Of a stretch of 64,000 nt of DNA, positions 1 to 64,000 are shown piece by piece. The position numbers and the translations under genes were made by a program. Positions within the stretch are counted from its first letter, which is position 1; the number at the start of each line of letters is the position of its first letter. The stretch comes from Rufibacter roseolus (GTDB taxonomy: Bacteria; Bacteroidota; Bacteroidia; Cytophagales; Hymenobacteraceae), in NCBI RefSeq assembly GCF_017916365.1, contig NZ_JAFMSU010000002.1, positions 868,001 to 932,000 on the forward strand, given 5' to 3'. The notes beneath the pieces were generated by a model. It had not been told where the DNA came from. It did not search any database and saw nothing but the letters and a program-made list of their open reading frames with translations.

Positions 1-339
1 GGCTTGTTTTTGGGGCAATAAACCAAAGATCCGCTGGGCAGCTTTCCGTTCCACCTCGGTGTTGGTGTGGTTTAAAACAGTATCAAACAGGAAGGTATCG
101 CCGGCATCAATCTCTACCAGGTCATGAATGAGTAGCATCTTCACCACTTTGAGTACATCCACCGGCTCGTTGGAATGCTCAGCTAATACCAGTGCCATCA
201 TGGCGAGATGCCAGCTGTGCTCCGCATCATTCTCGTGGCGGTTGCTGTTGAAGAGACGGGTTTTACGGGTAATATATTTCAGCTTATCAATCTCGTGGAT
301 GAAGGCGATTTGCTGAAGAAGAACATCAAAGGTTGTCAT
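1..339 (-). CDS. HD-domain phosphohydrolase (5'-nucleotidase YfbR/HDDC2-like), C-terminus cut by window edge
   Basis: The first 113 codons of a minus-strand gene; the rest lies before base 1. The ATG at 339 opens MTTFDVLLQQIAFIHEIDKL. HD-superfamily metal ligands are visible: His in RHENDAEHSWH (about residues 34-44) and the His-Asp pair in LLIHDLVEIDAGD (about 71-83). This spacing fits the YfbR/HDDC2 group, which removes phosphate from deoxynucleoside monophosphates in the cytoplasm; the substrate here is inferred from family only. It begins about 35 bases after the stop of the upstream hydrolase, so it may be the last member of the histidine transcript without being part of that pathway. 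Confidence 0.8.
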   Translation of the reverse strand, partial: MTTFDVLLQQIAFIHEIDKLKYITRKTRLFNSNRHENDAEHSWHLAMMALVLAEHSNEPVDVLKVVKMLLIHDLVEIDAGDTFLFDTVLNHTNTEVERKAAQRIFGLLPQKQA

Positions 340-374
340 GATCAATCTCGTAGTTTGAGTAAAAGCAATTATCC

Positions 375-938
375 TTAAGAAGTAAGTCTTTTTGATTCTA
401 CACCTGAGTCAAGTTGCTGGAGAAGCGCCAAGCCTTGAGGCCACTCCCCGAATCCTGCGGCTACGTTAATATGGCCCGCCGCTCCAATGTTCAGGAAGCT
501 GCTGCCCCACTGCTTTGACAGGTATTCCGCCCGAACTAGTTCCATGTAAGGATCGTTGTCGCTGGCCACCACCACCGAGGGAAATGGCAGTTTTAGCAAC
601 GGAATGGGCCTGAATCCGGAGGTTCCCTCCGGAAAAGAAGCAGCTTCTGTGTCGCTGGGCGCAACCAACAGAGCTCCTTTGATCCTCCTATTGTATTTAG
701 CGGCCCAAAACGCAATGGTGACACAGGCCAGGCTATGTGCCACCAGGATGAGGTTTTCGGGATTGTGCTGTTTTACGGCGGCCTCCAAAGTCTCTACCCA
801 ATCGGCACAGTCAGGGGTTTCCCAATCCAGCTGCTGCACCCTAGGAAAGTTAAATTGCTTTTCCCATAGCGATTGCCAATGCAGCTCACCGGAATTTCCC
901 AAACCAGGGACGATGAGAATGGTAGCGTTAAAAGTCAT
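375..938 (-). CDS. RBBP9/YdeN-family alpha/beta hydrolase
   Basis: A 187-residue protein, the usual size for the RBBP9/YdeN family of small serine hydrolases. Near the N-terminus IVPGLGNSGELHWQSLW is the family signature. The nucleophile elbow is LVAHSLACV (Ser about residue 69), with Ala in place of the first Gly of GxSxG as is typical here, and the catalytic His lies in AAGHINVAAGFG near residue 157. It is probably cytoplasmic; the natural substrate is unknown for this family. It starts 23 bases after the hisIE stop and is probably cotranscribed with the histidine genes, though nothing ties it to histidine synthesis. Confidence 0.85.
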   Translation of the reverse strand: MTFNATILIVPGLGNSGELHWQSLWEKQFNFPRVQQLDWETPDCADWVETLEAAVKQHNPENLILVAHSLACVTIAFWAAKYNRRIKGALLVAPSDTEAASFPEGTSGFRPIPLLKLPFPSVVVASDNDPYMELVRAEYLSKQWGSSFLNIGAAGHINVAAGFGEWPQGLALLQQLDSGVESKRLTS

Positions 939-961
939 TTCACTTCAATTAAAACTAACCC

Positions 962-1612
962 CTATTCGCGAGGCTTATGACGGCTTTCCAGTACCTGCAC
1001 TACTTCAGCTAGTGAAAGCCCTGAGGCCTCTAACAGCACCAACAAGTGGAAGATCAAGTCAGCTGCTTCGCCTTTCATCGGTTCTGTGTTTCCGGCAACT
1101 GCATCAATGACCACCTCCACCGCTTCCTCCCCTACTTTCTGGGCCATTTTGTTCAGGCCTTTGTTAAACAGGTGATTGGTATAGGAGCCTTCAATAGGAT
1201 TCTTTCTACGGTCTTTAATGGTTTGCTCCAGATTCGCGATGAATTGTAGCGCTTGCTCGGTTGGGGTGAAGTTCTGGAAGCTTCTCAGATGATAAGAGTC
1301 TCTGTCGCTCTCCACATCAAAGCAGGTTTCGGTGTTGCGGTGACAGGCTGGTCCGGTGGGGTCCACCAAAATCAGAAGTGTGTCCTGATCGCAGTCCAGT
1401 TCCATCTTCACCACCTTGAGCGTATTCCCCGAAGTTTCGCCTTTGGTCCAGAGGCGGTTCTTAGAGCGGGAGAAGAACGTCACCAAGCCTGTTGACTGAG
1501 TTTGCTCAAAGGCCTCCTCGTTCATGTAGCCCAGCATCAATACTTTACCGTTAGCGGCATTCTGGATGATGGCGGGTACCAGCCCCTCTCCTTTGTTGAA
1601 ATCTATGGTCAT
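962..1612 (-). CDS. hisIE: Bifunctional phosphoribosyl-AMP cyclohydrolase / phosphoribosyl-ATP pyrophosphatase
   Basis: A 216-residue fusion catalysing steps 2 and 3 of histidine synthesis. The HisI domain (about 1-110) has DCDQD with Cys74, and Cys90 and Cys97 of GPACHRNTETC, which are the zinc ligands. The HisE domain (about 115-205) has the acidic helix KVGEEAVEVVIDA that binds Mg and pyrophosphate. It is the last his gene of the operon. A 125-base spacer containing a palindromic repeat (1701-1733) separates it from hisF, in contrast to the 2-4 base junctions elsewhere in the operon. Confidence 0.97.
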   Translation of the reverse strand: MTIDFNKGEGLVPAIIQNAANGKVLMLGYMNEEAFEQTQSTGLVTFFSRSKNRLWTKGETSGNTLKVVKMELDCDQDTLLILVDPTGPACHRNTETCFDVESDRDSYHLRSFQNFTPTEQALQFIANLEQTIKDRRKNPIEGSYTNHLFNKGLNKMAQKVGEEAVEVVIDAVAGNTEPMKGEAADLIFHLLVLLEASGLSLAEVVQVLESRHKPRE

Positions 1613-1700
1613 GTTTTTAACCTATGTCTGCTTTTTAGATTCTCTGTTTTTGACATGAATTCAGAGAAACGAATCTTAAATAGCCTGTGCCTGTAAAGAA

Positions 1701-1733
1701 AAACCTCACAGGTTTTCAAAACCTGTGAGGTTT
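1701..1733. repeat. 33-base palindromic repeat between hisF and hisIE
   Basis: Arms of 16 bases (AAACCTCACAGGTTTT and its complement) are separated by one base. The palindrome ends five bases before the hisF stop codon. It has no T-run suited to a terminator on the minus strand, and it lies inside the operon. From memory, hairpins of the type CCTCACAGGTTT...AAACCTGTGAGG are frequent in Bacteroidota genomes, so this looks like a dispersed repeat rather than a his-specific control site. It could still act as an mRNA-stabilising hairpin at the hisF 3' end. Confidence 0.75.
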
Positions 1734-1737
1734 GGCT

Positions 1738-2490
1738 CTAACATCTTATATCAATTTTATTCTGCGCCAAAAACTTCTTCAAGCCGGGTAGCGGTACCTC
1801 CTGGAAGTGGAAGATACTGGCAGCCAACGCGGCATCGGCACCGGCTTCAAACACGTCTAAGAAGTGTTGCTCATTCCCGGCCCCGCCAGAGGCGATCACT
1901 GGAACAATTACGTTGCGGGAAATCTCGCCCGTAATATCTAGCGCGAAGCCGTTCTTGGTGCCGTCGTTGCTCATGGAGGTCAGCAGGATTTCTCCGGCGC
2001 CACGCTCTACCACTTCCTTGGCCCAATCCAGTGCCCAAAGTCCGGTATCTACTGTACCTGCCTTACTGAAAACCTTCCAGCCCTCCGGAGTGCTCTTGGT
2101 GTCAATGGCCACCGTCACGCACTGACTCCCGAAACGACTCGCCAGTTCAGTAATTAGTTCAGGACGGTGAATAGCCGAGGAGTTTACTGATACTTTGTCG
2201 GCGCCATTCTGTAACAGCACTTCAACATCTTCTACGGCACTGATGCCGCCACCCACGGTGAATGGGATATCAATGTAGCGGGCCACTTCGCGCACCAGTT
2301 CCACCAGCGTCTTCCGCTTTTCATTGGTTGCAGTGATGTCCAGAAACACCAATTCATCGGCGCCTTGTTTCGCGTACAAAGCCGCCAGTTCCACCGGGTC
2401 ACCGGCATCGCGGATATCTTCAAAACGTACGCCCTTCACGGTGCGTCCGTTCTTGATATCCAGGCAAGGGATAATTCGTTTTGTGAGCAT
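1738..2490 (-). CDS. hisF: Imidazole glycerol phosphate synthase, cyclase subunit
   Basis: A 250-residue (beta/alpha)8 barrel that uses ammonia from HisH to convert PRFAR into imidazole glycerol phosphate and AICAR. The catalytic Asp11 (IIPCLDI) and Asp130 (VTVAIDTKS) are present, and phosphate-binding loops are seen at FTVGGGIS (about 77-84) and VIASGGAG. Length is normal for the family. It lies downstream of hisA, with a 205-base gap holding an inverted pair of REP-like sequences. HisF works as a heterodimer with the HisH encoded two genes upstream. Confidence 0.98.
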
Positions 2491-2572
2491 TTATAGATGC
2501 TAGTATTTAGATGTTAGATGCTGGACTTAAGAGTCAAGTCTGAACATCTTACTTATTTAATTCTTTTATTCC
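2491..2572. other. Spacer between hisA and hisF with short TAGATG-type repeats
   Basis: The bases next to the hisF start contain short imperfect repeats (atgctag, agatgttag, agatgctgg), followed by AT-rich sequence up to the REP-like pair. The same kind of degenerate microrepeat is seen downstream of 6166 and on both sides of 16947-16996. There is no ORF and no clear promoter. Confidence 0.4.
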
Positions 2573-2683
2573 GCTGGCGCGAGCGTCCCGCTCGTGTCCG
2601 TAATCATACCTGAATCTTTTTTGCTTCTCAGCGAAGTCAGAATCAGCAATGCGTGGGGACACGAGCGGGACGCTCGCGCCAGC
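2573..2683. repeat. Pair of inverted REP-like sequences (BIME-like) between hisA and hisF
   Basis: Two perfectly complementary 27-base arms lie at 2573-2599 and 2657-2683, 57 bases apart. Each arm is itself a small palindrome (CGAGCG-TCC-CGCTCG) with a GTGTCC/GGACAC tail, so each could fold alone or the two could pair. This is the architecture of REP sequences mobilised by RAYT (REP-associated tyrosine) transposases. No such transposase is in the window. The element sits inside the his transcript. Confidence 0.75.
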
Positions 2684-2695
2684 AAACCTTGTTAA

Positions 2696-3415
2696 CTAGA
2701 TAACTTCTTTAGCCAAATCTTCCAGGGAAATGGTGCCTTCATAGATAGCTTTACCGATGATAGCACCGTGTAAGCCTGCTTTGCGGAGCTGATGTACTTC
2801 TTCAATAGTAGTTACGCCGCCACTGGCGATGAACTGCAAGGTTGGAAACTGCTCCAGTAAACGCTGGTAAACCTCAATAGAAGAACCTTGAAGTTTACCG
2901 TCTTTGCTTACATCGGTGCAGATGAACGTTTTTCCGCCTTTTTCAGCAAAAGAAGCCAAAAACGATTCAAGTGTTAATTCACTTTGTTCGGCCCAGGCAT
3001 TAATGGCGATGCGGTTGTCTTTGAAGTCAGCGCCTACAATGATGCGGTCAGCACCGTACTCCTTCAGCCAAGCTTCTACTGTTTGCGGCTCCCGTACGGC
3101 AATGCTACCAGCAGTGATTTGTTTGGCTCCGGCATCAAACGCCTGACGGATGGCTTCTGAGCTTTGCAGGCCTCCACCGTAATCAATGTGCAATTTAGTC
3201 TGGCTGGCGATACGCTCCAGTACCGGAAGGTTCACGGGTTGTTTGGCACGGGCACCGTCTAAGTCTACCAGGTGCAACCGACGTAAGCCGAGGCCTTCAA
3301 ACTGTTTCGCTACTTCTACCGGGTCTGTGTGGTACGTAGTCTGCTGGGAAAAATCACCCTCGGTGAGGCGAACGCACTGGCCGCCAATAAGGTCAATAGC
3401 CGGAATAATGTCCAT
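2696..3415 (-). CDS. hisA: 1-(5-phosphoribosyl)-5-[(5-phosphoribosylamino)methylideneamino]imidazole-4-carboxamide isomerase (ProFAR isomerase)
   Basis: A 239-residue (beta/alpha)8 barrel that isomerises ProFAR to PRFAR. Catalytic Asp8 (IIPAIDL) and Asp130 (IIVGADFKD) are present, with phosphate-binding loops at IDYGGGLQ and IASGGVTT. The start is three bases after the hisH stop, so translational coupling is likely. Note that the TrpF-like protein at 16212 is a structural relative but does not belong to this operon. Confidence 0.97.
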   Translation of the reverse strand: MDIIPAIDLIGGQCVRLTEGDFSQQTTYHTDPVEVAKQFEGLGLRRLHLVDLDGARAKQPVNLPVLERIASQTKLHIDYGGGLQSSEAIRQAFDAGAKQITAGSIAVREPQTVEAWLKEYGADRIIVGADFKDNRIAINAWAEQSELTLESFLASFAEKGGKTFICTDVSKDGKLQGSSIEVYQRLLEQFPTLQFIASGGVTTIEEVHQLRKAGLHGAIIGKAIYEGTISLEDLAKEVI

Positions 3416-3418
3416 GGC

Positions 3419-4000
3419 TTAGAGATTTAAGAAGTTCTGAAGAATGTGCGCTCCCGCAGGGCCGCTTTTCTCGGTATGAAACTGAACCGCGTAGAAGTTC
3501 TTGTACTGCAGGGCGGCACTGAATGGCTCTGGATAAGAGCTCTGCGCAATGGTATGCTCTGTTACCGGAGCATAAAAGCTATGCACGAAGTAAGCGTACT
3601 CCTCTTCCTGTATACCAGTGAATAAATCACTCTTCAAGTGGTGCAGATTGTTCCAGCCCATGTGCGGCACTTTGATAGCCGCATCAAATTTCTTCACGGG
3701 CACTGGAATAATGCCCAGCATTTCAGTATCACCTTCTTCAGAGTGCTGGCAGAGCAATTGCATACCGAGGCAAACACCCAGGAATGGCTGCGTAAGCGTA
3801 GGCAACAGCAGATCCAGGTTATTAACCTTAAGTGCCCGCATCGCCGATGAAGCTTCGCCTACACCCGGAAAAATCACTTTATCGGCTGACTGAATCTCTT
3901 CGGTATTAGAGGTAACGGTGGCGTGAGCACCCAATCGCTCCAGGGCGAAAAGCACACTCTGCACGTTACCCGCTTTATAATCTACTATGACGATTTTCAT
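3419..4000 (-). CDS. hisH: Imidazole glycerol phosphate synthase, glutamine amidotransferase subunit
   Basis: A 193-residue class I glutamine amidotransferase that supplies ammonia to HisF. The catalytic triad is visible: Cys77 in GVCLGMQLL, and His175 and Glu177 in VQFHTEKSG. The oxyanion strand motif FPGVGEASSAM lies near residue 44. Its ATG overlaps the hisB TAA by one base (TAATG), a coupling junction. Confidence 0.97.
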   Translation of the reverse strand: MKIVIVDYKAGNVQSVLFALERLGAHATVTSNTEEIQSADKVIFPGVGEASSAMRALKVNNLDLLLPTLTQPFLGVCLGMQLLCQHSEEGDTEMLGIIPVPVKKFDAAIKVPHMGWNNLHHLKSDLFTGIQEEEYAYFVHSFYAPVTEHTIAQSSYPEPFSAALQYKNFYAVQFHTEKSGPAGAHILQNFLNL

Positions 4001-5094
4001 TATAGAACACCTTTGGTACTTGGAATCTCCATCTTGTTCACGTCACGCACTAACGCCATCTTGATAGCTTTGGCTACTGCTTTGAAGATAGCCTCAATTT
4101 TGTGGTGCTCGTTCTCGCCTTCGGCCTTGATGTTGAGGTTAGATTTAGCCGTGTCTGAAAAAGATTTGAAGAAGTGCATGAACATTTCGGTTGGCATGTC
4201 TCCTACTTTCTCGCGGGAAAACTTAGCATCCCACACCAACCACGGGCGACCAGAAAAGTCAATAGCTGCGTGTACTAAGGCATCATCCATTGGTAACAGG
4301 AAGCCGTAGCGGTTAATACCGCGTTTGTCGCCAATGGCTTGCGCGAAGGCTTCCCCTAAAGCCAAAGCGGTGTCTTCAATGGTGTGATGCTCGTCAATGT
4401 GCAAATCGCCTTTCACGTGAATGCGCATGTCTACGCCAGAATGCCGCGCCAATTGGTCCAGCATATGGTCAAAGAAGCCAACACCCGTCTGCATGTCAGA
4501 TTTACCTTCGCCGTCCAGGTTGATTTCAACACTGATTTGCGTTTCATTGGTGTTCCGCTGAATAGTAGCGGTACGGGCAGGCAAACGCAGGAAGTTATAA
4601 ATGGCATCCCAATCTGTGCTGATGAACGAAGCATCTTCATTTGCGATATCTTGTAACAAGATGCTTTTAGAACCTAGATTCTTCGCCATCTGCACATCGG
4701 TAAGGCGGTCGCCAATCACGTACGAGTTCGCCAGGTCATATTCACCGGTCAGGTACTGGCCCAGCATGCCTAAGCGTGGCTTGCGATTCGGGCTGTTTTC
4801 GTGCTCAAAGCTGCGGTCAATATGGATGTGCGCGAACTTGATGCCCTCGCCTTCCATAATCTCCAGCATCTTGTTCTGGTAAGGCCAGAAGGTATCTTCA
4901 GGGTAAGAATCTGTACCTAAGCCGTCCTGGTTAGTTACCATCACAAACTCATAGTCCAGCTCTGTAAATATTTTGTGGAGGTTACGAATGACCTTCGGGT
5001 AGAAAGAGAACTTCTCAAAAGAGTCTACCTGATAATCGGTAGGTGGTTCCAGGAGAATGGTACCGTCGCGGTCTATAAATAAAACTTTTTTCAT
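4000..5094 (-). CDS. hisB: Bifunctional histidinol-phosphatase / imidazoleglycerol-phosphate dehydratase
   Basis: A 364-residue fusion. Residues 1-165 form a HAD phosphatase (nucleophile DRDGT at 8-12, VTNQDG near 54, IGDRLTDV near 122) that hydrolyses histidinol phosphate. Residues from about 178 to the end form the IGP dehydratase, with the metal-binding motifs [12 protein letters not shown] and [14 protein letters not shown] and a second half-repeat toward the C-terminus. The fused form is known from enterobacteria and Bacteroidota. The protein begins three bases after the hisC stop. Confidence 0.97.
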
Positions 5095-5097
5095 GGT

Positions 5098-6165
5098 TTA
5101 CAGAGTGGCTTCTTGAGCGGAATAAGCGTTCAGTGATTCTAAAAGATTATCGTTTTCGGCAGGTGTGCCAATGGTGATGCGCAAGCAATTCGCACAACCC
5201 GGTTGAGTTGAACGGTTACGAACTACTACGCCACGCTCTAATAAGTAGACATACAGTTCATTGGCGTTCGGCACCTGTACCAGCACGAAATTGGCATCTG
5301 ACGGGTACACCTTTTCAATCAGCGGAAGTGCTGCAAAAGCTACTATCAAACGAGAGCGTTCCTGGATGATAACTTGCAGCATATCCTCCAGTTGTGCAGT
5401 TTTATCTAAAGCGGCACTTACCAGCTCCTGCGTTACTACGTTAATGTTGTAAGGAGGCTTGATTTTATTCAGATAACCGATGATTTCCGGTGAAGCGAAA
5501 GCCATTCCTAAACGAAGACCAGCCATTCCCCAAGCTTTGGAAAGCGTCTGCATCACCATCAAGTTCGGGAACTCGTTTAAACGGGTGATCCAGCTAGGCA
5601 CATTGGTGAAGTCTATGTACGCTTCATCCACTACTACCAAACCGTTGAAAGAACGGATAAGCTTTTCTACCGTGGCAGGCTCCAGAATATTTCCGGTGGG
5701 GTTATTAGGCGAGCACAGGAAAAGAATCTTAGTAAGCTCGGTTTGTTTTTCGGCTATTTTCTCAAAAACAGGCTGAAAATGCTCATCTAACGGTACACGC
5801 TGAATGCCAATGTTATGGATGTTAGCACTCACCTCGTACATGCCGTAGGTTGGAGGCAACAACAAAACCTCGTCACGGCCCGGCTCACATACCAGACGCA
5901 TCAGCAGGTCAATAGCTTCATCAGAACCGTTTCCTATGAAGATTTGCTCTGGTCTAACCCCTTTCAGCTTTGACAGTTTTTCTTTGATGATTTTCTGGTA
6001 AGGGTCTGGGTAGCGGTTGTAATCAACGCCCCCTGCCAGACTGCCCAGGTTATTTTCGTTTGCGTCCAGATAGACGCTGGCTTCGCCTTCAAACTCATCA
6101 CGCGCCGAGGAATACGGCTTCAGTGACTTCAGGTGCGGACGAATGAAATTATCTATTGAAAACAT
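5098..6165 (-). CDS. hisC: Histidinol-phosphate aminotransferase
   Basis: A 355-residue fold-type I PLP aminotransferase. LDANEN (34-39), GNGSDE (79-83), SPNNPTG (152-158), VVDEAY (178-183) and the PLP lysine in TLSKAWG (Lys210) are all present. It converts imidazole acetol phosphate to histidinol phosphate with glutamate as donor. It is preceded by a 172-base gap from hisD that contains two repeat elements, the widest such gap in the first half of the operon. Confidence 0.96.
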   Translation of the reverse strand: MFSIDNFIRPHLKSLKPYSSARDEFEGEASVYLDANENNLGSLAGGVDYNRYPDPYQKIIKEKLSKLKGVRPEQIFIGNGSDEAIDLLMRLVCEPGRDEVLLLPPTYGMYEVSANIHNIGIQRVPLDEHFQPVFEKIAEKQTELTKILFLCSPNNPTGNILEPATVEKLIRSFNGLVVVDEAYIDFTNVPSWITRLNEFPNLMVMQTLSKAWGMAGLRLGMAFASPEIIGYLNKIKPPYNINVVTQELVSAALDKTAQLEDMLQVIIQERSRLIVAFAALPLIEKVYPSDANFVLVQVPNANELYVYLLERGVVVRNRSTQPGCANCLRITIGTPAENDNLLESLNAYSAQEATL

Positions 6166-6170
6166 TGGTA

Positions 6171-6215
6171 AATGTGCTAATTAAGTAATGTGCTGATGTG
6201 CTATTTTAAGTGCTT
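6171..6215. repeat. Degenerate AATGTGCTAATG-type microrepeat
   Basis: Just upstream of hisC the sequence aatgtgctaatt...taatgtgctgatgtgctat repeats a roughly 9-12 base unit imperfectly. The same unit recurs at 16837-16905 and, in the opposite orientation, at 17113-17166. It is non-coding, low-complexity and intergenic. Function unknown. Confidence 0.6.
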
Positions 6216-6257
6216 CAACACATCTTCTTCTGTACAATCTAAATCCTTCTTTCTCAT

Positions 6258-6350
6258 TTTGTCATCTTGGAAAGATCTTGTGGGCCAACAGCAGGTGCGA
6301 TGAATAAAAGCTCTTTCAGTACGCTCACCAAATCCTTTCAGGATGACAAA
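6258..6350. mobile_element. 93-base MITE-like element overlapping the 3' end of hisD
   Basis: Imperfect terminal inverted repeats TTTGTCATCTTGGAAAGAT... (6258-6280) and the complement of TTTGTCATCCTGAAAGGAT... (6328-6350) agree at about 18 of 22 positions. The interior is non-coding. The outer end (6338-6350) is inside hisD and encodes its last codons (TCT TTG TCA TCC TGA). Size, terminal repeats and intergenic location fit a miniature inverted-repeat element or REP-type pair. No target duplication was recognised. Confidence 0.6.
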
Positions 6351-7630
6351 GAGGTTTTTCTTAGGCGAACCGTCACTGCATTCTTGTGCGCGTGCAACCC
6401 TTCTGCCTCCGCCATAGTTTCCACCGCTGGTCCTATGCGCTCTAATCCCTCACGAGTCAGTTGCTGGAACGTAATCTTTTTCACAAAGCTATCCAGGGAA
6501 ACACCGCTGTAGTTACGGGCGTATCCATTAGTAGGTAGCGTGTGATTTGTTCCTGAAGCATAGTCACCTACAGACTCTGGACTAAAGTGGCCCATGAAGA
6601 CAGAACCAGCCTGCGTTACTCCTTCGGCTAGTGCTTCTGGTGCCTCTATTGAAAGGATTAAGTGCTCAGGTGCATACAGGTTAGAGAAGGCCAGCGCTTC
6701 CTCCAACGTATCTACCACCACCCCAATACTGTTGTTCAACGCTTGTTCAGCTACCGTTTGCCTAGGCAGTTTCGCTACCTGGTCTGCTACGGCAGCCTGT
6801 ACGTTTTTAAGCTGATTTTCAGAATTCGTAACAAAAACAACCTGTGAATCTGGGCCGTGTTCTGCCTGTGAAAGTAAGTCAGCCGCAACAAAGTCTGGAT
6901 CAGCAGAGTCATCGGCAATCACCAATACTTCAGAAGGACCTGCCGGCATATCAATGGCTACTCCCATTTGGGTCACCATTTGCTTAGCTGCGGTTACATA
7001 CTGGTTACCCGGTCCGAAAATTTTATCTACAGCCGGTACCGTTTCCGTCCCGAATGCCATAGCGGCAATGGCCTGCGCTCCACCTGCTTTCAGGATGCGT
7101 TTAATGCCAAGTCTGTTGGCGGTATAGAGAATAGTGGCGTTGATAGAACCGTCTGCGCTGGGCGGAGTAGAAAGAATGATTTCGCGGCAACCGGCAATCT
7201 GGGCGGGAATACCCAGCATGAGCAGCGTAGAGAACAAAGGTGCAGAACCACCCGGTATGTACAAACCAACCTTCTGAATTCCCACTGACTTTCTCCAACA
7301 AGTAACCCCTGCCATGGTTTCTACTTGTTGAACCGGTTCACGCTGGGCTTCATGAAAACGCTGTATATTGCTGTAAGCTAAATCTATAGATTCCTTTAAC
7401 TCTTCAGATACTTGCGGAATGGCAGCGGCAACTTCTTCCTCGGTTACCCAAACGCTTTGCAGCGTGGCCTTATCAAATTTGGCCGCTAACTCAATCAGAG
7501 CTGCATCTCCGCGTTGCTGAACCTGGTCAAAGGTCTGCTGCACGCCTGCTCGCAACTGGTCCAGCTTTTGAACCGGACGCTGAGTAAGAGCTGCCCATTC
7601 CTCTTGTTTAGGATATAGATAGGTTTTCAT
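6338..7630 (-). CDS. hisD: Histidinol dehydrogenase
   Basis: A 430-residue enzyme performing the two final NAD-dependent oxidations of histidinol to histidine, with a catalytic zinc. Family motifs are VGLYIPGGSAPLFST (about 138-152), GPGNQYVTAAK, SQAEHGPDSQVV, APEHLIL, and YSGVSLDSFVKKITFQ near 380. The final residues (about SLSS) are encoded by the terminal inverted repeat of a MITE-like element, so the original stop may have been replaced. It starts two bases after the hisG stop. Confidence 0.97.
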   Translation of the reverse strand: MKTYLYPKQEEWAALTQRPVQKLDQLRAGVQQTFDQVQQRGDAALIELAAKFDKATLQSVWVTEEEVAAAIPQVSEELKESIDLAYSNIQRFHEAQREPVQQVETMAGVTCWRKSVGIQKVGLYIPGGSAPLFSTLLMLGIPAQIAGCREIILSTPPSADGSINATILYTANRLGIKRILKAGGAQAIAAMAFGTETVPAVDKIFGPGNQYVTAAKQMVTQMGVAIDMPAGPSEVLVIADDSADPDFVAADLLSQAEHGPDSQVVFVTNSENQLKNVQAAVADQVAKLPRQTVAEQALNNSIGVVVDTLEEALAFSNLYAPEHLILSIEAPEALAEGVTQAGSVFMGHFSPESVGDYASGTNHTLPTNGYARNYSGVSLDSFVKKITFQQLTREGLERIGPAVETMAEAEGLHAHKNAVTVRLRKTSLSS

Positions 7631-7632
7631 GC

Positions 7633-8484
7633 TTACCCAATCATCTTTTCAATTGGAACCACCAAAATACCCTCCGCCCCTGCTTCTTTCAGTTTCTGGA
7701 TGATATCCCAGAAATCATCTTCGTTCACCACAGAATGCAGCGAACTCCAGCCTTCTTCGGCTAACGGAATAATGGTGGGCGACTTGATACCTGGCAACAG
7801 CGGCTTGATCTGCGGAATGGCCGAGTTAGGCGCGTTCAACACCACGTACTTAGACTTCTGTGCTTTCTGCACCGCCTCCATCCTAAACAATAACTGCTGT
7901 AATAGACGGTTTTTTTCCTGGTCCAGGTTTTGGTTAGAGATGAGCACCGCTTCAGATTTGAAGACCGTTTCCACCTCGCGCAGACCGTTGCTGATCAAAG
8001 TAGAGCCAGAAGATACAATGTCACATACTGCATCTGCCAGCCCAATGCTGGGGGCAATCTCCACCGAGCCGCTGATGGTATGAATATCGGCTTGTACGCC
8101 TTTAGAGGTTAAAAATTCCTGTAACAGGTTGGGGTAAGAAGTAGCAATGTTCTTTCCCTGTAAAGAGGTGACATCGGTGTAAGTATCTCCTTTAGACACC
8201 GCCAAAGACAAGCGGCATTTACTGAAGCCCAGGTTCTTGACAGATAATTCCTGCAAACCTTCCTCTACCAGAACGTTCTGGCCCACAATGCCAATATCAG
8301 CCACACCGTCGGCTACGTAGCCGGGAATATCATCATCGCGCAGGAACAAAATTTCAAGCGGGAAATTAGTGGCTTCGGTCTTGAGTTTGGAAGAAGTACT
8401 GATAAAGGAGATGCCGCATTCACGGATCAGTTTCAAAGAGTCCTCTGAAAGGCGCCCGGATTTCTGGATGGCTAGCCGAATCAT
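7633..8484 (-). CDS. hisG: ATP phosphoribosyltransferase, long form
   Basis: A 283-residue long-form HisG that condenses ATP and PRPP in the first committed step of the pathway. The N-terminal catalytic part opens IRLAIQKSGRLSEDSL. The phosphate-binding loop is IVSSGSTLISNGL (about 175-187). The C-terminal 75 residues are the ACT-like regulatory domain through which histidine inhibits the long form, so the pathway probably has feedback control as well as the leader upstream. It is the first structural gene, 131 bases after the leader stop. Confidence 0.97.
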   Translation of the reverse strand: MIRLAIQKSGRLSEDSLKLIRECGISFISTSSKLKTEATNFPLEILFLRDDDIPGYVADGVADIGIVGQNVLVEEGLQELSVKNLGFSKCRLSLAVSKGDTYTDVTSLQGKNIATSYPNLLQEFLTSKGVQADIHTISGSVEIAPSIGLADAVCDIVSSGSTLISNGLREVETVFKSEAVLISNQNLDQEKNRLLQQLLFRMEAVQKAQKSKYVVLNAPNSAIPQIKPLLPGIKSPTIIPLAEEGWSSLHSVVNEDDFWDIIQKLKEAGAEGILVVPIEKMIG

Positions 8485-8572
8485 AAATTATGTAAGTGCT
8501 TTTGAAAGCGTAGAAGAAGAAACAAAGATAGTAGCTGATTCGCTGATCTCTGAGAAAAGCGACGGCTTAAAT

Positions 8573-8585
8573 GGGGCCCTGCCCC
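8573..8585 (-). promoter_or_regulatory. GC-rich hairpin in the his leader, possible attenuator element
   Basis: Read on the minus strand, GGGGC-AGG-GCCCC forms a five-pair GC hairpin followed by ATTTAAG, which is only weakly U-rich. Its 3' arm (GCCCCAT) could pair with ATGGGGT inside the leader ORF (8647-8653), which would exclude the hairpin. That is the logic of attenuation, but stems are short and a classical U-tract is missing, so the assignment is tentative. Confidence 0.3.
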
Positions 8586-8608
8586 TGAATGGACGATATG
8601 ATGATATA

Positions 8609-8626
8609 ATTCCTCCTAAGAGGAAT
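8609..8626 (-). promoter_or_regulatory. Hairpin spanning the his leader stop codon
   Basis: On the minus strand ATTCCTC (8626-8620) and GAGGAAT (8615-8609) pair perfectly across a four-base loop that contains the leader TAG. It begins inside the last His codon. A ribosome finishing the leader would melt it, while one stalled earlier on His codons would leave it free to form. Confidence 0.45.
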
Positions 8627-8705
8627 GATGGAAAAGATGGCAATGCACCCCATGAACCGCGGTTGCGGCTTTTGAAAGGGAAATATTTTTGTAGGTGCTG
8701 CTCAT
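8616..8705 (-). CDS. hisL: Histidine operon leader peptide (29 aa, five His codons)
   Basis: An ATG at 8705 opens a 29-codon frame ending in TAG at 8616. The last 12 residues read VHGVHCHLFHHS before the final Ser: five His codons (all CAT) out of 11 consecutive codons. It lies between a matching promoter (8715-8744) and hisG, on the same strand. This is the classic layout of a his attenuator leader, where scarce charged tRNA-His stalls the ribosome and alters downstream folding. The -7 element ends only nine bases before the ATG, so the mRNA may be nearly leaderless. The symbol follows the enterobacterial name by analogy of function, not homology. Conservation has not been tested. Confidence 0.75.
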   Translation of the reverse strand: MSSTYKNISLSKAATAVHGVHCHLFHHSS

Positions 8706-8714
8706 AATGTAGTC

Positions 8715-8744
8715 CAAAGGTAGTACGTTCTCCCTTTAATCAAA
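8715..8744 (-). promoter_or_regulatory. Bacteroidota-type promoter of the his operon
   Basis: On the minus strand TTTG (8744-8741), 18 bases, then TACCTTTG (8722-8715) match the Bacteroidota primary-sigma consensus TTTG / TAnnTTTG. It points into the his leader ORF; transcription would begin around 8706-8711. Confidence 0.75.
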
Positions 8745-8910
8745 TAGATACGTCTTCTTTTTTGACTTGTTTTCTTCAGTTAAATACGCAATATTTGTAT
8801 TTTACAATTTAAACATGAAAAAGGATAAACTAAATTGGCGATTTGGTTTGCCTTTTGCTTCTGACTAAAAGTTGCAGCAGTTCTGTTTTAGTGTTCAACC
8901 CGTAATTACT

Positions 8911-9783
8911 ATGCGAAAATACCTGATAGCGGTCACACTCCTTTTCTTTACCGTCTCTGGCTTTGCCCAGACTATGCTCAAATTACCTCAGGCTAGTCCA
9001 AGAGCCAACCTTACCTACACCATTGGAGTCACCGATATCACCATCAACTATGGCGCCCCCGGCGTGAAGAACCGCGAAATTTGGGGCAAATTGGTTCCTT
9101 ACGGGAAAGTCTGGCGTGCCGGTGCCAATGAAGCCACCACTATTAAGTTCAGTACCGAGGTTCAGATTGCACAGGAGAAAATCCCGGCTGGTACTTACAC
9201 CTTATTTGTATTGCCAACAGATTCTACCAATTGGTCTTTGATCTTGAGTAAGCAAAAAGGCCTGTGGGGTACCGATGGCTACGATCAAAGCCAGGATATG
9301 GTCCGGATTCCGTTTTCCCCGCAATGGTCAGTCTTCCACGAAACCCTGCAGTACTCCGTTCAGGACATCACCCCAAACAGCGGCCGCCTTTCTTTGAATT
9401 GGGCAAACAAGCAACTAGTCATCCCTATTAAGGTAGACGCGCACAACCAGACCCTGAAACTCATCAAAGATTCCCTCTCCTCGGCTAAGCCGACTGATTG
9501 GGCTATTCTGGCCCAGGCCGTTGGTTACCTCCTCCAGCAGAACTCAGACCATGAGCAAGCCCTTGAATGGATAAATAAGTCCATCAACATTGAAGAGAAT
9601 TTCTTTAATACCTGGCTTAAAGCCAAATTGCTGGCCCAAAAACATGAATACGCCGAGGCTCTTGAGTTGAACAAGAAAGCACAGAAACTGGGTAGGCTGT
9701 CCAAAGAATCGTATCAAGCATACGCTGATGAAATTGAAGACGCTGCCGTTCTTTGGAAGGAAAAGCGTTTCGCAGTGAATTAG
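8911..9783 (+). CDS. DUF2911 domain secreted protein with C-terminal helical (TPR-like) region
   Basis: The reading frame is open from 8872, but the signal peptide MRKYLIAVTLLFFTVSGFAQT begins at the ATG at 8911, giving 290 residues. Residues about 25-165 form a DUF2911 domain, with the family motifs DITINYGAPGVKNREIWG, LVPYGKVWRAGANEATTI and IPAGTYTLFVLP. The remaining helical part, with repeats of the type DWAILAQAVGYLLQQN and AEALELNKKAQKLG, resembles a TPR tail. It is probably periplasmic or surface-associated. The biochemical role of DUF2911 is unknown. It is transcribed divergently from the his operon, with a 205-base shared intergenic region. Confidence 0.85.
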   Translation: MRKYLIAVTLLFFTVSGFAQTMLKLPQASPRANLTYTIGVTDITINYGAPGVKNREIWGKLVPYGKVWRAGANEATTIKFSTEVQIAQEKIPAGTYTLFVLPTDSTNWSLILSKQKGLWGTDGYDQSQDMVRIPFSPQWSVFHETLQYSVQDITPNSGRLSLNWANKQLVIPIKVDAHNQTLKLIKDSLSSAKPTDWAILAQAVGYLLQQNSDHEQALEWINKSINIEENFFNTWLKAKLLAQKHEYAEALELNKKAQKLGRLSKESYQAYADEIEDAAVLWKEKRFAVN

Positions 9784-9817
9784 TTTTTAGGCTCTTTTTT
9801 TTAAATTGACTTAAATA

Positions 9818-9851
9818 CAGCGAGGCCGCCCATTAATTGGCGGCCTCGCTG
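9818..9851. terminator. Long hairpin between convergent genes
   Basis: Arms CAGCGAGGCCGCC (9818-9830) and its perfect complement (9839-9851) surround an eight-base loop. It lies between the 3' ends of the DUF2911 gene (plus) and the lipoprotein gene (minus). T-runs adjoin it only loosely, so termination in either direction is plausible but not certain. Confidence 0.6.
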
Positions 9852-9941
9852 CATATACAGTGAATATTGCCTTCGTGTTGAAGACAACGACGAATCCAGT
9901 CTAGTGATGCTTCTTCATATATGTTTTTGAGGGCCCTTGAT

Positions 9942-10682
9942 TTATTTAGTGCTTTTTTCAAAGTCAAATCCCTCCAGGTAAGAGACTTTCCACTGGCCAT
10001 TTGATTTCTTAACCTTAAATCTATACCTGAATTCCTTCCAATCTGGGGAATGGTTCAATCCAAGTTTACCCCATTTCCACTGAAAGCTCCCTTCGTTATC
10101 TTTCAATACCAATGCCTCTACCTCAACAGAAGCCCATGGGTTAGGGGTATCATAGGGAACGTCTTGACATAGGCACCAGGGATCTACGTCATTCGCAAAG
10201 GAAAACGTTGGTAGTTCGCCCACCAGCCATTCATCCAATTCTTTGTTTTTGAGTTTCCTATTTAGCGTCAGGATTATTCTATCATAATCCTCTATAAACT
10301 CATCCGAAAATATCCCGGTTTTTCTAAGACTTTGTAGATTAGCTCTGTGCATGCTCATATCAAAACCTATGTAAACGGCCCCTTTGCCATCGGTCAAGGC
10401 GGGTAACAGGGTTATTGCCTTTTCTGAGTTGCTCCAACTCAAAACTTGCCTTATCAGGTTTTGGATTTCCTCTTCGTCTTTTGACAATACATTTGGTTTC
10501 GCGGCCTCAGTGTTGCTTTCTTTTTCTGCAGCCACCACCTGAAAATTTTGCCTGCCACTCTGAGCTTGTGCCAAGGCAAGACTATCAATTTGCCTAATGG
10601 TTTCTGTTTCTACCTTGTTTTTCTGATTACAACTAAAAAACACCAATAAGGAAACCAGAGCCAGCGACCTAAATATTACCAT
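9942..10682 (-). CDS. Hypothetical lipoprotein
   Basis: A 246-residue protein with a lipoprotein signal: MVIFRSLALVSLLVFFSC with the lipobox Cys at position 18, followed by a polar, disordered stretch to about residue 70. The folded part has FDMSMHRANLQSLRKTGIFSDEFIEDYDRI and a C-terminal segment (FRYRFKVKKSNGQWKVSYLEG) typical of secreted SnoaL/NTF2-like or Cif-like domains, where a Trp-Lys-Val strand ends the fold. I do not recognise the family with certainty. It stands alone, convergent with the gene on its lower-coordinate side. Confidence 0.75.
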   Translation of the reverse strand: MVIFRSLALVSLLVFFSCNQKNKVETETIRQIDSLALAQAQSGRQNFQVVAAEKESNTEAAKPNVLSKDEEEIQNLIRQVLSWSNSEKAITLLPALTDGKGAVYIGFDMSMHRANLQSLRKTGIFSDEFIEDYDRIILTLNRKLKNKELDEWLVGELPTFSFANDVDPWCLCQDVPYDTPNPWASVEVEALVLKDNEGSFQWKWGKLGLNHSPDWKEFRYRFKVKKSNGQWKVSYLEGFDFEKSTK

Positions 10683-10760
10683 GGGGATTTTTTTAAATCT
10701 ATTCTATCCAGAGACTGCCAACTAAAGACAAACCGCATTAACCTGTTTTAAGGCCGTTTT

Positions 10761-13220
10761 CTACAATTTGGCTATAAAACGAAGGTTGAACAAGCGGCCT
10801 GTCAGGTAATTAGGTACGGCGTAAGTAATGCCATTATAATCACGCACGTAGTTGTAGGAGATCACGTTATTGGCGGCAATAAGGTTAAGGACTTCCAGGC
10901 TTAGCCAAAGGCTTTTGAGCCCAAAGTTGCTGGAGTTCTCCGTTCCCCTGATGGTGATGAGCTTAGAGAAACCTATGTCAACCCGTTTATACGACGGCCC
11001 AGGGAAACCGCTTCTCAGGCTCAGGTTACTAGGCGGACTGAAGGGCAATCCGGTACTGAACACCATGTTCAGGTACATGCGCAAAGTGGGGTTGTTTGGC
11101 AGATGGTCCTGAAAGAAAACCCCGAAATTAAGTAACTGATCAGTGGGCCTCCGGATATAACCGCGAGGTTCTTTCTTAACTATTTGGCCCGTCTCCGGAT
11201 CGGTGGTAATGGTGGAGTCACCCGACAGATTCTCGCGCGTTCTTAACAAACCCAAGCTAAACCATGATTCCTCTCCTTTAATAAATTCCCCGTTCACCCG
11301 TACATCAACCCCCATGGCATAGGCAGTGGCTTTTACCTGGGGCAGGTACCGGATGCGCATGTTGTCCTGATCATATGGAATCACCGAAGGCAGGTATTTG
11401 TAGTAGGCCTCAGCAGTCAATTTAAATGGCCGACCCCATTTCTGGAATCGGTACTCGGTTCCTGAGATGAAGTGCCAGGATTGCTGATTGCTCAGGTCTG
11501 TTATCAGGTTGCCCTGGACATTCCGCAGCTCCCGGTAAAGGGGTGCTTGTACGTACAGGCCTGTAGCCAGCTTGAAAGACCAGTCCGGCAGACTTGGGAA
11601 TTGCATGGCATACTGTATTCTGGGGCTTACGGAAAGCTGCTTGTTCACCGACCAATAATGGAACCGTAAACCATACGTGAGGGTCTTCAGGCTGTCCAAG
11701 TTCCATTGGTGCTGGGCAAAACCCTGGTAGCGCCAGGAAGCCAACTCCTGTTCGTTTTGCAAGTTGGTAAGGTCAAAGACGTAATCTGAGGAATCCTGGA
11801 AAGAGTACTCGTTCAGGACATCCCTGATGTTCTCACGGCTGCCTTTGATACCGGCACTGAACTGGTTTTTGGTTGATGGTGACCAGGTGGTTCTTAATTC
11901 CATGGTCTGTAGGGCCGCCCGCAAGCGATTACGGGAGTACTCATACCGCGTTCCCACTCCCCGTTCTCCGGCGCACCGGTTGAAAGGCGATACCCCGGGT
12001 GTAGGCATGGCGTCACAGAACCGGTAACCCGCTTCTAGATCACGGAATTCTCTTTCCTGGCTGTATAATCCAGAATAAATGAATTCCGTCCGGAATTCTG
12101 GCGAGAAGTCATGCTTCAGCCGTAATCCGCCCTGGTAAGTGGTGTAGCGCATTTGTTCCTGCCCGTCATAACCTACCAGCAGGCGCAGCATCTGGAACTG
12201 GTTCCCGAAAGTGGTTTCGCGGGTTTCAGGGCGAACCTGATAGTTGTTGTTGGCCACGTTGCCTAAAAAGCTGAGTTGCGTTCTCGGTTCCAATCCTGTC
12301 TTCCGGTGTTCTTCAGAAGACAAGTCATAGGTGAGATACGTCTGCACATCGCCGAACTTAGGCCGGTAATCACCTTCCACTTCCAGGCTGTTCAACACGT
12401 AGGCCGCGGTTTTATAACGGGCGCCTACCAGGTATCCAAGCCGTCCTTTGCTGGCAATGCCTTCTGCGTGCACAGATCCACCAGTTAGGCTCCCCGAAAG
12501 TGAAGTCGCAAATTTAGTGGGTGTTCGGTACTGGATGTCCAGGACAGAGGAGAGTTTATCGCCGTACTTGGGCTGCCAACCACCCGAGGAAAATGTGACA
12601 TCCTCCACCAGATCAGGGTTAACGAAGCTGAGACCTTCCTGCTGGCCGCTGATGTTAAGGAAAGGCCGGTATACCTCAATGCCATTCACATACACCAGGT
12701 TCTCGTCAAAATTGCCGCCCCTTACTGAGTAACTGGACGACAGTTCATTGTTGCTGGTAACGCCAGGCAGTGTGAGCAGTATTTTATTGAATTCCTGGAA
12801 AGGCGCCGGCAAAGTCTGGGTCAAGCGCGGATCCAGCCGGGTAATACTTACCTGGTCTCGGGTGTCTTCCAGATTTCGCCCCCTGATCCTGACCTCGGAG
12901 ATCTGGCTATTTTCTTCCTGCAACTCCACGGTGACAAATCTCCTTTCCTGGGGCAGCAACTGGATTTCCTCGCGTTTGGTCTGGTAACCTATGTAGCTCA
13001 CTACTAACCAGTACCTGGTATTGGGTTCAAGCTTTAAAGTAAACCTGCCTTGGGCATCTGAGATGGTGGAAATCTCATGGCCCTGCAAACCGACGGTAGC
13101 GCCAACCAGAGGTTTTTGGGCATCGTCCTGGACAATGCCTTGCAGGTAAGCCTGCTGGGCCATGGCCGGTAAACCCAGTAAAAAAAAGAAAACCCAACAC
13201 CAACCCGTCCGCATGCGCAT
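10761..13220 (-). CDS. TonB-dependent receptor with N-terminal carboxypeptidase-regulatory-like domain
   Basis: An 819-residue outer-membrane protein. Signal peptide 1-21 (ending AMAQ), a CarboxypepD_reg-like beta domain about 24-108 (GIVQDDAQKPLVGATVGLQG), a plug domain about 125-230 (SSYSVRGGNFDENLVYVNGIEV, QPKYGDKLSSVLDI) and a 22-strand barrel ending in FNLRFIAKL. It takes up an unknown ligand using energy from TonB-ExbBD. No SusD partner is next to it, so it is not a classic polysaccharide-utilisation pair. It begins five bases after the rpe stop, so the two are probably cotranscribed. Confidence 0.92.
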   Translation of the reverse strand: MRMRTGWCWVFFFLLGLPAMAQQAYLQGIVQDDAQKPLVGATVGLQGHEISTISDAQGRFTLKLEPNTRYWLVVSYIGYQTKREEIQLLPQERRFVTVELQEENSQISEVRIRGRNLEDTRDQVSITRLDPRLTQTLPAPFQEFNKILLTLPGVTSNNELSSSYSVRGGNFDENLVYVNGIEVYRPFLNISGQQEGLSFVNPDLVEDVTFSSGGWQPKYGDKLSSVLDIQYRTPTKFATSLSGSLTGGSVHAEGIASKGRLGYLVGARYKTAAYVLNSLEVEGDYRPKFGDVQTYLTYDLSSEEHRKTGLEPRTQLSFLGNVANNNYQVRPETRETTFGNQFQMLRLLVGYDGQEQMRYTTYQGGLRLKHDFSPEFRTEFIYSGLYSQEREFRDLEAGYRFCDAMPTPGVSPFNRCAGERGVGTRYEYSRNRLRAALQTMELRTTWSPSTKNQFSAGIKGSRENIRDVLNEYSFQDSSDYVFDLTNLQNEQELASWRYQGFAQHQWNLDSLKTLTYGLRFHYWSVNKQLSVSPRIQYAMQFPSLPDWSFKLATGLYVQAPLYRELRNVQGNLITDLSNQQSWHFISGTEYRFQKWGRPFKLTAEAYYKYLPSVIPYDQDNMRIRYLPQVKATAYAMGVDVRVNGEFIKGEESWFSLGLLRTRENLSGDSTITTDPETGQIVKKEPRGYIRRPTDQLLNFGVFFQDHLPNNPTLRMYLNMVFSTGLPFSPPSNLSLRSGFPGPSYKRVDIGFSKLITIRGTENSSNFGLKSLWLSLEVLNLIAANNVISYNYVRDYNGITYAVPNYLTGRLFNLRFIAKL

Positions 13221-13225
13221 GACTT

Positions 13226-13882
13226 TTAAAAAGAGATTTGTTTCAGGTCCTGGATGGTTTGTGTGGGATCCTGCGCATTAAACACAAAAGACCCGGCTAC
13301 CAAAACATCTGCCCCCGCCTTTAGCAGCAAAGGCGCATTCTCCACATTCACCCCACCATCAATTTCTATAAGGCAGGAAGATTCCTTAGCGGTTATCAGG
13401 GATTTCAGTTCTTTGATTTTCTGGTAGGTATTAGAGATAAACTTCTGCCCGCCAAAACCAGGGTTCACAGACATCAGAATCACCACGTCAATGTCCTGAA
13501 TCACCTCAGATAGCAGGGAGACTGGCGTATGCGGGTTCAAGGCCACCCCAGCCTTGGCGCCACTGGCTTTGATTTGCTGCAGGGTACGGTGGAGGTGCGG
13601 ACAAGCCTCATAATGCACCGAGATAATATCGGCACCGCCATCCCTGAATTGCTCAATGTACAGCTCTGGGTGCTCAATCATGAGGTGAACATCCAAAGGC
13701 TTTTGGGCCACTTTCTGGATGGCTTGCAGAACTGGAAACCCGAAGGAGATATTAGGTACAAAACGTCCGTCCATTACATCCACGTGGATCCAGTCGGCAG
13801 CGCTTTGGTTGAGCATTTCAACATCATGGTCTAACTGGCCAAAATTGGCAGCCAAGACTGAAGGGGCAATTAAATGAGGCAT
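13226..13882 (-). CDS. rpe: Ribulose-phosphate 3-epimerase
   Basis: The chosen start is the ATG at 13882 (MPHLIAPSVLAANF), giving 218 residues; an upstream ATG at 13915 would add 11 residues not seen in the family. A (beta/alpha)8 barrel interconverting ribulose-5-phosphate and xylulose-5-phosphate in the pentose phosphate pathway. Motifs are HVDVMDGRFVPNISFG (metal and catalytic Asp), VHLMIEHPE, MSVNPGFGGQ and IEIDGGVN. It is followed at once by the TonB-dependent receptor. Confidence 0.96.
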   Translation of the reverse strand: MPHLIAPSVLAANFGQLDHDVEMLNQSAADWIHVDVMDGRFVPNISFGFPVLQAIQKVAQKPLDVHLMIEHPELYIEQFRDGGADIISVHYEACPHLHRTLQQIKASGAKAGVALNPHTPVSLLSEVIQDIDVVILMSVNPGFGGQKFISNTYQKIKELKSLITAKESSCLIEIDGGVNVENAPLLLKAGADVLVAGSFVFNAQDPTQTIQDLKQISF

Positions 13883-14030
13883 CAGGGAAGATTTTCTATT
13901 TATGCAAAGCAACACTTTCTAGCCGCAAAAAGCAATGCGTAGTATAATACTGGTTTAAACCGGTCAAGGGTTTAATGTTTAAAGCCTGTATTCTCAAAGG
14001 ATGGTCAAAACGAGGTGAATGAAGATAAAC

Positions 14031-14066
14031 AAAAAAGCCTCGCCATGGAAATCACAACGAGGCTTT
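14031..14066 (-). terminator. Rho-independent terminator of the lipoprotein gene
   Basis: On the minus strand AAAGCCTCG pairs with CGAGGCTTT, followed by TTTTTTG. It lies 20 bases after the stop of the gene at 14087. A T-run on the other strand makes it possibly bidirectional. Confidence 0.85.
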
Positions 14067-14086
14067 GTCTTTTTTTTAAGGAGAGC

Positions 14087-14803
14087 TTATTCTACTTTTC
14101 CGGTGCTTTCCAGAGATTCCACCCGGTCTGAACCGGTTATTATGTAGTCCTCGCCATAAGGGCAGCTTGCTCCCGAGGAATCTTCGCAATAGGTATAGTC
14201 CTTATTCGTACGGCTAACCGGCCCAACTCCTAACGCCAGAACCTCATTTCTTTTCTCCAGCTCAATTGTATTCTTACTTTCAGCCTGCACCAGGGTTAAG
14301 GTATTCTCATAGTTCTTACCGTTTTCTGAGAAAGCATCCCCTAAATTGGCATAGGTGTAATAAACCGGATTCTCGTGGTCTTCGTTCTTGAAGGCATTGG
14401 AAACAAAAGAATACCCGTCCTGTACCGGGAACACCATATGAACCGTGGTCTGGTTGTTTTCCAAGATGCGCAGATCAGTGGAAGACATGGAGATAAGCTT
14501 CACGCCAGAAACGGTCCAGGCACTTTCTGGAGAATTCCTGCGGCTAACCTCTACCCGGAACCACTCACGACCGGTCTGGTCGGTGGTGATATCCTTGATT
14601 AGTTCGCGAGTTTGGAAAGTAGTGGTTTTGGTGACCTGATTTCTGGAATACTCGTTCTCTGTGACGTTGAAAATCCAAAATCGTCCCACCTCAAGGGGGA
14701 AATACTGGTAACCCAAGCTATTTGGGTCTCTGGTGATTTCATCATCTCCGCAGGAGGAAAGCAGGCTGGTCAACAGGACCACAAAGAGCAAGATTCGTTT
14801 CAT
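14087..14803 (-). CDS. Hypothetical lipoprotein
   Basis: A 238-residue protein with the lipoprotein signal MKRILLFVVLLTSLLSSC (Cys18). The acidic GDDE directly after the Cys resembles the Bacteroidota lipoprotein export signal that sends proteins to the cell surface. The mature part begins with YQYFPLEVGRFWIFNVTENEY, a strand pattern common in single-domain Cytophagales lipoproteins of unknown function. It is 17 bases downstream of mnmA and followed by a clear terminator, so it may share the mnmA transcript. Confidence 0.75.
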   Translation of the reverse strand: MKRILLFVVLLTSLLSSCGDDEITRDPNSLGYQYFPLEVGRFWIFNVTENEYSRNQVTKTTTFQTRELIKDITTDQTGREWFRVEVSRRNSPESAWTVSGVKLISMSSTDLRILENNQTTVHMVFPVQDGYSFVSNAFKNEDHENPVYYTYANLGDAFSENGKNYENTLTLVQAESKNTIELEKRNEVLALGVGPVSRTNKDYTYCEDSSGASCPYGEDYIITGSDRVESLESTGKVE

Positions 14804-14820
14804 ATATTCTGTTTGACTTC

Positions 14821-15927
14821 TTAGTCTACAATAAAGCTGGTTTCAATCCAACCACCGCCAATCACGTCGTCTCCTTCGTAGAAAACGGCGGCCTGGCCAG
14901 GAGCGATAGCATTCACGCCCGCATGGAATTTTACCAGCATTTTGTCGCCTACCTGTTCAATGGTGGCAGCGGTGCCTGGGTCATTGTAACGCACTTTGGT
15001 AATGGTTTCAGTAGGTAGCCCGTACAGATTCTCGTACTTGACCATGCTCAGTTTGCCCACGTTCATGCCGTTCTTCGCTAATTGCTCATAATTGCCCAGC
15101 ACTACCCTATTCGTTTCTTTCTCAATTCTGGTTACAAACGCTGGGTAACCAAGGGCCACGCCCAAACCTTTCCGCTGCCCGATGGTGTAGAAAGGGTAGC
15201 CTTCGTGTTTGCCCACTACAGTACCGTCTTCCAGCACGAACTCACCGCCGGCTACTTCGGCCTGCAGGTTGGGCACTCTTCTTTTCAGGAAGCCACGGTA
15301 GTCATTATCCGGGATAAAGCAGATCTCGTAAGACTCGGCTTTCTTCACCAGCGCATCAAAACCGCGGTCCGTGGCCATTTGCCGGATCTCTGTTTTATGC
15401 AGTTGACCCAACGGGAAAATGGTGCGGCTCAAACTCTCCTGCGAGATTCCCCACAGCGCGTAAGACTGGTCTTTGTTGTGGTCTTTTCCTTTGGAGATGA
15501 CAAAGCGCCCGTTCTCTTCGCGTATGTTGGCGTAATGGCCTGTAGCGATGAAGTCACAGCCCAGTTTATCGGCGCGACGCAGCAAGGCGTCCCATTTTAT
15601 GTGGGTGTTGCACAGCACGCAAGGGTTTGGCGTGCGACCGGCAATGTACTCATCGGTGAAATGGTTAATGACGTAATCCCCAAACTCCTCGCGGATGTCA
15701 ATGATATAATGCGGGAAACCCAACTGCACCGCAATGTCACGGGCATCGTTGATGGAATCAAGGCTGCAGCAGCCGGTTTCCTTTTTGCTTCCCCCGGAAC
15801 TGGAGTAGTCCCAGGTTTTCATGGTCATGCCCACTACTTCGTATCCCTGCTCGTGCAACAGCACCGCTGCCACGGAGGAATCAATGCCGCCACTCATAGC
15901 GACCAATACTCTTCCTTTTGAACTCAT
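14821..15927 (-). CDS. mnmA: tRNA-specific 2-thiouridylase
   Basis: A 368-residue enzyme that thiolates U34 of tRNA Lys, Glu and Gln using sulfur from a persulfide relay. The ATP pyrophosphatase P-loop MSGGIDSS is at 11-18. The catalytic cysteines are Cys103 (NPCVLCN) and Cys203 (YEICFIPD). The middle and C-terminal beta domains follow (FYTIGQRKGLGVA, AIAPGQAAVFY). A TATATTTG element at 15977-15984 (minus) is a likely -7 site. Confidence 0.97.
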   Translation of the reverse strand: MSSKGRVLVAMSGGIDSSVAAVLLHEQGYEVVGMTMKTWDYSSSGGSKKETGCCSLDSINDARDIAVQLGFPHYIIDIREEFGDYVINHFTDEYIAGRTPNPCVLCNTHIKWDALLRRADKLGCDFIATGHYANIREENGRFVISKGKDHNKDQSYALWGISQESLSRTIFPLGQLHKTEIRQMATDRGFDALVKKAESYEICFIPDNDYRGFLKRRVPNLQAEVAGGEFVLEDGTVVGKHEGYPFYTIGQRKGLGVALGYPAFVTRIEKETNRVVLGNYEQLAKNGMNVGKLSMVKYENLYGLPTETITKVRYNDPGTAATIEQVGDKMLVKFHAGVNAIAPGQAAVFYEGDDVIGGGWIETSFIVD

Positions 15928-15976
15928 TTTTTCTGAAATAAAACGGGATTCACAGTCCCGCCGAAAAACAATGCTG

Positions 15977-15984
15977 CAAATATA
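15977..15984 (-). promoter_or_regulatory. Possible -7 element for mnmA
   Basis: TATATTTG on the minus strand matches TAnnTTTG, 49 bases before the mnmA ATG. No convincing TTTG is seen 18-21 bases upstream, so confidence is limited. Confidence 0.5.
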
Positions 15985-16211
15985 GTGAATTTAAGGGGCT
16001 TTTGCGTCCGCTGAGGATCAGGTACTTACTTAAAGCTCCTTCTAAAACCCTGAAGACAAAAAATAAGTTTAACAGTTCACAGACTAGGTTTAGCGCCGGA
16101 AATACGCAAAATTATGAGGCTGTTGTAGGCTGCATAACCTAAACAGCTTACTTTTGGACCCGGAAACCCCCATTTTATGGCTCTTTCCCAGAAAACAAGT
16201 AAAAAACAAGC

Positions 16212-16832
16212 ATGGCACTTAATACAATTGTTCTTGTAAACCAGATTACCAATTTAAGTGATGCCCGCTACTGCGCCGGAATGGGCGTGGAAATGCTGGG
16301 CTTTTCTTTGCAACCTGGCCACCCGCAGCACCTTACCCCGGCAGCTTTCAAGGAGATCTCAGGTTGGGTTTCCGGCGTTAAACTGGTGGGCGAAGTGACT
16401 GACCTGCCCGCGCAGGAATTAGAGGAATTGCTGCTGGAATATAAGGTAGACATGCTGCAACTCAACAGGCTTTACTTTATAGAGGAACTGGACGAGTTGC
16501 CTTTACCCATTATCCTGCGCGTGCTCATTGACAAAGACACCGTAGAGGAAAACCTCCTCAACACCCTGGAGACCTACCATCAACACGTAGAATACTTCCT
16601 GATTGACTCAGAGGACTTCTCTTTCATAGACAATACCAACCTCCGTTTCCTGCGCGATATTTCCAAAAAGTACCCTATCCTGCTAGGCTTCGGTCTTACC
16701 AAGGAAAACACCCGCGAGGCCCTGGAGAAAATCCACCCTGCTGGGATCGCCCTCAAAGGCGGCACGGAAATCCGCCCTGGCTTTAAGAACTTCGATGAAC
16801 TGGAGGAGATCTTTGAACAGCTGGAAGATTAG
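16212..16832 (+). CDS. TrpF-like (phosphoribosylanthranilate isomerase-related) protein lacking catalytic residues
   Basis: A 206-residue barrel that follows the TrpF pattern throughout: DARYCAGMGVEMLGF near 17-31 (TrpF: DALFAVENGADALGF), YFLIDSEDF, ILLGFGLTKENTREAL and a terminal PGFKNFDELEEIFEQLE. The catalytic Cys-Gly of the first strand (KICGIT) is replaced by Asn-Gln (LVNQIT), and the Arg of SPRYI by Gln (HPQHL). The Asp of the LLLD strand is kept. It is therefore unlikely to isomerise phosphoribosylanthranilate. No trp gene is nearby. It is divergent from mnmA. Function unknown; annotation as TrpF would probably be wrong. Confidence 0.75.
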   Translation: MALNTIVLVNQITNLSDARYCAGMGVEMLGFSLQPGHPQHLTPAAFKEISGWVSGVKLVGEVTDLPAQELEELLLEYKVDMLQLNRLYFIEELDELPLPIILRVLIDKDTVEENLLNTLETYHQHVEYFLIDSEDFSFIDNTNLRFLRDISKKYPILLGFGLTKENTREALEKIHPAGIALKGGTEIRPGFKNFDELEEIFEQLED

Positions 16833-16836
16833 GGTA

Positions 16837-17166
16837 ATGTGCTAATTTTTTGATTTGAAGATTTGAGGATGTGGAGATTTGAAAATGTGCTGATGTGCAG
16901 ATATAAAAATCACACCTATTCCTTTCCTACATCTAGTTAAGAAATTGAAATCCCTTTTGGGCCTGTTTTCATGAAAACAGGCCCAAAAGGGATTTCTCAT
17001 TGGAGAGCTGCAAGTCTTGCCTGCTATGCTATGGCTAAATTAAAAAGCTAATCAGAGGATCATCTTATTTAGAAATTTACACACCAACACATTTCCAAAT
17101 CTTCACATTTCACCATAAGCACATTAGCACCTTACCTCATTAGCACATTAATGAAAGCACATTAAA
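16837..17166. repeat. Microrepeat arms flanking a 50-base palindrome between convergent genes
   Basis: The 330-base gap between the TrpF-like gene and trmB holds a degenerate AATGTGCTAATG/GATTTGAAGATTTG array at 16837-16905, and its approximate reverse complement (CACATTTCCAAATCTTCACATTTC, AGCACATTAGCAC) at 17080-17166. The central palindrome lies between them. The right arm runs into the trmB stop codon. No ORF. Confidence 0.6.
16947..16996. terminator. Perfect 50-base palindrome, likely bidirectional terminator
   Basis: Two exactly complementary 25-base halves meet at 16971/16972 without a spacer. The core is GGGCCTGTTTTCATGAAAACAGGCCC, a tip shared with other hairpins of the window (61292-61329, 63499-63520). 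It lies between the 3' ends of two convergent genes. Confidence 0.65.
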
Positions 17167-17815
17167 GCTGGTACTGCAGGTATTTGATAGGGACGCCCAA
17201 CTCCAGGTACTTTTTCTCGAAGGTGGTGTAGATACCCATTGTGTGCTCCAGCAGGTCAGACTCGTATAGGTCTTTGGTGTAAAGGAGTTTAGGTGCGCCG
17301 CGTTCCTGTAGCACTTCCAGGGAATAGTCAAAAAGAAGCTCGCTATCTGTTTTTAGGTGGAGCTTGCCACCGGGTTTCAGGATGCGCTCGTACATCTCCA
17401 GGAACCGCGGGGAAGTGAGCCGGCGTTTGATGTCGCGTTTGCGGGGTTGCGGGTCTGGGAAGGTGATCCAGATCTCGTCTACCTCCTGCTCCCCGAAATG
17501 CTGGTCCAGGTTCTCCAGGAAGATGCGCAGGAAACCTACGTTGTATAGACCGGCTTCCTCGGCCAGGGAGCTCCCTTTCCAAATACGGTTGCCTTTGATA
17601 TCAATCCCGATAAAGTTCTTGTGGGGGAACATCTGGGCCATGCCCACGGTGTACTCGCCTTTTCCGCAACCTACCTCCAGGATGAGCGGTTGCTCCTTCA
17701 AGAAGAAGTCGCGGTTCCAGTGCCCTTTCAGTTTCTCAAAATTATCTTTGCCTGGTTCTACCACGTTTGCTCGGGTGGCATTCACCGCAAATTTCTCTAG
17801 TTTTCCTCTGCCCAT
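17162..17815 (-). CDS. trmB: tRNA (guanine-N7-)-methyltransferase
   Basis: A 217-residue SAM-dependent enzyme that methylates G46 of tRNA. The SAM site is EVGCGKGEYT (about 46-55), with IGIDIKGNRIWKG near 70, and the family hallmark ITFPDPQPRKRDIKRRL (about 116-132). It starts three bases after the folC stop and is the last gene of the cluster that begins with the TPR gene at 27083. Confidence 0.95.
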   Translation of the reverse strand: MGRGKLEKFAVNATRANVVEPGKDNFEKLKGHWNRDFFLKEQPLILEVGCGKGEYTVGMAQMFPHKNFIGIDIKGNRIWKGSSLAEEAGLYNVGFLRIFLENLDQHFGEQEVDEIWITFPDPQPRKRDIKRRLTSPRFLEMYERILKPGGKLHLKTDSELLFDYSLEVLQERGAPKLLYTKDLYESDLLEHTMGIYTTFEKKYLELGVPIKYLQYQL

Positions 17816-17818
17816 TAA

Positions 17819-19111
17819 TTATAGTTCGGGTATTTCTGCAACCACAAAGGTACTACCGCCAATGAAAATTACCTCATCCTCCTGGGCAAAGGCTTTAGCG
17901 GCCAGAATGGCGTCTTCCACGGTGGGGTAAGCAGAACCTTTTAAACCGGCAAACTGCGCCTCCTCCCAAAGCTTTTGCACTGGCAAGGCCCTCGGGATCT
18001 GGGCTTCGCAGAAATAGTAACGGTAACTAATCGGTAGTAAGCGCAACACACTGGCAATGTCCTTGTCATTCACGGCCCCAAAAACAAAGTGTACTTGATT
18101 GGGCTGCATGGCCAGCAGTTGGGTAACTACCGCCCGAAGCCCGTCAACGTTGTGGCCCGTGTCACAGATGGTCAGAGGATGCTGCCCCAGCACCTGCCAA
18201 CGGCCTTTCAAGCCGGTAAGCGATTGTACATTGCGCAAGCCCTCGCGCAGGTGTGCTTCCGTAATGGTAAAGCCTTGCTCATTCAGGTTTTCAACGGTAG
18301 TCAGAACACCCGGTAAGTTAAAGCGCTGGTAACTCCCAAGCAGTGAAAGCTCCAGTTGATCCAGGTACAGGTCATCTCCTTTATAGATAGCGTAGTAAGA
18401 AGACAAGCCTTTGATAGCTTGCAACGCTACCCGGTATGTTTGGTCTGCGAAGGTGAGCGGACTTTGGGTTTGGCGGCTCTTTTCCTCAAAGATGCCTGAA
18501 ACCGAGCTTTGGGTGGTGCTGATGACCGCCGGCACCCCGGGTTTGATGATCCCGGCTTTCTCCCCGGCAATCTCCTGCACAGTGTTCCCCAGCAGAGCCT
18601 GATGGTCCAAGCCTATGTTGGTGATAAGCGAAACTAGCGGGGTAATGATATTGGTGGAATCTAACCGGCCACCCAAACCCACTTCAATGATAGCGATGTC
18701 TACCTGCTCCTCCACGAAATAGTCAAAGGCCAAGGCTACCGTCATCTCAAAAAAGGAAGGCTTCACCTCTTCAAACAACGCTTGGTGCTGTTGGGTAAAA
18801 GAGGCCACCTTCCCGCGGGAGATCATCTCTCCGTTCACCCTGATGCGCTCGGTGAACTCTTTGAGGTGGGGCGAGGTGTACAGGCCTGTTTTATAGCCGG
18901 CCGCTTGCAGCACAGCCGCCAGCATGGAAGAGGAACTGCCTTTGCCGTTGGTGCCGCCTACGTGCACGGTTTTGAACTTGTGCTGGGGTTGATCTAAGGC
19001 ATCAGTGAGAGCCACAATGTTGACCAGGCTCTTCTTAAAAGCAGCGTTGCCGATGCGGTGAAACATCGGCAACTGCTGATATAGGTATTCTAAGGCTTGT
19101 TCGTACGTCAC
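17819..19111 (-). CDS. folC: Bifunctional folylpolyglutamate synthase / dihydrofolate synthase
   Basis: A 430-residue Mur-ligase-like enzyme that adds glutamate to dihydropteroate and tetrahydrofolate. The P-loop is GGTNGKGSSSSML (about 52-64), then LYTSPHLKEFTERI, IEVGLGGRLDSTN (about 141-153) and DTGHNVDGL near 316. The only plausible start is GTG at 19111, 11 bases after the tonB-like stop; no in-frame ATG lies between. Its tight linkage to the ExbBD-TonB genes is positional only. Confidence 0.95.
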   Translation of the reverse strand: MTYEQALEYLYQQLPMFHRIGNAAFKKSLVNIVALTDALDQPQHKFKTVHVGGTNGKGSSSSMLAAVLQAAGYKTGLYTSPHLKEFTERIRVNGEMISRGKVASFTQQHQALFEEVKPSFFEMTVALAFDYFVEEQVDIAIIEVGLGGRLDSTNIITPLVSLITNIGLDHQALLGNTVQEIAGEKAGIIKPGVPAVISTTQSSVSGIFEEKSRQTQSPLTFADQTYRVALQAIKGLSSYYAIYKGDDLYLDQLELSLLGSYQRFNLPGVLTTVENLNEQGFTITEAHLREGLRNVQSLTGLKGRWQVLGQHPLTICDTGHNVDGLRAVVTQLLAMQPNQVHFVFGAVNDKDIASVLRLLPISYRYYFCEAQIPRALPVQKLWEEAQFAGLKGSAYPTVEDAILAAKAFAQEDEVIFIGGSTFVVAEIPEL

Positions 19112-19122
19112 GAAGGTCGTCT

Positions 19123-20019
19123 TTAGTTGGATCTTATAATAAAGGTGATGGTTCCGGTAGCGCCTGCGCTGGCATTGCCTCCGGTGGTTCGGCTAAAAGA
19201 GGTTCTCTGTACTTGCTCCTTATACCAGTTCACTACTTTAGGGCTTACGTTGCTTTCCAGTACTTTCACGCTTACCAATTCCCCGTTCCCGTCAATCTTA
19301 ATCTGGAATTTCACCACCCCGGTTTCATCATCAAAGGGGTCTGGTTTTGGGGCTACGTCGTAACGCCAACCGGGCATGTTCAAGCCGCTTCCACCTCCAC
19401 CGCCGCCGTTGCCTTTGCCGGGAGTGCCGTAAAGCGCCCGGGAGTCAAGCGAGCCGTTAGGATCACCCTGGTCGCCCACTTTGCCGGGACGGTCCCCGTT
19501 GTTGTTGCCGGTGGGTTTATTGCTGGTACCGTTTGTTCCGTTAGCACCTGCTGTGGTGGATTTTCCGGGGTACAGGGCTCTGGGTTTCTCCACTACCGGT
19601 GTAGGCTTGGCTACTTCGGTTTTCGGGGTTTCACGGGGCGTGGTGACCGGTTTTGCCTCTTCCTTGGGCGGAATGGAAACTGGCCCTTCGTCAACGGTGG
19701 TTACTACTTTCTCCTGCTGGGTTTCCGTTGCGGGAGCCTGTGGTTGCGGGGTTGGCGCCGGAGTTGCTGGCTGGTCCAGTTGGCGGGCTGGTTTGCTGTC
19801 TTCCCGGTTATCTGAGGCATTGGCGCTGGCCGTGGTCTGCAAATCCCCGAAGCCCTCGGCGTCTAAGCCATAGTTAAGCACGATTCCTTCCCCTCCGGAC
19901 AAGGGCGGATCGGGCGACTTGAAAATCACAAAGTAGAAGACCGCGAAAAGCACCATGTAAAAAAGGATGGTACCTGCCAGGGCTTTCAGCTGATCTTTCT
20001 TAACTACTGAATTCTGCAT
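19123..20019 (-). CDS. TonB-like energy transducer
   Basis: A 298-residue inner-membrane protein: one N-terminal transmembrane segment (about 13-34, ILFYMVLFAVFYFVIF), a Pro/Thr/Lys-rich periplasm-spanning linker (about 70-165) and a Gly/Asn-rich stretch (about 155-210). The C-terminal domain (about 228-298, VVKFQIKIDGNGELVSVKVLES) has the TonB/TolA-like strand order. It follows exbB and exbD, so it probably couples proton flow to an outer-membrane partner, possibly the barrel encoded upstream. Confidence 0.85.
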   Translation of the reverse strand: MQNSVVKKDQLKALAGTILFYMVLFAVFYFVIFKSPDPPLSGGEGIVLNYGLDAEGFGDLQTTASANASDNREDSKPARQLDQPATPAPTPQPQAPATETQQEKVVTTVDEGPVSIPPKEEAKPVTTPRETPKTEVAKPTPVVEKPRALYPGKSTTAGANGTNGTSNKPTGNNNGDRPGKVGDQGDPNGSLDSRALYGTPGKGNGGGGGGSGLNMPGWRYDVAPKPDPFDDETGVVKFQIKIDGNGELVSVKVLESNVSPKVVNWYKEQVQRTSFSRTTGGNASAGATGTITFIIRSN

Positions 20020-20027
20020 ACACTAAA

Positions 20028-20441
20028 TCAGGAAGCGGCACTTGGGCTTTGCGTAGCCATAATCATTTTCACCTTTAGCTTGGAACCCACCTCCAGAATG
20101 TCTACCAGTTTCTGTACGTTCAAAGAGGCATCCACGCGCAAAACCACAGTGGCTTTCTCAATATTTGTGCCAGTCAGTTCCTTGGCCAATTCCATCTCCA
20201 GGTTCTCAGGCGCCACCGGGCGCTTATTGACGAAATACTCCCCCGTGGAGGTCACCGATACGTTAATTGGTTCCTGCGCCACTTCTTTAGAAGACTTGGC
20301 ACTAGGCAAAAGTAATTTCACGGCGTTTGGGTTGGCCATGGTAGAGGCGATCAGGAAGAACAGCAACAGGAAGAACATGATGTCGTTCATGGCCCCTGTC
20401 TCTACGTGCGAGGTAGAGTGTCTTTTTTGGCGAAGCTTCAT
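20028..20441 (-). CDS. exbD: ExbD/TolR-family biopolymer transport protein
   Basis: A 137-residue protein with a short basic cytoplasmic start, one transmembrane helix about 18-38 (MNDIMFFLLLFFLIAST) carrying the proton-accepting Asp near residue 20, and a periplasmic domain. It forms the proton channel with ExbB, whose stop codon is four bases upstream. Confidence 0.95.
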   Translation of the reverse strand: MKLRQKRHSTSHVETGAMNDIMFFLLLFFLIASTMANPNAVKLLLPSAKSSKEVAQEPINVSVTSTGEYFVNKRPVAPENLEMELAKELTGTNIEKATVVLRVDASLNVQKLVDILEVGSKLKVKMIMATQSPSAAS

Positions 20442-20445
20442 AAGC

Positions 20446-21147
20446 TTAGTTCTCCTGTAATAAGTCTGTAAACTCTAAGGCGTTGTTCTCAATCTTGAAC
20501 ACCACTCTGTCCACCATCAGGCTGAGGTAATGGTACCCAATGTGGGCGATAATCCCCACAATAAGACCTGCCGCCGAAGTCACCAGTTTCTCATACAAAC
20601 CACCTGAGATCTGGTTGATCCCGAAATCATTGGAAACGGAGATCTGATAGAAGATTTTGATTACCCCGGAAATCGTTCCCACGAAACCAAGCATTGGCGC
20701 AATACCGGCAATAATTCCCAAAATGCTGATGTTTTTCTCCAGACGGGAAACTTCCAGTCTACCCACGGCCTCAATAGAGGTTTCAATGTCTTTCAAAGGC
20801 GAGCCAATGCGGCGGATCCCCTTTTCAATCATGCGGCTCAGCGGAGTAGAGGTTTGGATGCAAAGCAATTTAGCGCCCTGTAAATCACCTCTGAGCACCA
20901 GGTTCTTCACGTTGTCCATGAAGCTGGCTGGCTCCCGGCTGGCTCTTTTAATGGCCAGGTAACGCTCAATCATGATAAACACCGCCGCAAAAGCCAAGAT
21001 GAAAATAGGCACCATAACCCAACCTCCACGCCAAACCATGTCTAAAAGAGAAATAGAGGGAGCAGCTTCTGCGGTGGCTGCGGCATTAGAGGCAACATTC
21101 ACCGCTGTGTCAGTAGCGGTGGTAATCTGAAGAAGAAAGAAATTCAT
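20446..21147 (-). CDS. exbB: MotA/TolQ/ExbB-family proton channel protein
   Basis: The start is taken as the ATG at 21147 (MNFFLLQITTATD), one base after the preceding stop; the frame is open a little further up but lies inside that gene. About 233 residues with three membrane segments (about 38-58, 140-160, 180-205). The motif GIIAGIAPMLGFVGTISGVIKIF and the later LVTSAAGLIVGIIAHIGYHYL are the two channel-lining helices of the family. Confidence 0.95.
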   Translation of the reverse strand: MNFFLLQITTATDTAVNVASNAAATAEAAPSISLLDMVWRGGWVMVPIFILAFAAVFIMIERYLAIKRASREPASFMDNVKNLVLRGDLQGAKLLCIQTSTPLSRMIEKGIRRIGSPLKDIETSIEAVGRLEVSRLEKNISILGIIAGIAPMLGFVGTISGVIKIFYQISVSNDFGINQISGGLYEKLVTSAAGLIVGIIAHIGYHYLSLMVDRVVFKIENNALEFTDLLQEN

Positions 21148-21148
21148 G

Positions 21149-22369
21149 TTAATAGTTATATACCCAAAGTTCATTGCTGATTTTAGAGCGCAACGCCGGT
21201 AATGCAGCGAAGGCCTCGGCCTCAGTGGCGTAGTCCGCTACAGAAACCCGTTGGTGTTTGGTATCATAGATGGAGGTAATGATCTTAGCCTCCAGGCCTT
21301 TCTTAGCAAAGCGCTTCTGGTGCATGGCCGCGTATCCGTTTGAAGAGGAGAACACGCCCATGATGATGTAAAAACGGCCGGTCTTGCGTTTAATTGTAGC
21401 AGGCTCCGCAACTTCTGCTTTTTCCGCCTTTTTAATTATTGGTTTAGCTACGGCTACCTTTACTTCTTTCAAAGGAGCAGGATCGGTCACCTTCGGAGCC
21501 GTTGCAACCGCCACTTCTTCCTTCACTGCGGCTAATGCTTCCGCCGGTTTATTTTCTTCCGTTAACGTTACAGGGCTGGTTTTTGGAAAAGAGGCCAAAA
21601 GGGAGTCTTCAGTGGCCAGTTCCTCCTCTAGCGTTGGATCTACCGGCAAAGCCGACTTATATTGTTCCGTTAACTGGGCTTGCTCAAAAGCATCTACTTC
21701 AGGAACTTGGGGTTCTTCTTTCTGAACCGAGGCCACGTTCTCAGAACCGGTCAACAGAGAGACAGGGTTCAGGGAGCTTAAAGCCACATCGCCTTGCATA
21801 GACAGCAGGTAAATGGTAGCTACAGACACGCAACCCACCACCAGGCTGGCACCAATACGGTATAGCTTCCGGAATTTGCTTCCTGCTTTTTTGCCTTCCT
21901 CGGGTTGAAGAGTCTGGTCCTGGTATTTACCTCTGAGGATAAGCGTCTCTTTACCGGCTATAGGTTTGGCAACCAGTTCCGGTAACCCAAAAGCCTGCTC
22001 CAGGAAGTTGTCGCTCTCCAGGTTCTCAAACACCAGCTTGTGCTCGGCGTTGTAGCGGAACACACCTACGTCTTCCAGTTCAAACCGGTGCTGGGTTCTC
22101 AGTTGCTCTTTCAGTTCGGTCACAAACTCCGCTACCGCCAGCTGGGCCTGCGGCATAGGCCATTTTTGTTTCTGGGCCAGGGTGGAGATCAAAAGCCCAT
22201 CGTTCACCTTCAGTTGCTCATTGAAGGCAACCCTTTTGGAAGGCGGCGAAAACATGTGTTTCACCGGATGGATTTTGGCCGGCGTATAATGCGTAATCAA
22301 TCCCCCGAAGTTGGGGATGATTACGCAGTCATAGGCGTACAGCAGCGATTTTATGTGGCTTTGAACCAT
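21149..22369 (-). CDS. HU-CCDC81 and SPOR domain protein
   Basis: A 406-residue protein. Residues about 1-60 and 65-125 form the two bacterial HU-CCDC81 domains (YDCVIIPNFGGLITHY, FNEQLKVNDGLLISTLA). A membrane segment follows near 172-192. An acidic and then Ala/Lys-rich linker leads to a C-terminal SPOR domain (about 330-406, RFYIIMGVFSSSNGYAAMHQKRFAKKG), which binds denuded peptidoglycan at division sites. This domain set is typical of Bacteroidota and suggests a division or envelope role; its partners are unknown. Confidence 0.88.
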   Translation of the reverse strand: MVQSHIKSLLYAYDCVIIPNFGGLITHYTPAKIHPVKHMFSPPSKRVAFNEQLKVNDGLLISTLAQKQKWPMPQAQLAVAEFVTELKEQLRTQHRFELEDVGVFRYNAEHKLVFENLESDNFLEQAFGLPELVAKPIAGKETLILRGKYQDQTLQPEEGKKAGSKFRKLYRIGASLVVGCVSVATIYLLSMQGDVALSSLNPVSLLTGSENVASVQKEEPQVPEVDAFEQAQLTEQYKSALPVDPTLEEELATEDSLLASFPKTSPVTLTEENKPAEALAAVKEEVAVATAPKVTDPAPLKEVKVAVAKPIIKKAEKAEVAEPATIKRKTGRFYIIMGVFSSSNGYAAMHQKRFAKKGLEAKIITSIYDTKHQRVSVADYATEAEAFAALPALRSKISNELWVYNY

Positions 22370-22375
22370 ATTTTT

Positions 22376-24049
22376 TTAGAATGAATAGGTAACCCCACCA
22401 ATAAAGGAAATTCCTTGGGTTGGATAATTCACGAAACGTTGGTACTTGCTGCCCAGCAGGTTATTACCCATTAAGAAGGCAGAGAACCTTGGCGTGAAGC
22501 GGTAATCGCCCTTCAGGTTCAGGTCCACCACGTTGTCTGTCTCTTGCAGCAGCTTAGTACCATCTGTACGGGTTATTTCCCCGAACGAACTGCTAATATA
22601 GTAAAGTTCACTGTTCAAGAGAATCTTGTCAGAAAGATTATATGAAGCGAAGGCCGTCGCGATCATGTCTGGCCGGTGGAAAGGCTCACGCAATGAGGTA
22701 GTTGTGTAGTTGTTGCTTTCCACCTTGGCACCCAGCCTTAAATCCTCAGCCTGGTTAAAGGTCAATTGCCCGAAGAACTGGAACACCTTAGTTACCCCGT
22801 CGTCATACAGCAGGTCAAACTTAGCCGAATCTGCTACCGAGTTGTTGTAGAAGTACAGGTTGCGGTAGTTCTGGAGGGCTACCCTGCCCGTAAAATTAAC
22901 TGATTTGCTGATGCTACCGTTCACCCCTCCGTAGATTTCCAGGCCTTTGTTTACGTCCGCGATCTGCAGGTTCTGGTTCAGCCAGGGATTTTCCTTGCTC
23001 AGGGAGAACAGCGTGTTCCGCTGCAAATCTCCACCAGCCCCCACAAACATGGTCAACTTGTCCTGGATCACCTGGTAATTTGCCTCCAGGGCCGGGTAGA
23101 CGTTGAATTTGCGGGCATCATTTACCGTGTCACCGGTATAGGCGATAGTGGCACCCAGCATTAAACCCAGACGGTCCATCTTCAGGGCGTACGCCGGACG
23201 AACCTTGAAGAACCCACGGCCATAGGTATCATTGCCTTTCAGGCTGGTGTAGGCGAGATCCAGATCCACCTTGATCTTTGATTCTGCACTCAGGTCATAA
23301 GCCGTTTCTACCCTCCCGAACAGGTGCGTCTCTTTGGCGTTGTAATCATCTCCTGTGTAAGTGAGCCCTACTTTTCCATCGTAATGGAAGATGTTCTTTA
23401 CATCCGTCAGGTTATTCAAGTGACCCTCTACCAAAAAACGGTTATATACCTGTTTAATAGAGTTCTTATCAACTTCTGCAACATTGCTGCCACCGTAGAA
23501 ATAGTTCTGGTCGCGCTCGTACCGTACCCGACCCCCTACAGCTACCGGACCATAGTAAAGTTCTCCGTTGCCCTGAACGTAACTACTGGCCGAGCCGGAG
23601 TTCTCAATGGGACCGTGTGCCGAGGAAAGGTGCCCTACCTGCGCCCCGAAGGAAGACTTGTCGTTTCGGGTATTATGGAAATAGCCCTGCCCGTAGAATG
23701 TACCATAGTTCCCGAGACCGCCTTTCACGTAATTGCCATATTGCTTGGAAAGTTGCTCAGACTCTATGGCCAGCACCTTCATGGGCAGGTTTATGTAATG
23801 CTCAGGTAAGCGGTACTCGTTGAAGCGGTACGTTACCTTGCGGTCTCCCAAAGTGGGTGGCTGAATGAGGAACTTCTGAAAGTTACGATTGGCCTCCGGG
23901 AGCTCCAGTGTACGGTTCTTCTCAACTACAATTTCGGTGCTTTCCAGTTTGTTTCCTTCGCCCCAACCCGTCTGCTGTGCCTGAGCGGCCGGTATCAAGC
24001 CTAATAAAAAGAGAGCAGAGACACCCGCCCATTTAGTTGTATATCTCAT
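22376..24049 (-). CDS. Outer-membrane beta-barrel protein (TonB-receptor-like, no plug)
   Basis: The start is the ATG at 24049 (MRYTTKWAGVSALFLLGLI), which opens a signal peptide ending AQAQ; the frame upstream overlaps the previous gene. About 557 residues with alternating barrel strands and the C-terminal GGVTYSF typical of outer-membrane barrels. There is no carboxypeptidase-like or plug domain. A TonB-box-like segment (STEIVVEKNRTLELPE) follows the signal peptide. Being in one operon with TPR and ExbB/D/TonB genes, it may be driven by that motor. Confidence 0.8.
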   Translation of the reverse strand: MRYTTKWAGVSALFLLGLIPAAQAQQTGWGEGNKLESTEIVVEKNRTLELPEANRNFQKFLIQPPTLGDRKVTYRFNEYRLPEHYINLPMKVLAIESEQLSKQYGNYVKGGLGNYGTFYGQGYFHNTRNDKSSFGAQVGHLSSAHGPIENSGSASSYVQGNGELYYGPVAVGGRVRYERDQNYFYGGSNVAEVDKNSIKQVYNRFLVEGHLNNLTDVKNIFHYDGKVGLTYTGDDYNAKETHLFGRVETAYDLSAESKIKVDLDLAYTSLKGNDTYGRGFFKVRPAYALKMDRLGLMLGATIAYTGDTVNDARKFNVYPALEANYQVIQDKLTMFVGAGGDLQRNTLFSLSKENPWLNQNLQIADVNKGLEIYGGVNGSISKSVNFTGRVALQNYRNLYFYNNSVADSAKFDLLYDDGVTKVFQFFGQLTFNQAEDLRLGAKVESNNYTTTSLREPFHRPDMIATAFASYNLSDKILLNSELYYISSSFGEITRTDGTKLLQETDNVVDLNLKGDYRFTPRFSAFLMGNNLLGSKYQRFVNYPTQGISFIGGVTYSF

Positions 24050-24053
24050 GGTC

Positions 24054-27000
24054 TTATTCTTTAGGGGTGCTGGTTGACGGGGTAACACTATTTTCCAATG
24101 CAGCCAGCTTCGCTTTCGCCTCGGTTTTGATTTCCTCCAGCGGTGAGTTCTCGATAATTGAATTCAGAGTGGCTTTGGCCTGGAAGGCCTCGTTCTGCGC
24201 CACGTACACATCGGCAATGAGCAGGAAGGATTTTCCCAGCCAAAGTTCATAATCACCGAAGGTCTTGCTGAAGTCAAAGGCGTGGTCTAAGGCTTCTTTG
24301 AGTTTCTTCTGTTTGAAGTAGATCTCGCTGAGCAGGTAGTGCGCCTCGGCCCCGTTAATGTCGGTGGCCGAAGTGGCTGCGGTAGCGAATTCCTTTTCCG
24401 CCTGCTCCAGACGACCCAAGGCATAGCTAGCCTTTCCTCTGTACAGCAAGGCTGAGTTATAGGCGTTAAGAGTGGCGTTGCCCCGGGCAATCAGGTCATC
24501 GGCAATGAGAATGGTGTTGTTGTAGTCACTGGTGAAGTAGAAACTCTTCATCAATCCTAACAAAGCACTGGCCTGCTCCTTTTTGTTGGCAGCCAGGTCA
24601 CGTAATCTGGAGTAGAAATTGGCGGCCTCCGTGTAGTTGCCGTTCTCAAACTCCATATCGGCTACGCGTTGTACGGCTTTGCTCAGGTACTCAGATTTTC
24701 CTTCAAGGGCCACTTCTTTGAGGCTGCGCAGGGCACTGGTCGTGTCACCGCTCCGCAGGTAAGAATCACCCAGGAAATAGCGGGCGTTGGGTACTGAGGC
24801 ACTGGCTGGATAACTCTTCAGGAAACCTTCGAACTTAGGAATCGCCTGCTTGTACTTTTCATTAAAGTAAAGCGACTTAGCCGCTTCAAACTCAACGCTT
24901 TCCAAGGCATCACTTTCTGGGTTCGCCGACTTAAACTTGGCCAGGTAAGTATCCAGTTGCTCGGTTTCGTTCGTGGCGCCCAGTGCTTCCTGCAGACTGT
25001 ACAAGGCACTGTTGGCTACCTCATGGGTTGGGTATTGGTCAATGACCCGTTTGAAATCGGCAATGGCCTCATTCTGGCGCTTGAGGTTTAGGTAGGCTAC
25101 CCCGCGTTTCTGCAAGGCGTTTGGCACCAAAGTGCTGGAGGAGTAACTGTCCACCAAAGTGGTGAAAGAAGCAATGGCCGGGGCGTAGTTCGAGCTCTCA
25201 AAATCAATGATCCCCTTCTGGTACACGGCGTCATCGGCGTAGCGGGACTTTGGATATGACTTGAGCAAAGACTGCAAGCTCTGAATGGCCTGGTCTCTCC
25301 GGCCGGTCAGGTTATAGACCACTGCCTTCTGGAAGTACACGTAGTCGGCATCCGGGGTACGGGCGGCCATGGCTTGGTCATAGTAACTCAAAGCCTGGCT
25401 GTAGTCCTTGGTCACGTAGTAGCAATCCGCCAGCCGGATCATAGCATCAGCGTAGTTGGGGTTGCCGGCTTTGATGGTGTTATCATTCAAGTAAGCCTTG
25501 AAGTGCACCAAGGCTTTGTCGTACTGCTTCTCGTTGTAGTAGGCGTACCCAATTCCGTAACGAGACTTCACGTAAAATTCGGTGCGGCCCGAGTTTACGG
25601 TCTGGAACACGGCGCCATAGCTGTTGATGGCTTGCGGCCAGCGCTGCCCGATGGAATAAGCCTCACCCTTCAGGAAGTTACTACCGGCCTCAATCTCTTT
25701 GTTGTAAGGAAAGCCCAGTGACTTGTCCAGCATGGCCACGGCCTGCTGAAACAGCTGGTCATTGTAAAGTTTTACGGCCTGGTAATAGGTTACCCGTTGG
25801 TAGGTCTCGTTGATGCGGTGACTGCGCTTGGGCAATTTCTCAATGTGCTGGATGGCCTCTAGGTAATTGCTGGAGTTCAGGTAAGCCTCACTGAGGATAT
25901 CGTCTACCTCGCCACTGAATCTTGAATCTGGATAATCTTTGGTAAAGGAAGCCAGCGAGTTGATCACCTCAGAGTTGTTACCCAGTTCATAGTTGAGCTG
26001 CGCGTATTTCACGGTAGCCCCTTCCTTCACATTCTTGTCAATGTTGAGTTTGCGGGCCTGGTCAAAGGCGCCCAGCGCAAATTGCTTGTTGTTGTCTTTG
26101 AGGTAACTCAGACCCAGGTGATAAGAGGCGTTCTGCCCCAGGGAGTCGGATTGGAAAGCCACCGCCTTAAGGTTCTGGATAGCGCTTTTGAAGTCATTGT
26201 TCTTGTAGTCGGTGATACCCATCTTGTATTGCACCGTCTTGTCAAGGGACTTCTTGCCTTGCGCGTAGCTCTTGAAGTACTTGGAGGCGTTCTTAAAATC
26301 ATTGCGCTGGAAATACGCGTCGCCAACGAGGACTTCAATCTCTTTGGGGTTCTGCACCGGAGGCGTCATCTGCAGCGATTTCTCCCCGTAGCTGATTACC
26401 TCTTGGAAGTTCTTTTCTTTGTAGAGCACCTCGGTGAGCATGTAAGGTACTACCGGGCGGTACGTCTCATCTTTCTCCGCTACCTGCAGGTCCAGCTTGG
26501 CTCCAATGTAATCTCCCTCACGGTACGCCAGGTAACCGGCGTAGTAGCTGGAAGCATAGGTATACTTGTGGTTGCCTTTCTTATTGCGGTCAAACAGCTC
26601 TTTGGCCTTGGCGTAGTTCTTCTTGGAATAATAGGCGTACCCCAGCTTGAAGTCAGATTCTTTCAGTTGGGCATCGTCCAGGCGGTCGGCCGGGGCCTTC
26701 TCCAGGTACTCAATGGCTTTGTCGTAGTTCTTGTTGTCAAAAAAGGTAGTGCCTAGCTCGAAGAAAGCAGTGGCCGCCTTTGGGTGCGCCGGGTACCGGG
26801 AGGCGAACTGCAACACTAACTGTTCTGCATCGGGGTGGAACAGGTGCAGGCCGCTCACAGCGTAATAATACTGAGCATCGGCGGTTCTCAGCGGGTCATT
26901 GATGAGCCGGATGTACTGGGCGAAGGCCTGCTGGGCTGCCCCGAACTTCTCGCGGTCAAACAATTCTAACCCTTCCTGGAAAAAACGCTCTTCTGAGCGG

Positions 27001-27083
27001 AATGTCAGGGATTGCTGCGCGTGGGCAACCTGAGTCCCTCCCAGCAAGGCGGTAGCCAGGGCTAACTTGTGCGGTAGTTTCAT
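24054..27083 (-). CDS. Large tetratricopeptide-repeat protein, periplasmic
   Basis: About 1009 residues from the ATG at 27083; the two codons before it begin with TTG. The signal peptide ends AHAQ. The rest is a nearly continuous solenoid of TPR units, e.g. QYYYAVSGLHLF, AATAFFELGTTFFDNKNYDKA, ADAMIRLADCYYVTKDYSQAL and DAVYQKGIIDFESSNYAPAI, repeating every 34-37 residues. It resembles YbgF/CpoB-like and other scaffold TPR proteins next to ExbBD/TolQR motors. It is the first gene of a six-gene envelope operon and probably a protein-binding scaffold. Confidence 0.88.
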   Translation of the reverse strand: MKLPHKLALATALLGGTQVAHAQQSLTFRSEERFFQEGLELFDREKFGAAQQAFAQYIRLINDPLRTADAQYYYAVSGLHLFHPDAEQLVLQFASRYPAHPKAATAFFELGTTFFDNKNYDKAIEYLEKAPADRLDDAQLKESDFKLGYAYYSKKNYAKAKELFDRNKKGNHKYTYASSYYAGYLAYREGDYIGAKLDLQVAEKDETYRPVVPYMLTEVLYKEKNFQEVISYGEKSLQMTPPVQNPKEIEVLVGDAYFQRNDFKNASKYFKSYAQGKKSLDKTVQYKMGITDYKNNDFKSAIQNLKAVAFQSDSLGQNASYHLGLSYLKDNNKQFALGAFDQARKLNIDKNVKEGATVKYAQLNYELGNNSEVINSLASFTKDYPDSRFSGEVDDILSEAYLNSSNYLEAIQHIEKLPKRSHRINETYQRVTYYQAVKLYNDQLFQQAVAMLDKSLGFPYNKEIEAGSNFLKGEAYSIGQRWPQAINSYGAVFQTVNSGRTEFYVKSRYGIGYAYYNEKQYDKALVHFKAYLNDNTIKAGNPNYADAMIRLADCYYVTKDYSQALSYYDQAMAARTPDADYVYFQKAVVYNLTGRRDQAIQSLQSLLKSYPKSRYADDAVYQKGIIDFESSNYAPAIASFTTLVDSYSSSTLVPNALQKRGVAYLNLKRQNEAIADFKRVIDQYPTHEVANSALYSLQEALGATNETEQLDTYLAKFKSANPESDALESVEFEAAKSLYFNEKYKQAIPKFEGFLKSYPASASVPNARYFLGDSYLRSGDTTSALRSLKEVALEGKSEYLSKAVQRVADMEFENGNYTEAANFYSRLRDLAANKKEQASALLGLMKSFYFTSDYNNTILIADDLIARGNATLNAYNSALLYRGKASYALGRLEQAEKEFATAATSATDINGAEAHYLLSEIYFKQKKLKEALDHAFDFSKTFGDYELWLGKSFLLIADVYVAQNEAFQAKATLNSIIENSPLEEIKTEAKAKLAALENSVTPSTSTPKE

Positions 27084-27152
27084 AGTCAATTAGGCTTTGG
27101 GCCGATGCCTGATGGTAAACAGAATCTGCTCTGCTCCGGCGGGCCTGTCCTT

Positions 27153-27160
27153 CAAAATTA
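27153..27160 (-). promoter_or_regulatory. Possible -7 element for the envelope operon
   Basis: TAATTTTG on the minus strand fits TAnnTTTG, 70 bases before the TPR gene. No TTTG is seen at the expected distance. It is the only candidate in the 213-base gap to holA. Confidence 0.4.
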
Positions 27161-27302
27161 GAAAAATTAGAAAGAAAGAATCCAGCTTATTTTCGCAAAC
27201 GGCTCTTTCTGGGAACGTTAATATAGTGGTTTTAGCATAAAGGCAGCCTACAAAAATTCCTGTTTCAAAGCGTCTTTTTGTAAATGGGGCCCTAAACGCA
27301 TT

Positions 27303-28355
27303 CTAGCTGTAAACCGGCACCTGGTGCATCATTTTAAACACCAATTCCTTGAGAATGGCAGCGTCTGACATGGAGCCACCCTCAATGCCTTTGCTCTGCA
27401 AATCTGCCACGTGGATGAACTGGATGATCTGCAGCACGCGCCTGTAAGGGTACACCCTGAGGGCCTGCATATACTCTTTGGCGAGGAATCCGCGGTTACC
27501 CAGCTCTTTGGCTACCGTTTGCTCCGTGATCTGCGGCAGCAGGTGCAGGGTCATCAGTTTGGAGAAAAAGGAAAACAGCAGCACCAGGTTGGGGATGAGC
27601 GGGTTGTCCTTGGGGTTTGATTCAAAGTAATTGAGGATACGGTTGGCCTTGAGCACATCTTGGCGTACCAAGGCATTCTGCAGTTCAAAAATGTTATATT
27701 CCTTGCTGATGCCGATGTTCTCCTGCACCAATCGCTCGTCTATGGTTTGCCCAGGCTTGAGGTTAATGGACAATTTCTCAATTTCATTCGCTAAACGGGA
27801 AAGGTCTGACCCGATGAACTCGCCCAGCATCATGACCGCCTGCGGCGAAGCCATGAGGTTCTTGCCCTTGATGAACTGATTTATCCAGCCGGGCACCTGG
27901 TTGTCGTAGAGCTTCTTGGTGGTGAGGAACACCGCCTGCTTGCTCAGCAGTTTGCCCAGCCGTTTGCGGCCATCCACGGTTTTGTGCTTGTGGCAAAACA
28001 CCAGGATGGTAGAGGTGAGCGGATTGGTGAGGTAGGCTTCCAATTGTTTGGCCGCGGGGTCCTTTTCGGGATCAGCTTCCAGGTTGGGCAGGTTCTGCGC
28101 CTCCTTCACAATCACCACCTGCCGGTCAGACATCATGGGAAACCGCTTGGCCTGAAGTAGCACGGTGGGCACATCAGTGTCCTTGCCGTACATCACCACC
28201 TGGTTGAAGCCTTTCTCCATGTCATTCAGGGCATGCTGCTCAATGTAGTCAGAGATAAGGTCAATGTAGTACGGCTCATCGCCCTGCAGGAAATACACAG
28301 GGGCGAACTCACGGTTCTTCAGTTGCTTCAGGATATCGTCTGCGGTAAGCGCCAT
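27303..28355 (-). CDS. holA: DNA polymerase III subunit delta
   Basis: The start is taken as the ATG at 28355 (MALTADDILKQLKNREFAPVYFL), giving 350 residues; the frame extends to 28397 but that start adds a tail unlike the family. The delta clamp-loader ATPase fold shows PVYFLQGDEPYYIDLISDYI near 17-36, SDRQVVIVKEAQNL and YDNQVPGWINQFI, then the collar domain with LANEIEKLSINL. It opens the sliding clamp for loading. Confidence 0.93.
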   Translation of the reverse strand: MALTADDILKQLKNREFAPVYFLQGDEPYYIDLISDYIEQHALNDMEKGFNQVVMYGKDTDVPTVLLQAKRFPMMSDRQVVIVKEAQNLPNLEADPEKDPAAKQLEAYLTNPLTSTILVFCHKHKTVDGRKRLGKLLSKQAVFLTTKKLYDNQVPGWINQFIKGKNLMASPQAVMMLGEFIGSDLSRLANEIEKLSINLKPGQTIDERLVQENIGISKEYNIFELQNALVRQDVLKANRILNYFESNPKDNPLIPNLVLLFSFFSKLMTLHLLPQITEQTVAKELGNRGFLAKEYMQALRVYPYRRVLQIIQFIHVADLQSKGIEGGSMSDAAILKELVFKMMHQVPVYS

Positions 28356-28453
28356 GGATAGTGGTTCTCTGGGAATTGGAAAGTAACGGAATCCCAAAGT
28401 TACCCATTTTTAGTTTTTAGTTGTTAGTTGTTCGTGATTAGTGTGCCTTGTTC

Positions 28454-28485
28454 AAGTGCCCGGGATTTTCTGTTTTCGGGCACTT
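28454..28485. other. Hairpin in the holA-tyrS intergenic region
   Basis: Arms AAGTGCCCG and CGGGCACTT flank a 14-base loop containing TTTTCTGTTTT. It lies upstream of both divergent genes. It could be an old terminator or an untranslated-leader structure; no direct support for either. Confidence 0.4.
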
Positions 28486-28621
28486 TCCTTAAAAAAAGCC
28501 ATAAATCGCAGAATCAAGAAGTTTACATTCTAAGGGAAAAAATCATCCTTTTCCTCTGGCACCTTGCTCTAAAAACTAATTAGGAACAACAGGCAACTGC
28601 CCCCTCCTTTTAAAAGATTCT

Positions 28622-28629
28622 TATCTTTG
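28622..28629 (+). promoter_or_regulatory. Probable -7 element for tyrS
   Basis: TATCTTTG fits TAnnTTTG, 21 bases before the tyrS ATG. The -33 element is weak. Confidence 0.55.
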
Positions 28630-28650
28630 GCGCAAGCAAACTAGAAGCAC

Positions 28651-29955
28651 ATGAATTTAATTGAAGAACTGCGTTGGCGCGGCATGTTGCAGGACACCAT
28701 GCCCGGTACTGAAGAACAACTGAACGCAGGCATGACCACCGGCTACATAGGGTTTGACCCTACCGCCTCCTCCCTCCACATAGGTAACTTGGCCACCATT
28801 ATGCTGTTGGTTCATTTGCAGCGGGCGGGCCACAAACCAATAGCCTTGGTAGGCGGCGCCACCGGCATGATCGGGGACCCATCTGGAAAGAACGCGGAGC
28901 GCAACCTGCTCTCAGAAGATGTTCTGCGCGCAAATCAGGAAGGCATCAGAAAACAACTGGAGAAGTTCCTGCAATTTGAGGGCGTAGCCAATTCCGCCGA
29001 GATCGTGAACAACTATGACTGGTTCAAGGAGTTCTCTTTCCTGGATTTCCTGCGCAACGTGGGCAAGCACCTTACGGTGAACTACATGATGAAGAAGGAA
29101 TCTGTGCAGAAGCGCATTACGGCCCAGGAAGGCGAGAACGGCGCCGAGGGTCTCTCCTTCACCGAGTTCTCTTACCAGTTGCTGCAGGGCTACGACTACT
29201 ATCACCTTTACAAGCATAAGAACGTGCGCCTGCAGATGGGCGGCTCTGACCAGTGGGGGAACATCACCTCGGGTACCGAGCTTATCCGGCGGATGGATGG
29301 CGGCAAAGCCTTTGCCCTCACTACTCCCCTGGTGACCAAAGCCGATGGCAGCAAATTCGGTAAGTCTGAGAGCGGAAACGTGTGGCTGGACCCCAACATG
29401 ACCTCGCCCTACAAGTTCTACCAGTTTTGGCTCAACGTAGCCGATGAAGAAGCCGAGAAACTGGTAAAGCGCTTCACCTTATTGACGCAGGAAGAGATTT
29501 CAGCCCTTGTAGCCGAGCATCAGCAGGCACCGCACCTGCGTGTGCTGCAGAAAGCCTTGGCCAAAGAAGTAACCACCACCGTTCACTCCGCAGCAGAGTA
29601 CGAAAGCGCAGTTGAAGCCTCCCAAATCCTGTTCGGGAAAGGCGATCTGGAGACCCTTCGCGGTTTACCAGAGTCTACCCTGCTGGCCGTGTTTGAAGGC
29701 GTGCCCCAGATTGAGGTAGCCAAAGATTCTTTAACCGCTGAAACCCTCTCGGTGGACTTTCTTTCTGAGCTGACCCAGAACCAGATTTTTGAGTCAAAAG
29801 GTGAGGCAAAAAAAATGATCCAGAACGGCGGCGTGAGCATCAATCGGCAGAAAGTGGGGAAACCAGACGAGGCACTGAGCCAGGATCTGCTGCAGGGAAA
29901 ATACCTGGTAGTGCAGAAAGGAAAGAAGAATTACTACCTGGTGAAAACAGTGTAA
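28651..29955 (+). CDS. tyrS: Tyrosyl-tRNA synthetase
   Basis: A 434-residue class I aminoacyl-tRNA synthetase. The HIGH motif appears as SLHIGN (about 46-51) and KMSKS as KFGKS (about 233-237). The Tyr-binding strand GYIGFDPT precedes, [13 protein letters not shown] is in the middle, and an S4 RNA-binding domain forms the C-terminus (about 367-434, [19 protein letters not shown]). Confidence 0.97.
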
Positions 29956-29991
29956 TGACCTAAGTTGGCCTAAAAAGCCTTGTTATTATTT

Positions 29992-30036
29992 ATCTCCTAT
30001 TTCTGGCCTGTTCTCTTGAAAACGGCCCTGAAATAG
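29992..30036 (+). other. Imperfect hairpin after tyrS
   Basis: TCTCCTATTTC...GGCCTGTT is nearly complementary to AACGGCC...GAAATAGGAGA. It shares the GGCCTGTT tip with the palindrome at 16947-16996. It lies just before a clear terminator, so it may stabilise the 3' end. Confidence 0.55.
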
Positions 30037-30062
30037 GAGATTTCCTTTTTAGGCAAGGGCGT

Positions 30063-30096
30063 AAAAAAAGGTGGGCTTTTGGACCCACCTTTTTTT
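30063..30096. terminator. Bidirectional Rho-independent terminator
   Basis: GGTGGG and CCCACC pair, flanked by a seven-A run on one side and a seven-T run on the other. It serves both tyrS (plus) and the histone-like gene (minus). Confidence 0.9.
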
Positions 30097-30122
30097 ATAA
30101 TATCTTATAACAGAGCAACTTA

Positions 30123-30311
30123 TTATTTTGCAGCGCCTTCGCTGTTTTTCATGTCCTGAACTTCCTTACGGATGTCTTGGGCCATGTTTTTCAGATCTTG
30201 CATGCCTTTTCTTACACGGGTACCGGCAGCTGAGTTCTTCTTGTCGTAGAATTTCTCGAAGTCGGCTTCCAGGGAAAGAACCAGATCCTTAAGTTTGGAA
30301 AAATTGTTCAT
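30123..30311 (-). CDS. Small histone H1/Hc1-like protein
   Basis: A 62-residue Lys-rich, helical protein with the sequence pattern FSKLKDLVLSLEADFEKFYD, AAGTRVRKGMQDLKN and AQDIRKEVQ. Small proteins of this form are widespread in Bacteroidota and are usually annotated histone H1 by similarity to chlamydial Hc1. A role in nucleoid compaction is inferred; with as many acidic as basic residues in its first half, direct DNA binding is not assured. It stands alone between tyrS and the alpha-oxoamine synthase. Confidence 0.8.
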   Translation of the reverse strand: MNNFSKLKDLVLSLEADFEKFYDKKNSAAGTRVRKGMQDLKNMAQDIRKEVQDMKNSEGAAK

Positions 30312-30421
30312 TAGAGCTTGTTTAAATGGTTTAACATGTTGTTTAATGGCTCTAATATAGGAATTTTAAAATAAGGTGCAAAAAAATAAGCGTTTGTATT
30401 AAATTCTTAAAAAGTCCCTTT

Positions 30422-31660
30422 CTAGGCAGGAACTGAGGTTTTTGTGTAAAGCCCTTTGTCAAGCTTAGCCGAAATGGCTTCGAAAGCAGAAATGGTTTCT
30501 GCCACATCTTCCAGGGTGTGAGCAGCGGTTGGGATAAGGCGCAGCATAATTACATCCTTAGGCACTACCGGGTACACCACAATAGAGCAGAAAATATTAT
30601 AATTCTCGCGTAAATCAAGGGTAAGCGCAGTAGCGTCAGGAATCTGGCCGTTCAACAACACAGGCGTTACCGGAGACTCGGTGGTACCAATGTTGAAGCC
30701 TTTCTCCCGCAGGCCAGACTGCAATGCATTCACAACGGTCCAGAGGTTGTCTTTCAACTCTGGTTTAGTGCGCAGCAACTCCAGGCGCTTCAGGGCACCC
30801 ACCACCAGGGTCATGGGCAGGGATTTGGCATAAGTCTGGGAACGCATGTTATAGCGGAGATATTCAATTACCTGCTCATTGCTAGCCACGAACGCGCCAA
30901 TGCTAGCCATTGATTTGGCAAACGTAGAGAAGTAAACATCAATCCCGTCCTGCACGCCTAGGTGCTCACCGGTACCGGCCCCGGTTTTACCCATAGTCCC
31001 GAAACCGTGGGCATCATCAATAAACAGTCTGAAGCTGTATTTCTCTTTCAGGGCTACTACTTCGCGCAGCTTGCCCAGATTTCCGCTCATGCCAAATACG
31101 CCTTCGGTGATTACCAGGATACCACCGCCGGTCTCGTTGGTTAAACGAGTGGCACGCTGCAGCTGCTTCTCAAGGCTTTCCATGTTGTTGTGCTGGTACA
31201 CAAAGCGCTTGCCCTGGTGCAGACGCACTCCGTCAATAATACAGGCATGGGACTCCGCGTCATACACAATCACATCATGACGGTCAACCAGGGCATCAAT
31301 GATAGACACCACTCCCTGGTACCCGAAGTTCAAGAGGAAAGCATCTTCTTTCTGTACAAACTCGGCCAGCTCGCTTTCCAGACGCTCGTGGTTATTGGAG
31401 TTACCAGACATGATGCGGGCACCCATTGGTAAAGCCATTCCAAACTCAGCGGCGGCGTCAGCATCGGCTTTACGTACTTCAGGGTGGTTGGCCAAGCCCA
31501 GATAGTTGTTCAAGCTCCAGGTAAGCACCTGTTTTCCCCTAAAGGTCATGCGCGGCGCGATTTCGCCCTCAAGTTTAGGGAACGTAAAATATCCGTGCGC
31601 ATAGTGAGAATGGCTGCCAAGCGGTCCGCGGTTGGCTAATAACTTTTCAAATAGATCCAC
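30422..31660 (-). CDS. Alpha-oxoamine synthase (serine palmitoyltransferase or cysteate acyltransferase type)
   Basis: A 412-residue PLP enzyme of the family that condenses an amino acid with an acyl-CoA/acyl-ACP. LNNYLGLANHP (50-60), His138 that stacks on PLP (AESHAC), DDAHGFG (215-221) and the PLP lysine Lys249 (TFAKS) are present. Candidates are serine palmitoyltransferase (sphingolipids), cysteate-fatty acyltransferase (capnine sulfonolipids), or glycine C-acetyltransferase/BioF. Absence of bio or tdh genes nearby and the N-terminal GPLGSHSHYAHGYFTFPKLEG favour the lipid enzymes, but sequence alone does not decide. The start is GTG at 31660; no in-frame ATG is near. Confidence 0.85.
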   Translation of the reverse strand: MDLFEKLLANRGPLGSHSHYAHGYFTFPKLEGEIAPRMTFRGKQVLTWSLNNYLGLANHPEVRKADADAAAEFGMALPMGARIMSGNSNNHERLESELAEFVQKEDAFLLNFGYQGVVSIIDALVDRHDVIVYDAESHACIIDGVRLHQGKRFVYQHNNMESLEKQLQRATRLTNETGGGILVITEGVFGMSGNLGKLREVVALKEKYSFRLFIDDAHGFGTMGKTGAGTGEHLGVQDGIDVYFSTFAKSMASIGAFVASNEQVIEYLRYNMRSQTYAKSLPMTLVVGALKRLELLRTKPELKDNLWTVVNALQSGLREKGFNIGTTESPVTPVLLNGQIPDATALTLDLRENYNIFCSIVVYPVVPKDVIMLRLIPTAAHTLEDVAETISAFEAISAKLDKGLYTKTSVPA

Positions 31661-31743
31661 TTTAGATAATGTTATGGCGGTTAATGATGTGAAGGCCGTG
31701 AAACTTCCTTCTTAAATCAATAAGTATAAACCTAAAAGGTAGG

Positions 31744-31774
31744 CAAATTTACATTGAATGTAAACAATTACAAA
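31744..31774 (-). promoter_or_regulatory. Promoter of the alpha-oxoamine synthase gene
   Basis: TTTG (31774-31771), 19 bases, TAAATTTG (31751-31744) on the minus strand match the Bacteroidota consensus closely. The spacer includes an inverted repeat (TTTACATTCAATGTAAA) at the -7 element, a possible operator site. Confidence 0.7.
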
Positions 31775-31808
31775 GTCAGTGCCAGAATGCCAGAGTAAAA
31801 ACGCCTTT

Positions 31809-31816
31809 TAACTTTG
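31809..31816 (+). promoter_or_regulatory. Possible -7 element for biotin carboxylase
   Basis: TAACTTTG fits TAnnTTTG, 48 bases before the ATG. No clear -33 element. Confidence 0.45.
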
Positions 31817-31864
31817 CCCGGAATGAACTTTCTTTGAAGAACGAACCCAACTCTACTTGCCTAC

Positions 31865-33376
31865 ATGAAGAAAATTGAAAAGCTGCTGGTGGCCAACCGC
31901 GGAGAAATAGCCTTGAGAGTGATGCGCTCTGCCCGCGAGATGGGCATTAAAACCGTGGCCATTTATTCTGAGGCCGACCGCCAGGCCCTGCACGTGCGCT
32001 TCGCGGATGAGGCTGTCTGCGTGGGTCCGCCCGCCTCCAGCGCTTCCTACCTGCGGGCCGATGTGATCATAGACGTTTGCAAGCGCTTGGGCGTAGACGC
32101 CATCCACCCGGGCTACGGCTTCCTTTCTGAGAACGCCACCTTCGCGCAGCAGGTCCAGGATGCCGGAATCACCTTCATCGGGCCCTCTCCCGAATCCATT
32201 GAACTCATGGGCAGCAAGCTAGCCGCCAAAGCCGCCGTGGCCCATTACAACATCCCCATGGTGCCCGGCACCGAGTATGCCATCACTGATATAGAGGAAG
32301 CGAAGCAGATTGCCACTAACATAGGGTTTCCTATCCTGATCAAAGCCAGTGCCGGAGGGGGCGGAAAAGGCATGCGCGTGGTAGAAAGCGTTTCTGACTT
32401 TGAGCAGCAGATGCAACTGGCGGTGAGCGAAGCCACCTCAGCCTTCGGAAATGGAGCGGTCTTTATAGAAAAGTACATCGGGTCGCCGCGCCATATTGAA
32501 ATTCAGGTCCTAGGCGATACCCACGGTAATATTGTGCACCTGTTTGAGCGCGAGTGTTCCATTCAGCGCCGTCACCAGAAAGTAATTGAGGAAGCACCTT
32601 CATCGGTTCTCACCCCAGAGCTGCGGTCCGCCATGGGCCGTTGCGCCGTGGACGTAGCCAAGGCCTGTGATTACGTAGGCGCCGGCACGGTAGAATTCCT
32701 GCTGGACGAGCACAAGAACTTCTTCTTCCTGGAGATGAACACCCGTTTGCAGGTAGAGCACCCCGTTACTGAGCAGATCACCGGATTGGATCTGGTGAAG
32801 GAGCAGATCAAGATTGCCCAAGGCACCCCCCTTCCCTTTTCCCAGGAGGACCTTACCATCACTGGCCATGCCATGGAACTACGTGTATACGCCGAAGATC
32901 CGGCCAACAACTTCCTGCCGGATATTGGGACCCTTACCACCTACAAACGCCCTCAAGGCCTTGGCGTGCGGGTAGACGATGGGTTTGAGGAAGGGATGGA
33001 AATTCCTATCTACTATGACCCCATGATCGCTAAGCTGGTCACCTTTGGGAAGGACCGCCAGGAAGCCATTGAAAAAATGATCCGGGCCATAGATGAATAC
33101 CAGATCACCGGCATTGAAACCACCTTGCCCTTCGGGCGATTTGTGATGGAACACGAGGCATTCCGGTCCGGAGACTTTGACACCAAATTTATTGAGCGAT
33201 ACTTCCAGGATCCCTCGGTCCTCAAACCAGCTCCTTCCCAAGAGGAAGCTGAAATAGCCGCCGTATTGGCCGCCCTTTTCGCAGGACAAACCAAAAAAGC
33301 GAATACTTCAGGTATTTCAACCTCAACCTCAAACAACGGAACCATGTCTGACTGGCGGAAGAACCGCTTGAAGTAG
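31865..33376 (+). CDS. accC: Biotin carboxylase subunit (acetyl-CoA or related acyl-CoA carboxylase)
   Basis: A 503-residue ATP-grasp enzyme that carboxylates biotin. GEIALRVMRSAREMG, HPGYGFLSEN, the glycine-rich ATP lid KASAGGGGKGMRVV (about 159-172), RRHQKVIEEAPS and EMNTRLQVEHPVTE (about 288-301) are all present. It is about 50 residues longer than E. coli AccC; the excess is a low-complexity Ser/Thr/Asn tail ending MSDWRKNRLK. No biotin carrier or carboxyltransferase gene is adjacent, so propionyl- or methylcrotonyl-CoA carboxylase service is possible. Confidence 0.9.
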   Translation: MKKIEKLLVANRGEIALRVMRSAREMGIKTVAIYSEADRQALHVRFADEAVCVGPPASSASYLRADVIIDVCKRLGVDAIHPGYGFLSENATFAQQVQDAGITFIGPSPESIELMGSKLAAKAAVAHYNIPMVPGTEYAITDIEEAKQIATNIGFPILIKASAGGGGKGMRVVESVSDFEQQMQLAVSEATSAFGNGAVFIEKYIGSPRHIEIQVLGDTHGNIVHLFERECSIQRRHQKVIEEAPSSVLTPELRSAMGRCAVDVAKACDYVGAGTVEFLLDEHKNFFFLEMNTRLQVEHPVTEQITGLDLVKEQIKIAQGTPLPFSQEDLTITGHAMELRVYAEDPANNFLPDIGTLTTYKRPQGLGVRVDDGFEEGMEIPIYYDPMIAKLVTFGKDRQEAIEKMIRAIDEYQITGIETTLPFGRFVMEHEAFRSGDFDTKFIERYFQDPSVLKPAPSQEEAEIAAVLAALFAGQTKKANTSGISTSTSNNGTMSDWRKNRLK

Positions 33377-33386
33377 CCTAAGTTAA

Positions 33387-33448
33387 TGCAAAGCCCTGCG
33401 CTTTAAGCCTTTTTTAACAAAAATAGGCTTAAAGCGCAGGGCTTTGCA
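33387..33448 (+). terminator. Long hairpin after biotin carboxylase
   Basis: Perfect 24-base arms (33387-33410 and 33425-33448) enclose an AT-rich 14-base loop. Ends read TGCAAAGCCCTGCGC. It starts 11 bases after the stop. There is no terminal T-run. Confidence 0.65.
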
Positions 33449-33658
33449 ATTGTGGTTAAAGAAAAGATGTACGAGAGTTGTGCGTTGAGTTAGCGGGTGC
33501 GCTCTACGCACTAATGAACAGCCAATCTCCTGATTGGCGAAATAGGAAAGCAATTGGCACAGACGCTCGCAAGTAATCCAAACGCTACGAGGCCTTTGAA
33601 GCAAGCGGTATTGCGAATGGTAAAGACTTTAAATCCGGGTTAAAACAAGAAAACAAAC
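33449..33658. other. Unassigned structured spacer between two long hairpins
   Basis: No credible ORF. Two small adjacent perfect hairpins are visible: GTGCG-CTCTA-CGCAC at 33497-33511 and GCCAATC-TCCT-GATTGGC at 33521-33538. It may be a decayed repeat or an RNA element; no promoter was recognised. Confidence 0.35.
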
Positions 33659-33732
33659 TTGTAAAACCAAGGGGCCCCTTTTAAGCACGTTTTTAGGAAA
33701 ACAGGCTTAAAAGGGGGCCCTTGGTTTTACAA
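33659..33732 (-). terminator. Long hairpin after bshB1
   Basis: Arms of 28 bases (33659-33686, 33705-33732) pair with one mismatch; the 18-base loop holds GTTTTTAGGAAAACAG. It begins 11 bases beyond the bshB1 stop on the minus strand. Confidence 0.65.
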
Positions 33733-33742
33733 ACTATCTGGT

Positions 33743-34471
33743 TTAAATTAAATCAAAGAGGTTCTTTACTCCTATGAACCGCTCCCGGGTGAAACCTTCG
33801 CCGTAGGTTACCCCGATGGCATGGCCTAACTCCAAGGCGCGGGCTTCTATGAAGCGCAGGAACTCAGGAGAGGAAATGTAGGTGGCAGGTTCGTCGTTGT
33901 TGGGGCTGTCCTGGGTGAAGAACTGGGTTTTAAAAGCCCTGATAGCCTCTACCTTCTTCTCCCAGTACGGCGTAATGTCCACCACCAGATCAGGCGAGAT
34001 GAACCGGTCCTGAATGTAGTGGTAGACGGCTTTGGGGCGCCAGGCCTGCTGCTCTGTTCCGTTCTCGTCCTGTGTTTTGATCTGCCGGAGACCGGAATAG
34101 AAACAAGCTTCAGAGACCAAATGACTGCCACGGCCATGGTCTGGGTGGCGGTCATGGATAGCATTCATGAGCACAATCTCGGGCTGGTATTTCCTTACTG
34201 CCTGAATCACTTTGCGCTGGTGTTCCTCATCGTTCCGGAAAAAACCATCGGCTAAACCCAGGTTCTCGCGGGCATCCAGGTTCAGGATTCTGGCCGAATC
34301 AGCAGCCTCCTGGGCGCGGATCTCGGGGGTTCCCCGGGTGCCCAGTTCTCCGCGGGTAAGGTCCACCACTCCTACTTTCTTGCCCTGGGCTTTATGGGCC
34401 AGCAGGGTTCCAACGCAACCTAGTTCGGCATCGTCTGGGTGGGAGGCAAATGCCAGTATGTCAAGCTTCAT
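33743..34471 (-). CDS. bshB1: Bacillithiol biosynthesis deacetylase BshB1
   Basis: A 242-residue zinc-dependent PIG-L-family N-acetylglucosaminyl-malate deacetylase, the second step of bacillithiol synthesis. The zinc motif SHPDDAELG is at 10-18, then LTRGELGTRGTPE (about 39-51), the second metal site NAIHDRHPDHGRGSHL near 105-120, and ITPYWEKKVEAIRAFKTQF. The other bsh genes are not in the window. It starts eight bases after the preceding peptidase stop. Confidence 0.95.
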   Translation of the reverse strand: MKLDILAFASHPDDAELGCVGTLLAHKAQGKKVGVVDLTRGELGTRGTPEIRAQEAADSARILNLDARENLGLADGFFRNDEEHQRKVIQAVRKYQPEIVLMNAIHDRHPDHGRGSHLVSEACFYSGLRQIKTQDENGTEQQAWRPKAVYHYIQDRFISPDLVVDITPYWEKKVEAIRAFKTQFFTQDSPNNDEPATYISSPEFLRFIEARALELGHAIGVTYGEGFTRERFIGVKNLFDLI

Positions 34472-34479
34472 GTAATATC

Positions 34480-35529
34480 TTATTTGATGCGGAGATTACG
34501 GCCCGGCCGAAGGGTTGTTCTGCTGCTGATGTGGTTGAGGCGCGTAATCTGCGATACGGAAACCCCGTATTTACGGGCAATGGTACCCAGCACCTCACCG
34601 CTTCTCACTTTGTGGTACACCACTTTTCTGGCCCGGCTTGCCCCGTAAGAAGATTTCTTTTTCGCGCGGTTATAGTAGTTGAAGAGTGCTGAGGTCACCT
34701 TGAAGTTCTCGCCTTTCAAGAGGTACTCAGGAAAATCATACATCTCTTCGGGGTCAATGGGGTTTCCTTCGTAGCGAACCTCGTAATGCAGGTGCGGTCC
34801 CGAGCTGCGTCCGGTGCTTCCGCCCCAGCCTATTAACTGCCCTGCTTTCACGTACTGCCCTACCTTGGCGATGGGTTTGCTCAAGTGCCCATATACCGTC
34901 TCCAGCCCGTTTACGTGCCGTACCACCAGGTAATTCCCGTAGCCACCGCCGTCCCATTTAGAGATGCGAACCACCCCGTCAAAAGCCGTCTTCACCGAGT
35001 CGCCGGTATCCAGGTCCAGGTCAGTGCCGTAATGCCAGCGATAGCCCCTGAACCCGAAATCAGATGTCACCGGGGTTTTCACCAGCGGCATTTTGTACGG
35101 GTGCTTCTTGTTATAAAGGGTAAGCGCGATGGTGTCCTGAATCTGGCGGCCGTCTTTGCGGTAAGGGTTCAGGTTGTGGGTGTCCCAAATAGCGTAATAG
35201 GCCGCAATTTTCACCCAGGCACTATCATCCATCTGGATCTGCTCAGACATCTCCACAATGCTCTGTTCGCCCAGGTTCAAGGAACTGGTGTCTTCGCTGA
35301 CGATGGAAAGTTTCTTAACCGGATTGAATTCTGACCGGTTGGGTTTGTCCTTGTCCTGCTGGGTCTCCTGCTTCACCTCCACCTGCGTATCAGGTTTCAC
35401 GGGTTTGATCCGGGGAGACTTCCTCCTGAACAAGTCTTTATTGGTTCTTTTCCTCTGCGCCTCGGCCACATGTCCGGTAAGGACAAAGCCCGTCAGCAGC
35501 AGAAGTAAAAGTAGCTTCCTTATAAACAT
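34480..35529 (-). CDS. M23-family peptidoglycan endopeptidase with LysM domain
   Basis: A 349-residue secreted protein: signal peptide 1-25 (ending AEAQ), a basic and charged linker, an M23 (lysostaphin-like) domain about 165-270 and a C-terminal LysM domain (about 302-349, YHKVRSGEVLGTIARKYGVSVSQITRLN). Zinc-binding motifs are visible: HYGTDLDLD (His and Asp) and GPHLHYEVRY (His). It probably cuts peptide cross-links of the cell wall, or regulates another enzyme as EnvC does. It shares the transcript with bshB1. Confidence 0.92.
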   Translation of the reverse strand: MFIRKLLLLLLLTGFVLTGHVAEAQRKRTNKDLFRRKSPRIKPVKPDTQVEVKQETQQDKDKPNRSEFNPVKKLSIVSEDTSSLNLGEQSIVEMSEQIQMDDSAWVKIAAYYAIWDTHNLNPYRKDGRQIQDTIALTLYNKKHPYKMPLVKTPVTSDFGFRGYRWHYGTDLDLDTGDSVKTAFDGVVRISKWDGGGYGNYLVVRHVNGLETVYGHLSKPIAKVGQYVKAGQLIGWGGSTGRSSGPHLHYEVRYEGNPIDPEEMYDFPEYLLKGENFKVTSALFNYYNRAKKKSSYGASRARKVVYHKVRSGEVLGTIARKYGVSVSQITRLNHISSRTTLRPGRNLRIK

Positions 35530-35636
35530 TTAATCCTATTAATCACCAGAGCTGAACTTTCTCAGGTCCGGCTTTAAAACTGAACAAGCCCCTATTTTAT
35601 TGCTTTGGCAACACATAGCGGCTTGTTCTCCTTTAT

Positions 35637-36581
35637 TTAATATTCCTCTAAAGAGGCCAAATATCGTTCGGCGTCCAGGGCGGCCATACATCCGGTGCCG
35701 GCGGCGGTAACCGCCTGGCGGTACACGTTGTCCTGCACATCGCCGCAGGCAAACACTCCGTCAATGTTGGTCTTCGATGTGCCCGGAATGGTCTTAAGGT
35801 AACCGCTCTCATCATGTTCCAGGTAAGGCTGGAAGATTTTAGAGTTGGGCTCATGCCCGATGGCCACAAAGAAGCCGCTCACCTTCAGTTCCGTGATCTC
35901 ACCGGTCACCGTGTTTTTAAGGCGAGCACCCTCTACCGCATGTTCCCCAAGGATTTCCTCGGTCACGCTGTTCCAGATGATCTCAATATTAGGTGTGTGT
36001 TTCACCCGGTTCTGCATGATGATAGAAGCTTTCATCTCATCGCGGCGCACAATCATGTACACCTTGGAGCAGAGGTTTGAAAGGTAATGGGCTTCCTCGC
36101 AGGCGGTATCTCCAGCACCTACAATGGCCACTTCCTGCCCCCGGTAAAAGAACCCGTCACAAACCGCGCAGGCAGAAACACCGCTGCCGTTCAGCCTTGA
36201 CTCAGACTCCAGGCCTAGCCACTTGGCCGAGGCACCTGTGGCGATGATCACGGTGTCTGCCTCTATTTCTTTCTGATCGTCAATGGTCACTTTGTGGGGC
36301 TTTCCGGAGAAATCAACGGAAGTAGCGATGCCATAGCGGATATCGGCCCCGAAGCGGGCAGCCTGCTGACGGAAGTCTTCCATCATTTGTGGGCCGTTGA
36401 TGCCCTCTGGGTAACCAGGGTAATTTTCTACGTCGTTGGTAATGGTCAACTGACCACCAGGTTGCAAGCCCTGGTACATAACCGGTTTAAGACCGGCCCG
36501 TGAGGCGTAAATGGCGGCGGTATATCCGGCAGGGCCGGAACCTATTATCAGACACTTTACGCGCTCCTTTTGGTTTTCCAT
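35637..36581 (-). CDS. trxB: Thioredoxin-disulfide reductase
   Basis: A 314-residue FAD/NADPH flavoenzyme. FAD-binding IIGSGPAGYTAAIYASRAG (12-30), redox-active Cys138-Ala-Val-Cys141 (ACAVCDGFF), NADPH-binding VAIVGAGDTACEEA and FACGDVQD near 280 are present. It reduces thioredoxin in the cytoplasm. Confidence 0.97.
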   Translation of the reverse strand: MENQKERVKCLIIGSGPAGYTAAIYASRAGLKPVMYQGLQPGGQLTITNDVENYPGYPEGINGPQMMEDFRQQAARFGADIRYGIATSVDFSGKPHKVTIDDQKEIEADTVIIATGASAKWLGLESESRLNGSGVSACAVCDGFFYRGQEVAIVGAGDTACEEAHYLSNLCSKVYMIVRRDEMKASIIMQNRVKHTPNIEIIWNSVTEEILGEHAVEGARLKNTVTGEITELKVSGFFVAIGHEPNSKIFQPYLEHDESGYLKTIPGTSKTNIDGVFACGDVQDNVYRQAVTAAGTGCMAALDAERYLASLEEY

Positions 36582-36887
36582 ATCAGGTAATAATTTGGGA
36601 GTGCAATATTACGAATTATTTTAAAGACACCGGCAGATGAGCCGGTACCCTCTAAGGCCAACAAGGAAGTGATTCGGCGTAAATATTTCATTATCAAGGC
36701 TAAAACACATTTCATTTGCCATTGGGGCCTTTAGAATAGAACAAATTGTAGGCAATAACAATTCTTGCCTGTAAAAACATTCTTTAGACAGGTAGCTTAG
36801 CCCAAGGTTTAACCCACGCGGTTTAGATGTACTTTTTATAAAACAGGCGTAAAACTGCAATGTTGTAATCCTACAGACTATAAAAGC
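36582..36887. other. Non-coding gap between trxB and rpoD
   Basis: About 300 bases, AT-rich. A 97-codon minus-strand frame spans most of it, but its composition (FAFIVCRITTLQFYACF) and the fact that it includes the rpoD terminator speak against a gene. The trxB promoter should lie near 36590-36640 but no good consensus is seen (TAATATTG is the closest). Confidence 0.5.
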
Positions 36888-36920
36888 AAAAAGCCTTGGT
36901 CCGGTGAGAACCAAGGCTTT
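36888..36920 (-). terminator. Rho-independent terminator of rpoD
   Basis: AAAGCCTTGGTT and its complement pair across an eight-base loop, followed on the minus strand by TTTTTGCTTTT. It lies 18 bases beyond the rpoD stop. Confidence 0.85.
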
Positions 36921-36938
36921 GGAGATGTTTTCACTAAA

Positions 36939-37802
36939 CTATCCCAGGTAAGGCTTAAGAGCCTTGCTGCGGGATGTGTGACGTAAACGACGGATGGCTT
37001 TCTCTTTAATCTGACGCACACGCTCGCGAGTCAGGTTGAATTTCTCACCAATCTCTTCCAATGTAAGGGAGTGCTCACCATTCAACCCGAAGTAAAGCGT
37101 AATAACATCTGCTTCACGTTTGGTCAAGGTCGAAAGGGCACGCTGTACCTCTTTACGAAGGGAGTCGTTCATAAGGCCGGTATCTGGAGACTCTTCGTCT
37201 TCGTTTTCCAGCACGTCCAATAAACGGTTTTCCTCGCCTTGCACGAAAGGGGCATCCACGGACACGTGGCGACCGGAGATTTTTAAGGTGTCCACTACCT
37301 CAGCGGTAGTCAATTCCAGTACTTCGGCAATTTCTTCCGGAGACGGCTCACGCTCAAACTTCTGCTCCAGTTCTGAGAAAGACTTGGAGATTTTGTTCAA
37401 AGAACCAACACGGTTCAAAGGAAGACGCACAATTCTTGACTGCTCAGCCAAAGCCTGCAGAATAGACTGACGGATCCACCAAACGGCGTAGGAGATGAAT
37501 TTGAAACCACGGGTTTCGTCAAAACGCTTTGCTGCTTTGATCAAGCCTAAGTTGCCTTCGTTGATCAAGTCACCCAGGGAAAGCCCCTGGTTCTGGTATT
37601 GCTTTGCCACCGACACCACGAAGCGAAGGTTGGCCTTGGTTAATTTCTCGAGGGCGAACTGGTCGCCTTCTCTGATGCGCTGCGCAAGCGTTACCTCCTC
37701 GTCTGGGGTGAGCAAGTCCACCTTACCAATCTCCTGCAGGTACTTGTCTAGGGATTGGCTTTCGCGGTTGGTAATCTGCTTGCTTATTTTCAGCTGTCTC
37801 AT
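36939..37802 (-). CDS. rpoD: Primary RNA polymerase sigma factor, short Bacteroidota type
   Basis: A 287-residue sigma-70. Region 1.2 ([21 protein letters not shown]), region 2 ([44 protein letters not shown] is the core; 2.4 follows), region 3, and region 4.2 helix-turn-helix ([24 protein letters not shown]) are present. Region 1.1 and the non-conserved insert of E. coli RpoD are missing, as in other Bacteroidota. This is the factor expected to read the TTTG/TAnnTTTG promoters of the window. Confidence 0.95.
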
Positions 37803-37943
37803 TGGAGTGTATTTCTATCTGTGTAAATCTCTGTATTGGTTGGCTGCTGGGATAACACCTCCCTAGGCTCCAAAAGTTCTCTTAAATCCAAAACACCTGC
37901 TAACTCTCCTATTTTAAAGCCGATTTAAATAAATCAGCCCTAA

Positions 37944-37988
37944 AACCCGGCCCTGCATGTCCAATTTTTGAACGTGCAGAACCGGGTT
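37944..37988 (-). terminator. Imperfect hairpin after pnp
   Basis: AACCCGG-CC-CTGCA...TGCAG-AA-CCGGGTT pairs with interruptions around a loop with five Ts. It begins 16 bases past the pnp stop on the minus strand. Confidence 0.5.
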
Positions 37989-38003
37989 GTAAGATGCTAG
38001 TGC

Positions 38004-40154
38004 TTAGGCTTTTTTAGGAGCAGACTCCTGGCGCTCAGGCTTGGGCAACAAGGCTTTGCGAGAAAGTTTGAATTTGCCGGTCTTAGGATCGATGTCAACC
38101 AGTTTCACCTGGATTTCCTCGCCTAATTCCAACACACCTTCCATGCTTTCCAGACGCTCCCACTTCACCTCAGAGATGTGCAGCAGACCGTCTTTGCCTG
38201 GCATGAACTCCACAAACGCGCCGTATGGCTGGATAGATTTCACTTTACCGGTGTAGGTGTCACCCACTTCCGGAACGGCAACAATGGCTTTGATTTTAGA
38301 GACTGCCAATTGCATGGCCTCCTGGTTCGTGGCGAACACGTTCACGTAGCCTTTGTCGTTTTTCTCTTCAATCTGGATAACCGCACCTGAATCGCGCTGG
38401 ATCTGCTGGATTACTTTACCACCCGGTCCAATGATAGCCCCGATGAATTCTTTATCAATAATAATATTGGTAGAACGTGGTGTATGTGGTTTGAAGTCGG
38501 CGTTAGGCTGCGCGATGGTTTTGTTCATCTCGCCCAAGATATGCAGACGACCGTTTCTGGCTTGTGCCAAGGCCTGGCCAAGGATCTCAAATGAAAGACC
38601 TTTCACTTTGATGTCCATCTGGCAAGCAGTGATACCTTTGGCAGTTCCGGTCACTTTGAAGTCCATGTCACCCAAGTGATCTTCGTCACCCAGGATGTCA
38701 GAAAGAACCGCGAAGTTGCCAGACTCCTCGTCCATGATCAAGCCCATGGCAATACCTGAAACCGGGGCAGAGATCTGGATACCGGCATCCATCAACGCTA
38801 AAGTACCGGCGCAAACAGTAGCCATAGAAGAAGAACCGTTTGACTCCAATATATCAGACACGATACGGATGGTGTATGGGTTTTCGTCTTCCGGTGGCAA
38901 TACCTTTTTCAAGGAACGCATGGCCAGGTTTCCATGACCTACCTCGCGACGGCCAGTACCACGCATTGGTTTGGCCTCACCGGTAGAGAACGGCGGGAAG
39001 TTATAGTGCAACATGAATTTGTTGTAGCCAGAGAACATGGCTCCATCAATCATCTGCTCATCCAATTTAGTACCTAAGGTAACGGTGGTCAAAGACTGGG
39101 TTTCACCACGGGTGAAGATAGCAGAACCGTGCGCAGATGGCAGGTAATTTACCTCTGACCAGATAGGACGGATTTCCTCCAGAGAACGGCCATCCAAACG
39201 ACGGCGCTCTTTCAAAACGGCGTCACGCACCGCTTCTTTCTCAGCATCATGGAAATATTTGCTGATCAAAGCAGGGTCATAAGTATGGTCTTCTGGCAAT
39301 CCAGCAACAAACTCCTCTTTGATGGCTTTGAACGCTTCTTTGCGTTGGGCTTTCACATTGTTTCCAGCGGCGGCAACAGCGTACGCTTTGTCGTAAGCAG
39401 CTTTGAAGATCAGTTCTTTTAGTTCTTCGTCATTGGTTTCGTGGCTGTATTCGCGCTTGGTGGTATTACCAACTTCCTGGGCCAGTTCTACCTGAGCCTG
39501 AACTTGAATCTTGATGGCGTCATGCGCTACTCTGATGGCTTCCAGCATGTCTTCTTCAGACACCTCGCTCATCTCACCTTCCACCATGGCTACGCTGTCA
39601 GCAGATCCACCTACAATCAGGTCAATATCGGCGCGCTTCAGGTCAGAAAGCAAAGGGTTAATTTGGTATTCACCGTCAATGCGGGCCACGCGCACTTCAG
39701 AGATTGGTCCATTGAAAGGGATATCTGAAACGGAAATAGCGGCAGAAGCGGCCAAAGCAGCCAGAGCATCTGGCAACACCTCAGAATCAGCAGAGATCAG
39801 GTTGATGATCACCTGGGTCTCGGAATGATAATCGTCTGGGAACATAGGCCGCAGGATACGGTCTACCAAACGGCTGATCAATACTTCATAGTCAGAAAGA
39901 CGGGCTTCTCTTTTAAGGAAACCACCGGGGATTTTACCGGAAGAAGCGAATTTCTCCTGGTAATCTACAGACAGAGGAAGGAAATCAACTCCTTCCCGGG
40001 CACCAACATTAGATACCACTGTTGCCAGTAGCATAGCATTTCCGCATCTTACCACAACAGAACCGTCTGCCTGTTTGGCAAGCTTACCAGTCTCAATAGT
40101 TATGTCACGGCCATTGGCCATGCGGATAGTTTTATTTATAGCGTTATATGACAT
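38004..40154 (-). CDS. pnp: Polyribonucleotide nucleotidyltransferase (PNPase)
   Basis: The start is taken as ATG 40154 ([20 protein letters not shown]), giving 716 residues; the frame is open to 40223 but that extension is not family-like. Two RNase PH domains (about 10-145 and 315-450, with [11 protein letters not shown]-type and GEGKPM-like sites), an alpha-helical linker, a KH domain (about 555-615, [24 protein letters not shown]) and an S1 domain (about 620-690, [20 protein letters not shown]). It degrades RNA from the 3' end with phosphate. It follows rpsO, the usual order. Confidence 0.97.
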
Positions 40155-40244
40155 CGGTCTTGATATAAATGCAATCAAAGTAAAATGCACCCACAGGCAG
40201 ACAGCCCAGGGCGCTAAGAGCAAGAAGGGAAAGCAGAGGCAATA

Positions 40245-40286
40245 AAAAAGATTAGGGAATCCTTATTAATGAATTCCCTAATCTTT
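40245..40286 (-). terminator. Terminator of rpsO
   Basis: On the minus strand AAAGATTAGGGAATT and its complement pair, followed by TTTTTTATTG. It separates rpsO from pnp, though read-through to pnp would be normal. Confidence 0.8.
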
Positions 40287-40295
40287 CTATGTGGA

Positions 40296-40571
40296 TTATT
40301 TACGAATGCCTAATTCAGCGATAATAGCGCGGTAGCGCGTAATGTCGGTTTTAGTGAGGTAATTCAGTAATCTTCTTCTCTTACCAACCAGTTTCAAAAG
40401 ACCCAAACGAGTGGAGAAGTCTTTTTTGTTCGACTTAAGGTGTTCTGTCAGGTGATTAATCCGGGCAGTAAACAAGGCGATTTGTGATTCAGCAGAACCG
40501 GTATCGGTGGCTGACTTTGAAAAACCGCTGGTTTGGAAGATTTCTTTTTTCGCTTCGGTAGTTAATTTCAT
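40296..40571 (-). CDS. rpsO: 30S ribosomal protein S15
   Basis: A 91-residue protein with the full S15 pattern: [22 protein letters not shown] (the piece before residue 45) and [24 protein letters not shown]. It binds the 16S rRNA central domain. It has its own promoter (40620-40650) and lacks a Shine-Dalgarno in front of the ATG. Confidence 0.98.
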
Positions 40572-40619
40572 TGCGTGTAACTGTACTTTTCTTTTTATCG
40601 CAGTTCAGATTATAAGGCG

Positions 40620-40650
40620 CAAAGTTAGTAAACAAACCCTTATATTCAAA
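40620..40650 (-). promoter_or_regulatory. Promoter of rpsO
   Basis: TTTG (40650-40647), 19 bases, TAACTTTG (40627-40620) on the minus strand: a near-perfect Bacteroidota promoter. The transcript would have a leader of about 45 bases. Confidence 0.8.
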
Positions 40651-40682
40651 TATTTCATTGTAATAAAGAGCGGTTATTTCTT

Positions 40683-42095
40683 TTACTGCGCGCTGTTGGG
40701 CCTAAATCTGGCAGTTAGCTTGCGCCAGAAATCAAATTCCAACAGGTTAGAGTCGTTGCGGGCCTGATAGAGGAAAAAGAGCCCGATGGGCAACAAGATT
40801 AGATTTGCGGCCCACATTCCCACCATTACCGGCCAAACACCTTCTCGTCCCCACTTCTCCCCCAAAATACTAAGTACGTAATACACAATAAAAAAGGCGA
40901 TGGAAATGATCACCGGCATGCCTAATCCACCCTTCCGGATAATGGCCCCCAGTGGTGCCCCTATGAGGAACATAATAAAACAGGCGAAGGCCTGGGTGAA
41001 TTTGCGGTAAATCTCAATCTCGTAGTTGTTGCGCTCCCGCTGGATGGTGGTGAGCCTGGAGGCGTACGAGCTGGTGAAGCTTTTCACGTTACGGGCCGAG
41101 TTGGCCGCCGTCTGCACATCCTGCAGCGTAATCTTGGGTGAGAGTCTTTTGGGGTCTACCTTGATCTTGAGCGTATCGGTGGATTTTACCGTGCTGAAGT
41201 GCGAGTAAAAAGGCCTGACGTTGGGTTCTAACAGGGTGGTTTCTTTGGTAATCTGTTTCTGCAGTGAGTCTGTTACCTGGGTAAGCTGGTTGATGTTCTT
41301 CATCATCTTGTTATCCGCGAACCACTGTGCGTTGCTCCTGATCATCTGGAAGGAGGCCAGGTTTACCACAATCTTGTTCTTGGTGAAAGCCTGCCGCAGA
41401 TAGCCCGTGCTCTGGCTAAACCCGGTAGAACTACTAGGGCGCTCCTCCGCGAAGGTTTTGCCATGGAACATTTCCAGCACCAGATATTGGTCATTGAACT
41501 GGGTGTACATTTTGCCTGAATCGGCGAGCATGACCACAGCATTCCCTTGCCCGTTGGAGTGGTCATAGATCATGATGTCTTTGAGAGTCTGACCATCCTC
41601 AAACTTCTTCCCTACCCTGATGCTGCGGTTAGGCAGCCCGTTGTAGAAAGAGCCTTCTTTGAGGTCAAGGGATGGTTTTTTCTGCCGGATGTCCCACATA
41701 AGGCTATATGCCTTAAGGTTAGCCTTGGGCACGATGGTGTTGTGGAAGAAAAAGGCGGCAATGGTGAGCAGCACCGCAAACAGGAAAACCGGCCGAAGAG
41801 TCCGGACCAAAGAGATTCCTGAGGTTTTAATGGCCGTTAATTCATGGTGCTCGCCCAAATTCCCGAAGGTCATAAGGGACGAAAGCAGAATGGCCAACGG
41901 AAAAGCCATGGGCGCCAGGTTAAGGCTGAAGTAAAACAACAGCTCTGAAATCACGGCTACCCCTAAATCCTTCCCGATGAGGTCATCCAGGTATTTGAGG
42001 ATTACCTGCAACAACAGAATGAACTCTACAACGGCAAAGGTGAGAACAAAAGGCCCTATAAAGGACTTAAGAATAAGCTTATCTAATTTTTTCAT
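40683..42095 (-). CDS. LptF/LptG-family permease
   Basis: A 470-residue inner-membrane protein of the YjgP/YjgQ family that, with LptB, extracts lipopolysaccharide for transport to the outer membrane. Three N-terminal membrane segments (about 10-32, 50-75, 98-120, with LAPMAFPLAILLSSLMTFG), a long periplasmic beta-jellyroll part and three C-terminal segments (about 365-450). LptF and LptG cannot be told apart here. The 5' end lies about 90 bases downstream of the START-like gene. Confidence 0.9.
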   Translation of the reverse strand: MKKLDKLILKSFIGPFVLTFAVVEFILLLQVILKYLDDLIGKDLGVAVISELLFYFSLNLAPMAFPLAILLSSLMTFGNLGEHHELTAIKTSGISLVRTLRPVFLFAVLLTIAAFFFHNTIVPKANLKAYSLMWDIRQKKPSLDLKEGSFYNGLPNRSIRVGKKFEDGQTLKDIMIYDHSNGQGNAVVMLADSGKMYTQFNDQYLVLEMFHGKTFAEERPSSSTGFSQSTGYLRQAFTKNKIVVNLASFQMIRSNAQWFADNKMMKNINQLTQVTDSLQKQITKETTLLEPNVRPFYSHFSTVKSTDTLKIKVDPKRLSPKITLQDVQTAANSARNVKSFTSSYASRLTTIQRERNNYEIEIYRKFTQAFACFIMFLIGAPLGAIIRKGGLGMPVIISIAFFIVYYVLSILGEKWGREGVWPVMVGMWAANLILLPIGLFFLYQARNDSNLLEFDFWRKLTARFRPNSAQ

Positions 42096-42188
42096 GTAGT
42101 GTTACCGCTTCCTTCAGCACAGGCCGTGGGTTTTGAGCCCGCTTTCAGGAAAAGTGGCCCAATTTACAAAAAGCGGCGGAAAGGCCTG

Positions 42189-42584
42189 CTATCCTCCTAT
42201 CAACTCCCGCAAGGTCAACACCTGGTTATCCCAAAGCTCGGTAAGTTGCTCCACGTCTCCCACGTCTGTGTAATCTACAACGCGCAAAAACTGTTCCTGC
42301 GTCAGTTCACCAGATTCAATTGAGAAATCAATGTAACTGTAGTCATGGGAAGTACCTTTGTTTGTGCCCGGGAAGGTGAATCTCACAGACTTGTTCATCC
42401 GGTGGCTCGTCATTTCCGCAATATGGTCCTGGTTATCCCAAACCAGGTTGTATTTACGGTCCCCTATCTGTTTGGCAGCATCACACAACCACTGAGACAA
42501 ACCAGACGCCGTGCTCAGGTAAGGGTACAGCATCTTAGGCGATGCATTCAGAGAGTACTCTCTAATGAACTTTATCTTACTCAT
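42189..42584 (-). CDS. START-like (SRPBCC) domain protein
   Basis: A 131-residue protein of the Cytophagales START-like family: KFIREYSLNASPKMLYPYL, TASGLSQWLCDAAKQ, and a C-terminal helix with QLTELWDNQVLTLRELIG. The fold forms a hydrophobic ligand pocket; no ligand is known. It is often found near envelope genes in this group. No membrane segment or signal peptide. Confidence 0.8.
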   Translation of the reverse strand: MSKIKFIREYSLNASPKMLYPYLSTASGLSQWLCDAAKQIGDRKYNLVWDNQDHIAEMTSHRMNKSVRFTFPGTNKGTSHDYSYIDFSIESGELTQEQFLRVVDYTDVGDVEQLTELWDNQVLTLRELIGG

Positions 42585-42675
42585 AGGACAATAAAGTTAA
42601 AAGTGTGTTAGGGTGTAGTTTAAGGTGGGGCGGATATGCTTCTTCAATTAAAAGAAAATTTTTTATAGAAAAAAA

Positions 42676-42708
42676 CTTGTGCGGTTATAAATCTTTCTCC
42701 TACATTTG
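42676..42708 (+). promoter_or_regulatory. Promoter of tRNA-Met
   Basis: CTTG (42676-42679), 21 bases, TACATTTG (42701-42708). The -7 element matches well and ends 11 bases before the tRNA. Confidence 0.7.
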
Positions 42709-42719
42709 CACCACAATTC

Positions 42720-42793
42720 GGCGGGGTAGCTCAGATGGTTAGAGCGCAGGATTCATAACCCTGAGGTCGGCAGTTCGATTCTGCTCCCCGCTA
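42720..42793 (+). tRNA. tRNA-Met (CAT anticodon), elongator-like
   Basis: A 74-base cloverleaf: acceptor GGCGGGG with CCCCGCT (G1-U72 wobble), D arm GCTC-AGATGGTTA-GAGC, anticodon stem CAGGA/CCCTG with loop TTCATAA (anticodon CAT; the fifth pair is A-C), T arm GGCAG-TTCGATT-CTGCT, discriminator A. CCA is not encoded. A regular 1-72 pair argues for elongator Met rather than initiator; CAT-reading tRNA-Ile (modified to lysidine) cannot be fully excluded. Confidence 0.93.
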
Positions 42794-42815
42794 CAAGTTT
42801 AAAAATTAAGTTACC

Positions 42816-42850
42816 AAAAAGCCTTCAAACCAGCAGTTTGAAGGCTTTTT
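42816..42850 (+). terminator. Terminator of tRNA-Met
   Basis: AAAAAGCCTTCAAA and TTTGAAGGCTTTTT pair perfectly over a seven-base loop, with a T-run at the end. Confidence 0.88.
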
Positions 42851-43586
42851 GCTTTACTTTCCCTATCTAACCTGCTCTGCTGCCCAGGTTTGCCAAAGAA
42901 CAGCCTACACGTTCTCAAAAGTAATTTGTAAGAATTCATTTCAGAATAATAAGCAGAATCATGCATAGGCAGAATCGAACATTAATTCTAGCCTGTCCAA
43001 CATTGATTTAGAAATATGCAAGTCTTTAACCTAGTTATGAATTGCTTATTGTTGACTTCTTATAAGAATAAGGAGTTAACTCATTGCATAAAATGAAAAT
43101 ATGTAAATAAGGTATATTTTGAAAAGTAGCTTAATTTCTTTTAGCTTAATATTTGAGGTATATCCCCCATTTTTCATTCAATTTTCATTGAAGAAAAATT
43201 TACTTATTACCAACTTGGATGCCAAAAAAAGGATCATTTGAAGAGTATAAACCATCACTAAAAAACAATTCAAATAAAGATCCTTTTTTATTTCATTATA
43301 TCTATAAGGTACTAGGCAATAGACCATAATATTAGTTTACTTTATAAGATTCTTAAGGTTCAAAAGCATAATAAAGGTACATTTTTAAAAGGAATGAATA
43401 TGTTTATTTAGGTCATCTTAATTGAATTAACCCAAGCTACTCTCTATACTCTTCTCTCAGTTGAGCGATACTATTATTTACTCTTATAAAAATTTTGTAG
43501 ATAATGTTATAAGAACAAGTAGCTAAAGCTCATTACCCATATCATACATAGATAAGGGTTCTAAATTGAACCATCTTTAAACAACT
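42851..43586. other. AT-rich gene-free stretch between tRNA-Met and the glycoside hydrolase
   Basis: About 735 bases, clearly more AT-rich than the coding neighbours, with no credible ORF or promoter. One imperfect hairpin (AAAAAAGGATC...GATCCTTTTTT at about 43224-43289) ends in a T-run and looks like a terminator without a recognised gene in front of it. The rest shows nothing I can name. Confidence 0.5.
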
Positions 43587-43618
43587 AAAAAGGCCGGGGC
43601 AAAAGCTCCGGCCTTTTT
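43587..43618 (-). terminator. Terminator of the glycoside hydrolase gene
   Basis: AAAAAGGCCGG.GC and GC.CCGGCCTTTTT pair over a four-base loop with T-runs on both ends, 71 bases past the stop codon on the minus strand. Confidence 0.85.
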
Positions 43619-43688
43619 CTATTAGTGTATTATAGTTTTAAGTGCGTTTTTCTCAAAGGAGGTTTAAAGCGCTGCTTTAAACGAAAGT

Positions 43689-46217
43689 TTACTGCTTGAT
43701 CACCTTTTTAACTTCGTTTACCCCGTTTCCTCTAAGGCGGATGAAGTACAGACCGCTGGTTAAGTTCTCCAGGGATACAGTTTGGGTGATTTCCTTAGTT
43801 CCTTTAATAACAGACATTTGCTTGATGGTTCTTCCTGCCGTATCAATCAAATCTATTTGCACAGTTCCTTCCACTTGTGAACCTACCCGTACCTGAACTC
43901 TGTCAATGGTTGGGTTAGGAAACACTGACCAGGTCTGGGTGAAGGCATTCTCGTTCAAAGAAGTAAGACCTCCATCAGAGATAGTAGATGCCTGGGTAGT
44001 AGAACCAGATCCGCCCAGTTCAATCCAGTTGAAGTTCCAGCCAGCCTTTTTCACGTAGATCTGGATAGTCTGGGTTCCTGCTGCCAGAGCAACCTGGGTA
44101 GAAGTGGTCTTCCAGGTCTGCCACCCTCCGGTAGGAGCCACGTCAACAGTCTTCAAAACGGCTCCACTGCTGTTTCTAATCTCAAACTGACCAGCGCCCG
44201 TACCGGCGGTCCTAAAACTTATATTGTAAATTCCTGCGGTACTTACCGTCACGCCGTACTTCATCCAATCTCCGGCGTCAATTCTTCCAACGTCATACCC
44301 ACCGCCCGTGTCTTTGCAACCTTCTACATAAACACCGCTCATGCTTGTGTATTTTTCGGCTTCAATTCTGATGGTTGGGATAGAAATAGAGTTGATAGGG
44401 GTTGAAGTGGAGGAAGTTACTGTGAAGCTCTGGCTTACTGGGGTAGCCGAGCTATAGGAGGTATTCCCACCCTGCAAGGCTTGTACCGTTACCGTACCAG
44501 TACCGGTTAAAGTCAGGGTGGTACCGCTTAAGGTAGCCGGACCAGAAACCACTTTGAAACTCACGGTTAGCCCAGAAGAGGCAGTTGCCTGCAGGTAAAA
44601 AGGAGCCGTACCAAATACTTTAGACTCTATAGCTGGGAATGTGATAGTTTGAGTCTTCAACCCTGTGGAAGTACCGGAGATGCCCTTAAAGAAAGATGGC
44701 GTGGTATTCAAGGTTAGCCCGGTAGAGGCTTGCTGGGTGAACTTACCAGTTGCGTAGAAATCCCACTCGTAACGGTCTACTTTGGAAATATTCAAACCTG
44801 CCGGGAAAGAGTAAGGCTGGGTGTAAGTTTCTGTTTTGTCATTAGGGTTTTTAGCCCAAAGAACATACACGTATTCACCATTCTTCACAAATGCCCCGCC
44901 TTCTACTGAGGCAGGCAAGTTCAGAGCAGCGGTACGGCCGGCGTCATAGGTATAATCTCTAATGAGCAAAGAGGTGGTCTTAAAACCTTTTCCCACCGGA
45001 GCCAGCTTTTCATATCCATAGGCATCTCTGGAAAGGTTTTCATAAAGGCCCATCAGTTTATAATCGCTTGTAATGCTTGTTCCGGCGGCCGGAGCATTCA
45101 TGGCTTCTCCTACCCCGTAAATTTGGATCTGCTTGATTCCGTTCTTCTGCGCCAACACCATGGCCTTAATACCGAAATTACGCTGCATGTCATCAGAGCC
45201 GTAGCGCCAGTCAATGGTCCGGCGGTTAATATTGGTCTCCGTTACAATGAAATGCTTCTTGGGGTAGGTAGATCCGTTATAGCCGTATTTTATCAAAACG
45301 GCCTCTAACCAGTTTTTATGGGTGATTACCTGGGCGGCCGCGTAGTCAGAGTTGTGCAGGTACACAAAGCCTCCAACATTGCTATCCCATTTACGGAGGT
45401 TATGAGCGGGATATACGTGGTAGCTCACCATGTCAAAATAAGCTCCTGCTTTATGAGGGTACTGGCTAGACACCGCACCGCCATTAGGGTTATCGGTGTA
45501 GCGCAACATGGCATCCAGGAACTCAGGGTATCCAATACCACCTGGGGTCACGAAATCATCTGGATTGTATTTCTTCACCACTTCCCAGGTAATGCGCAGC
45601 ATCCGGAGGTAGTTGAAAAAAGGAGCCCTGAAGTTTGACATCTCATTGGGTAAAGGAGCGCGGGTAAGCCAGTTAGACCGGGTGGCAGAACCTAAGTCTG
45701 GCTCATTCACTACTTCCCAGTTCTTTACATAGGGTCCGTAGGTCTGAACCAGCTTGTATACGTAATTGGCGTAGTAGTTATTTGAGTTTACAGTACCATC
45801 TGAATTCCAGATGGGCTCATAAAGATTCTTGAAGGACTTAGAGGAATAGGTACAGCCCGGATAAGTAGTGAGATCGCGGTGGGCTTCTGAAGGACCTTCC
45901 AGGAAAACAGTCACATCCTTCATTCCTAAGTCAATGGCGTAATACTTGAATTCATTCAGGCGGATGGCGTATCCCCATCTCTCCACAAAACTTTCTGGTA
46001 AGGTGGGGCGAATGGAATTCCCCCCGGCTTTGCTCACAATAGTAGCGATGCTTTTGTCATTCCAACCATTCCCGAAGACACCCATATTCGCGCCAAATCC
46101 AAAAGGAGCATTATAGGGTTTCACGCTTTCGTTAGCGGTGGGCTGTTGTGCAAATACTGAGAGAGAACTAATCCATAGACATAGAAAGAGCAGGGAGCGG
46201 TAAAGACCTAATTTCAT
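43689..46217 (-). CDS. Secreted glycoside hydrolase (clan GH-A type) with CBM6 and T9SS sorting domain
   Basis: An 842-residue protein. Signal peptide 1-23 (ending VFAQ). Catalytic TIM barrel about 35-470 with the acid/base in WEVVNEPD (Glu172) and a probable nucleophile in IVTETN (Glu327), an arrangement of clan GH-A; the exact family (GH5/39/30-like) is not clear to me. An Ig-like beta domain (about 515-600), a CBM6 (about 615-745, IRIEAEKYTSMSGV, DVGRIDAGDWMKYGV, WNFNWIEL) and a C-terminal T9SS type A domain (about 765-842, FPNPTIDRVQVRV ... GLYFIRLRG). It is exported by type IX secretion to cut a polysaccharide. No Sus genes are adjacent; both flanks are AT-rich and gene-free. Confidence 0.88.
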   Translation of the reverse strand: MKLGLYRSLLFLCLWISSLSVFAQQPTANESVKPYNAPFGFGANMGVFGNGWNDKSIATIVSKAGGNSIRPTLPESFVERWGYAIRLNEFKYYAIDLGMKDVTVFLEGPSEAHRDLTTYPGCTYSSKSFKNLYEPIWNSDGTVNSNNYYANYVYKLVQTYGPYVKNWEVVNEPDLGSATRSNWLTRAPLPNEMSNFRAPFFNYLRMLRITWEVVKKYNPDDFVTPGGIGYPEFLDAMLRYTDNPNGGAVSSQYPHKAGAYFDMVSYHVYPAHNLRKWDSNVGGFVYLHNSDYAAAQVITHKNWLEAVLIKYGYNGSTYPKKHFIVTETNINRRTIDWRYGSDDMQRNFGIKAMVLAQKNGIKQIQIYGVGEAMNAPAAGTSITSDYKLMGLYENLSRDAYGYEKLAPVGKGFKTTSLLIRDYTYDAGRTAALNLPASVEGGAFVKNGEYVYVLWAKNPNDKTETYTQPYSFPAGLNISKVDRYEWDFYATGKFTQQASTGLTLNTTPSFFKGISGTSTGLKTQTITFPAIESKVFGTAPFYLQATASSGLTVSFKVVSGPATLSGTTLTLTGTGTVTVQALQGGNTSYSSATPVSQSFTVTSSTSTPINSISIPTIRIEAEKYTSMSGVYVEGCKDTGGGYDVGRIDAGDWMKYGVTVSTAGIYNISFRTAGTGAGQFEIRNSSGAVLKTVDVAPTGGWQTWKTTSTQVALAAGTQTIQIYVKKAGWNFNWIELGGSGSTTQASTISDGGLTSLNENAFTQTWSVFPNPTIDRVQVRVGSQVEGTVQIDLIDTAGRTIKQMSVIKGTKEITQTVSLENLTSGLYFIRLRGNGVNEVKKVIKQ

Positions 46218-47126
46218 TTTTCTAAGTTAAAGTTAATAAAGGGTCAGGTAATTTGGGGCGGGGATAAGCAGCTGCTATATTTCAAAACTAATTCAAAACC
46301 TTTTTAAAACAAACCTCGTATAAAACATTCTTAATATTAAACATCTACTATGTGCCTAATTTAAAAGTAGATACATACATTTTAACTATAATTAGTACAG
46401 TCGTAAACCAAATTAGGTAAATTATTTTGCCGGTTAATGTACAAAAAAGCAATTTTTGTACATTAACAACAATTTAGTTGTACCAACTTTAATAAAGGGT
46501 AATTAGACTAAATTTTGTATGGTTTTGGGGCTTCTTTTTAAGCTTTAGAATATTATCTGGATGTGCTCAAATTTTTATTGAAAAAAAAATTTCTTCGAAC
46601 AGACAATAATTAGAACTTTACCACTATTAGTTGAATATCTATATTTTAATTAATCCATTAAACCCCTGAGTATAAATACGTTAAGGCGCAAGAATTTAAA
46701 CCAAACCTGTAATACAAGCGGGGGAATTTTGATAAGCCACTTCCCCACCTTCAACCTTGATAAAAGCTTTTGAGCTGCCAAGCTCTTTTCCCTGCGGAAG
46801 TCACAGCTTTCGCCACAGGTCTTTGACTTAAGCCTTCGCTTCTGCAATAGGAAGTTGGATAATTAGTTGTGCTGCAACCTGTACCTTTCATTTTCCCCTC
46901 TCCTATTCTCAGCTTTAGGGATAAGAGAAAGAACATGGAATCTGCAGGAGGTTGAATCTGATCTATCTGCTTCGGGAAGGCTTTTGATTTTTTCAGGCTA
47001 AAAACAGCTGCTATGGACAAAGGCCTTGTAGACGTAGGGGATGTAGTTAAGCCCCTGGTGAAGGGAAAGCATGGCTTAAATAGCGAAGGCTTTAAAGGGG
47101 CTTGAAGATGCCGGAAAGATAAGGCA
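46218..47126. other. Gene-poor stretch upstream of the glycoside hydrolase
   Basis: About 900 bases. The first half (to about 46650) is strongly AT-rich and carries the inverted repeat at 46434. The second half is nearer to genome composition; two overlapping minus-strand frames of 65 and 89 codons exist (46650-46847, 46751-47020) but the longer starts with TTG and neither resembles a known family. It may hold decayed coding sequence. Confidence 0.45.
46434..46466. promoter_or_regulatory. 14-base perfect inverted repeat upstream of the glycoside hydrolase
   Basis: TTAATGTACAAAAA (46434-46447) and its exact complement (46453-46466) with a five-base spacer, about 217 bases upstream of the gene. 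It could be an operator or a hairpin; no regulator gene is nearby. Confidence 0.4.
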
Positions 47127-47156
47127 CAAAAAAAGCCCAGCGGAGGCTGGGCTTTT
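47127..47156 (-). terminator. Terminator of the thrS-infC-rpmI-rplT operon
   Basis: On the minus strand AAAAGCCCAGC and GCTGGGCTTTTTTT pair over four bases, 22 bases after the rplT stop. Confidence 0.9.
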
Positions 47157-47178
47157 CAAAGGTTATGAGCAGGAAAGC

Positions 47179-47523
47179 TTATCTTACTTTCTCAACAATT
47201 CCGGTGAAAGCTTCTGGATGGTTCAAAGCTAAGTCAGCCAAAACTTTGCGGTTCAGGTTGATGTTGGCTTTTTTCAAACCGCCCATTAACTGGGAATAAG
47301 ACAGGCCGTTGATACGGGCTGCAGCATTGATACGCTGGATCCAAAGAGCACGGAAGTCTCTTTTCTTCGCTTTTCTATCGCGGTAAGCATAAAGCAAACC
47401 TTTCTCAACCGCGTTTTTGGCTACTGTCCAAACGTTTTTTCTACGACCAAAGTAACCTTTGGCCATTTTCATAATTCTCTTTCTCTTGTGGCGGGCCGCC
47501 ACGGTGTTGACCGATCTAGGCAT
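47179..47523 (-). CDS. rplT: 50S ribosomal protein L20
   Basis: A 114-residue basic protein with the L20 pattern: [63 protein letters not shown]. It binds 23S rRNA early in assembly. It is the last gene of the classical infC-rpmI-rplT group. Confidence 0.98.
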
Positions 47524-47607
47524 TTCTACTTTTTTTTGGGGCTGGTGATCTCGGTTTAATTCTTAGTTACCAGTTCCCGATGAAACAATTGGAAAAATTG
47601 AATGTAG

Positions 47608-47802
47608 TTAAGACGCAAGCATTCTCAACACGTTGGCCTGGTCAGCTTCGCTCACTAAACCTGTGTGGGTCAGATTTCTCTTCTGCTTGGTGGTCTTTTT
47701 GGTCAGGATGTGGCTCTTGTAAGCGTGCTTGCGCTTCACTTTGCCAGTACCTGTCAGGGTGAATCGCTTCTTAGCCCCTGATTTGCTTTTCATCTTTGGC
47801 AT
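47608..47802 (-). CDS. rpmI: 50S ribosomal protein L35
   Basis: A 64-residue protein: [33 protein letters not shown] and [11 protein letters not shown] are the L35 hallmarks. It begins 24 bases downstream of the infC stop. Confidence 0.98.
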
Positions 47803-47826
47803 TTGGGTGTATATAAAAGTGTACTG

Positions 47827-48381
47827 TTATTTTTTCACTTTTGGTCCCAGGAACAGAAACATCCGTTTCCCTTCCAGTTTAGGCAGTTGCTCTACTTTTG
47901 CTACGTCTTCCAGCGCCTGGGCAAATTTAAGCAAAAGAAGCTCACCGCGTTCTTTAAAGACAATTGTACGGCCTACAAAGTGCACGTACGCCTTCACTTT
48001 TGCACCTTCGCCTAAGAACTGACGGGCATGCTTCAGCTTGAACTCGAAATCGTGGTCATCGGTGTTAGGACCGAATCTGATTTCTTTCATCACCACCTTA
48101 GTGGTTTTAGCCTTCATCTCCCGCTGTTTCTTCTTTTGCTCGTACTTGAACTTAGAGTAATCAATAATACGGCAAACCGGCGGATCTGCTTTTGGAGAAA
48201 TCTCCACCAAGTCCAGATTCTGTTCCGTTGCAAGACGGCGGGCTTGGTCTATGCTGTATACACCTGGCTCCACGTTCTCCCCCACTACCCGAACGTCACG
48301 GACGCCGGTGATGCGCTGATTGATACGATAAGGTTCTTCGACCTTGCCACGTGGCACGTAGCGTTTGTTATTCGTAGAAAT
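47827..48381 (-). CDS. infC: Translation initiation factor IF-3 with AUU start codon
   Basis: 184 residues when begun at ATT 48381 (reading [20 protein letters not shown] after the initiator Met). No ATG or other family-like start exists; the nearest GTG (48357) would drop eight codons. A strong Shine-Dalgarno AGGAGGT (48394-48388) stands six bases before the ATT, and no other gene checked in the window has one. The N domain ([32 protein letters not shown]), Lys-rich linker and C domain ([20 protein letters not shown]) are complete. An AUU start is the known basis of IF-3 autoregulation in enterobacteria. It follows thrS. Confidence 0.9.
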
Positions 48382-48387
48382 AGTTTT

Positions 48388-48394
48388 ACCTCCT
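48388..48394 (-). promoter_or_regulatory. Shine-Dalgarno of infC
   Basis: AGGAGGT, six bases ahead of the ATT start. Canonical Shine-Dalgarno sites are rare in Bacteroidota; neighbours rpsO, rpmI, rplT, thrS, tyrS, accC and hisG have none. Confidence 0.8.
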
Positions 48395-48414
48395 AAAGTT
48401 TAAGGTTGTACAAT

Positions 48415-48442
48415 CAGGGTGCGAATATCGCCTTTTTCCCTG
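48415..48442 (-). promoter_or_regulatory. Hairpin between thrS and infC
   Basis: On the minus strand CAGGG...GCGA-TAT-TCGC-A-CCCTG folds into an interrupted stem. There is no T-run, so it is not a simple terminator; it lies in the infC leader 21 bases before the Shine-Dalgarno and may shape its access. Confidence 0.4.
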
Positions 48443-48468
48443 TAAATTAAAAGTATTTACCTAATATT

Positions 48469-50406
48469 TTAATTAAGCAATTCTGCCAATACGGCTCGGA
48501 AATTGTCAACAAAGGCATCTACGCGTAAAGTTCCCATGTCGCCTAAGCCGTGTTTCCGCACAGAGACAATCTCGTTTTCCTGCTCTTTTTCGCCTACAAT
48601 GATCATGTAGGGCACTTTACTCACTTCCGCATCACGTATCTTCCGGCCAATTTTTTCATCGCGGGTATCAATGTATCCTCTGATGTCCTGCTCAGCGAGT
48701 TGGGCGTTCACCTTGTGGGCGTATTCATGGTATTTTTCAGAAATAGGCAGAATTGCCACCTGATCTGGGCTGAGCCACAGCGGGAAGTTTCCGCCGCAGT
48801 GCTCAATTAATACCGCCACAAAGCGCTCCAGTGAGCCAAACGGAGCCCGGTGAATCATTACCGGACGGTGTTTCTCGTTATCAGCCCCGATGTATTCCAG
48901 GTCAAAACGCTCTGGCAGGTTGTAGTCTACCTGGATGGTTCCCAGCTGCCACTTACGGCCCAAAGCGTCTTTCACCATGAAGTCCAGCTTAGGTCCGTAG
49001 AACGCAGCTTCGCCCAACTCAGTTACAGTTGGCAGGCCTTTCTCCGTGGCTGCTTCAATAATGGCGCGCTCGGCTTTCTCCCACAGCTCATCAGAACCAA
49101 TGTATTTGGCTTTGTTCTCTGGGTCGCGCAAAGAAATTTGGGCAGTGTAGTTCTCAAAGCCCAAAGCCTTGAATACGTACAGCACTAGGTCAATTACTTT
49201 GGTGAACTCTTCCTTCACCTGGTCTGGGCGGCAGAAGATGTGGGCATCATCCTGGGTAAAGCCCCGAACGCGGGTTAAGCCATGCAACTCACCGCTTTGC
49301 TCGTAACGGTACACGGTCCCAAACTCGGCTAGACGCACCGGGAGCTCTTTGTAAGACCTTGGACGGGTCTTGTAGATCTCGCAGTGGTGCGGGCAGTTCA
49401 TGGGTTTCAGGAAGAACTCCTCGTTCTCGTTGGGCGTCTTGATGGGCTGAAATGAATCTGCGCCGTATTTCTCGTAGTGGCCAGAAGTCACATACAGTTC
49501 TTTGGCCCCGATGTGCGGGGTTACTACGGGCTGGTAACCGGCTTTCATCTGGGCTTTGCGCATGAATTGCTCCAGGCGCTCGCGCAGCATGGTGCCTTTG
49601 GGCAGCCACAGCGGTAAACCCATGCCCACCTTCTCAGAGAAAGCGAACAGCTCCATTTCTTTGCCCAACTTCCGGTGGTCACGGCGTTTAGCTTCCTCCA
49701 GGCGCTCCAGGTACTCAGCAAGTTCTTTCTGCTTAGGGAAAGTGATGGCGTATACCCGGGTTAATTGCTTGCTCTTCTCATCGCCGCGCCAGTAAGCGCC
49801 GGCCACGTTCATGAGTTTGGCAGCCTTTATAAAACCGGTGTTAGGGATGTGCGGCCCGCGGCAAAGATCTGTGAAATTGCCCTGGGTATAGAAGGTGATG
49901 GACCCGTCCTCCAATCTTTCCAACAAATCCAATTTGTAAGGATCGTTTTTCTCGGTGAAGTAAGCAATCGCATCGGCTTTGCTGATAGGCTGGCGCACGT
50001 ACTCGCTTTTCTGACGGGCCAGCTCCAGCATTTTCTGCTCAATAGCCGGAAAGTCTTCCTGAGAAAGGCTTCTGTCGTCGCCCAGGTCAATGTCATAGTA
50101 GAAACCATTCTCAATGGCGGGGCCAATTCCCAGTTTCACACCAGGGTATAAAGCCTCCAGCGCCTCAGCCATTAAGTGGGCCGAGGAATGCCAGTAGGTA
50201 GCCTTGCCTTCGTCATCGTTCCAGGTCAACAGTTGGATATTAGCATCCTCAGTAATAGGGCGCGTTAAGTCCCACACCTGACCGTTTACTTTCACGGCCA
50301 ATACGTTGCGGGCTAATCCTTCACTGATGGAGGCGGCAATCTCTATACCGGTTACTCCCTCCTGGTATTCACGGACCGAACCGTCTGGTAAGGTAATGTT
50401 GATCAT
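48469..50406 (-). CDS. thrS: Threonyl-tRNA synthetase
   Basis: 645 residues: TGS domain (about 1-63), editing domain (about 64-230, [12 protein letters not shown] and a later [10 protein letters not shown]), class II catalytic core (about 250-540, with [27 protein letters not shown] and [13 protein letters not shown]) and the anticodon-binding domain (about 545-645). It charges tRNA-Thr and clears mischarged Ser. It is the first gene of the thrS-infC-rpmI-rplT order. Confidence 0.98.
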
Positions 50407-50455
50407 ATATAAAGATATAAACTTCTTCGTTTTAGCACAGTTTCCGGCAAAATAG

Positions 50456-51526
50456 CTAAAAAACAGATACGGCGCGCAAAGTATCCATCATTGGTCGTTG
50501 CGGCACGGGCCGGTTGATGCGCTGCAAAGCTACACTATAGCGCCGGTTCTGCGGATATTTTCTGACTAAAAATGCGTAATGCGGTCTGGCTGCTGCTTTC
50601 TGGCCTGTCCACTCCAGGCAGGATGCCAAAATCCAGCGATTATGCTCCGTAAGTTTCAGGCCCAGTTCCTGTGCTTTTAGTAGCTGCGGCAAGGCCGTAC
50701 TGTACTGTCTTTTCTTGTACCAAGCCTCGCCCAGGCCAGCGTAGCCTTCCGGATTCTCGGGTTGGAAATTGATGGCGCGGCTGAAACAGGCCAACGCCGT
50801 GTCAGTAAGATTGTGGTTAAGGTAATATTGCCCCAGCTGTTGCCACCAGAACCCATTCCTAGGTTGCTTCTTCACACCCACCTGGACCAACGGAATGGCA
50901 TTCTCATACAAACCCCTGGCGGTGTAAATAGCACTTAGTTCCCGGTAAGCCGGCAAGGACACAGAATCCCTAATTAATGCGCGGCTAAGGTTATATAGCG
51001 CACGGGTGGTGTCTCCAGTGCCGGCCTGGGCCTTAGCCAGCAATACATAGTACTTTGCCTCTCCCGGACTTAATCTGATGGCTTTACTGCTATGACCCAG
51101 GGCCCTGTCATACAGCTTCAAACCCACGTAAGTCTCCGCCAGAATGGCCTCCGATTCAGGGGAGTAAAAGTTGAAGGCATTGGCCTGCATCATCATCTTC
51201 ATGGCCTCCTGGTACTCCTTGCGACCAATAAGGATTTTGGCTTTCCAGAAGTATGCTTCTCCCAGCGCGGGGTCCATGGTGGTGGCAGTGCTGAGGTCCT
51301 TGAAAGCAGGTTGCACTTTGTCTATTGCCAGGTACAGTTTGGCCCGTTTCACATACCACTCCGGTTGCGGACTCCTTTGGTCCAATGCCCTGGTGATTTC
51401 GTTTATCTGGGTAAGTACGCTGCTATCCACCCGCTGGGGATTGAACATTCTTTCTTCTGAAGTTTTCTGGGAGCAGGCCGCGAGAAAACCAAAGCCCAAC
51501 CATAAAAGCCAAAAAGAAATACGCAT
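50456..51526 (-). CDS. TPR-containing lipoprotein
   Basis: The start is chosen as ATG 51526, which opens the lipoprotein signal [18 protein letters not shown] (Cys18); the frame extends upstream to 51601 without a signal sequence. About 356 residues made of TPR repeats ([61 protein letters not shown]). Probably anchored to the membrane as a protein-interaction scaffold. Function unknown. It ends 50 bases before the thrS start. Confidence 0.8.
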
Positions 51527-51627
51527 GCGGAAAATCAGGTACATAAATAGATAATGCAGCGAAGGTACCATTTCCAGTTTAGTTCTGCTGTGTTTTAGCA
51601 CCTATTTTCTATAAACAGGCCAAAACC

Positions 51628-54102
51628 CTAAGGGTTCACGGATACTGACAGACGCACGCCCCACAACGGAGAATCCAGTTCTTTGTAGGTCAATCGGTGC
51701 ACCAGATCCACCCGCAGCAACTGAAAGATGTTCTTGAAACCCACGTTCACCTCGGCGTAAGGGTCTTTCCCAAGGCTGCGGAAATTAACTCTATCAGTCG
51801 CGGCCGCATCCTCAGTGGGCTTGTTCTTATCCGTTAGCCGGCCGTAAAGCACCGTGCCACCTGCCACCAGCAACAATTTGGTTTTCTTCAGCAACGGCAA
51901 TCGGTTGGTGAGGGAGAAGGCCCCTTCAAAATGGTGGTCATACCGCAAGGAGACATATTCATCTGTGGCAAAGGAGAAGAAAGGCATGAGGTTATAGCCT
52001 TGCAGGATGAAAAACGGGGTTTCATTCCCGATGGGTACCTGCAGCAAAGGCAACGGTACTTTGGTGAAGGTCTTGCCCGCCCTTAGGTAATACCGCCCAT
52101 ACCCGAAGATGCCCGCCCGCACCCGCTGCTCCACCGACAAAGAAACCTCCTGATAAGTGAGGTCAGAATTCATCAGTCCGCTCAGCCCAGCAGATAAGTC
52201 TAGCCCCACAATAGGTGCCGTGGAATTAGCGATGGGAATTTTCTCATAGTGCCTGATCAGGACCTTTTTGACAGAGGCGTATCGCAGGCTCAGGGTCACA
52301 TCTGTAGTGCTGAAGCCGTCGTACTTGGAGACATCGTTTTTCCCACTCAAGGGCTTGGTATCAAAGGCTGGACGGTAAGTGGTATGCCGGAAAGTTACCC
52401 GCTGCCGGAAACCAGGCAGCCATTCCCGCTCGGCCCACATTTGCATCCGCTCCTGCTGGTACGGGAAATTCATCTTACCCCACCTGAACGCCGAAAAGAA
52501 AAGACTGTTCAGCTGACTATTGTTCAGGTCCATGGAGGCGGGCCCCACATCATTGAGGTAACTTACCCCCCACTCGGTCCATCTTTGGCGATTAGCGATG
52601 TATCTGATATTGAACAGACTTTTGAATGATTCATCTTTGGTGCCGTAGCCCACGTAGCCATTCAAGATCCAGTTAGGGTGAAATTCCTGCGTGGTGCGGC
52701 CGCCGAACTGTACCCGGTGCCCTTCTACCTTGTTGTACACGTAGGTCCCGAACACTGGTCCCCACTCAAATTTGTCATTGAGAGGCATGTGCCCTTCCAC
52801 TGCCACCCGGATGATCTTAACGGCACTCTGGATTTGGGGAAGTTTGTTTATCTGGGCTATGGACTCCAGCCTTTTTTGCTCCTCGGGTGAGAAAGCCTGG
52901 GGACGCATTTCCTGCCAGTAATCGTCTTTGTGCTTGAGGGCAGAATCGCTGATCTGGTGGGTCATGTCAAAGAACTCCTCAGGCTTGGGTTGTCCCAGCA
53001 CCAGGTCGGTATAAGTAGTGATGGTCTCTACAAAAAGGCGTACATCGGTACCCGGCAGGCCGGTGATCTGGAACTTGCGCTTACTCGACAATGGTAACAA
53101 AGAAGGCTTCTCCTCATCCCAGGCCTGTACAATCTGCAGGTTTTTGACAAAGTTGAGGGCCACGTCTTTGTTCAGCCGCAGTTCTATGCGGCGAAGTGAG
53201 AATGTGCCGTCGGTAATCCACATGGTACCTTCAAAGGTGAGGTCCTGTGAGCGTTTAGGTAGTATCTTGATGCGGTACACTTTACCGGTAGCCGTCTCTA
53301 TGCTGTCTTCCAGGTCATAGTCATAGTAAGGGGCCCACTGGTTAGAGATAGGACTCACAAAGTCTTTGTCAAACATGCGCATCCAGTTCTGGTTAAGCGA
53401 GAAATGCTCGGCCTGGGCATTCAACAACTGGGCAATCTGGCTTTCCTTCTCAATGCCCACCCCTGCCACCTTGCTGGCTTTCAAAATCTCCTTAGATTTT
53501 TTAGGGTTCCGGCTAAAGAAGGTCTCTTTCACCGTCTCTGACTGGAAGATGGGCAAAGAAGCCGTACGGGAAGGTGCGTCACTCAGCGTGAGGCTGTCCA
53601 GGAACGGCGCATATCTCTTAGAAAAGCCTTTCTTTTTATCTGTGGCCTCCCGCTCCAGAATACTGCCTTTCATAAGGGTATAAGTCCCAAACTGGATGGC
53701 ATCCTGGTTTTCGGGCAGGTAAAGGTGTTTGTTCCTGGCGGCCGCGCGCACAATTTTATAAGCCGGATTTTCTTTAGGCCGGACCACTATCTCCTGGATG
53801 GAAATACTATGCCGCTCCAAGGCAATATCCCCGTTGTTCATCAACTCTTTAGCTGATTTTACCACCGGCAAGTACCCCAGCAACGTGAAGGTTATTGTGT
53901 CAGTCAGGGTGAATTTCCGGATAATGTACTGGCCGGCTTCATCGGTAAAAACAGGCACCTTGGCGGACTGCAGGTGCACCGTGACATAATCAAGGGGTTT
54001 CTTGCTTTCCGCGTCAATGACTTTCCCCACCAATGGGGAGGTCTGGGCATGCGCTGTCCGTAAGCCAAGTAGCAGCAGAATACAGATTAGTATGTTTCTC
54101 AC
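51628..54102 (-). CDS. DUF5686/carboxypeptidase-regulatory-like outer-membrane protein
   Basis: 824 residues beginning with GTG at 54102. Signal peptide 1-19 (ending AHAQ), a CarboxypepD_reg-like domain (about 22-105, GKVIDAESKKPLDYVTVHLQ), the DUF5686 motif region (about 115-260, NPAYKIVRAAARNKHL, YEPFLDSL-like segment YAPFLDSL) and a beta-barrel C-terminus ending WGVRLSVSVNP. The family is confined to Bacteroidota; it is an outer-membrane protein of unknown role. Confidence 0.88.
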   Translation of the reverse strand: MRNILICILLLLGLRTAHAQTSPLVGKVIDAESKKPLDYVTVHLQSAKVPVFTDEAGQYIIRKFTLTDTITFTLLGYLPVVKSAKELMNNGDIALERHSISIQEIVVRPKENPAYKIVRAAARNKHLYLPENQDAIQFGTYTLMKGSILEREATDKKKGFSKRYAPFLDSLTLSDAPSRTASLPIFQSETVKETFFSRNPKKSKEILKASKVAGVGIEKESQIAQLLNAQAEHFSLNQNWMRMFDKDFVSPISNQWAPYYDYDLEDSIETATGKVYRIKILPKRSQDLTFEGTMWITDGTFSLRRIELRLNKDVALNFVKNLQIVQAWDEEKPSLLPLSSKRKFQITGLPGTDVRLFVETITTYTDLVLGQPKPEEFFDMTHQISDSALKHKDDYWQEMRPQAFSPEEQKRLESIAQINKLPQIQSAVKIIRVAVEGHMPLNDKFEWGPVFGTYVYNKVEGHRVQFGGRTTQEFHPNWILNGYVGYGTKDESFKSLFNIRYIANRQRWTEWGVSYLNDVGPASMDLNNSQLNSLFFSAFRWGKMNFPYQQERMQMWAEREWLPGFRQRVTFRHTTYRPAFDTKPLSGKNDVSKYDGFSTTDVTLSLRYASVKKVLIRHYEKIPIANSTAPIVGLDLSAGLSGLMNSDLTYQEVSLSVEQRVRAGIFGYGRYYLRAGKTFTKVPLPLLQVPIGNETPFFILQGYNLMPFFSFATDEYVSLRYDHHFEGAFSLTNRLPLLKKTKLLLVAGGTVLYGRLTDKNKPTEDAAATDRVNFRSLGKDPYAEVNVGFKNIFQLLRVDLVHRLTYKELDSPLWGVRLSVSVNP

Positions 54103-54318
54103 CCTTAGAAAATTGATTCCCTAATATAAAAAATTTGGCAAGCTTTATATTCAATTTGCCCTATTTAAATTTTGGCATTCTGAATTGAATTCGGGAAAGA
54201 TTTAGAAGAAGCAAACGCTACACCTTATAAGCTTTCAAATAGAAGACAGCTTATATTTAAAAACCCCTATTCTTGATCAGCTTTTAGTCTATTTTTTTGA
54301 AATCAGCCCTAAAACGCA
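54103..54318. other. AT-rich gap upstream of the DUF5686 gene
   Basis: About 215 bases, no ORF. AAAATTTGGC and ATTTTGG stretches are present but no complete TTTG/TAnnTTTG promoter was found for the DUF5686 gene. Nothing else recognised. Confidence 0.4.
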
Positions 54319-54376
54319 AAAGCACCAAATAGCCGCGGCAGCCTTCATCAAGGCTGCCGCGGCTATTTGGTGCTTT
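54319..54376 (-). terminator. Perfect 27-base-arm hairpin after the TPR gene
   Basis: Arms 54319-54345 and 54350-54376 pair perfectly over a four-base loop (AAAGCACC...AGCCTT). On the minus strand it is followed by TTGCGTTTTAGGG. It lies 18 bases after the stop at 54394. Confidence 0.75.
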
Positions 54377-54393
54377 AAATGACAGGTGCTTAA

Positions 54394-55182
54394 CTAAGAC
54401 CTTACCTTTAAGATTTCCTGGAGCAGGATTTTACATTTTCTGCTAAGTTCCAGGTCTTCTGTAGTTACCAGCTTTTGATCTAGCGCACGCTGTAAAGTAG
54501 CCACGCTCTCACTATTGAGTTCTGCCTCCAGCTGCACACGGGCCAGGTCATAGTAATACAGCAGATTGGAAGGCTCCAGTTCTATGGCTTTGGTGAAAGC
54601 CTGTATAGCAAGTTCGTTTGATGCGGTGGGCAAAGGCAATTGGGTGAGCAACCGGTTGGCAGATCGCTCGGCAAAGGATAGGTTGGCTACTTTGAAAGCC
54701 CAGCGGCCCTTTAAGTGCCAGGCACCTGCCAATTTGGGGTCCTTGGCTAAGGCTTTGTCATTAAAGGTTTTGATCTGGGTTAGTTGTACCATCCGGTCTT
54801 TCATGGATACCGTCTGACAAAGATTGCTCAGGGAAAGCGCCATCACGTAATTGGGCTCGGCGGAGAGGCTGTCTACCTGCAGGGCTCTCTGAGCAAAGGC
54901 GAAGGCTTTCTGGAAATAAAGGCCCTTATGGGTGTCATCGGGGAATCTGCTGCCAATACGACCGCAGACAATGCTGGCCTTGGTCAAGGCCTCTGGTAAA
55001 TCAGGATTAGAGGAAAGCAACAGTTCATATTTCTCAAGGGCTTCTACGTCCTTGAACTCCCTGAATAACTGATTTGCTTCCCATAGTAGTTTTTCCGAAC
55101 CTAAGCCACCTGCTAGGGCAGCCAGGTTCGGAAAACTTATGAGTGTGATCAGGAATATAACGAGTCTAAAAGTCCTTTGCAT
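54394..55182 (-). CDS. Secreted TPR protein
   Basis: A 262-residue protein with a signal peptide (about 1-24, LISFPNLAALAG) and an all-helical repeat body: EANQLFREFKDVEALEKYELLL, PEALTKASIVCGRIGSRF, AEPNYVMALSLSNLC and AFTKAIELEPSNLLYYYDLARVQLEAE. The pattern resembles the RMD (regulator of microtubule dynamics)-type TPR fold common in Bacteroidota. Function unknown. It lies 66 bases downstream of parC. Confidence 0.78.
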   Translation of the reverse strand: MQRTFRLVIFLITLISFPNLAALAGGLGSEKLLWEANQLFREFKDVEALEKYELLLSSNPDLPEALTKASIVCGRIGSRFPDDTHKGLYFQKAFAFAQRALQVDSLSAEPNYVMALSLSNLCQTVSMKDRMVQLTQIKTFNDKALAKDPKLAGAWHLKGRWAFKVANLSFAERSANRLLTQLPLPTASNELAIQAFTKAIELEPSNLLYYYDLARVQLEAELNSESVATLQRALDQKLVTTEDLELSRKCKILLQEILKVRS

Positions 55183-55248
55183 ACAACTCCCCCAGATTTA
55201 CTTATTAGTCCAACGTAAGGGTAATCTACAAATTACTTTTAAAAAGTC

Positions 55249-57996
55249 CTAAAACAGGTTCAACTGTTTTTTGGGCGGCTTCACTGGTTTAAGTAGATCC
55301 CCTGTTTGTTCGTTATCTACGTCCAAATTCAATACAGGTTCCAAGTTATTTATTTCAAGGACCACCTGGTCTCCTGATGCAAAGGAGGCTGGTTGTTCTT
55401 GTATTATTTTGGGTTCTACCCTAACCGCTTTTATTATTTTAGTACCAGTTTTAGGCTTCACTTGCTCTGCTTCTTCCTCTTTTTGGATACTTACCCCAAA
55501 AATCTTGAAGTAATTAAGTTTGTTGCCCATAGCACGCCATCCTTTCACATCAATGAAGTCACTGAGCAACAAGGTTTCTGTCTCTTTATCAGACTTCTTG
55601 TCACGCTGCAGCTTAATCTCTGCTTTAGGTTCCGGATGCACCGTTGCAGCCAGTAATTTAGAGCCCTTTGTTTCCGGGATGAAGGCAAACCGTTTGCCCA
55701 TAGTGCTGGTCTCCACCACGAAGCGCTTCACGTAGGTCACCTTGGTTTCTCCCTCGGTGTACACGGCAGATACCACCAACTCCGGTGAGAACTTATGGAT
55801 CACCTCTATGTTAGGCACATCATAGTGATTAGACAGTTCAAAGGAAGTCAGCTCATATGAACCATCCTTGAAGATGACCAGAATTGAGTCATCGGTATTG
55901 AATGACCCTAAGTAGCGACCACGGTTCTCGGTGTTCAAACGCCCGATAACCTCATCGTAGTAGATTTCGCGTCCACCTCGGGTAGACTCACCCAGGGCTT
56001 TCTGCACTACTTTCTTGATCGGATGCTTCGTCACTATGTTGCCTTGCGAGCCTTTGCCTTTAATGAGCAATTCTGCGAAATCAAAGTCAAACTGCTTCAC
56101 GCGGGCGGTGCTGGCCGGTTGTAAGGTGATGCTCACCAACTCAGACTCTGAGTTAGGGTTAGCCGTCAGATACACCACTTTGGAGTTCTTTTCGCCTTTA
56201 GTAAGGTCATATTCCTTATCACGGGTAATGGAGGTCACCGCGAAACGCTTGGCGAACGAGATGCCGGTCTTGCCATCTACGTAGATCATGTTGTAGACCA
56301 TGTGCTCATCATTCTTGTTGTACACGCCAACATGGATGATGTCTTTGCCCATGAAGATCTTGTCACTGATCTTAGACACCATGAACTTACCGTCCTTCCG
56401 GATGGCAATGATGTCGTCCATGTCAGAGCAGTCACACACGAATTCATCTTTCTTGAGGCCATAGCCCACGAAACCGTCTTTGCGATTCACGTAAAGCTTC
56501 TGGTTGGCCACCGCAACTTTTTGGGCAGACACCACATCAAAGGTTCTGATCTGCGTCTTGCGCTCTTTGCCTTTGCCGTATTTGGCCAAAAGACCCTCAA
56601 AATAGCTGATGGCGTAACGCACAAGGTTAGCCAGGTTATCGGCAACCTCAGCCATTTCAGCTTCCAGTTTCTTGATGTACTCGTCAGCTTTGAAGGAGTC
56701 GAACTTGGAAATACGCTTGATCTTGATCTCGGTCAGGCGGATGATATCATCCTGCGTCACCTCGCGGCGGAGCAATGGCTTGTGCGGTTCCAGACCTTTG
56801 TCAATGGCTTCCAGCACGGCTTCCCAGGTCTCACACTCTTCAATGTCACGGTAGATGCGGTTCTCTATGAAGATCTTCTCCAGCGAGGAGTTGTGCCACT
56901 TGTCTTCCAGTTCACCCATCCGGATCTCGAGCTCACGCTCCAGTAACCGAACGGTTTTCACCGTTGACATGCGCAACAGTTCATCCACATTCAGGAAACG
57001 TGGCTTGTCATCAATGATGACGCAGGTGTTGGGCGATATAGAGACCTCGCAATCGGTGAAAGCGTACAGCGCATCAATGGTCAGGTCAGGCGAAATCCCC
57101 GGCGGAATGTGCACCTGGATCTCCACCTCGGCCGCAGTGTTGTCCACCACTTTCTTGATCTTGATCTTGTTGTTTTCACTCGCTTTTACAATGGAATCCA
57201 TCAACGCCGTGGTGGTGGTACCGTAAGGCACGTCACGGATGATGAGCAGCGATTTGTCTACTTTCTCAATGGTAGCCCTTAAACGGATTTTACCACCTCT
57301 GCCCCCACCGTTGTAGTTGGTGAAGTCGGCAAGGCCACCCGTCGGGAAATCTGGCAGCAAGGTAGTTTTGCGTCCTTTGAGCACGTCAATAGAACCCTTG
57401 ATCAGCTCCCGAAAGTTGTGGGGCATGATCTTGGTAGACAAGCCCACGGCAATCCCTTCCACGCCTTGCGCGAGCAAAAGCGGGAATTTTACCGGCAAAG
57501 TCACGGGCTCGTTCTTACGTCCGTCGTAGCTCAGCTGCCATTCGGTGGTTTGCGCATTAAACACCACATCCAAGGCAAACTTAGTTAAGCGCGCCTCAAT
57601 GTAACGAGGAGCCGCCGCGCTGTCGCCGGTGCGCACATCGCCCCAGTTTCCCTGGGTTTCAATGAGCAGGTCTTTCTGACCCAGGTTCACGATGGCATCG
57701 CCAATGGAAGCGTCGCCGTGCGGGTGGTACTGCATGGTCTGCCCAATCACGTTCGCCACTTTGTTGAAACGACCATCGTCCATTTCCTTCATGGCGTGCA
57801 TGATGCGGCGCTGAACAGGTTTGAAACCGTCTTCCAGGGCAGGAACGGCTCGCTCCAGAATTACATAAGAGGCGTAATCCAGAAACCAGTTCTCGTACAG
57901 TCCGGAAACGGAGCTTATCTCGTGGATAGTCTCCTCGCCTTCCAGTTGCGCATCAAGTTCCAGGTTGTTCTCGTTTTCCAATTCTTCGTTAAGCAT
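55249..57996 (-). CDS. parC: DNA topoisomerase IV subunit A
   Basis: 915 residues. The breakage-reunion domain (about 35-500) has the catalytic Tyr in the [15 protein letters not shown] segment (about 125-139), [15 protein letters not shown] and [14 protein letters not shown]. The C-terminal beta-pinwheel lacks an intact GyrA box (a GKGSQGN segment takes its place), which favours topo IV over gyrase. A charged tail (about 830-915) ends PPKKQLNLF. It decatenates chromosomes with ParE, whose gene overlaps it by eight bases. Confidence 0.93.
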
Positions 57997-59860
57997 ATAC
58001 CTCCTCTACTATATCTTTCTCTATTTTGAGATTCTCAATGATAAACTGCTGCCGCTCCGGTGTATTCTTGCCCATGAAATAAGACAGAATCTTCTGTATG
58101 TTCTGCTCAGTCTTACCCATGATTACCGGCTCCAGACGGATGTTGTCCCCTATGAACTTCCCGAATTCCTCCGGTGAGATCTCACCTAATCCTTTGAAGC
58201 GGGTGATTTCAGGGTTCTTGCCAAGTTTGCGCATGGCGTTTTGCTTCTCCTGCTCATTGTAGCAGTAGATGGTTTCCTTCTTGTTCCTTACCCTGAAGAG
58301 CGGCGTCTCCAGAATATACAAGTGACCGTTTTTAACCAGATCAGGGAAAAACTGCAGGAAAAACGTCATGAGCAGCAAGCGGATGTGCATGCCGTCCACA
58401 TCGGCATCAGTGGCGACTACAACTCGGTTGTAGCGAAGACCTTCCAAACCTTCCTCTATGTTGAGGGCGTGCTGCAGCAGGTTAAATTCCTCGTTCTCGT
58501 ACACCACTTTCTTCTTCAAACCGAAGCAGTTCAATGGCTTTCCTCTCAAGGAGAATACCGCCTCCAACTCCACATTTCGGGACTTGGTGATAGATCCTGA
58601 AGCCGAGTCACCCTCGGTGATGAACAAGGTGGTGAGCGCCTCTTTCTCCAGTTCCTTGCTTTCGCCGAAGTGGAAGCGGCAGTCACGCAGTTTTTTGTTG
58701 TGCAGGTTCGCTTTTTTAGCGCGTTGGTTGGCCAGCTTCTTGATGCCGGCCATGTCTTTGCGCTCGCGCTCACTCTGCTCTATCCGCTTGCGCAGGGCTT
58801 CGGCTACCGTTGGATTTTTGTGCAGGTAGTTGTCCAGGTGCTCCTTCACAAAGTCGTTCACAAAGTTGCGCACAGTCGGGCCGTCCGGTCCCACGTTGAT
58901 GGAGCCCAACTTGGTTTTGGTCTGACTTTCGAAAACTGGCTCCTGAACGCGGATAGCAATGGCGCCTACAATAGAGCCCCGAATATCGGTGGCATCGTAG
59001 TCTTTCTTATAGAACTCGCGCACGGTTTTCACCACGGCCTCTCTGTAGGCCGCTAAGTGCGTACCGCCTTGGGTGGTGTACTGTCCGTTCACGAAGGAAT
59101 AATACTCTTCGCCGTAATCGTTGCCGTGGGTTAATGCCAGCTCAATATCCTCGCCTTTCAGGTGGATAATGGGGTAGCGCATGCTTTCCTCGGCAATCTT
59201 CCGGCTCAACAGGTCTTTAAGACCATTCTCAGACAGGTATTTCTGGCCGTTGAAGTGAATGGTAAGGCCGGCGTTGAGGTACACGTAATTCCAAATCTGG
59301 TTTTCCAGGAACTCCGGGATGAAGTGGTAGTTTTTGAAAATGGTATCATCGGGCACGAAGACCGTGGTGGTACCATTGCGCTGATTGGAATCCTGTAGGG
59401 GCTCATCGTTCACCAGTTCGCCGCGCTCAAACTCGGCCACTTTGGTTTTGCCGTCTCTTACAGATTGGATTCTGAAGCTGGAGGATAATGCGTTCACCGC
59501 CTTGGTACCCACCCCGTTCAGACCCACCGATTTCTGGAAGGCCCGGCTGTCATACTTACCACCGGTGTTGATCTTGCTCACGCAGTCAATCACCTTGCCC
59601 AGCGGAATACCCCGGCCGTAGTCACGGACCACTACCTTATGGTCAGAAATCTTTACTTCAATGGTGCGACCATACCCCATCATGTGTTCATCAATGGAGT
59701 TGTCAATCACCTCTTTCACAAGAATGTAAATCCCATCATCGGGAGAGGACCCGTCACCTAACTTGCCGATGTACATACCCGGCCGCAGCCGGATGTGTTC
59801 ACGCCAGTCAAGCGACCGTATACTATCCTCGTTGTAGGTAACATCAGTCAGTTCAGCCAT
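57989..59860 (-). CDS. parE: DNA topoisomerase IV subunit B
   Basis: 623 residues. GHKL ATPase (about 25-220, [36 protein letters not shown]), transducer, and Toprim domain (about 415-530, [29 protein letters not shown]). The GyrB-specific insert of enterobacteria is absent. The stop overlaps the parC start, so the subunits are made in step. Confidence 0.95.
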
Positions 59861-60185
59861 GGGGAACTTAAGGGTTTAGTAGAATTAGGTAAAATAAAAG
59901 AAAATTTGCGTGTACTTTGACATTAATAGCCCGAAACAGCAATTTTAATGCAGAAACAGGTTCCAAAACAAGGCTTGTTGCCGGGCTGTTAAATTTTGCC
60001 AAAAACCAAGTTTTCTATTTATCTGTAACCAAATATAGTGCTTCGCAGTTCATTTAAGACCCTTCATTTTGCTTATATTTTTAGCCAAAACCTCAAATTT
60101 CTGATAGCCAATCATTTGAAATACTAAAATTTTTAGCCTTTTCAAATAAATCTTCTTCTACTGTTCATTCCACAGAAACCTAACC
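59861..60185. other. Intergenic region between divergent parE and the AI-2E-type transporter
   Basis: About 325 bases, AT-rich. It holds the possible parE -7 element (60030-60037). No promoter for the plus-strand gene was recognised and there is no ORF. Confidence 0.5.
60030..60037 (-). promoter_or_regulatory. Possible -7 element for parE-parC
   Basis: TATATTTG on the minus strand, 170 bases before the parE ATG. Weak -33. If used, the leader would be about 165 bases long. Confidence 0.45.
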
Positions 60186-61298
60186 ATGGAAATAAAACTA
60201 CCTTCCTATTTTAAGTACACCGTTATTCTGCTGGGGCTATTTCTGCTCCTTCATTTTCTGCAGACCTTCTCCCCGGTGCTCATTCCTATTTGCTTTGCGG
60301 CCTTATTTGCCCTGCTGCTCCTGCCCATGGCCCGCGGCCTGGAAAAGCGGCTTCCCAGAGCCGTTTCCATTGTCATTTCGCTGGTGGTAGTCATTTTGGT
60401 CCTGGGCATGTTGATTTGGTTTCTCTCCTCGCAGATCGCTAATTTCTCTTCTGAACTCACGGAGATCAACAGCAAGTTGAGTATGCTCATCGCCAAGTTC
60501 CAGGCTTTCCTATATGACCGGTTCGGGATAAAGCCCACAAATAAGACTGAGTTCCTGCAGAAGGCCTTGGGCAACGTGACGCAGACGGGCACCGCCTTTC
60601 TGGGCAGCACCATTTCCCTCACCACCGGCGCGCTGACTGTGCTGTCGCTCATTCCTATTTATGTGTTCTGTATGCTGTACTACCGTGATCACCTGCGGCA
60701 ATTCATGTTCCAGTTCATCACCAAAGATCGGCGCGAGCCGCTCATGGAAACGGTAGACAACATCCAGCGCGTGGTGCAGGGCTATCTCTCGGGTTTGCTG
60801 ATTGTGATCTGTGTGGTATCAGTGCTCAACTCTATTGGCTTGCTCATCATGGGCGTGGAGTACGCTATTTTCTTCGGCGTTATGGCAGCCATCCTTACCG
60901 TAATTCCTTATATAGGTATCTTGATTGGGGCTCTGTTTCCGGCGCTGTTTGTGTTTGTGAACACGGGCTCGGCGGGCCAGATGCTCATCGTGATCGGGAT
61001 ATTTGCTTTTGTGCAGTTCCTGGAAGGCAATTTCATTACGCCTTTTGTGGTAGGTTCCAAGGTGAGCATCAACCCGTTTGCCGCAATTGTGGCGCTGATT
61101 CTGGGCGGCGAGATCTGGGGGGCCCCGGGCATGATCCTGTCCATCCCCATCATCGCTATTCTCAAGGTAATCTTTGATGCTTATGAGCCGCTGCAGCCTT
61201 TCGGGTTCCTGCTGAATGACATCAACCAGGGCCCTGCCGAGAACCGGCTCCTGAAGCGACTCAAGAGCCGCCGGAACCAGGTCAAAGGTCCCGTTTAG
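60186..61298 (+). CDS. AI-2E family transporter (PerM/YdiK-like)
   Basis: A 370-residue membrane protein with seven to eight segments: paired helices near 10-50, 60-82, a cytoplasmic or periplasmic amphipathic stretch (about 90-130), then helices near 145-170, 205-260 and 270-340. Motifs PFVVGSKVSINPFAAIVALILGG-type near 285-310 are the family core. Members export varied small molecules or ions; the autoinducer-2 link is not general. The stop codon TAG lies inside the left arm of the hairpin at 61292. Confidence 0.9.
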   Translation: MEIKLPSYFKYTVILLGLFLLLHFLQTFSPVLIPICFAALFALLLLPMARGLEKRLPRAVSIVISLVVVILVLGMLIWFLSSQIANFSSELTEINSKLSMLIAKFQAFLYDRFGIKPTNKTEFLQKALGNVTQTGTAFLGSTISLTTGALTVLSLIPIYVFCMLYYRDHLRQFMFQFITKDRREPLMETVDNIQRVVQGYLSGLLIVICVVSVLNSIGLLIMGVEYAIFFGVMAAILTVIPYIGILIGALFPALFVFVNTGSAGQMLIVIGIFAFVQFLEGNFITPFVVGSKVSINPFAAIVALILGGEIWGAPGMILSIPIIAILKVIFDAYEPLQPFGFLLNDINQGPAENRLLKRLKSRRNQVKGPV

Positions 61299-61329
61299 GG
61301 CCTGTTTACGGGAAAACAGGCCCTAAACG
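61292..61329 (+). terminator. Hairpin at the end of the AI-2E-type gene
   Basis: Perfect 16-base arms (61292-61307 and 61314-61329) over six bases; the core is GGGCCTGTTT...AAACAGGCCC. The left arm includes the stop codon of the gene. Confidence 0.65.
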
Positions 61330-61445
61330 CTGAAACTTATACTTACATGGTCAAGTATAAACCACATGCCTGATGCATTGATTGTCAAACATTTAATCTG
61401 CTTTCTGGTTCGTTTATTATTTGTACCACTTATTTCAATAAAACC

Positions 61446-61916
61446 ATGGATAATGTAAATAGCAAAGTTATCAGCACCCTTAATGATCTAGTGGAAACTG
61501 CCCGCGACGGGAGAAAAGGCTACGAGACCGCAGCCGATGCCGTAGACAATCCCCAGATGAAGACTGAGTTCCACCGCCTGGCCCAGCAGCGCGCCACCTT
61601 TGTGAGCGAACTGGAAAGAACGGCCCAGAGTTTGGGCGGCAGCACAGCAAACAAAACCACACTGGAAGGTGCCGCCTTAGAGGCCGCCGGCGCCGTGCAC
61701 CGGGGCTGGATCAACCTGAAATCTGCGGTGGGCGCCAATGACAGCAAAGCCATTTTGAGCGAATGCGAAAACGGTGATGCCGCGGCCCTCAAAGCCTATG
61801 ACAATGCCTTGCATGAAAAAGACCTGCCCGTAGACGTTTTAACCTTGATCCAACGGCAAAAACAGGAAATTGAGGCTGCCAAGCAAACCATCACTTCCTT
61901 GAAACAAAGCCTGTAA
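61446..61916 (+). CDS. PA2169-family four-helix-bundle protein (DUF2383)
   Basis: A 156-residue ferritin-like protein: VISTLNDLVETARDGRKGYETAADAV, FHRLAQQRATFVSELERTA, SILSECENGDAAALKAYDNAL-like helix (ILSECENGDAAALKAYDNAL) and VLTLIQRQKQEIEAAK. The family is stress-linked in several bacteria; the mechanism is unknown and the metal ligands are not evident. It has its own terminator. Confidence 0.88.
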   Translation: MDNVNSKVISTLNDLVETARDGRKGYETAADAVDNPQMKTEFHRLAQQRATFVSELERTAQSLGGSTANKTTLEGAALEAAGAVHRGWINLKSAVGANDSKAILSECENGDAAALKAYDNALHEKDLPVDVLTLIQRQKQEIEAAKQTITSLKQSL

Positions 61917-61926
61917 AATTAGCCTT

Positions 61927-61973
61927 ACGGCACAAAAAAGGGCAGCTTTAAGAGCTGCCCTTTTTTGTGCCGT
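61927..61973 (+). terminator. Terminator of the DUF2383 gene
   Basis: Perfect 21-base arms (61927-61947, 61953-61973) with six As and six Ts inside the stem and GGGCAGCT at the tip. The T-run on the 3' arm gives a normal terminator shape. Confidence 0.85.
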
Positions 61974-62076
61974 TTTCATGAAAATGCGTCCAAAACCCGG
62001 ATGAAACGTTCTTTCCCTTTTCTTGGTTCTCATAATAGTTAGTACCTAGCATTATCATCCACCTTAACCCTAGCGC

Positions 62077-63498
62077 GTGTACGCCATTATAGATATAGAA
62101 ACTACCGGTGGCCAACCCTCAGAAGACCGCATCACTGAGATCGCGATTTTCATCCATGACGGGAACCAGGTAGTAGACCAGTTTCACAGCCTCATCAATC
62201 CTGGAAGGCCTATCCCCTTCTTCATCTCGCAGCTAACGGGCATCACCGATGAGATGGTGAAAGACGCGCCCAAATTCCATGAGGTGGCCAAGCAGATTGT
62301 GCAGATCACCGAGGGAAACGTGTTTGTGGCTCACAACGTGCGCTTTGACTACTCCTTTGTCAAGAAAGAGTTCGCTGACCTGGGTTTTACTTTCCAGCGC
62401 AAGACCCTGTGCACCGTGCGCCTGAGCCGCAAACTCATGCCGGGCCTGCCATCTTACAGCCTGGGCAAACTCTGCAAGAGCATTGACATTCCGCTTCAGA
62501 TGCGGCACCGCGCCATTGGTGACGCCGAGGCTACGGCCATCCTTTTTGACCGTTTGCTGAAAATTGACGAGAAAAAGGTGAATGACTCCCAGGATGATAA
62601 ATTGCTGGAGACTTCTTCCATCTCAAAGGAAATCAAGACCTCCCTTTTGCCGCCCGCTATTTCCCGAGACATGGTAGATGCTTTGCCGCTGGAGGCCGGT
62701 GTCTATTATTTCCATGACGAGAGCGGCGAGATCATCTACGTAGGCAAGAGCAAGAGCATCCGCAAGCGGATTATCCAGCACTTCAGCATCGACTTCAAGA
62801 GCAAGAAGTCTATTGAGTTCAAGAACCGCATCGCCAGCATTACTTATGAGCGAACGGGTAGCGAGCTTGTAGCACTTTTGTTTGAGTCTGATGAGATCAA
62901 GAAGCGGAAGCCGTTCTATAACCGCGCCCAGCGGAGAAGCGTGTACCATTCGGGCATTTACTCTTACTATGACCAGGACGGCTACCTGCGGCTCACGTTT
63001 CAGAAGGCCAAGACGGAGGTTCCGCCGCTGCTCACCATGTCCAATCAGTTCCAGGCGAAGAACTTCCTTTACAACCGCGTAGCCAAGTACAACCTCTGCC
63101 AGAAGCTATGTGACTTGTACAAAACCAACGGCCCGTGCTTTGATTACCAGGTGCACCAATGCAAAGGCGCCTGCGTAGGCAAAGAATCTCCGGAGGAGTA
63201 CAACCAGCGCGTGATTGAGTCGATTGACGCTTTCAAGTACGACTATGACACGTTCGTCATCATCGGGAAGGGACGCCACCCAGAAGAGAAATCAGTGGTG
63301 GTGGTAGACAACGGCCGGTACCTGGGTTTTGGATATTTCGATGAGTCATTCAGCGCCAGCTCGCTGGAAGATTTCAAAGGCGTGATCAAGTACTACAATG
63401 ACAACAAAGACACGCAGCAGATCATCAGGGGGTACATGCGCACGAAGCACCAGGACAAAGTGCTGGTGTTCTCTGAAGATGTAAACGCCGAGATTTAA
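62077..63498 (+). CDS. DEDDh exonuclease / GIY-YIG (UvrC/Cho-like) fusion protein
   Basis: 473 residues beginning with GTG at 62077; an in-frame TAG two codons upstream (62071) rules out an earlier start. Residues 1-165 form a DnaQ-like exonuclease: Asp6 and Glu8 (IIDIETTG), FVAHNVRFDYSF and HRAIGDAEAT. Residues about 208-285 form a GIY-YIG nuclease (GVYYFHDESGEIIYVGKSKS). A Cys cluster follows (LCDLYKTNGPCFDYQVHQCKG, C-x7-8-C-x8-C), like the UvrC Cys motif. Such fusions occur in actinobacteria and Bacteroidota; a DNA-repair role is likely but not proven. Confidence 0.88.
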   Translation: MYAIIDIETTGGQPSEDRITEIAIFIHDGNQVVDQFHSLINPGRPIPFFISQLTGITDEMVKDAPKFHEVAKQIVQITEGNVFVAHNVRFDYSFVKKEFADLGFTFQRKTLCTVRLSRKLMPGLPSYSLGKLCKSIDIPLQMRHRAIGDAEATAILFDRLLKIDEKKVNDSQDDKLLETSSISKEIKTSLLPPAISRDMVDALPLEAGVYYFHDESGEIIYVGKSKSIRKRIIQHFSIDFKSKKSIEFKNRIASITYERTGSELVALLFESDEIKKRKPFYNRAQRRSVYHSGIYSYYDQDGYLRLTFQKAKTEVPPLLTMSNQFQAKNFLYNRVAKYNLCQKLCDLYKTNGPCFDYQVHQCKGACVGKESPEEYNQRVIESIDAFKYDYDTFVIIGKGRHPEEKSVVVVDNGRYLGFGYFDESFSASSLEDFKGVIKYYNDNKDTQQIIRGYMRTKHQDKVLVFSEDVNAEI

Positions 63499-63520
63499 GC
63501 CTGTTTTCCAAAAAACAGCC
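63499..63520 (+). terminator. Degenerate GCCTGTTTT hairpin after the exonuclease gene
   Basis: GCCTGTTTT...AAAACAGCC, one mismatch, begins directly at the stop codon. It has the tip sequence seen in the palindromes at 16947 and 61292. Confidence 0.5.
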
Positions 63521-63530
63521 CAAAACGGGG

Positions 63531-64000
63531 TTAATGCAGGCGGTGCCGCAAAAGCCAGCCGGCGCCGTTGAACTCTTGCGCAGCCGGGGTATATTCCTCT
63601 CTTTCCACGCCTTTGGTTTTGGGGTAATCGTTGCCGTCTTCCTCGTCAAACAAGAGGAGTTTCTGGCCGCTGAGTTGGAAGGACTGATGGACGGAGAGCA
63701 CATCGGTGCCTTCGCCCCCATACAGCCGTACTTTTATCTTGTTTTCTCCTTTACCCTGCAGTACAAACGTATCTTCCTCGCCCAAACCATAGATTGAAAG
63801 GCGCTGGGTTTCTGATGGCAGGAAAACCTTTTCATGGAGCAGGGTTCGCTCCTGGTTTTTATGCAGGGCAAAATGCTGCACCAACAAACTGCCGTCTTCC
63901 CTGAAATTCAACTGGAACACATCCGGGGCATCGGTGCCGGGCAGCAGCACTTCCTGGTTCAGGATTTGGTAGAAAGTGGCAGCGGCTTTGGGCAGGTCGT
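63531..64000 (-). CDS. C-terminal part of a secreted/outer-membrane protein, N-terminus beyond the window
   Basis: The frame runs off the edge at 64000 (DLPKAAATFYQILNQEVLLPG continues into it) and ends at 63531. The visible 156 residues include VLLPGTDAPDVFQLNF, RLSIYGLGEEDTFVLQG and KIKVRLYGGEGTDVLSV, a beta pattern seen in Cytophagales metallophosphoesterase/surface-antigen (BamA-like) proteins just before their barrels. Here the protein stops after it (GWLLRHRLH), so it would lack the barrel. Family assignment is tentative. Confidence 0.5.
   Translation of the reverse strand, partial: DLPKAAATFYQILNQEVLLPGTDAPDVFQLNFREDGSLLVQHFALHKNQERTLLHEKVFLPSETQRLSIYGLGEEDTFVLQGKGENKIKVRLYGGEGTDVLSVHQSFQLSGQKLLLFDEEDGNDYPKTKGVEREEYTPAAQEFNGAGWLLRHRLH

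Follow-up and report, generated by a model that had tools for sequence, protein, structure and literature searches.

A putative histidine-sensing leader with an apparently worn terminator upstream of hisG in Rufibacter roseolus

The hisG, hisD and hisC genes of Rufibacter roseolus are preceded by a 5′ leader that, judging from the comparative evidence, is likely to sense histidine through coupling of translation to transcription and to end in weak, probably factor-assisted termination. The analyses were carried out on a stretch of 64,000 nucleotides of contig NZ_JAFMSU010000002.1 (hereafter the window); all coordinates are window positions, and the leader and the three genes lie on the minus strand. 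Comparison with related genomes demonstrated a putative sensor ORF, its adjacency to the promoter, a set of conserved hairpins and a kinship to the classical his attenuator. By this comparison the leader is real and largely what an earlier reading of the single sequence (the original prediction) had supposed, with a terminator that is apparently worn down.

Organization of the leader and conservation of its histidine codons

The predicted promoter consists of a TTTG box at 8744-8741 (minus strand), presumably a -33 element of the Bacteroidota type, and a -7 box, TACCTTTG, at 8722-8715 (minus strand), which follows after a spacer of 18 nt and is invariant in alignment A1. Ribosomes of Bacteroidota largely ignore Shine-Dalgarno signals, and the leader ORF is probably nearly leaderless, since its ATG (8705-8703) is separated from the -7 box by just 9 nt. 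The promoter proposed from the single sequence is retained in the genus: TAnnTTTG was found 9-10 nt upstream of the leader ATG in 16/16 Rufibacter loci, and TTG or TTTG occurred 15-25 nt upstream of the -7 box in 15 of the 16, while in Pontibacter (group g3) TAnnTTTG stood 8-10 nt upstream of the ATG in 19/31 loci. The ORF itself (8705-8616, minus strand) has 29 codons, MSSTYKNISLSKAATAVHGVHCHLFHHSS, and ends with a TAG at 8618-8616. As had been noted originally, its last 12 codons hold five His codons, all of them CAT, and this cluster (8654-8625, minus strand) presumably represents the control codons, as suggested by sequence, conservation and shuffled controls.

The leader stop codon lies in the loop of a hairpin, ATTCCTC-TTAG-GAGGAAT (8626-8609, minus strand), recognized from sequence and conservation, and a second, GC hairpin, GGGGC-AGG-GCCCC (8585-8573, minus strand), stands 30 nt downstream of the stop codon and has counterparts in Pontibacter and Algoriphagus. 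Both hairpins are present as predicted, and re-reading of the sequence returned the same promoter, ORF and hairpin coordinates. Between them, alignments A1 and A2 revealed the element CATATCG (8600-8594, minus strand), which is kept in Rufibacter and altered in Pontibacter and Litoribacter; the idea that CATATNG is a universal protein site was rejected, as most Algoriphagus have another sequence there. The 88 nt from the end of the second hairpin to hisG open with AUUUAAGCC and include a third hairpin (AGC/GCT and TCGCT/AGCGA plus inner pairs; 8567-8533, minus strand), which was positioned by the pattern of the relatives and is present in most of the Rufibacter congeners compared. After this third hairpin comes a stretch rich in U and C that contains no U-tract, and the hairpin is possibly a degenerate terminator; the minimum-energy fold of its region gives pairs other than those of the 8567-8533 stem. 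At 8530-8523 (minus strand), still between leader and hisG, there is a TAnnTTTG-type site, TATCTTTG. The 251-nt leader folds better than its shuffles (z -3.1; 1/200 as good). Downstream, hisG (7633-8484, minus strand; ATP phosphoribosyltransferase, TIGR00070), hisD (6338-7630, minus strand; TIGR00069) and hisC (5098-6165, minus strand; TIGR01141) all scored above the curated cut-offs.

Conservation was analyzed in 16 Rufibacter genomes and in a family set of 120 genomes including those 16; hisG was found in 117 of the 120, and the HisG nearest to that of the window genome belongs to genome G002 (99%). Genomes G016, G021 (group g2) and G071 (group g6) had no hisG match, and these are perhaps histidine auxotrophs. 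A scan of the 520 nt upstream of hisG at 90 family loci, the window's own locus being L001, revealed a short ORF with at least three His in its last 16 residues at all 90, so that the His-rich ORF which the original prediction expected in relatives was indeed found. At least four His in 16 residues occurred in 90/90 family loci, 48/60 loci from other families of the phylum and 28/750 dinucleotide shuffles, and at least five in 86/90, 35/60 and 3/750, respectively, in agreement with the initial view that a five-His cluster would very unlikely arise by chance. A density of at least four is common for other residues too (Ala 68/90, Leu 61/90, Ser 56/90), but only His reaches 90/90. The operon's own amino acid is enriched among the leader codons, which is characteristic of ribosome-mediated attenuators. 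Outside the preserved His cluster, the leader sequences vary, as in VHGVHCHHFHHSS, AAHHHFHHSS, HAGHHHHHSSPGEE and QHHHHHL.

The scan of the phylum covered 296 genomes, 252 of them with hisG, and 60 loci outside the family, all with a fairly close HisG. The looser threshold of at least three His was passed by 54 of these 60 loci, among which L108 is unconvincing and L093 and L099 are weak; at the other six (L095, L096, L098, L101, L104 and L149) it found no His-rich leader ORF. Lineages outside the branch of the window, described below, retain just the His codons, as in MFINQLHHHHFHNCSQAMC and MKPVTHIHHHHSLPKR. The His-codon leader proposed for this his operon is conserved well beyond Rufibacter.

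Hairpins and terminators in the branch and in other families

A pattern made of HHSS and the stop-codon hairpin was run over 84,980 genomes, among which records very near the window genome may be missing. It yielded 84 stretches, 80 of which were read as loci, and in 72 of the 80 the hisG start was located 118-147 nt from the pattern start. The titles of these 72 were Pontibacter, Rufibacter, Sabulibacter, Algoriphagus, Litoribacter, Aquiflexum and Agaribacillus, in addition to Bacteroidetes, Cytophagales, Cyclobacteriaceae and Spirosoma MAGs. The remaining eight comprised one Pontibacter locus broken by a contig end and seven others, under non-Bacteroidota titles, in which no hisG was found. 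Invariance of the hairpin among the pattern matches is by construction. By this predicted structure, the window belongs to a branch composed of Rufibacter, Pontibacter, Algoriphagus and allies. Among the 16 Rufibacter loci, at most one of the seven pairs of the stop-codon hairpin is missing per locus and 99.1% of cells are paired, with no pair changed on both sides. A search of the window's own genome for this hairpin gave an exact match at the his site only and 15 inexact matches vs 14 for the reversed control; a pattern for the His-codon run gave no match in this genome, its spacing not fitting the leader.

Conservation of pairing also revealed a helix between the ORF start (GCACC, 8698-8694, minus strand) and the first His codons (GGTGC, 8649-8645, minus strand), with all five pairs present in this register in 13/16 Rufibacter loci and one pair changed on both sides. 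The pairing of these two segments was equaled by 0/2000 permutations in Pontibacter and by 175/2000 within Rufibacter. In the second hairpin every cell is paired in the 16 Rufibacter loci, and the sequence differs by genus: GGGGC/GCCCC in Rufibacter, GGGU/ACCC and variants in Pontibacter, and GGUG..GCUGA/UCGGC..CACC in Algoriphagus. Its energy was -8.4 for native arms, -7.8 for swaps within a genus and -6.6 for swaps between genera. In the covariation check suggested with the original prediction, the three Rufibacter helices stay paired (97.4% of cells; covariation score reached by 9/500 shuffles), with one pair changed on both sides. The three Algoriphagus helices gave 99.3% paired cells, also with one pair changed on both sides, and 2/500 shuffles scored as high.

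Compared with between-genus swaps, pairing between the stop-hairpin region and the second hairpin was better in Rufibacter (-8.2 vs -5.6) and Algoriphagus (-7.3 vs -5.6), but worse in Pontibacter (-5.2 vs -6.5). Folds with a ribosome masked in showed no consistent shift of the second hairpin (mean pairing 0.67, 0.62 and 0.69), and that of the window kept a pairing of at least 0.91 under masking; in the Pontibacter loci L019, L020, L021, L023, L025 and L028, the second hairpin was lost when the first stop-hairpin arm was hidden. The leader paired with the third-hairpin region no better than when permuted (4816/5000 and 1689/5000 as good). The switch that had been envisaged, with ATGGGGT pairing to the 3′ arm of the GC hairpin, was abandoned, as this pairing is not conserved in Rufibacter: ATGGGG:CCCCAT is complete at 2/16 loci, the GGGG:CCCC core is broken in L009 and L015, and no Pontibacter counterpart was seen by eye.

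Terminators were searched for with a strict test (loop of at most 15 nt, one mismatch allowed, U-tract) and a lenient one (two mismatches, at least 6 T of 8 within 6 nt). Because of its loop and mismatch limits, the strict test misses long-loop or interrupted stems, such as the long-loop U-tailed terminator that L051 and L052 (group g4) carry by eye. On the minus strand of 8485-8744 the strict scan found no terminator, with no U-tract downstream of the GC hairpin (AUUUAAGCC), and the lenient test for a U-rich tail was also negative at the window locus. The missing U-tract remarked on at the outset is real, and an intrinsic U-tract terminator before the first gene, a feature of attenuators, is absent from the window. 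Strict matches were obtained in 1/16 Rufibacter loci (L013; 0.5 expected), 5/31 Pontibacter loci (0.3 expected), 4/28 loci of group g6 (0.7), 0/8 of g5 (0.3) and 0/7 of g4 (0.0). The lenient test gave 25/31 in Pontibacter (1.6 expected), 4/16 in Rufibacter (1.4), 1/7 in g4 (0.2), 4/8 in g5 (1.6), 10/28 in g6 (2.4) and 44/54 in other families (1.5); a few of the 25 Pontibacter matches fall on a different hairpin (L029, L038). The third hairpin of Pontibacter has the form CUUUGCC...GGCAAGG, with variants, followed by an imperfect U-rich tail, and the region downstream of the second hairpin folds below its shuffles (z ≤ -1) in 11/16 Rufibacter and 26/31 Pontibacter loci. Pontibacter appears to retain an imperfect terminator-like hairpin, and Rufibacter the hairpin but hardly its tail. 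An earlier notion that the whole branch is terminator-less was rejected on account of the Pontibacter tail, and the claim was narrowed to Rufibacter. Behind other genes of the window, 10/21 hairpins have at least 4 T in the next 8 bases and 11/21 do not. A palindrome with a 15-pair stem (11 G-C) lies between two convergent genes at about 9816-9860 of the window; on each strand, the next 8 bases contain 2-3 T.

The layout in the other families is, by its predicted structures, that of classical attenuation with terminator and antiterminator. A U-tailed hairpin between leader and hisG was detected by the strict test in 42/54 non-family loci, vs 0.6 expected. At these 42 loci the 5′ arm of the terminator pairs with a leader strand located 3′ of the His codons, which often spans Cys-Ser-Gln-Ala codons; the genomes whose leaders contain CSQA probably belong to Flavobacteriaceae. 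The mean energy of this pairing was -13.2 kcal/mol vs -8.5 for swapped partners; the native pairing beat the median swap in 41/42 loci, and 0/5000 permutations, which ignore kinship, were as good. Four of the 12 non-family leaders without a U-tailed terminator (L091, L092, L094 and L097) end in HHSS, resembling the leaders of the window's branch. Very His-rich leaders with a GTG or ATG start were observed at L150, L143 and L147, also from other families (e.g., VNWKNTHTTHHHSGAHHPHHWHHCA), and the strict test detected no U-tailed terminator downstream of these leaders, perhaps owing to an independent loss.

Proposed mechanism and alternative explanations

The window system appears to descend from the classical his attenuator of most other sampled families. 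In the mechanism that we favor, translation of the leader peptide would sense charged tRNA-His. With ample histidine, the ribosome would reach the stop codon and leave, and transcription would end ahead of hisG, within the third hairpin or downstream of it; as the window retains no U-tract, such a stop would probably be weak and aided by Rho or another factor. With scarce histidine, the ribosome would stall at the His codons, the RNA would refold and the polymerase would continue. A leader that is not translated would be silenced by the ORF-start helix. The most economical remaining step would be a weak stop downstream of the third hairpin, with or without Rho. Against this reading counts a possible second promoter behind the leader, which could bypass it: TAnnTTTG occurs between leader and hisG in 12/16 Rufibacter loci (0.7 expected), 3/31 Pontibacter loci (1.6 expected) and 0/25 Algoriphagus loci (0.7 expected). 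TATCTTTG is possibly such a promoter or else what remains of the U-rich tail behind the third hairpin, and no -33 box was seen by eye upstream of it. The thin covariation in Rufibacter, with its one pair changed on both sides, counts against the reading as well, as do the ribosome-masked folds, in which the second hairpin shows no consistent shift, and the pairing of the leader with the third-hairpin region, which permuted partners equal.

More tentatively, the Cytophagales branch may record a stepwise wear of the his attenuator, from a complete terminator with its U-tail in most of the other families through an imperfect tail in Pontibacter to essentially none in Rufibacter, with the leader peptide and the stop-codon hairpin kept and the Rufibacter leader acting via Rho or some other factor. 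A serious possibility, though not the one we lean toward, is a purely intrinsic attenuator whose terminator has degenerated: a competing upstream pairing would be the antiterminator, and transcription would stop without a factor at the third hairpin (8567-8533) or the GC hairpin (8585-8573). It draws on the imperfect U-rich tails of 25/31 Pontibacter third hairpins (1.6 expected), on the frequency of tail-poor hairpins behind other window genes (11/21 without at least 4 T in the next 8) and on the pairing of stop hairpin and second hairpin, which in Rufibacter and Algoriphagus is more favorable than swaps between genera. In Pontibacter, however, the swaps pair better, and a factor-free stop fits poorly with a U-tract that is absent from the window by both tests and present at 4/16 Rufibacter loci (1.4 expected), or with an ATGGGG:CCCCAT pairing complete at just two of the 16 Rufibacter loci.

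The position of the ribosome might instead alter RNA stability or hisG translation rather than termination, and a structured leader with no standard terminator would suit such post-transcriptional action; the 88 nt between second hairpin and hisG and the terminators of the relatives make it unlikely. It is very improbable that the ORF codes for a small His-rich protein with a function of its own, for instance metal binding, and lies before hisG by chance. The clustering of His and the presence of Cys in Rufibacter leaders would fit a protein of this kind, but the N-terminal half is free to vary, the terminal SS is set by the hairpin, other lineages retain only the His codons, and the pattern search, which was not selected for hisG, still ends at hisG in 72/80 loci.

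Other leaders and comparison with known systems

Attenuator-like leaders were also observed before other genes of the genus. Two ORFs in tandem that contain neighboring Trp codons stand upstream of trpE at 15/15 loci read in Rufibacter, exemplified by MNKTQFSHKAWWHTRQD and MEKVMFSEMIWWWHNREIREQQVIA; those of the own genome (L269) are at -346 and -189, and the 14 congeners are L255-L268. A simple pattern detected T-rich GCCTT..TTTT tails behind both ORFs in 11/15 loci and behind one in 4/15, and the arrangement probably represents tandem trp attenuators. In front of ilvD, an Ile/Val/Leu-rich leader (MRLQSVISIIVIIPLPQGG) was found at about -210, in the same place in 6/14 loci, with a U-tailed hairpin by eye at L251 and L253. 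Given these trpE and ilvD leaders, better-tailed attenuators probably exist in the window's genome.

The textbook account of leader-peptide attenuation was built on Proteobacteria. The present comparison suggests that much of a second large phylum has such a design before its his genes, with start codons directly downstream of the promoter, and that one branch let the terminator decay yet kept the sensor. This would provide a natural series in which to ask what step of attenuation a bacterium can do without, and a case in Bacteroidota where the coupling of translation to transcription could be tested.

In the enterobacterial hisL attenuator, a short ORF whose His codons are clustered precedes hisG, with hairpins behind these control codons. 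Like hisL (RF00514), the window has a short His-codon ORF before hisG that is followed by hairpins; unlike hisL, its His codons are spread (HGVHCHLFHH), its stop codon lies inside a hairpin, its promoter box is 9 nt from the start codon, and there is no U-tailed terminator. The Rfam family RF00514 was not matched: at the gathering score the window yielded only a tRNA elsewhere, and at E ≤ 10 the region 8440-8760 gave just two unrelated sub-threshold matches on the plus strand and no His leader. The his leaders form a group of RNA elements with no Rfam match. In the Salmonella mgtA and corA leaders, translation of a leader ORF decides on Rho-dependent termination with no intrinsic terminator; they sense other signals than the window leader, for which the Rho step is inferred. 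If Rho- or factor-based leader-peptide attenuation does operate here, it would be undescribed for amino-acid operons in the literature searched. Novelty at the level of the phylum is not claimed, because the comparative attenuation study of Lopatovskaya et al. from 2010 may include Bacteroidetes.

Firmicutes his operons have been assigned attenuators with a His-rich leader peptide by comparative genomics in a paper that also names Proteobacteria and whose main text has no word starting with Bacteroid (PMC9413887). Those attenuators, as that text describes them, belong to another phylum and have terminator and antiterminator hairpins, the shared feature being the His-rich leader peptide. Of two further papers, one mentions leader-like sORFs of Bacteroides thetaiotaomicron (PMC7366714) and one treats leader genes in general terms (PMC4833913). 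The original prediction was not aware of any case described from these bacteria. That stands for the tail-less variant of the window, of which the literature searched contained no description, but PMC9723704 reports strong clues that amino-acid operons of Flavobacterium psychrophilum are preceded by leader-peptide attenuators. There, hisG is listed among the structured 5′ elements conserved in Flavobacteriaceae, such elements having no Rfam match (PMC9723704). This element concerns the same gene in the same phylum as the window leader. In the class-mates of Rufibacter that were sampled, probably including Flavobacteriaceae, most leaders have a U-tailed terminator downstream, with its antiterminator, and the window, which has neither in that form, shares with them the His-codon leader before hisG.
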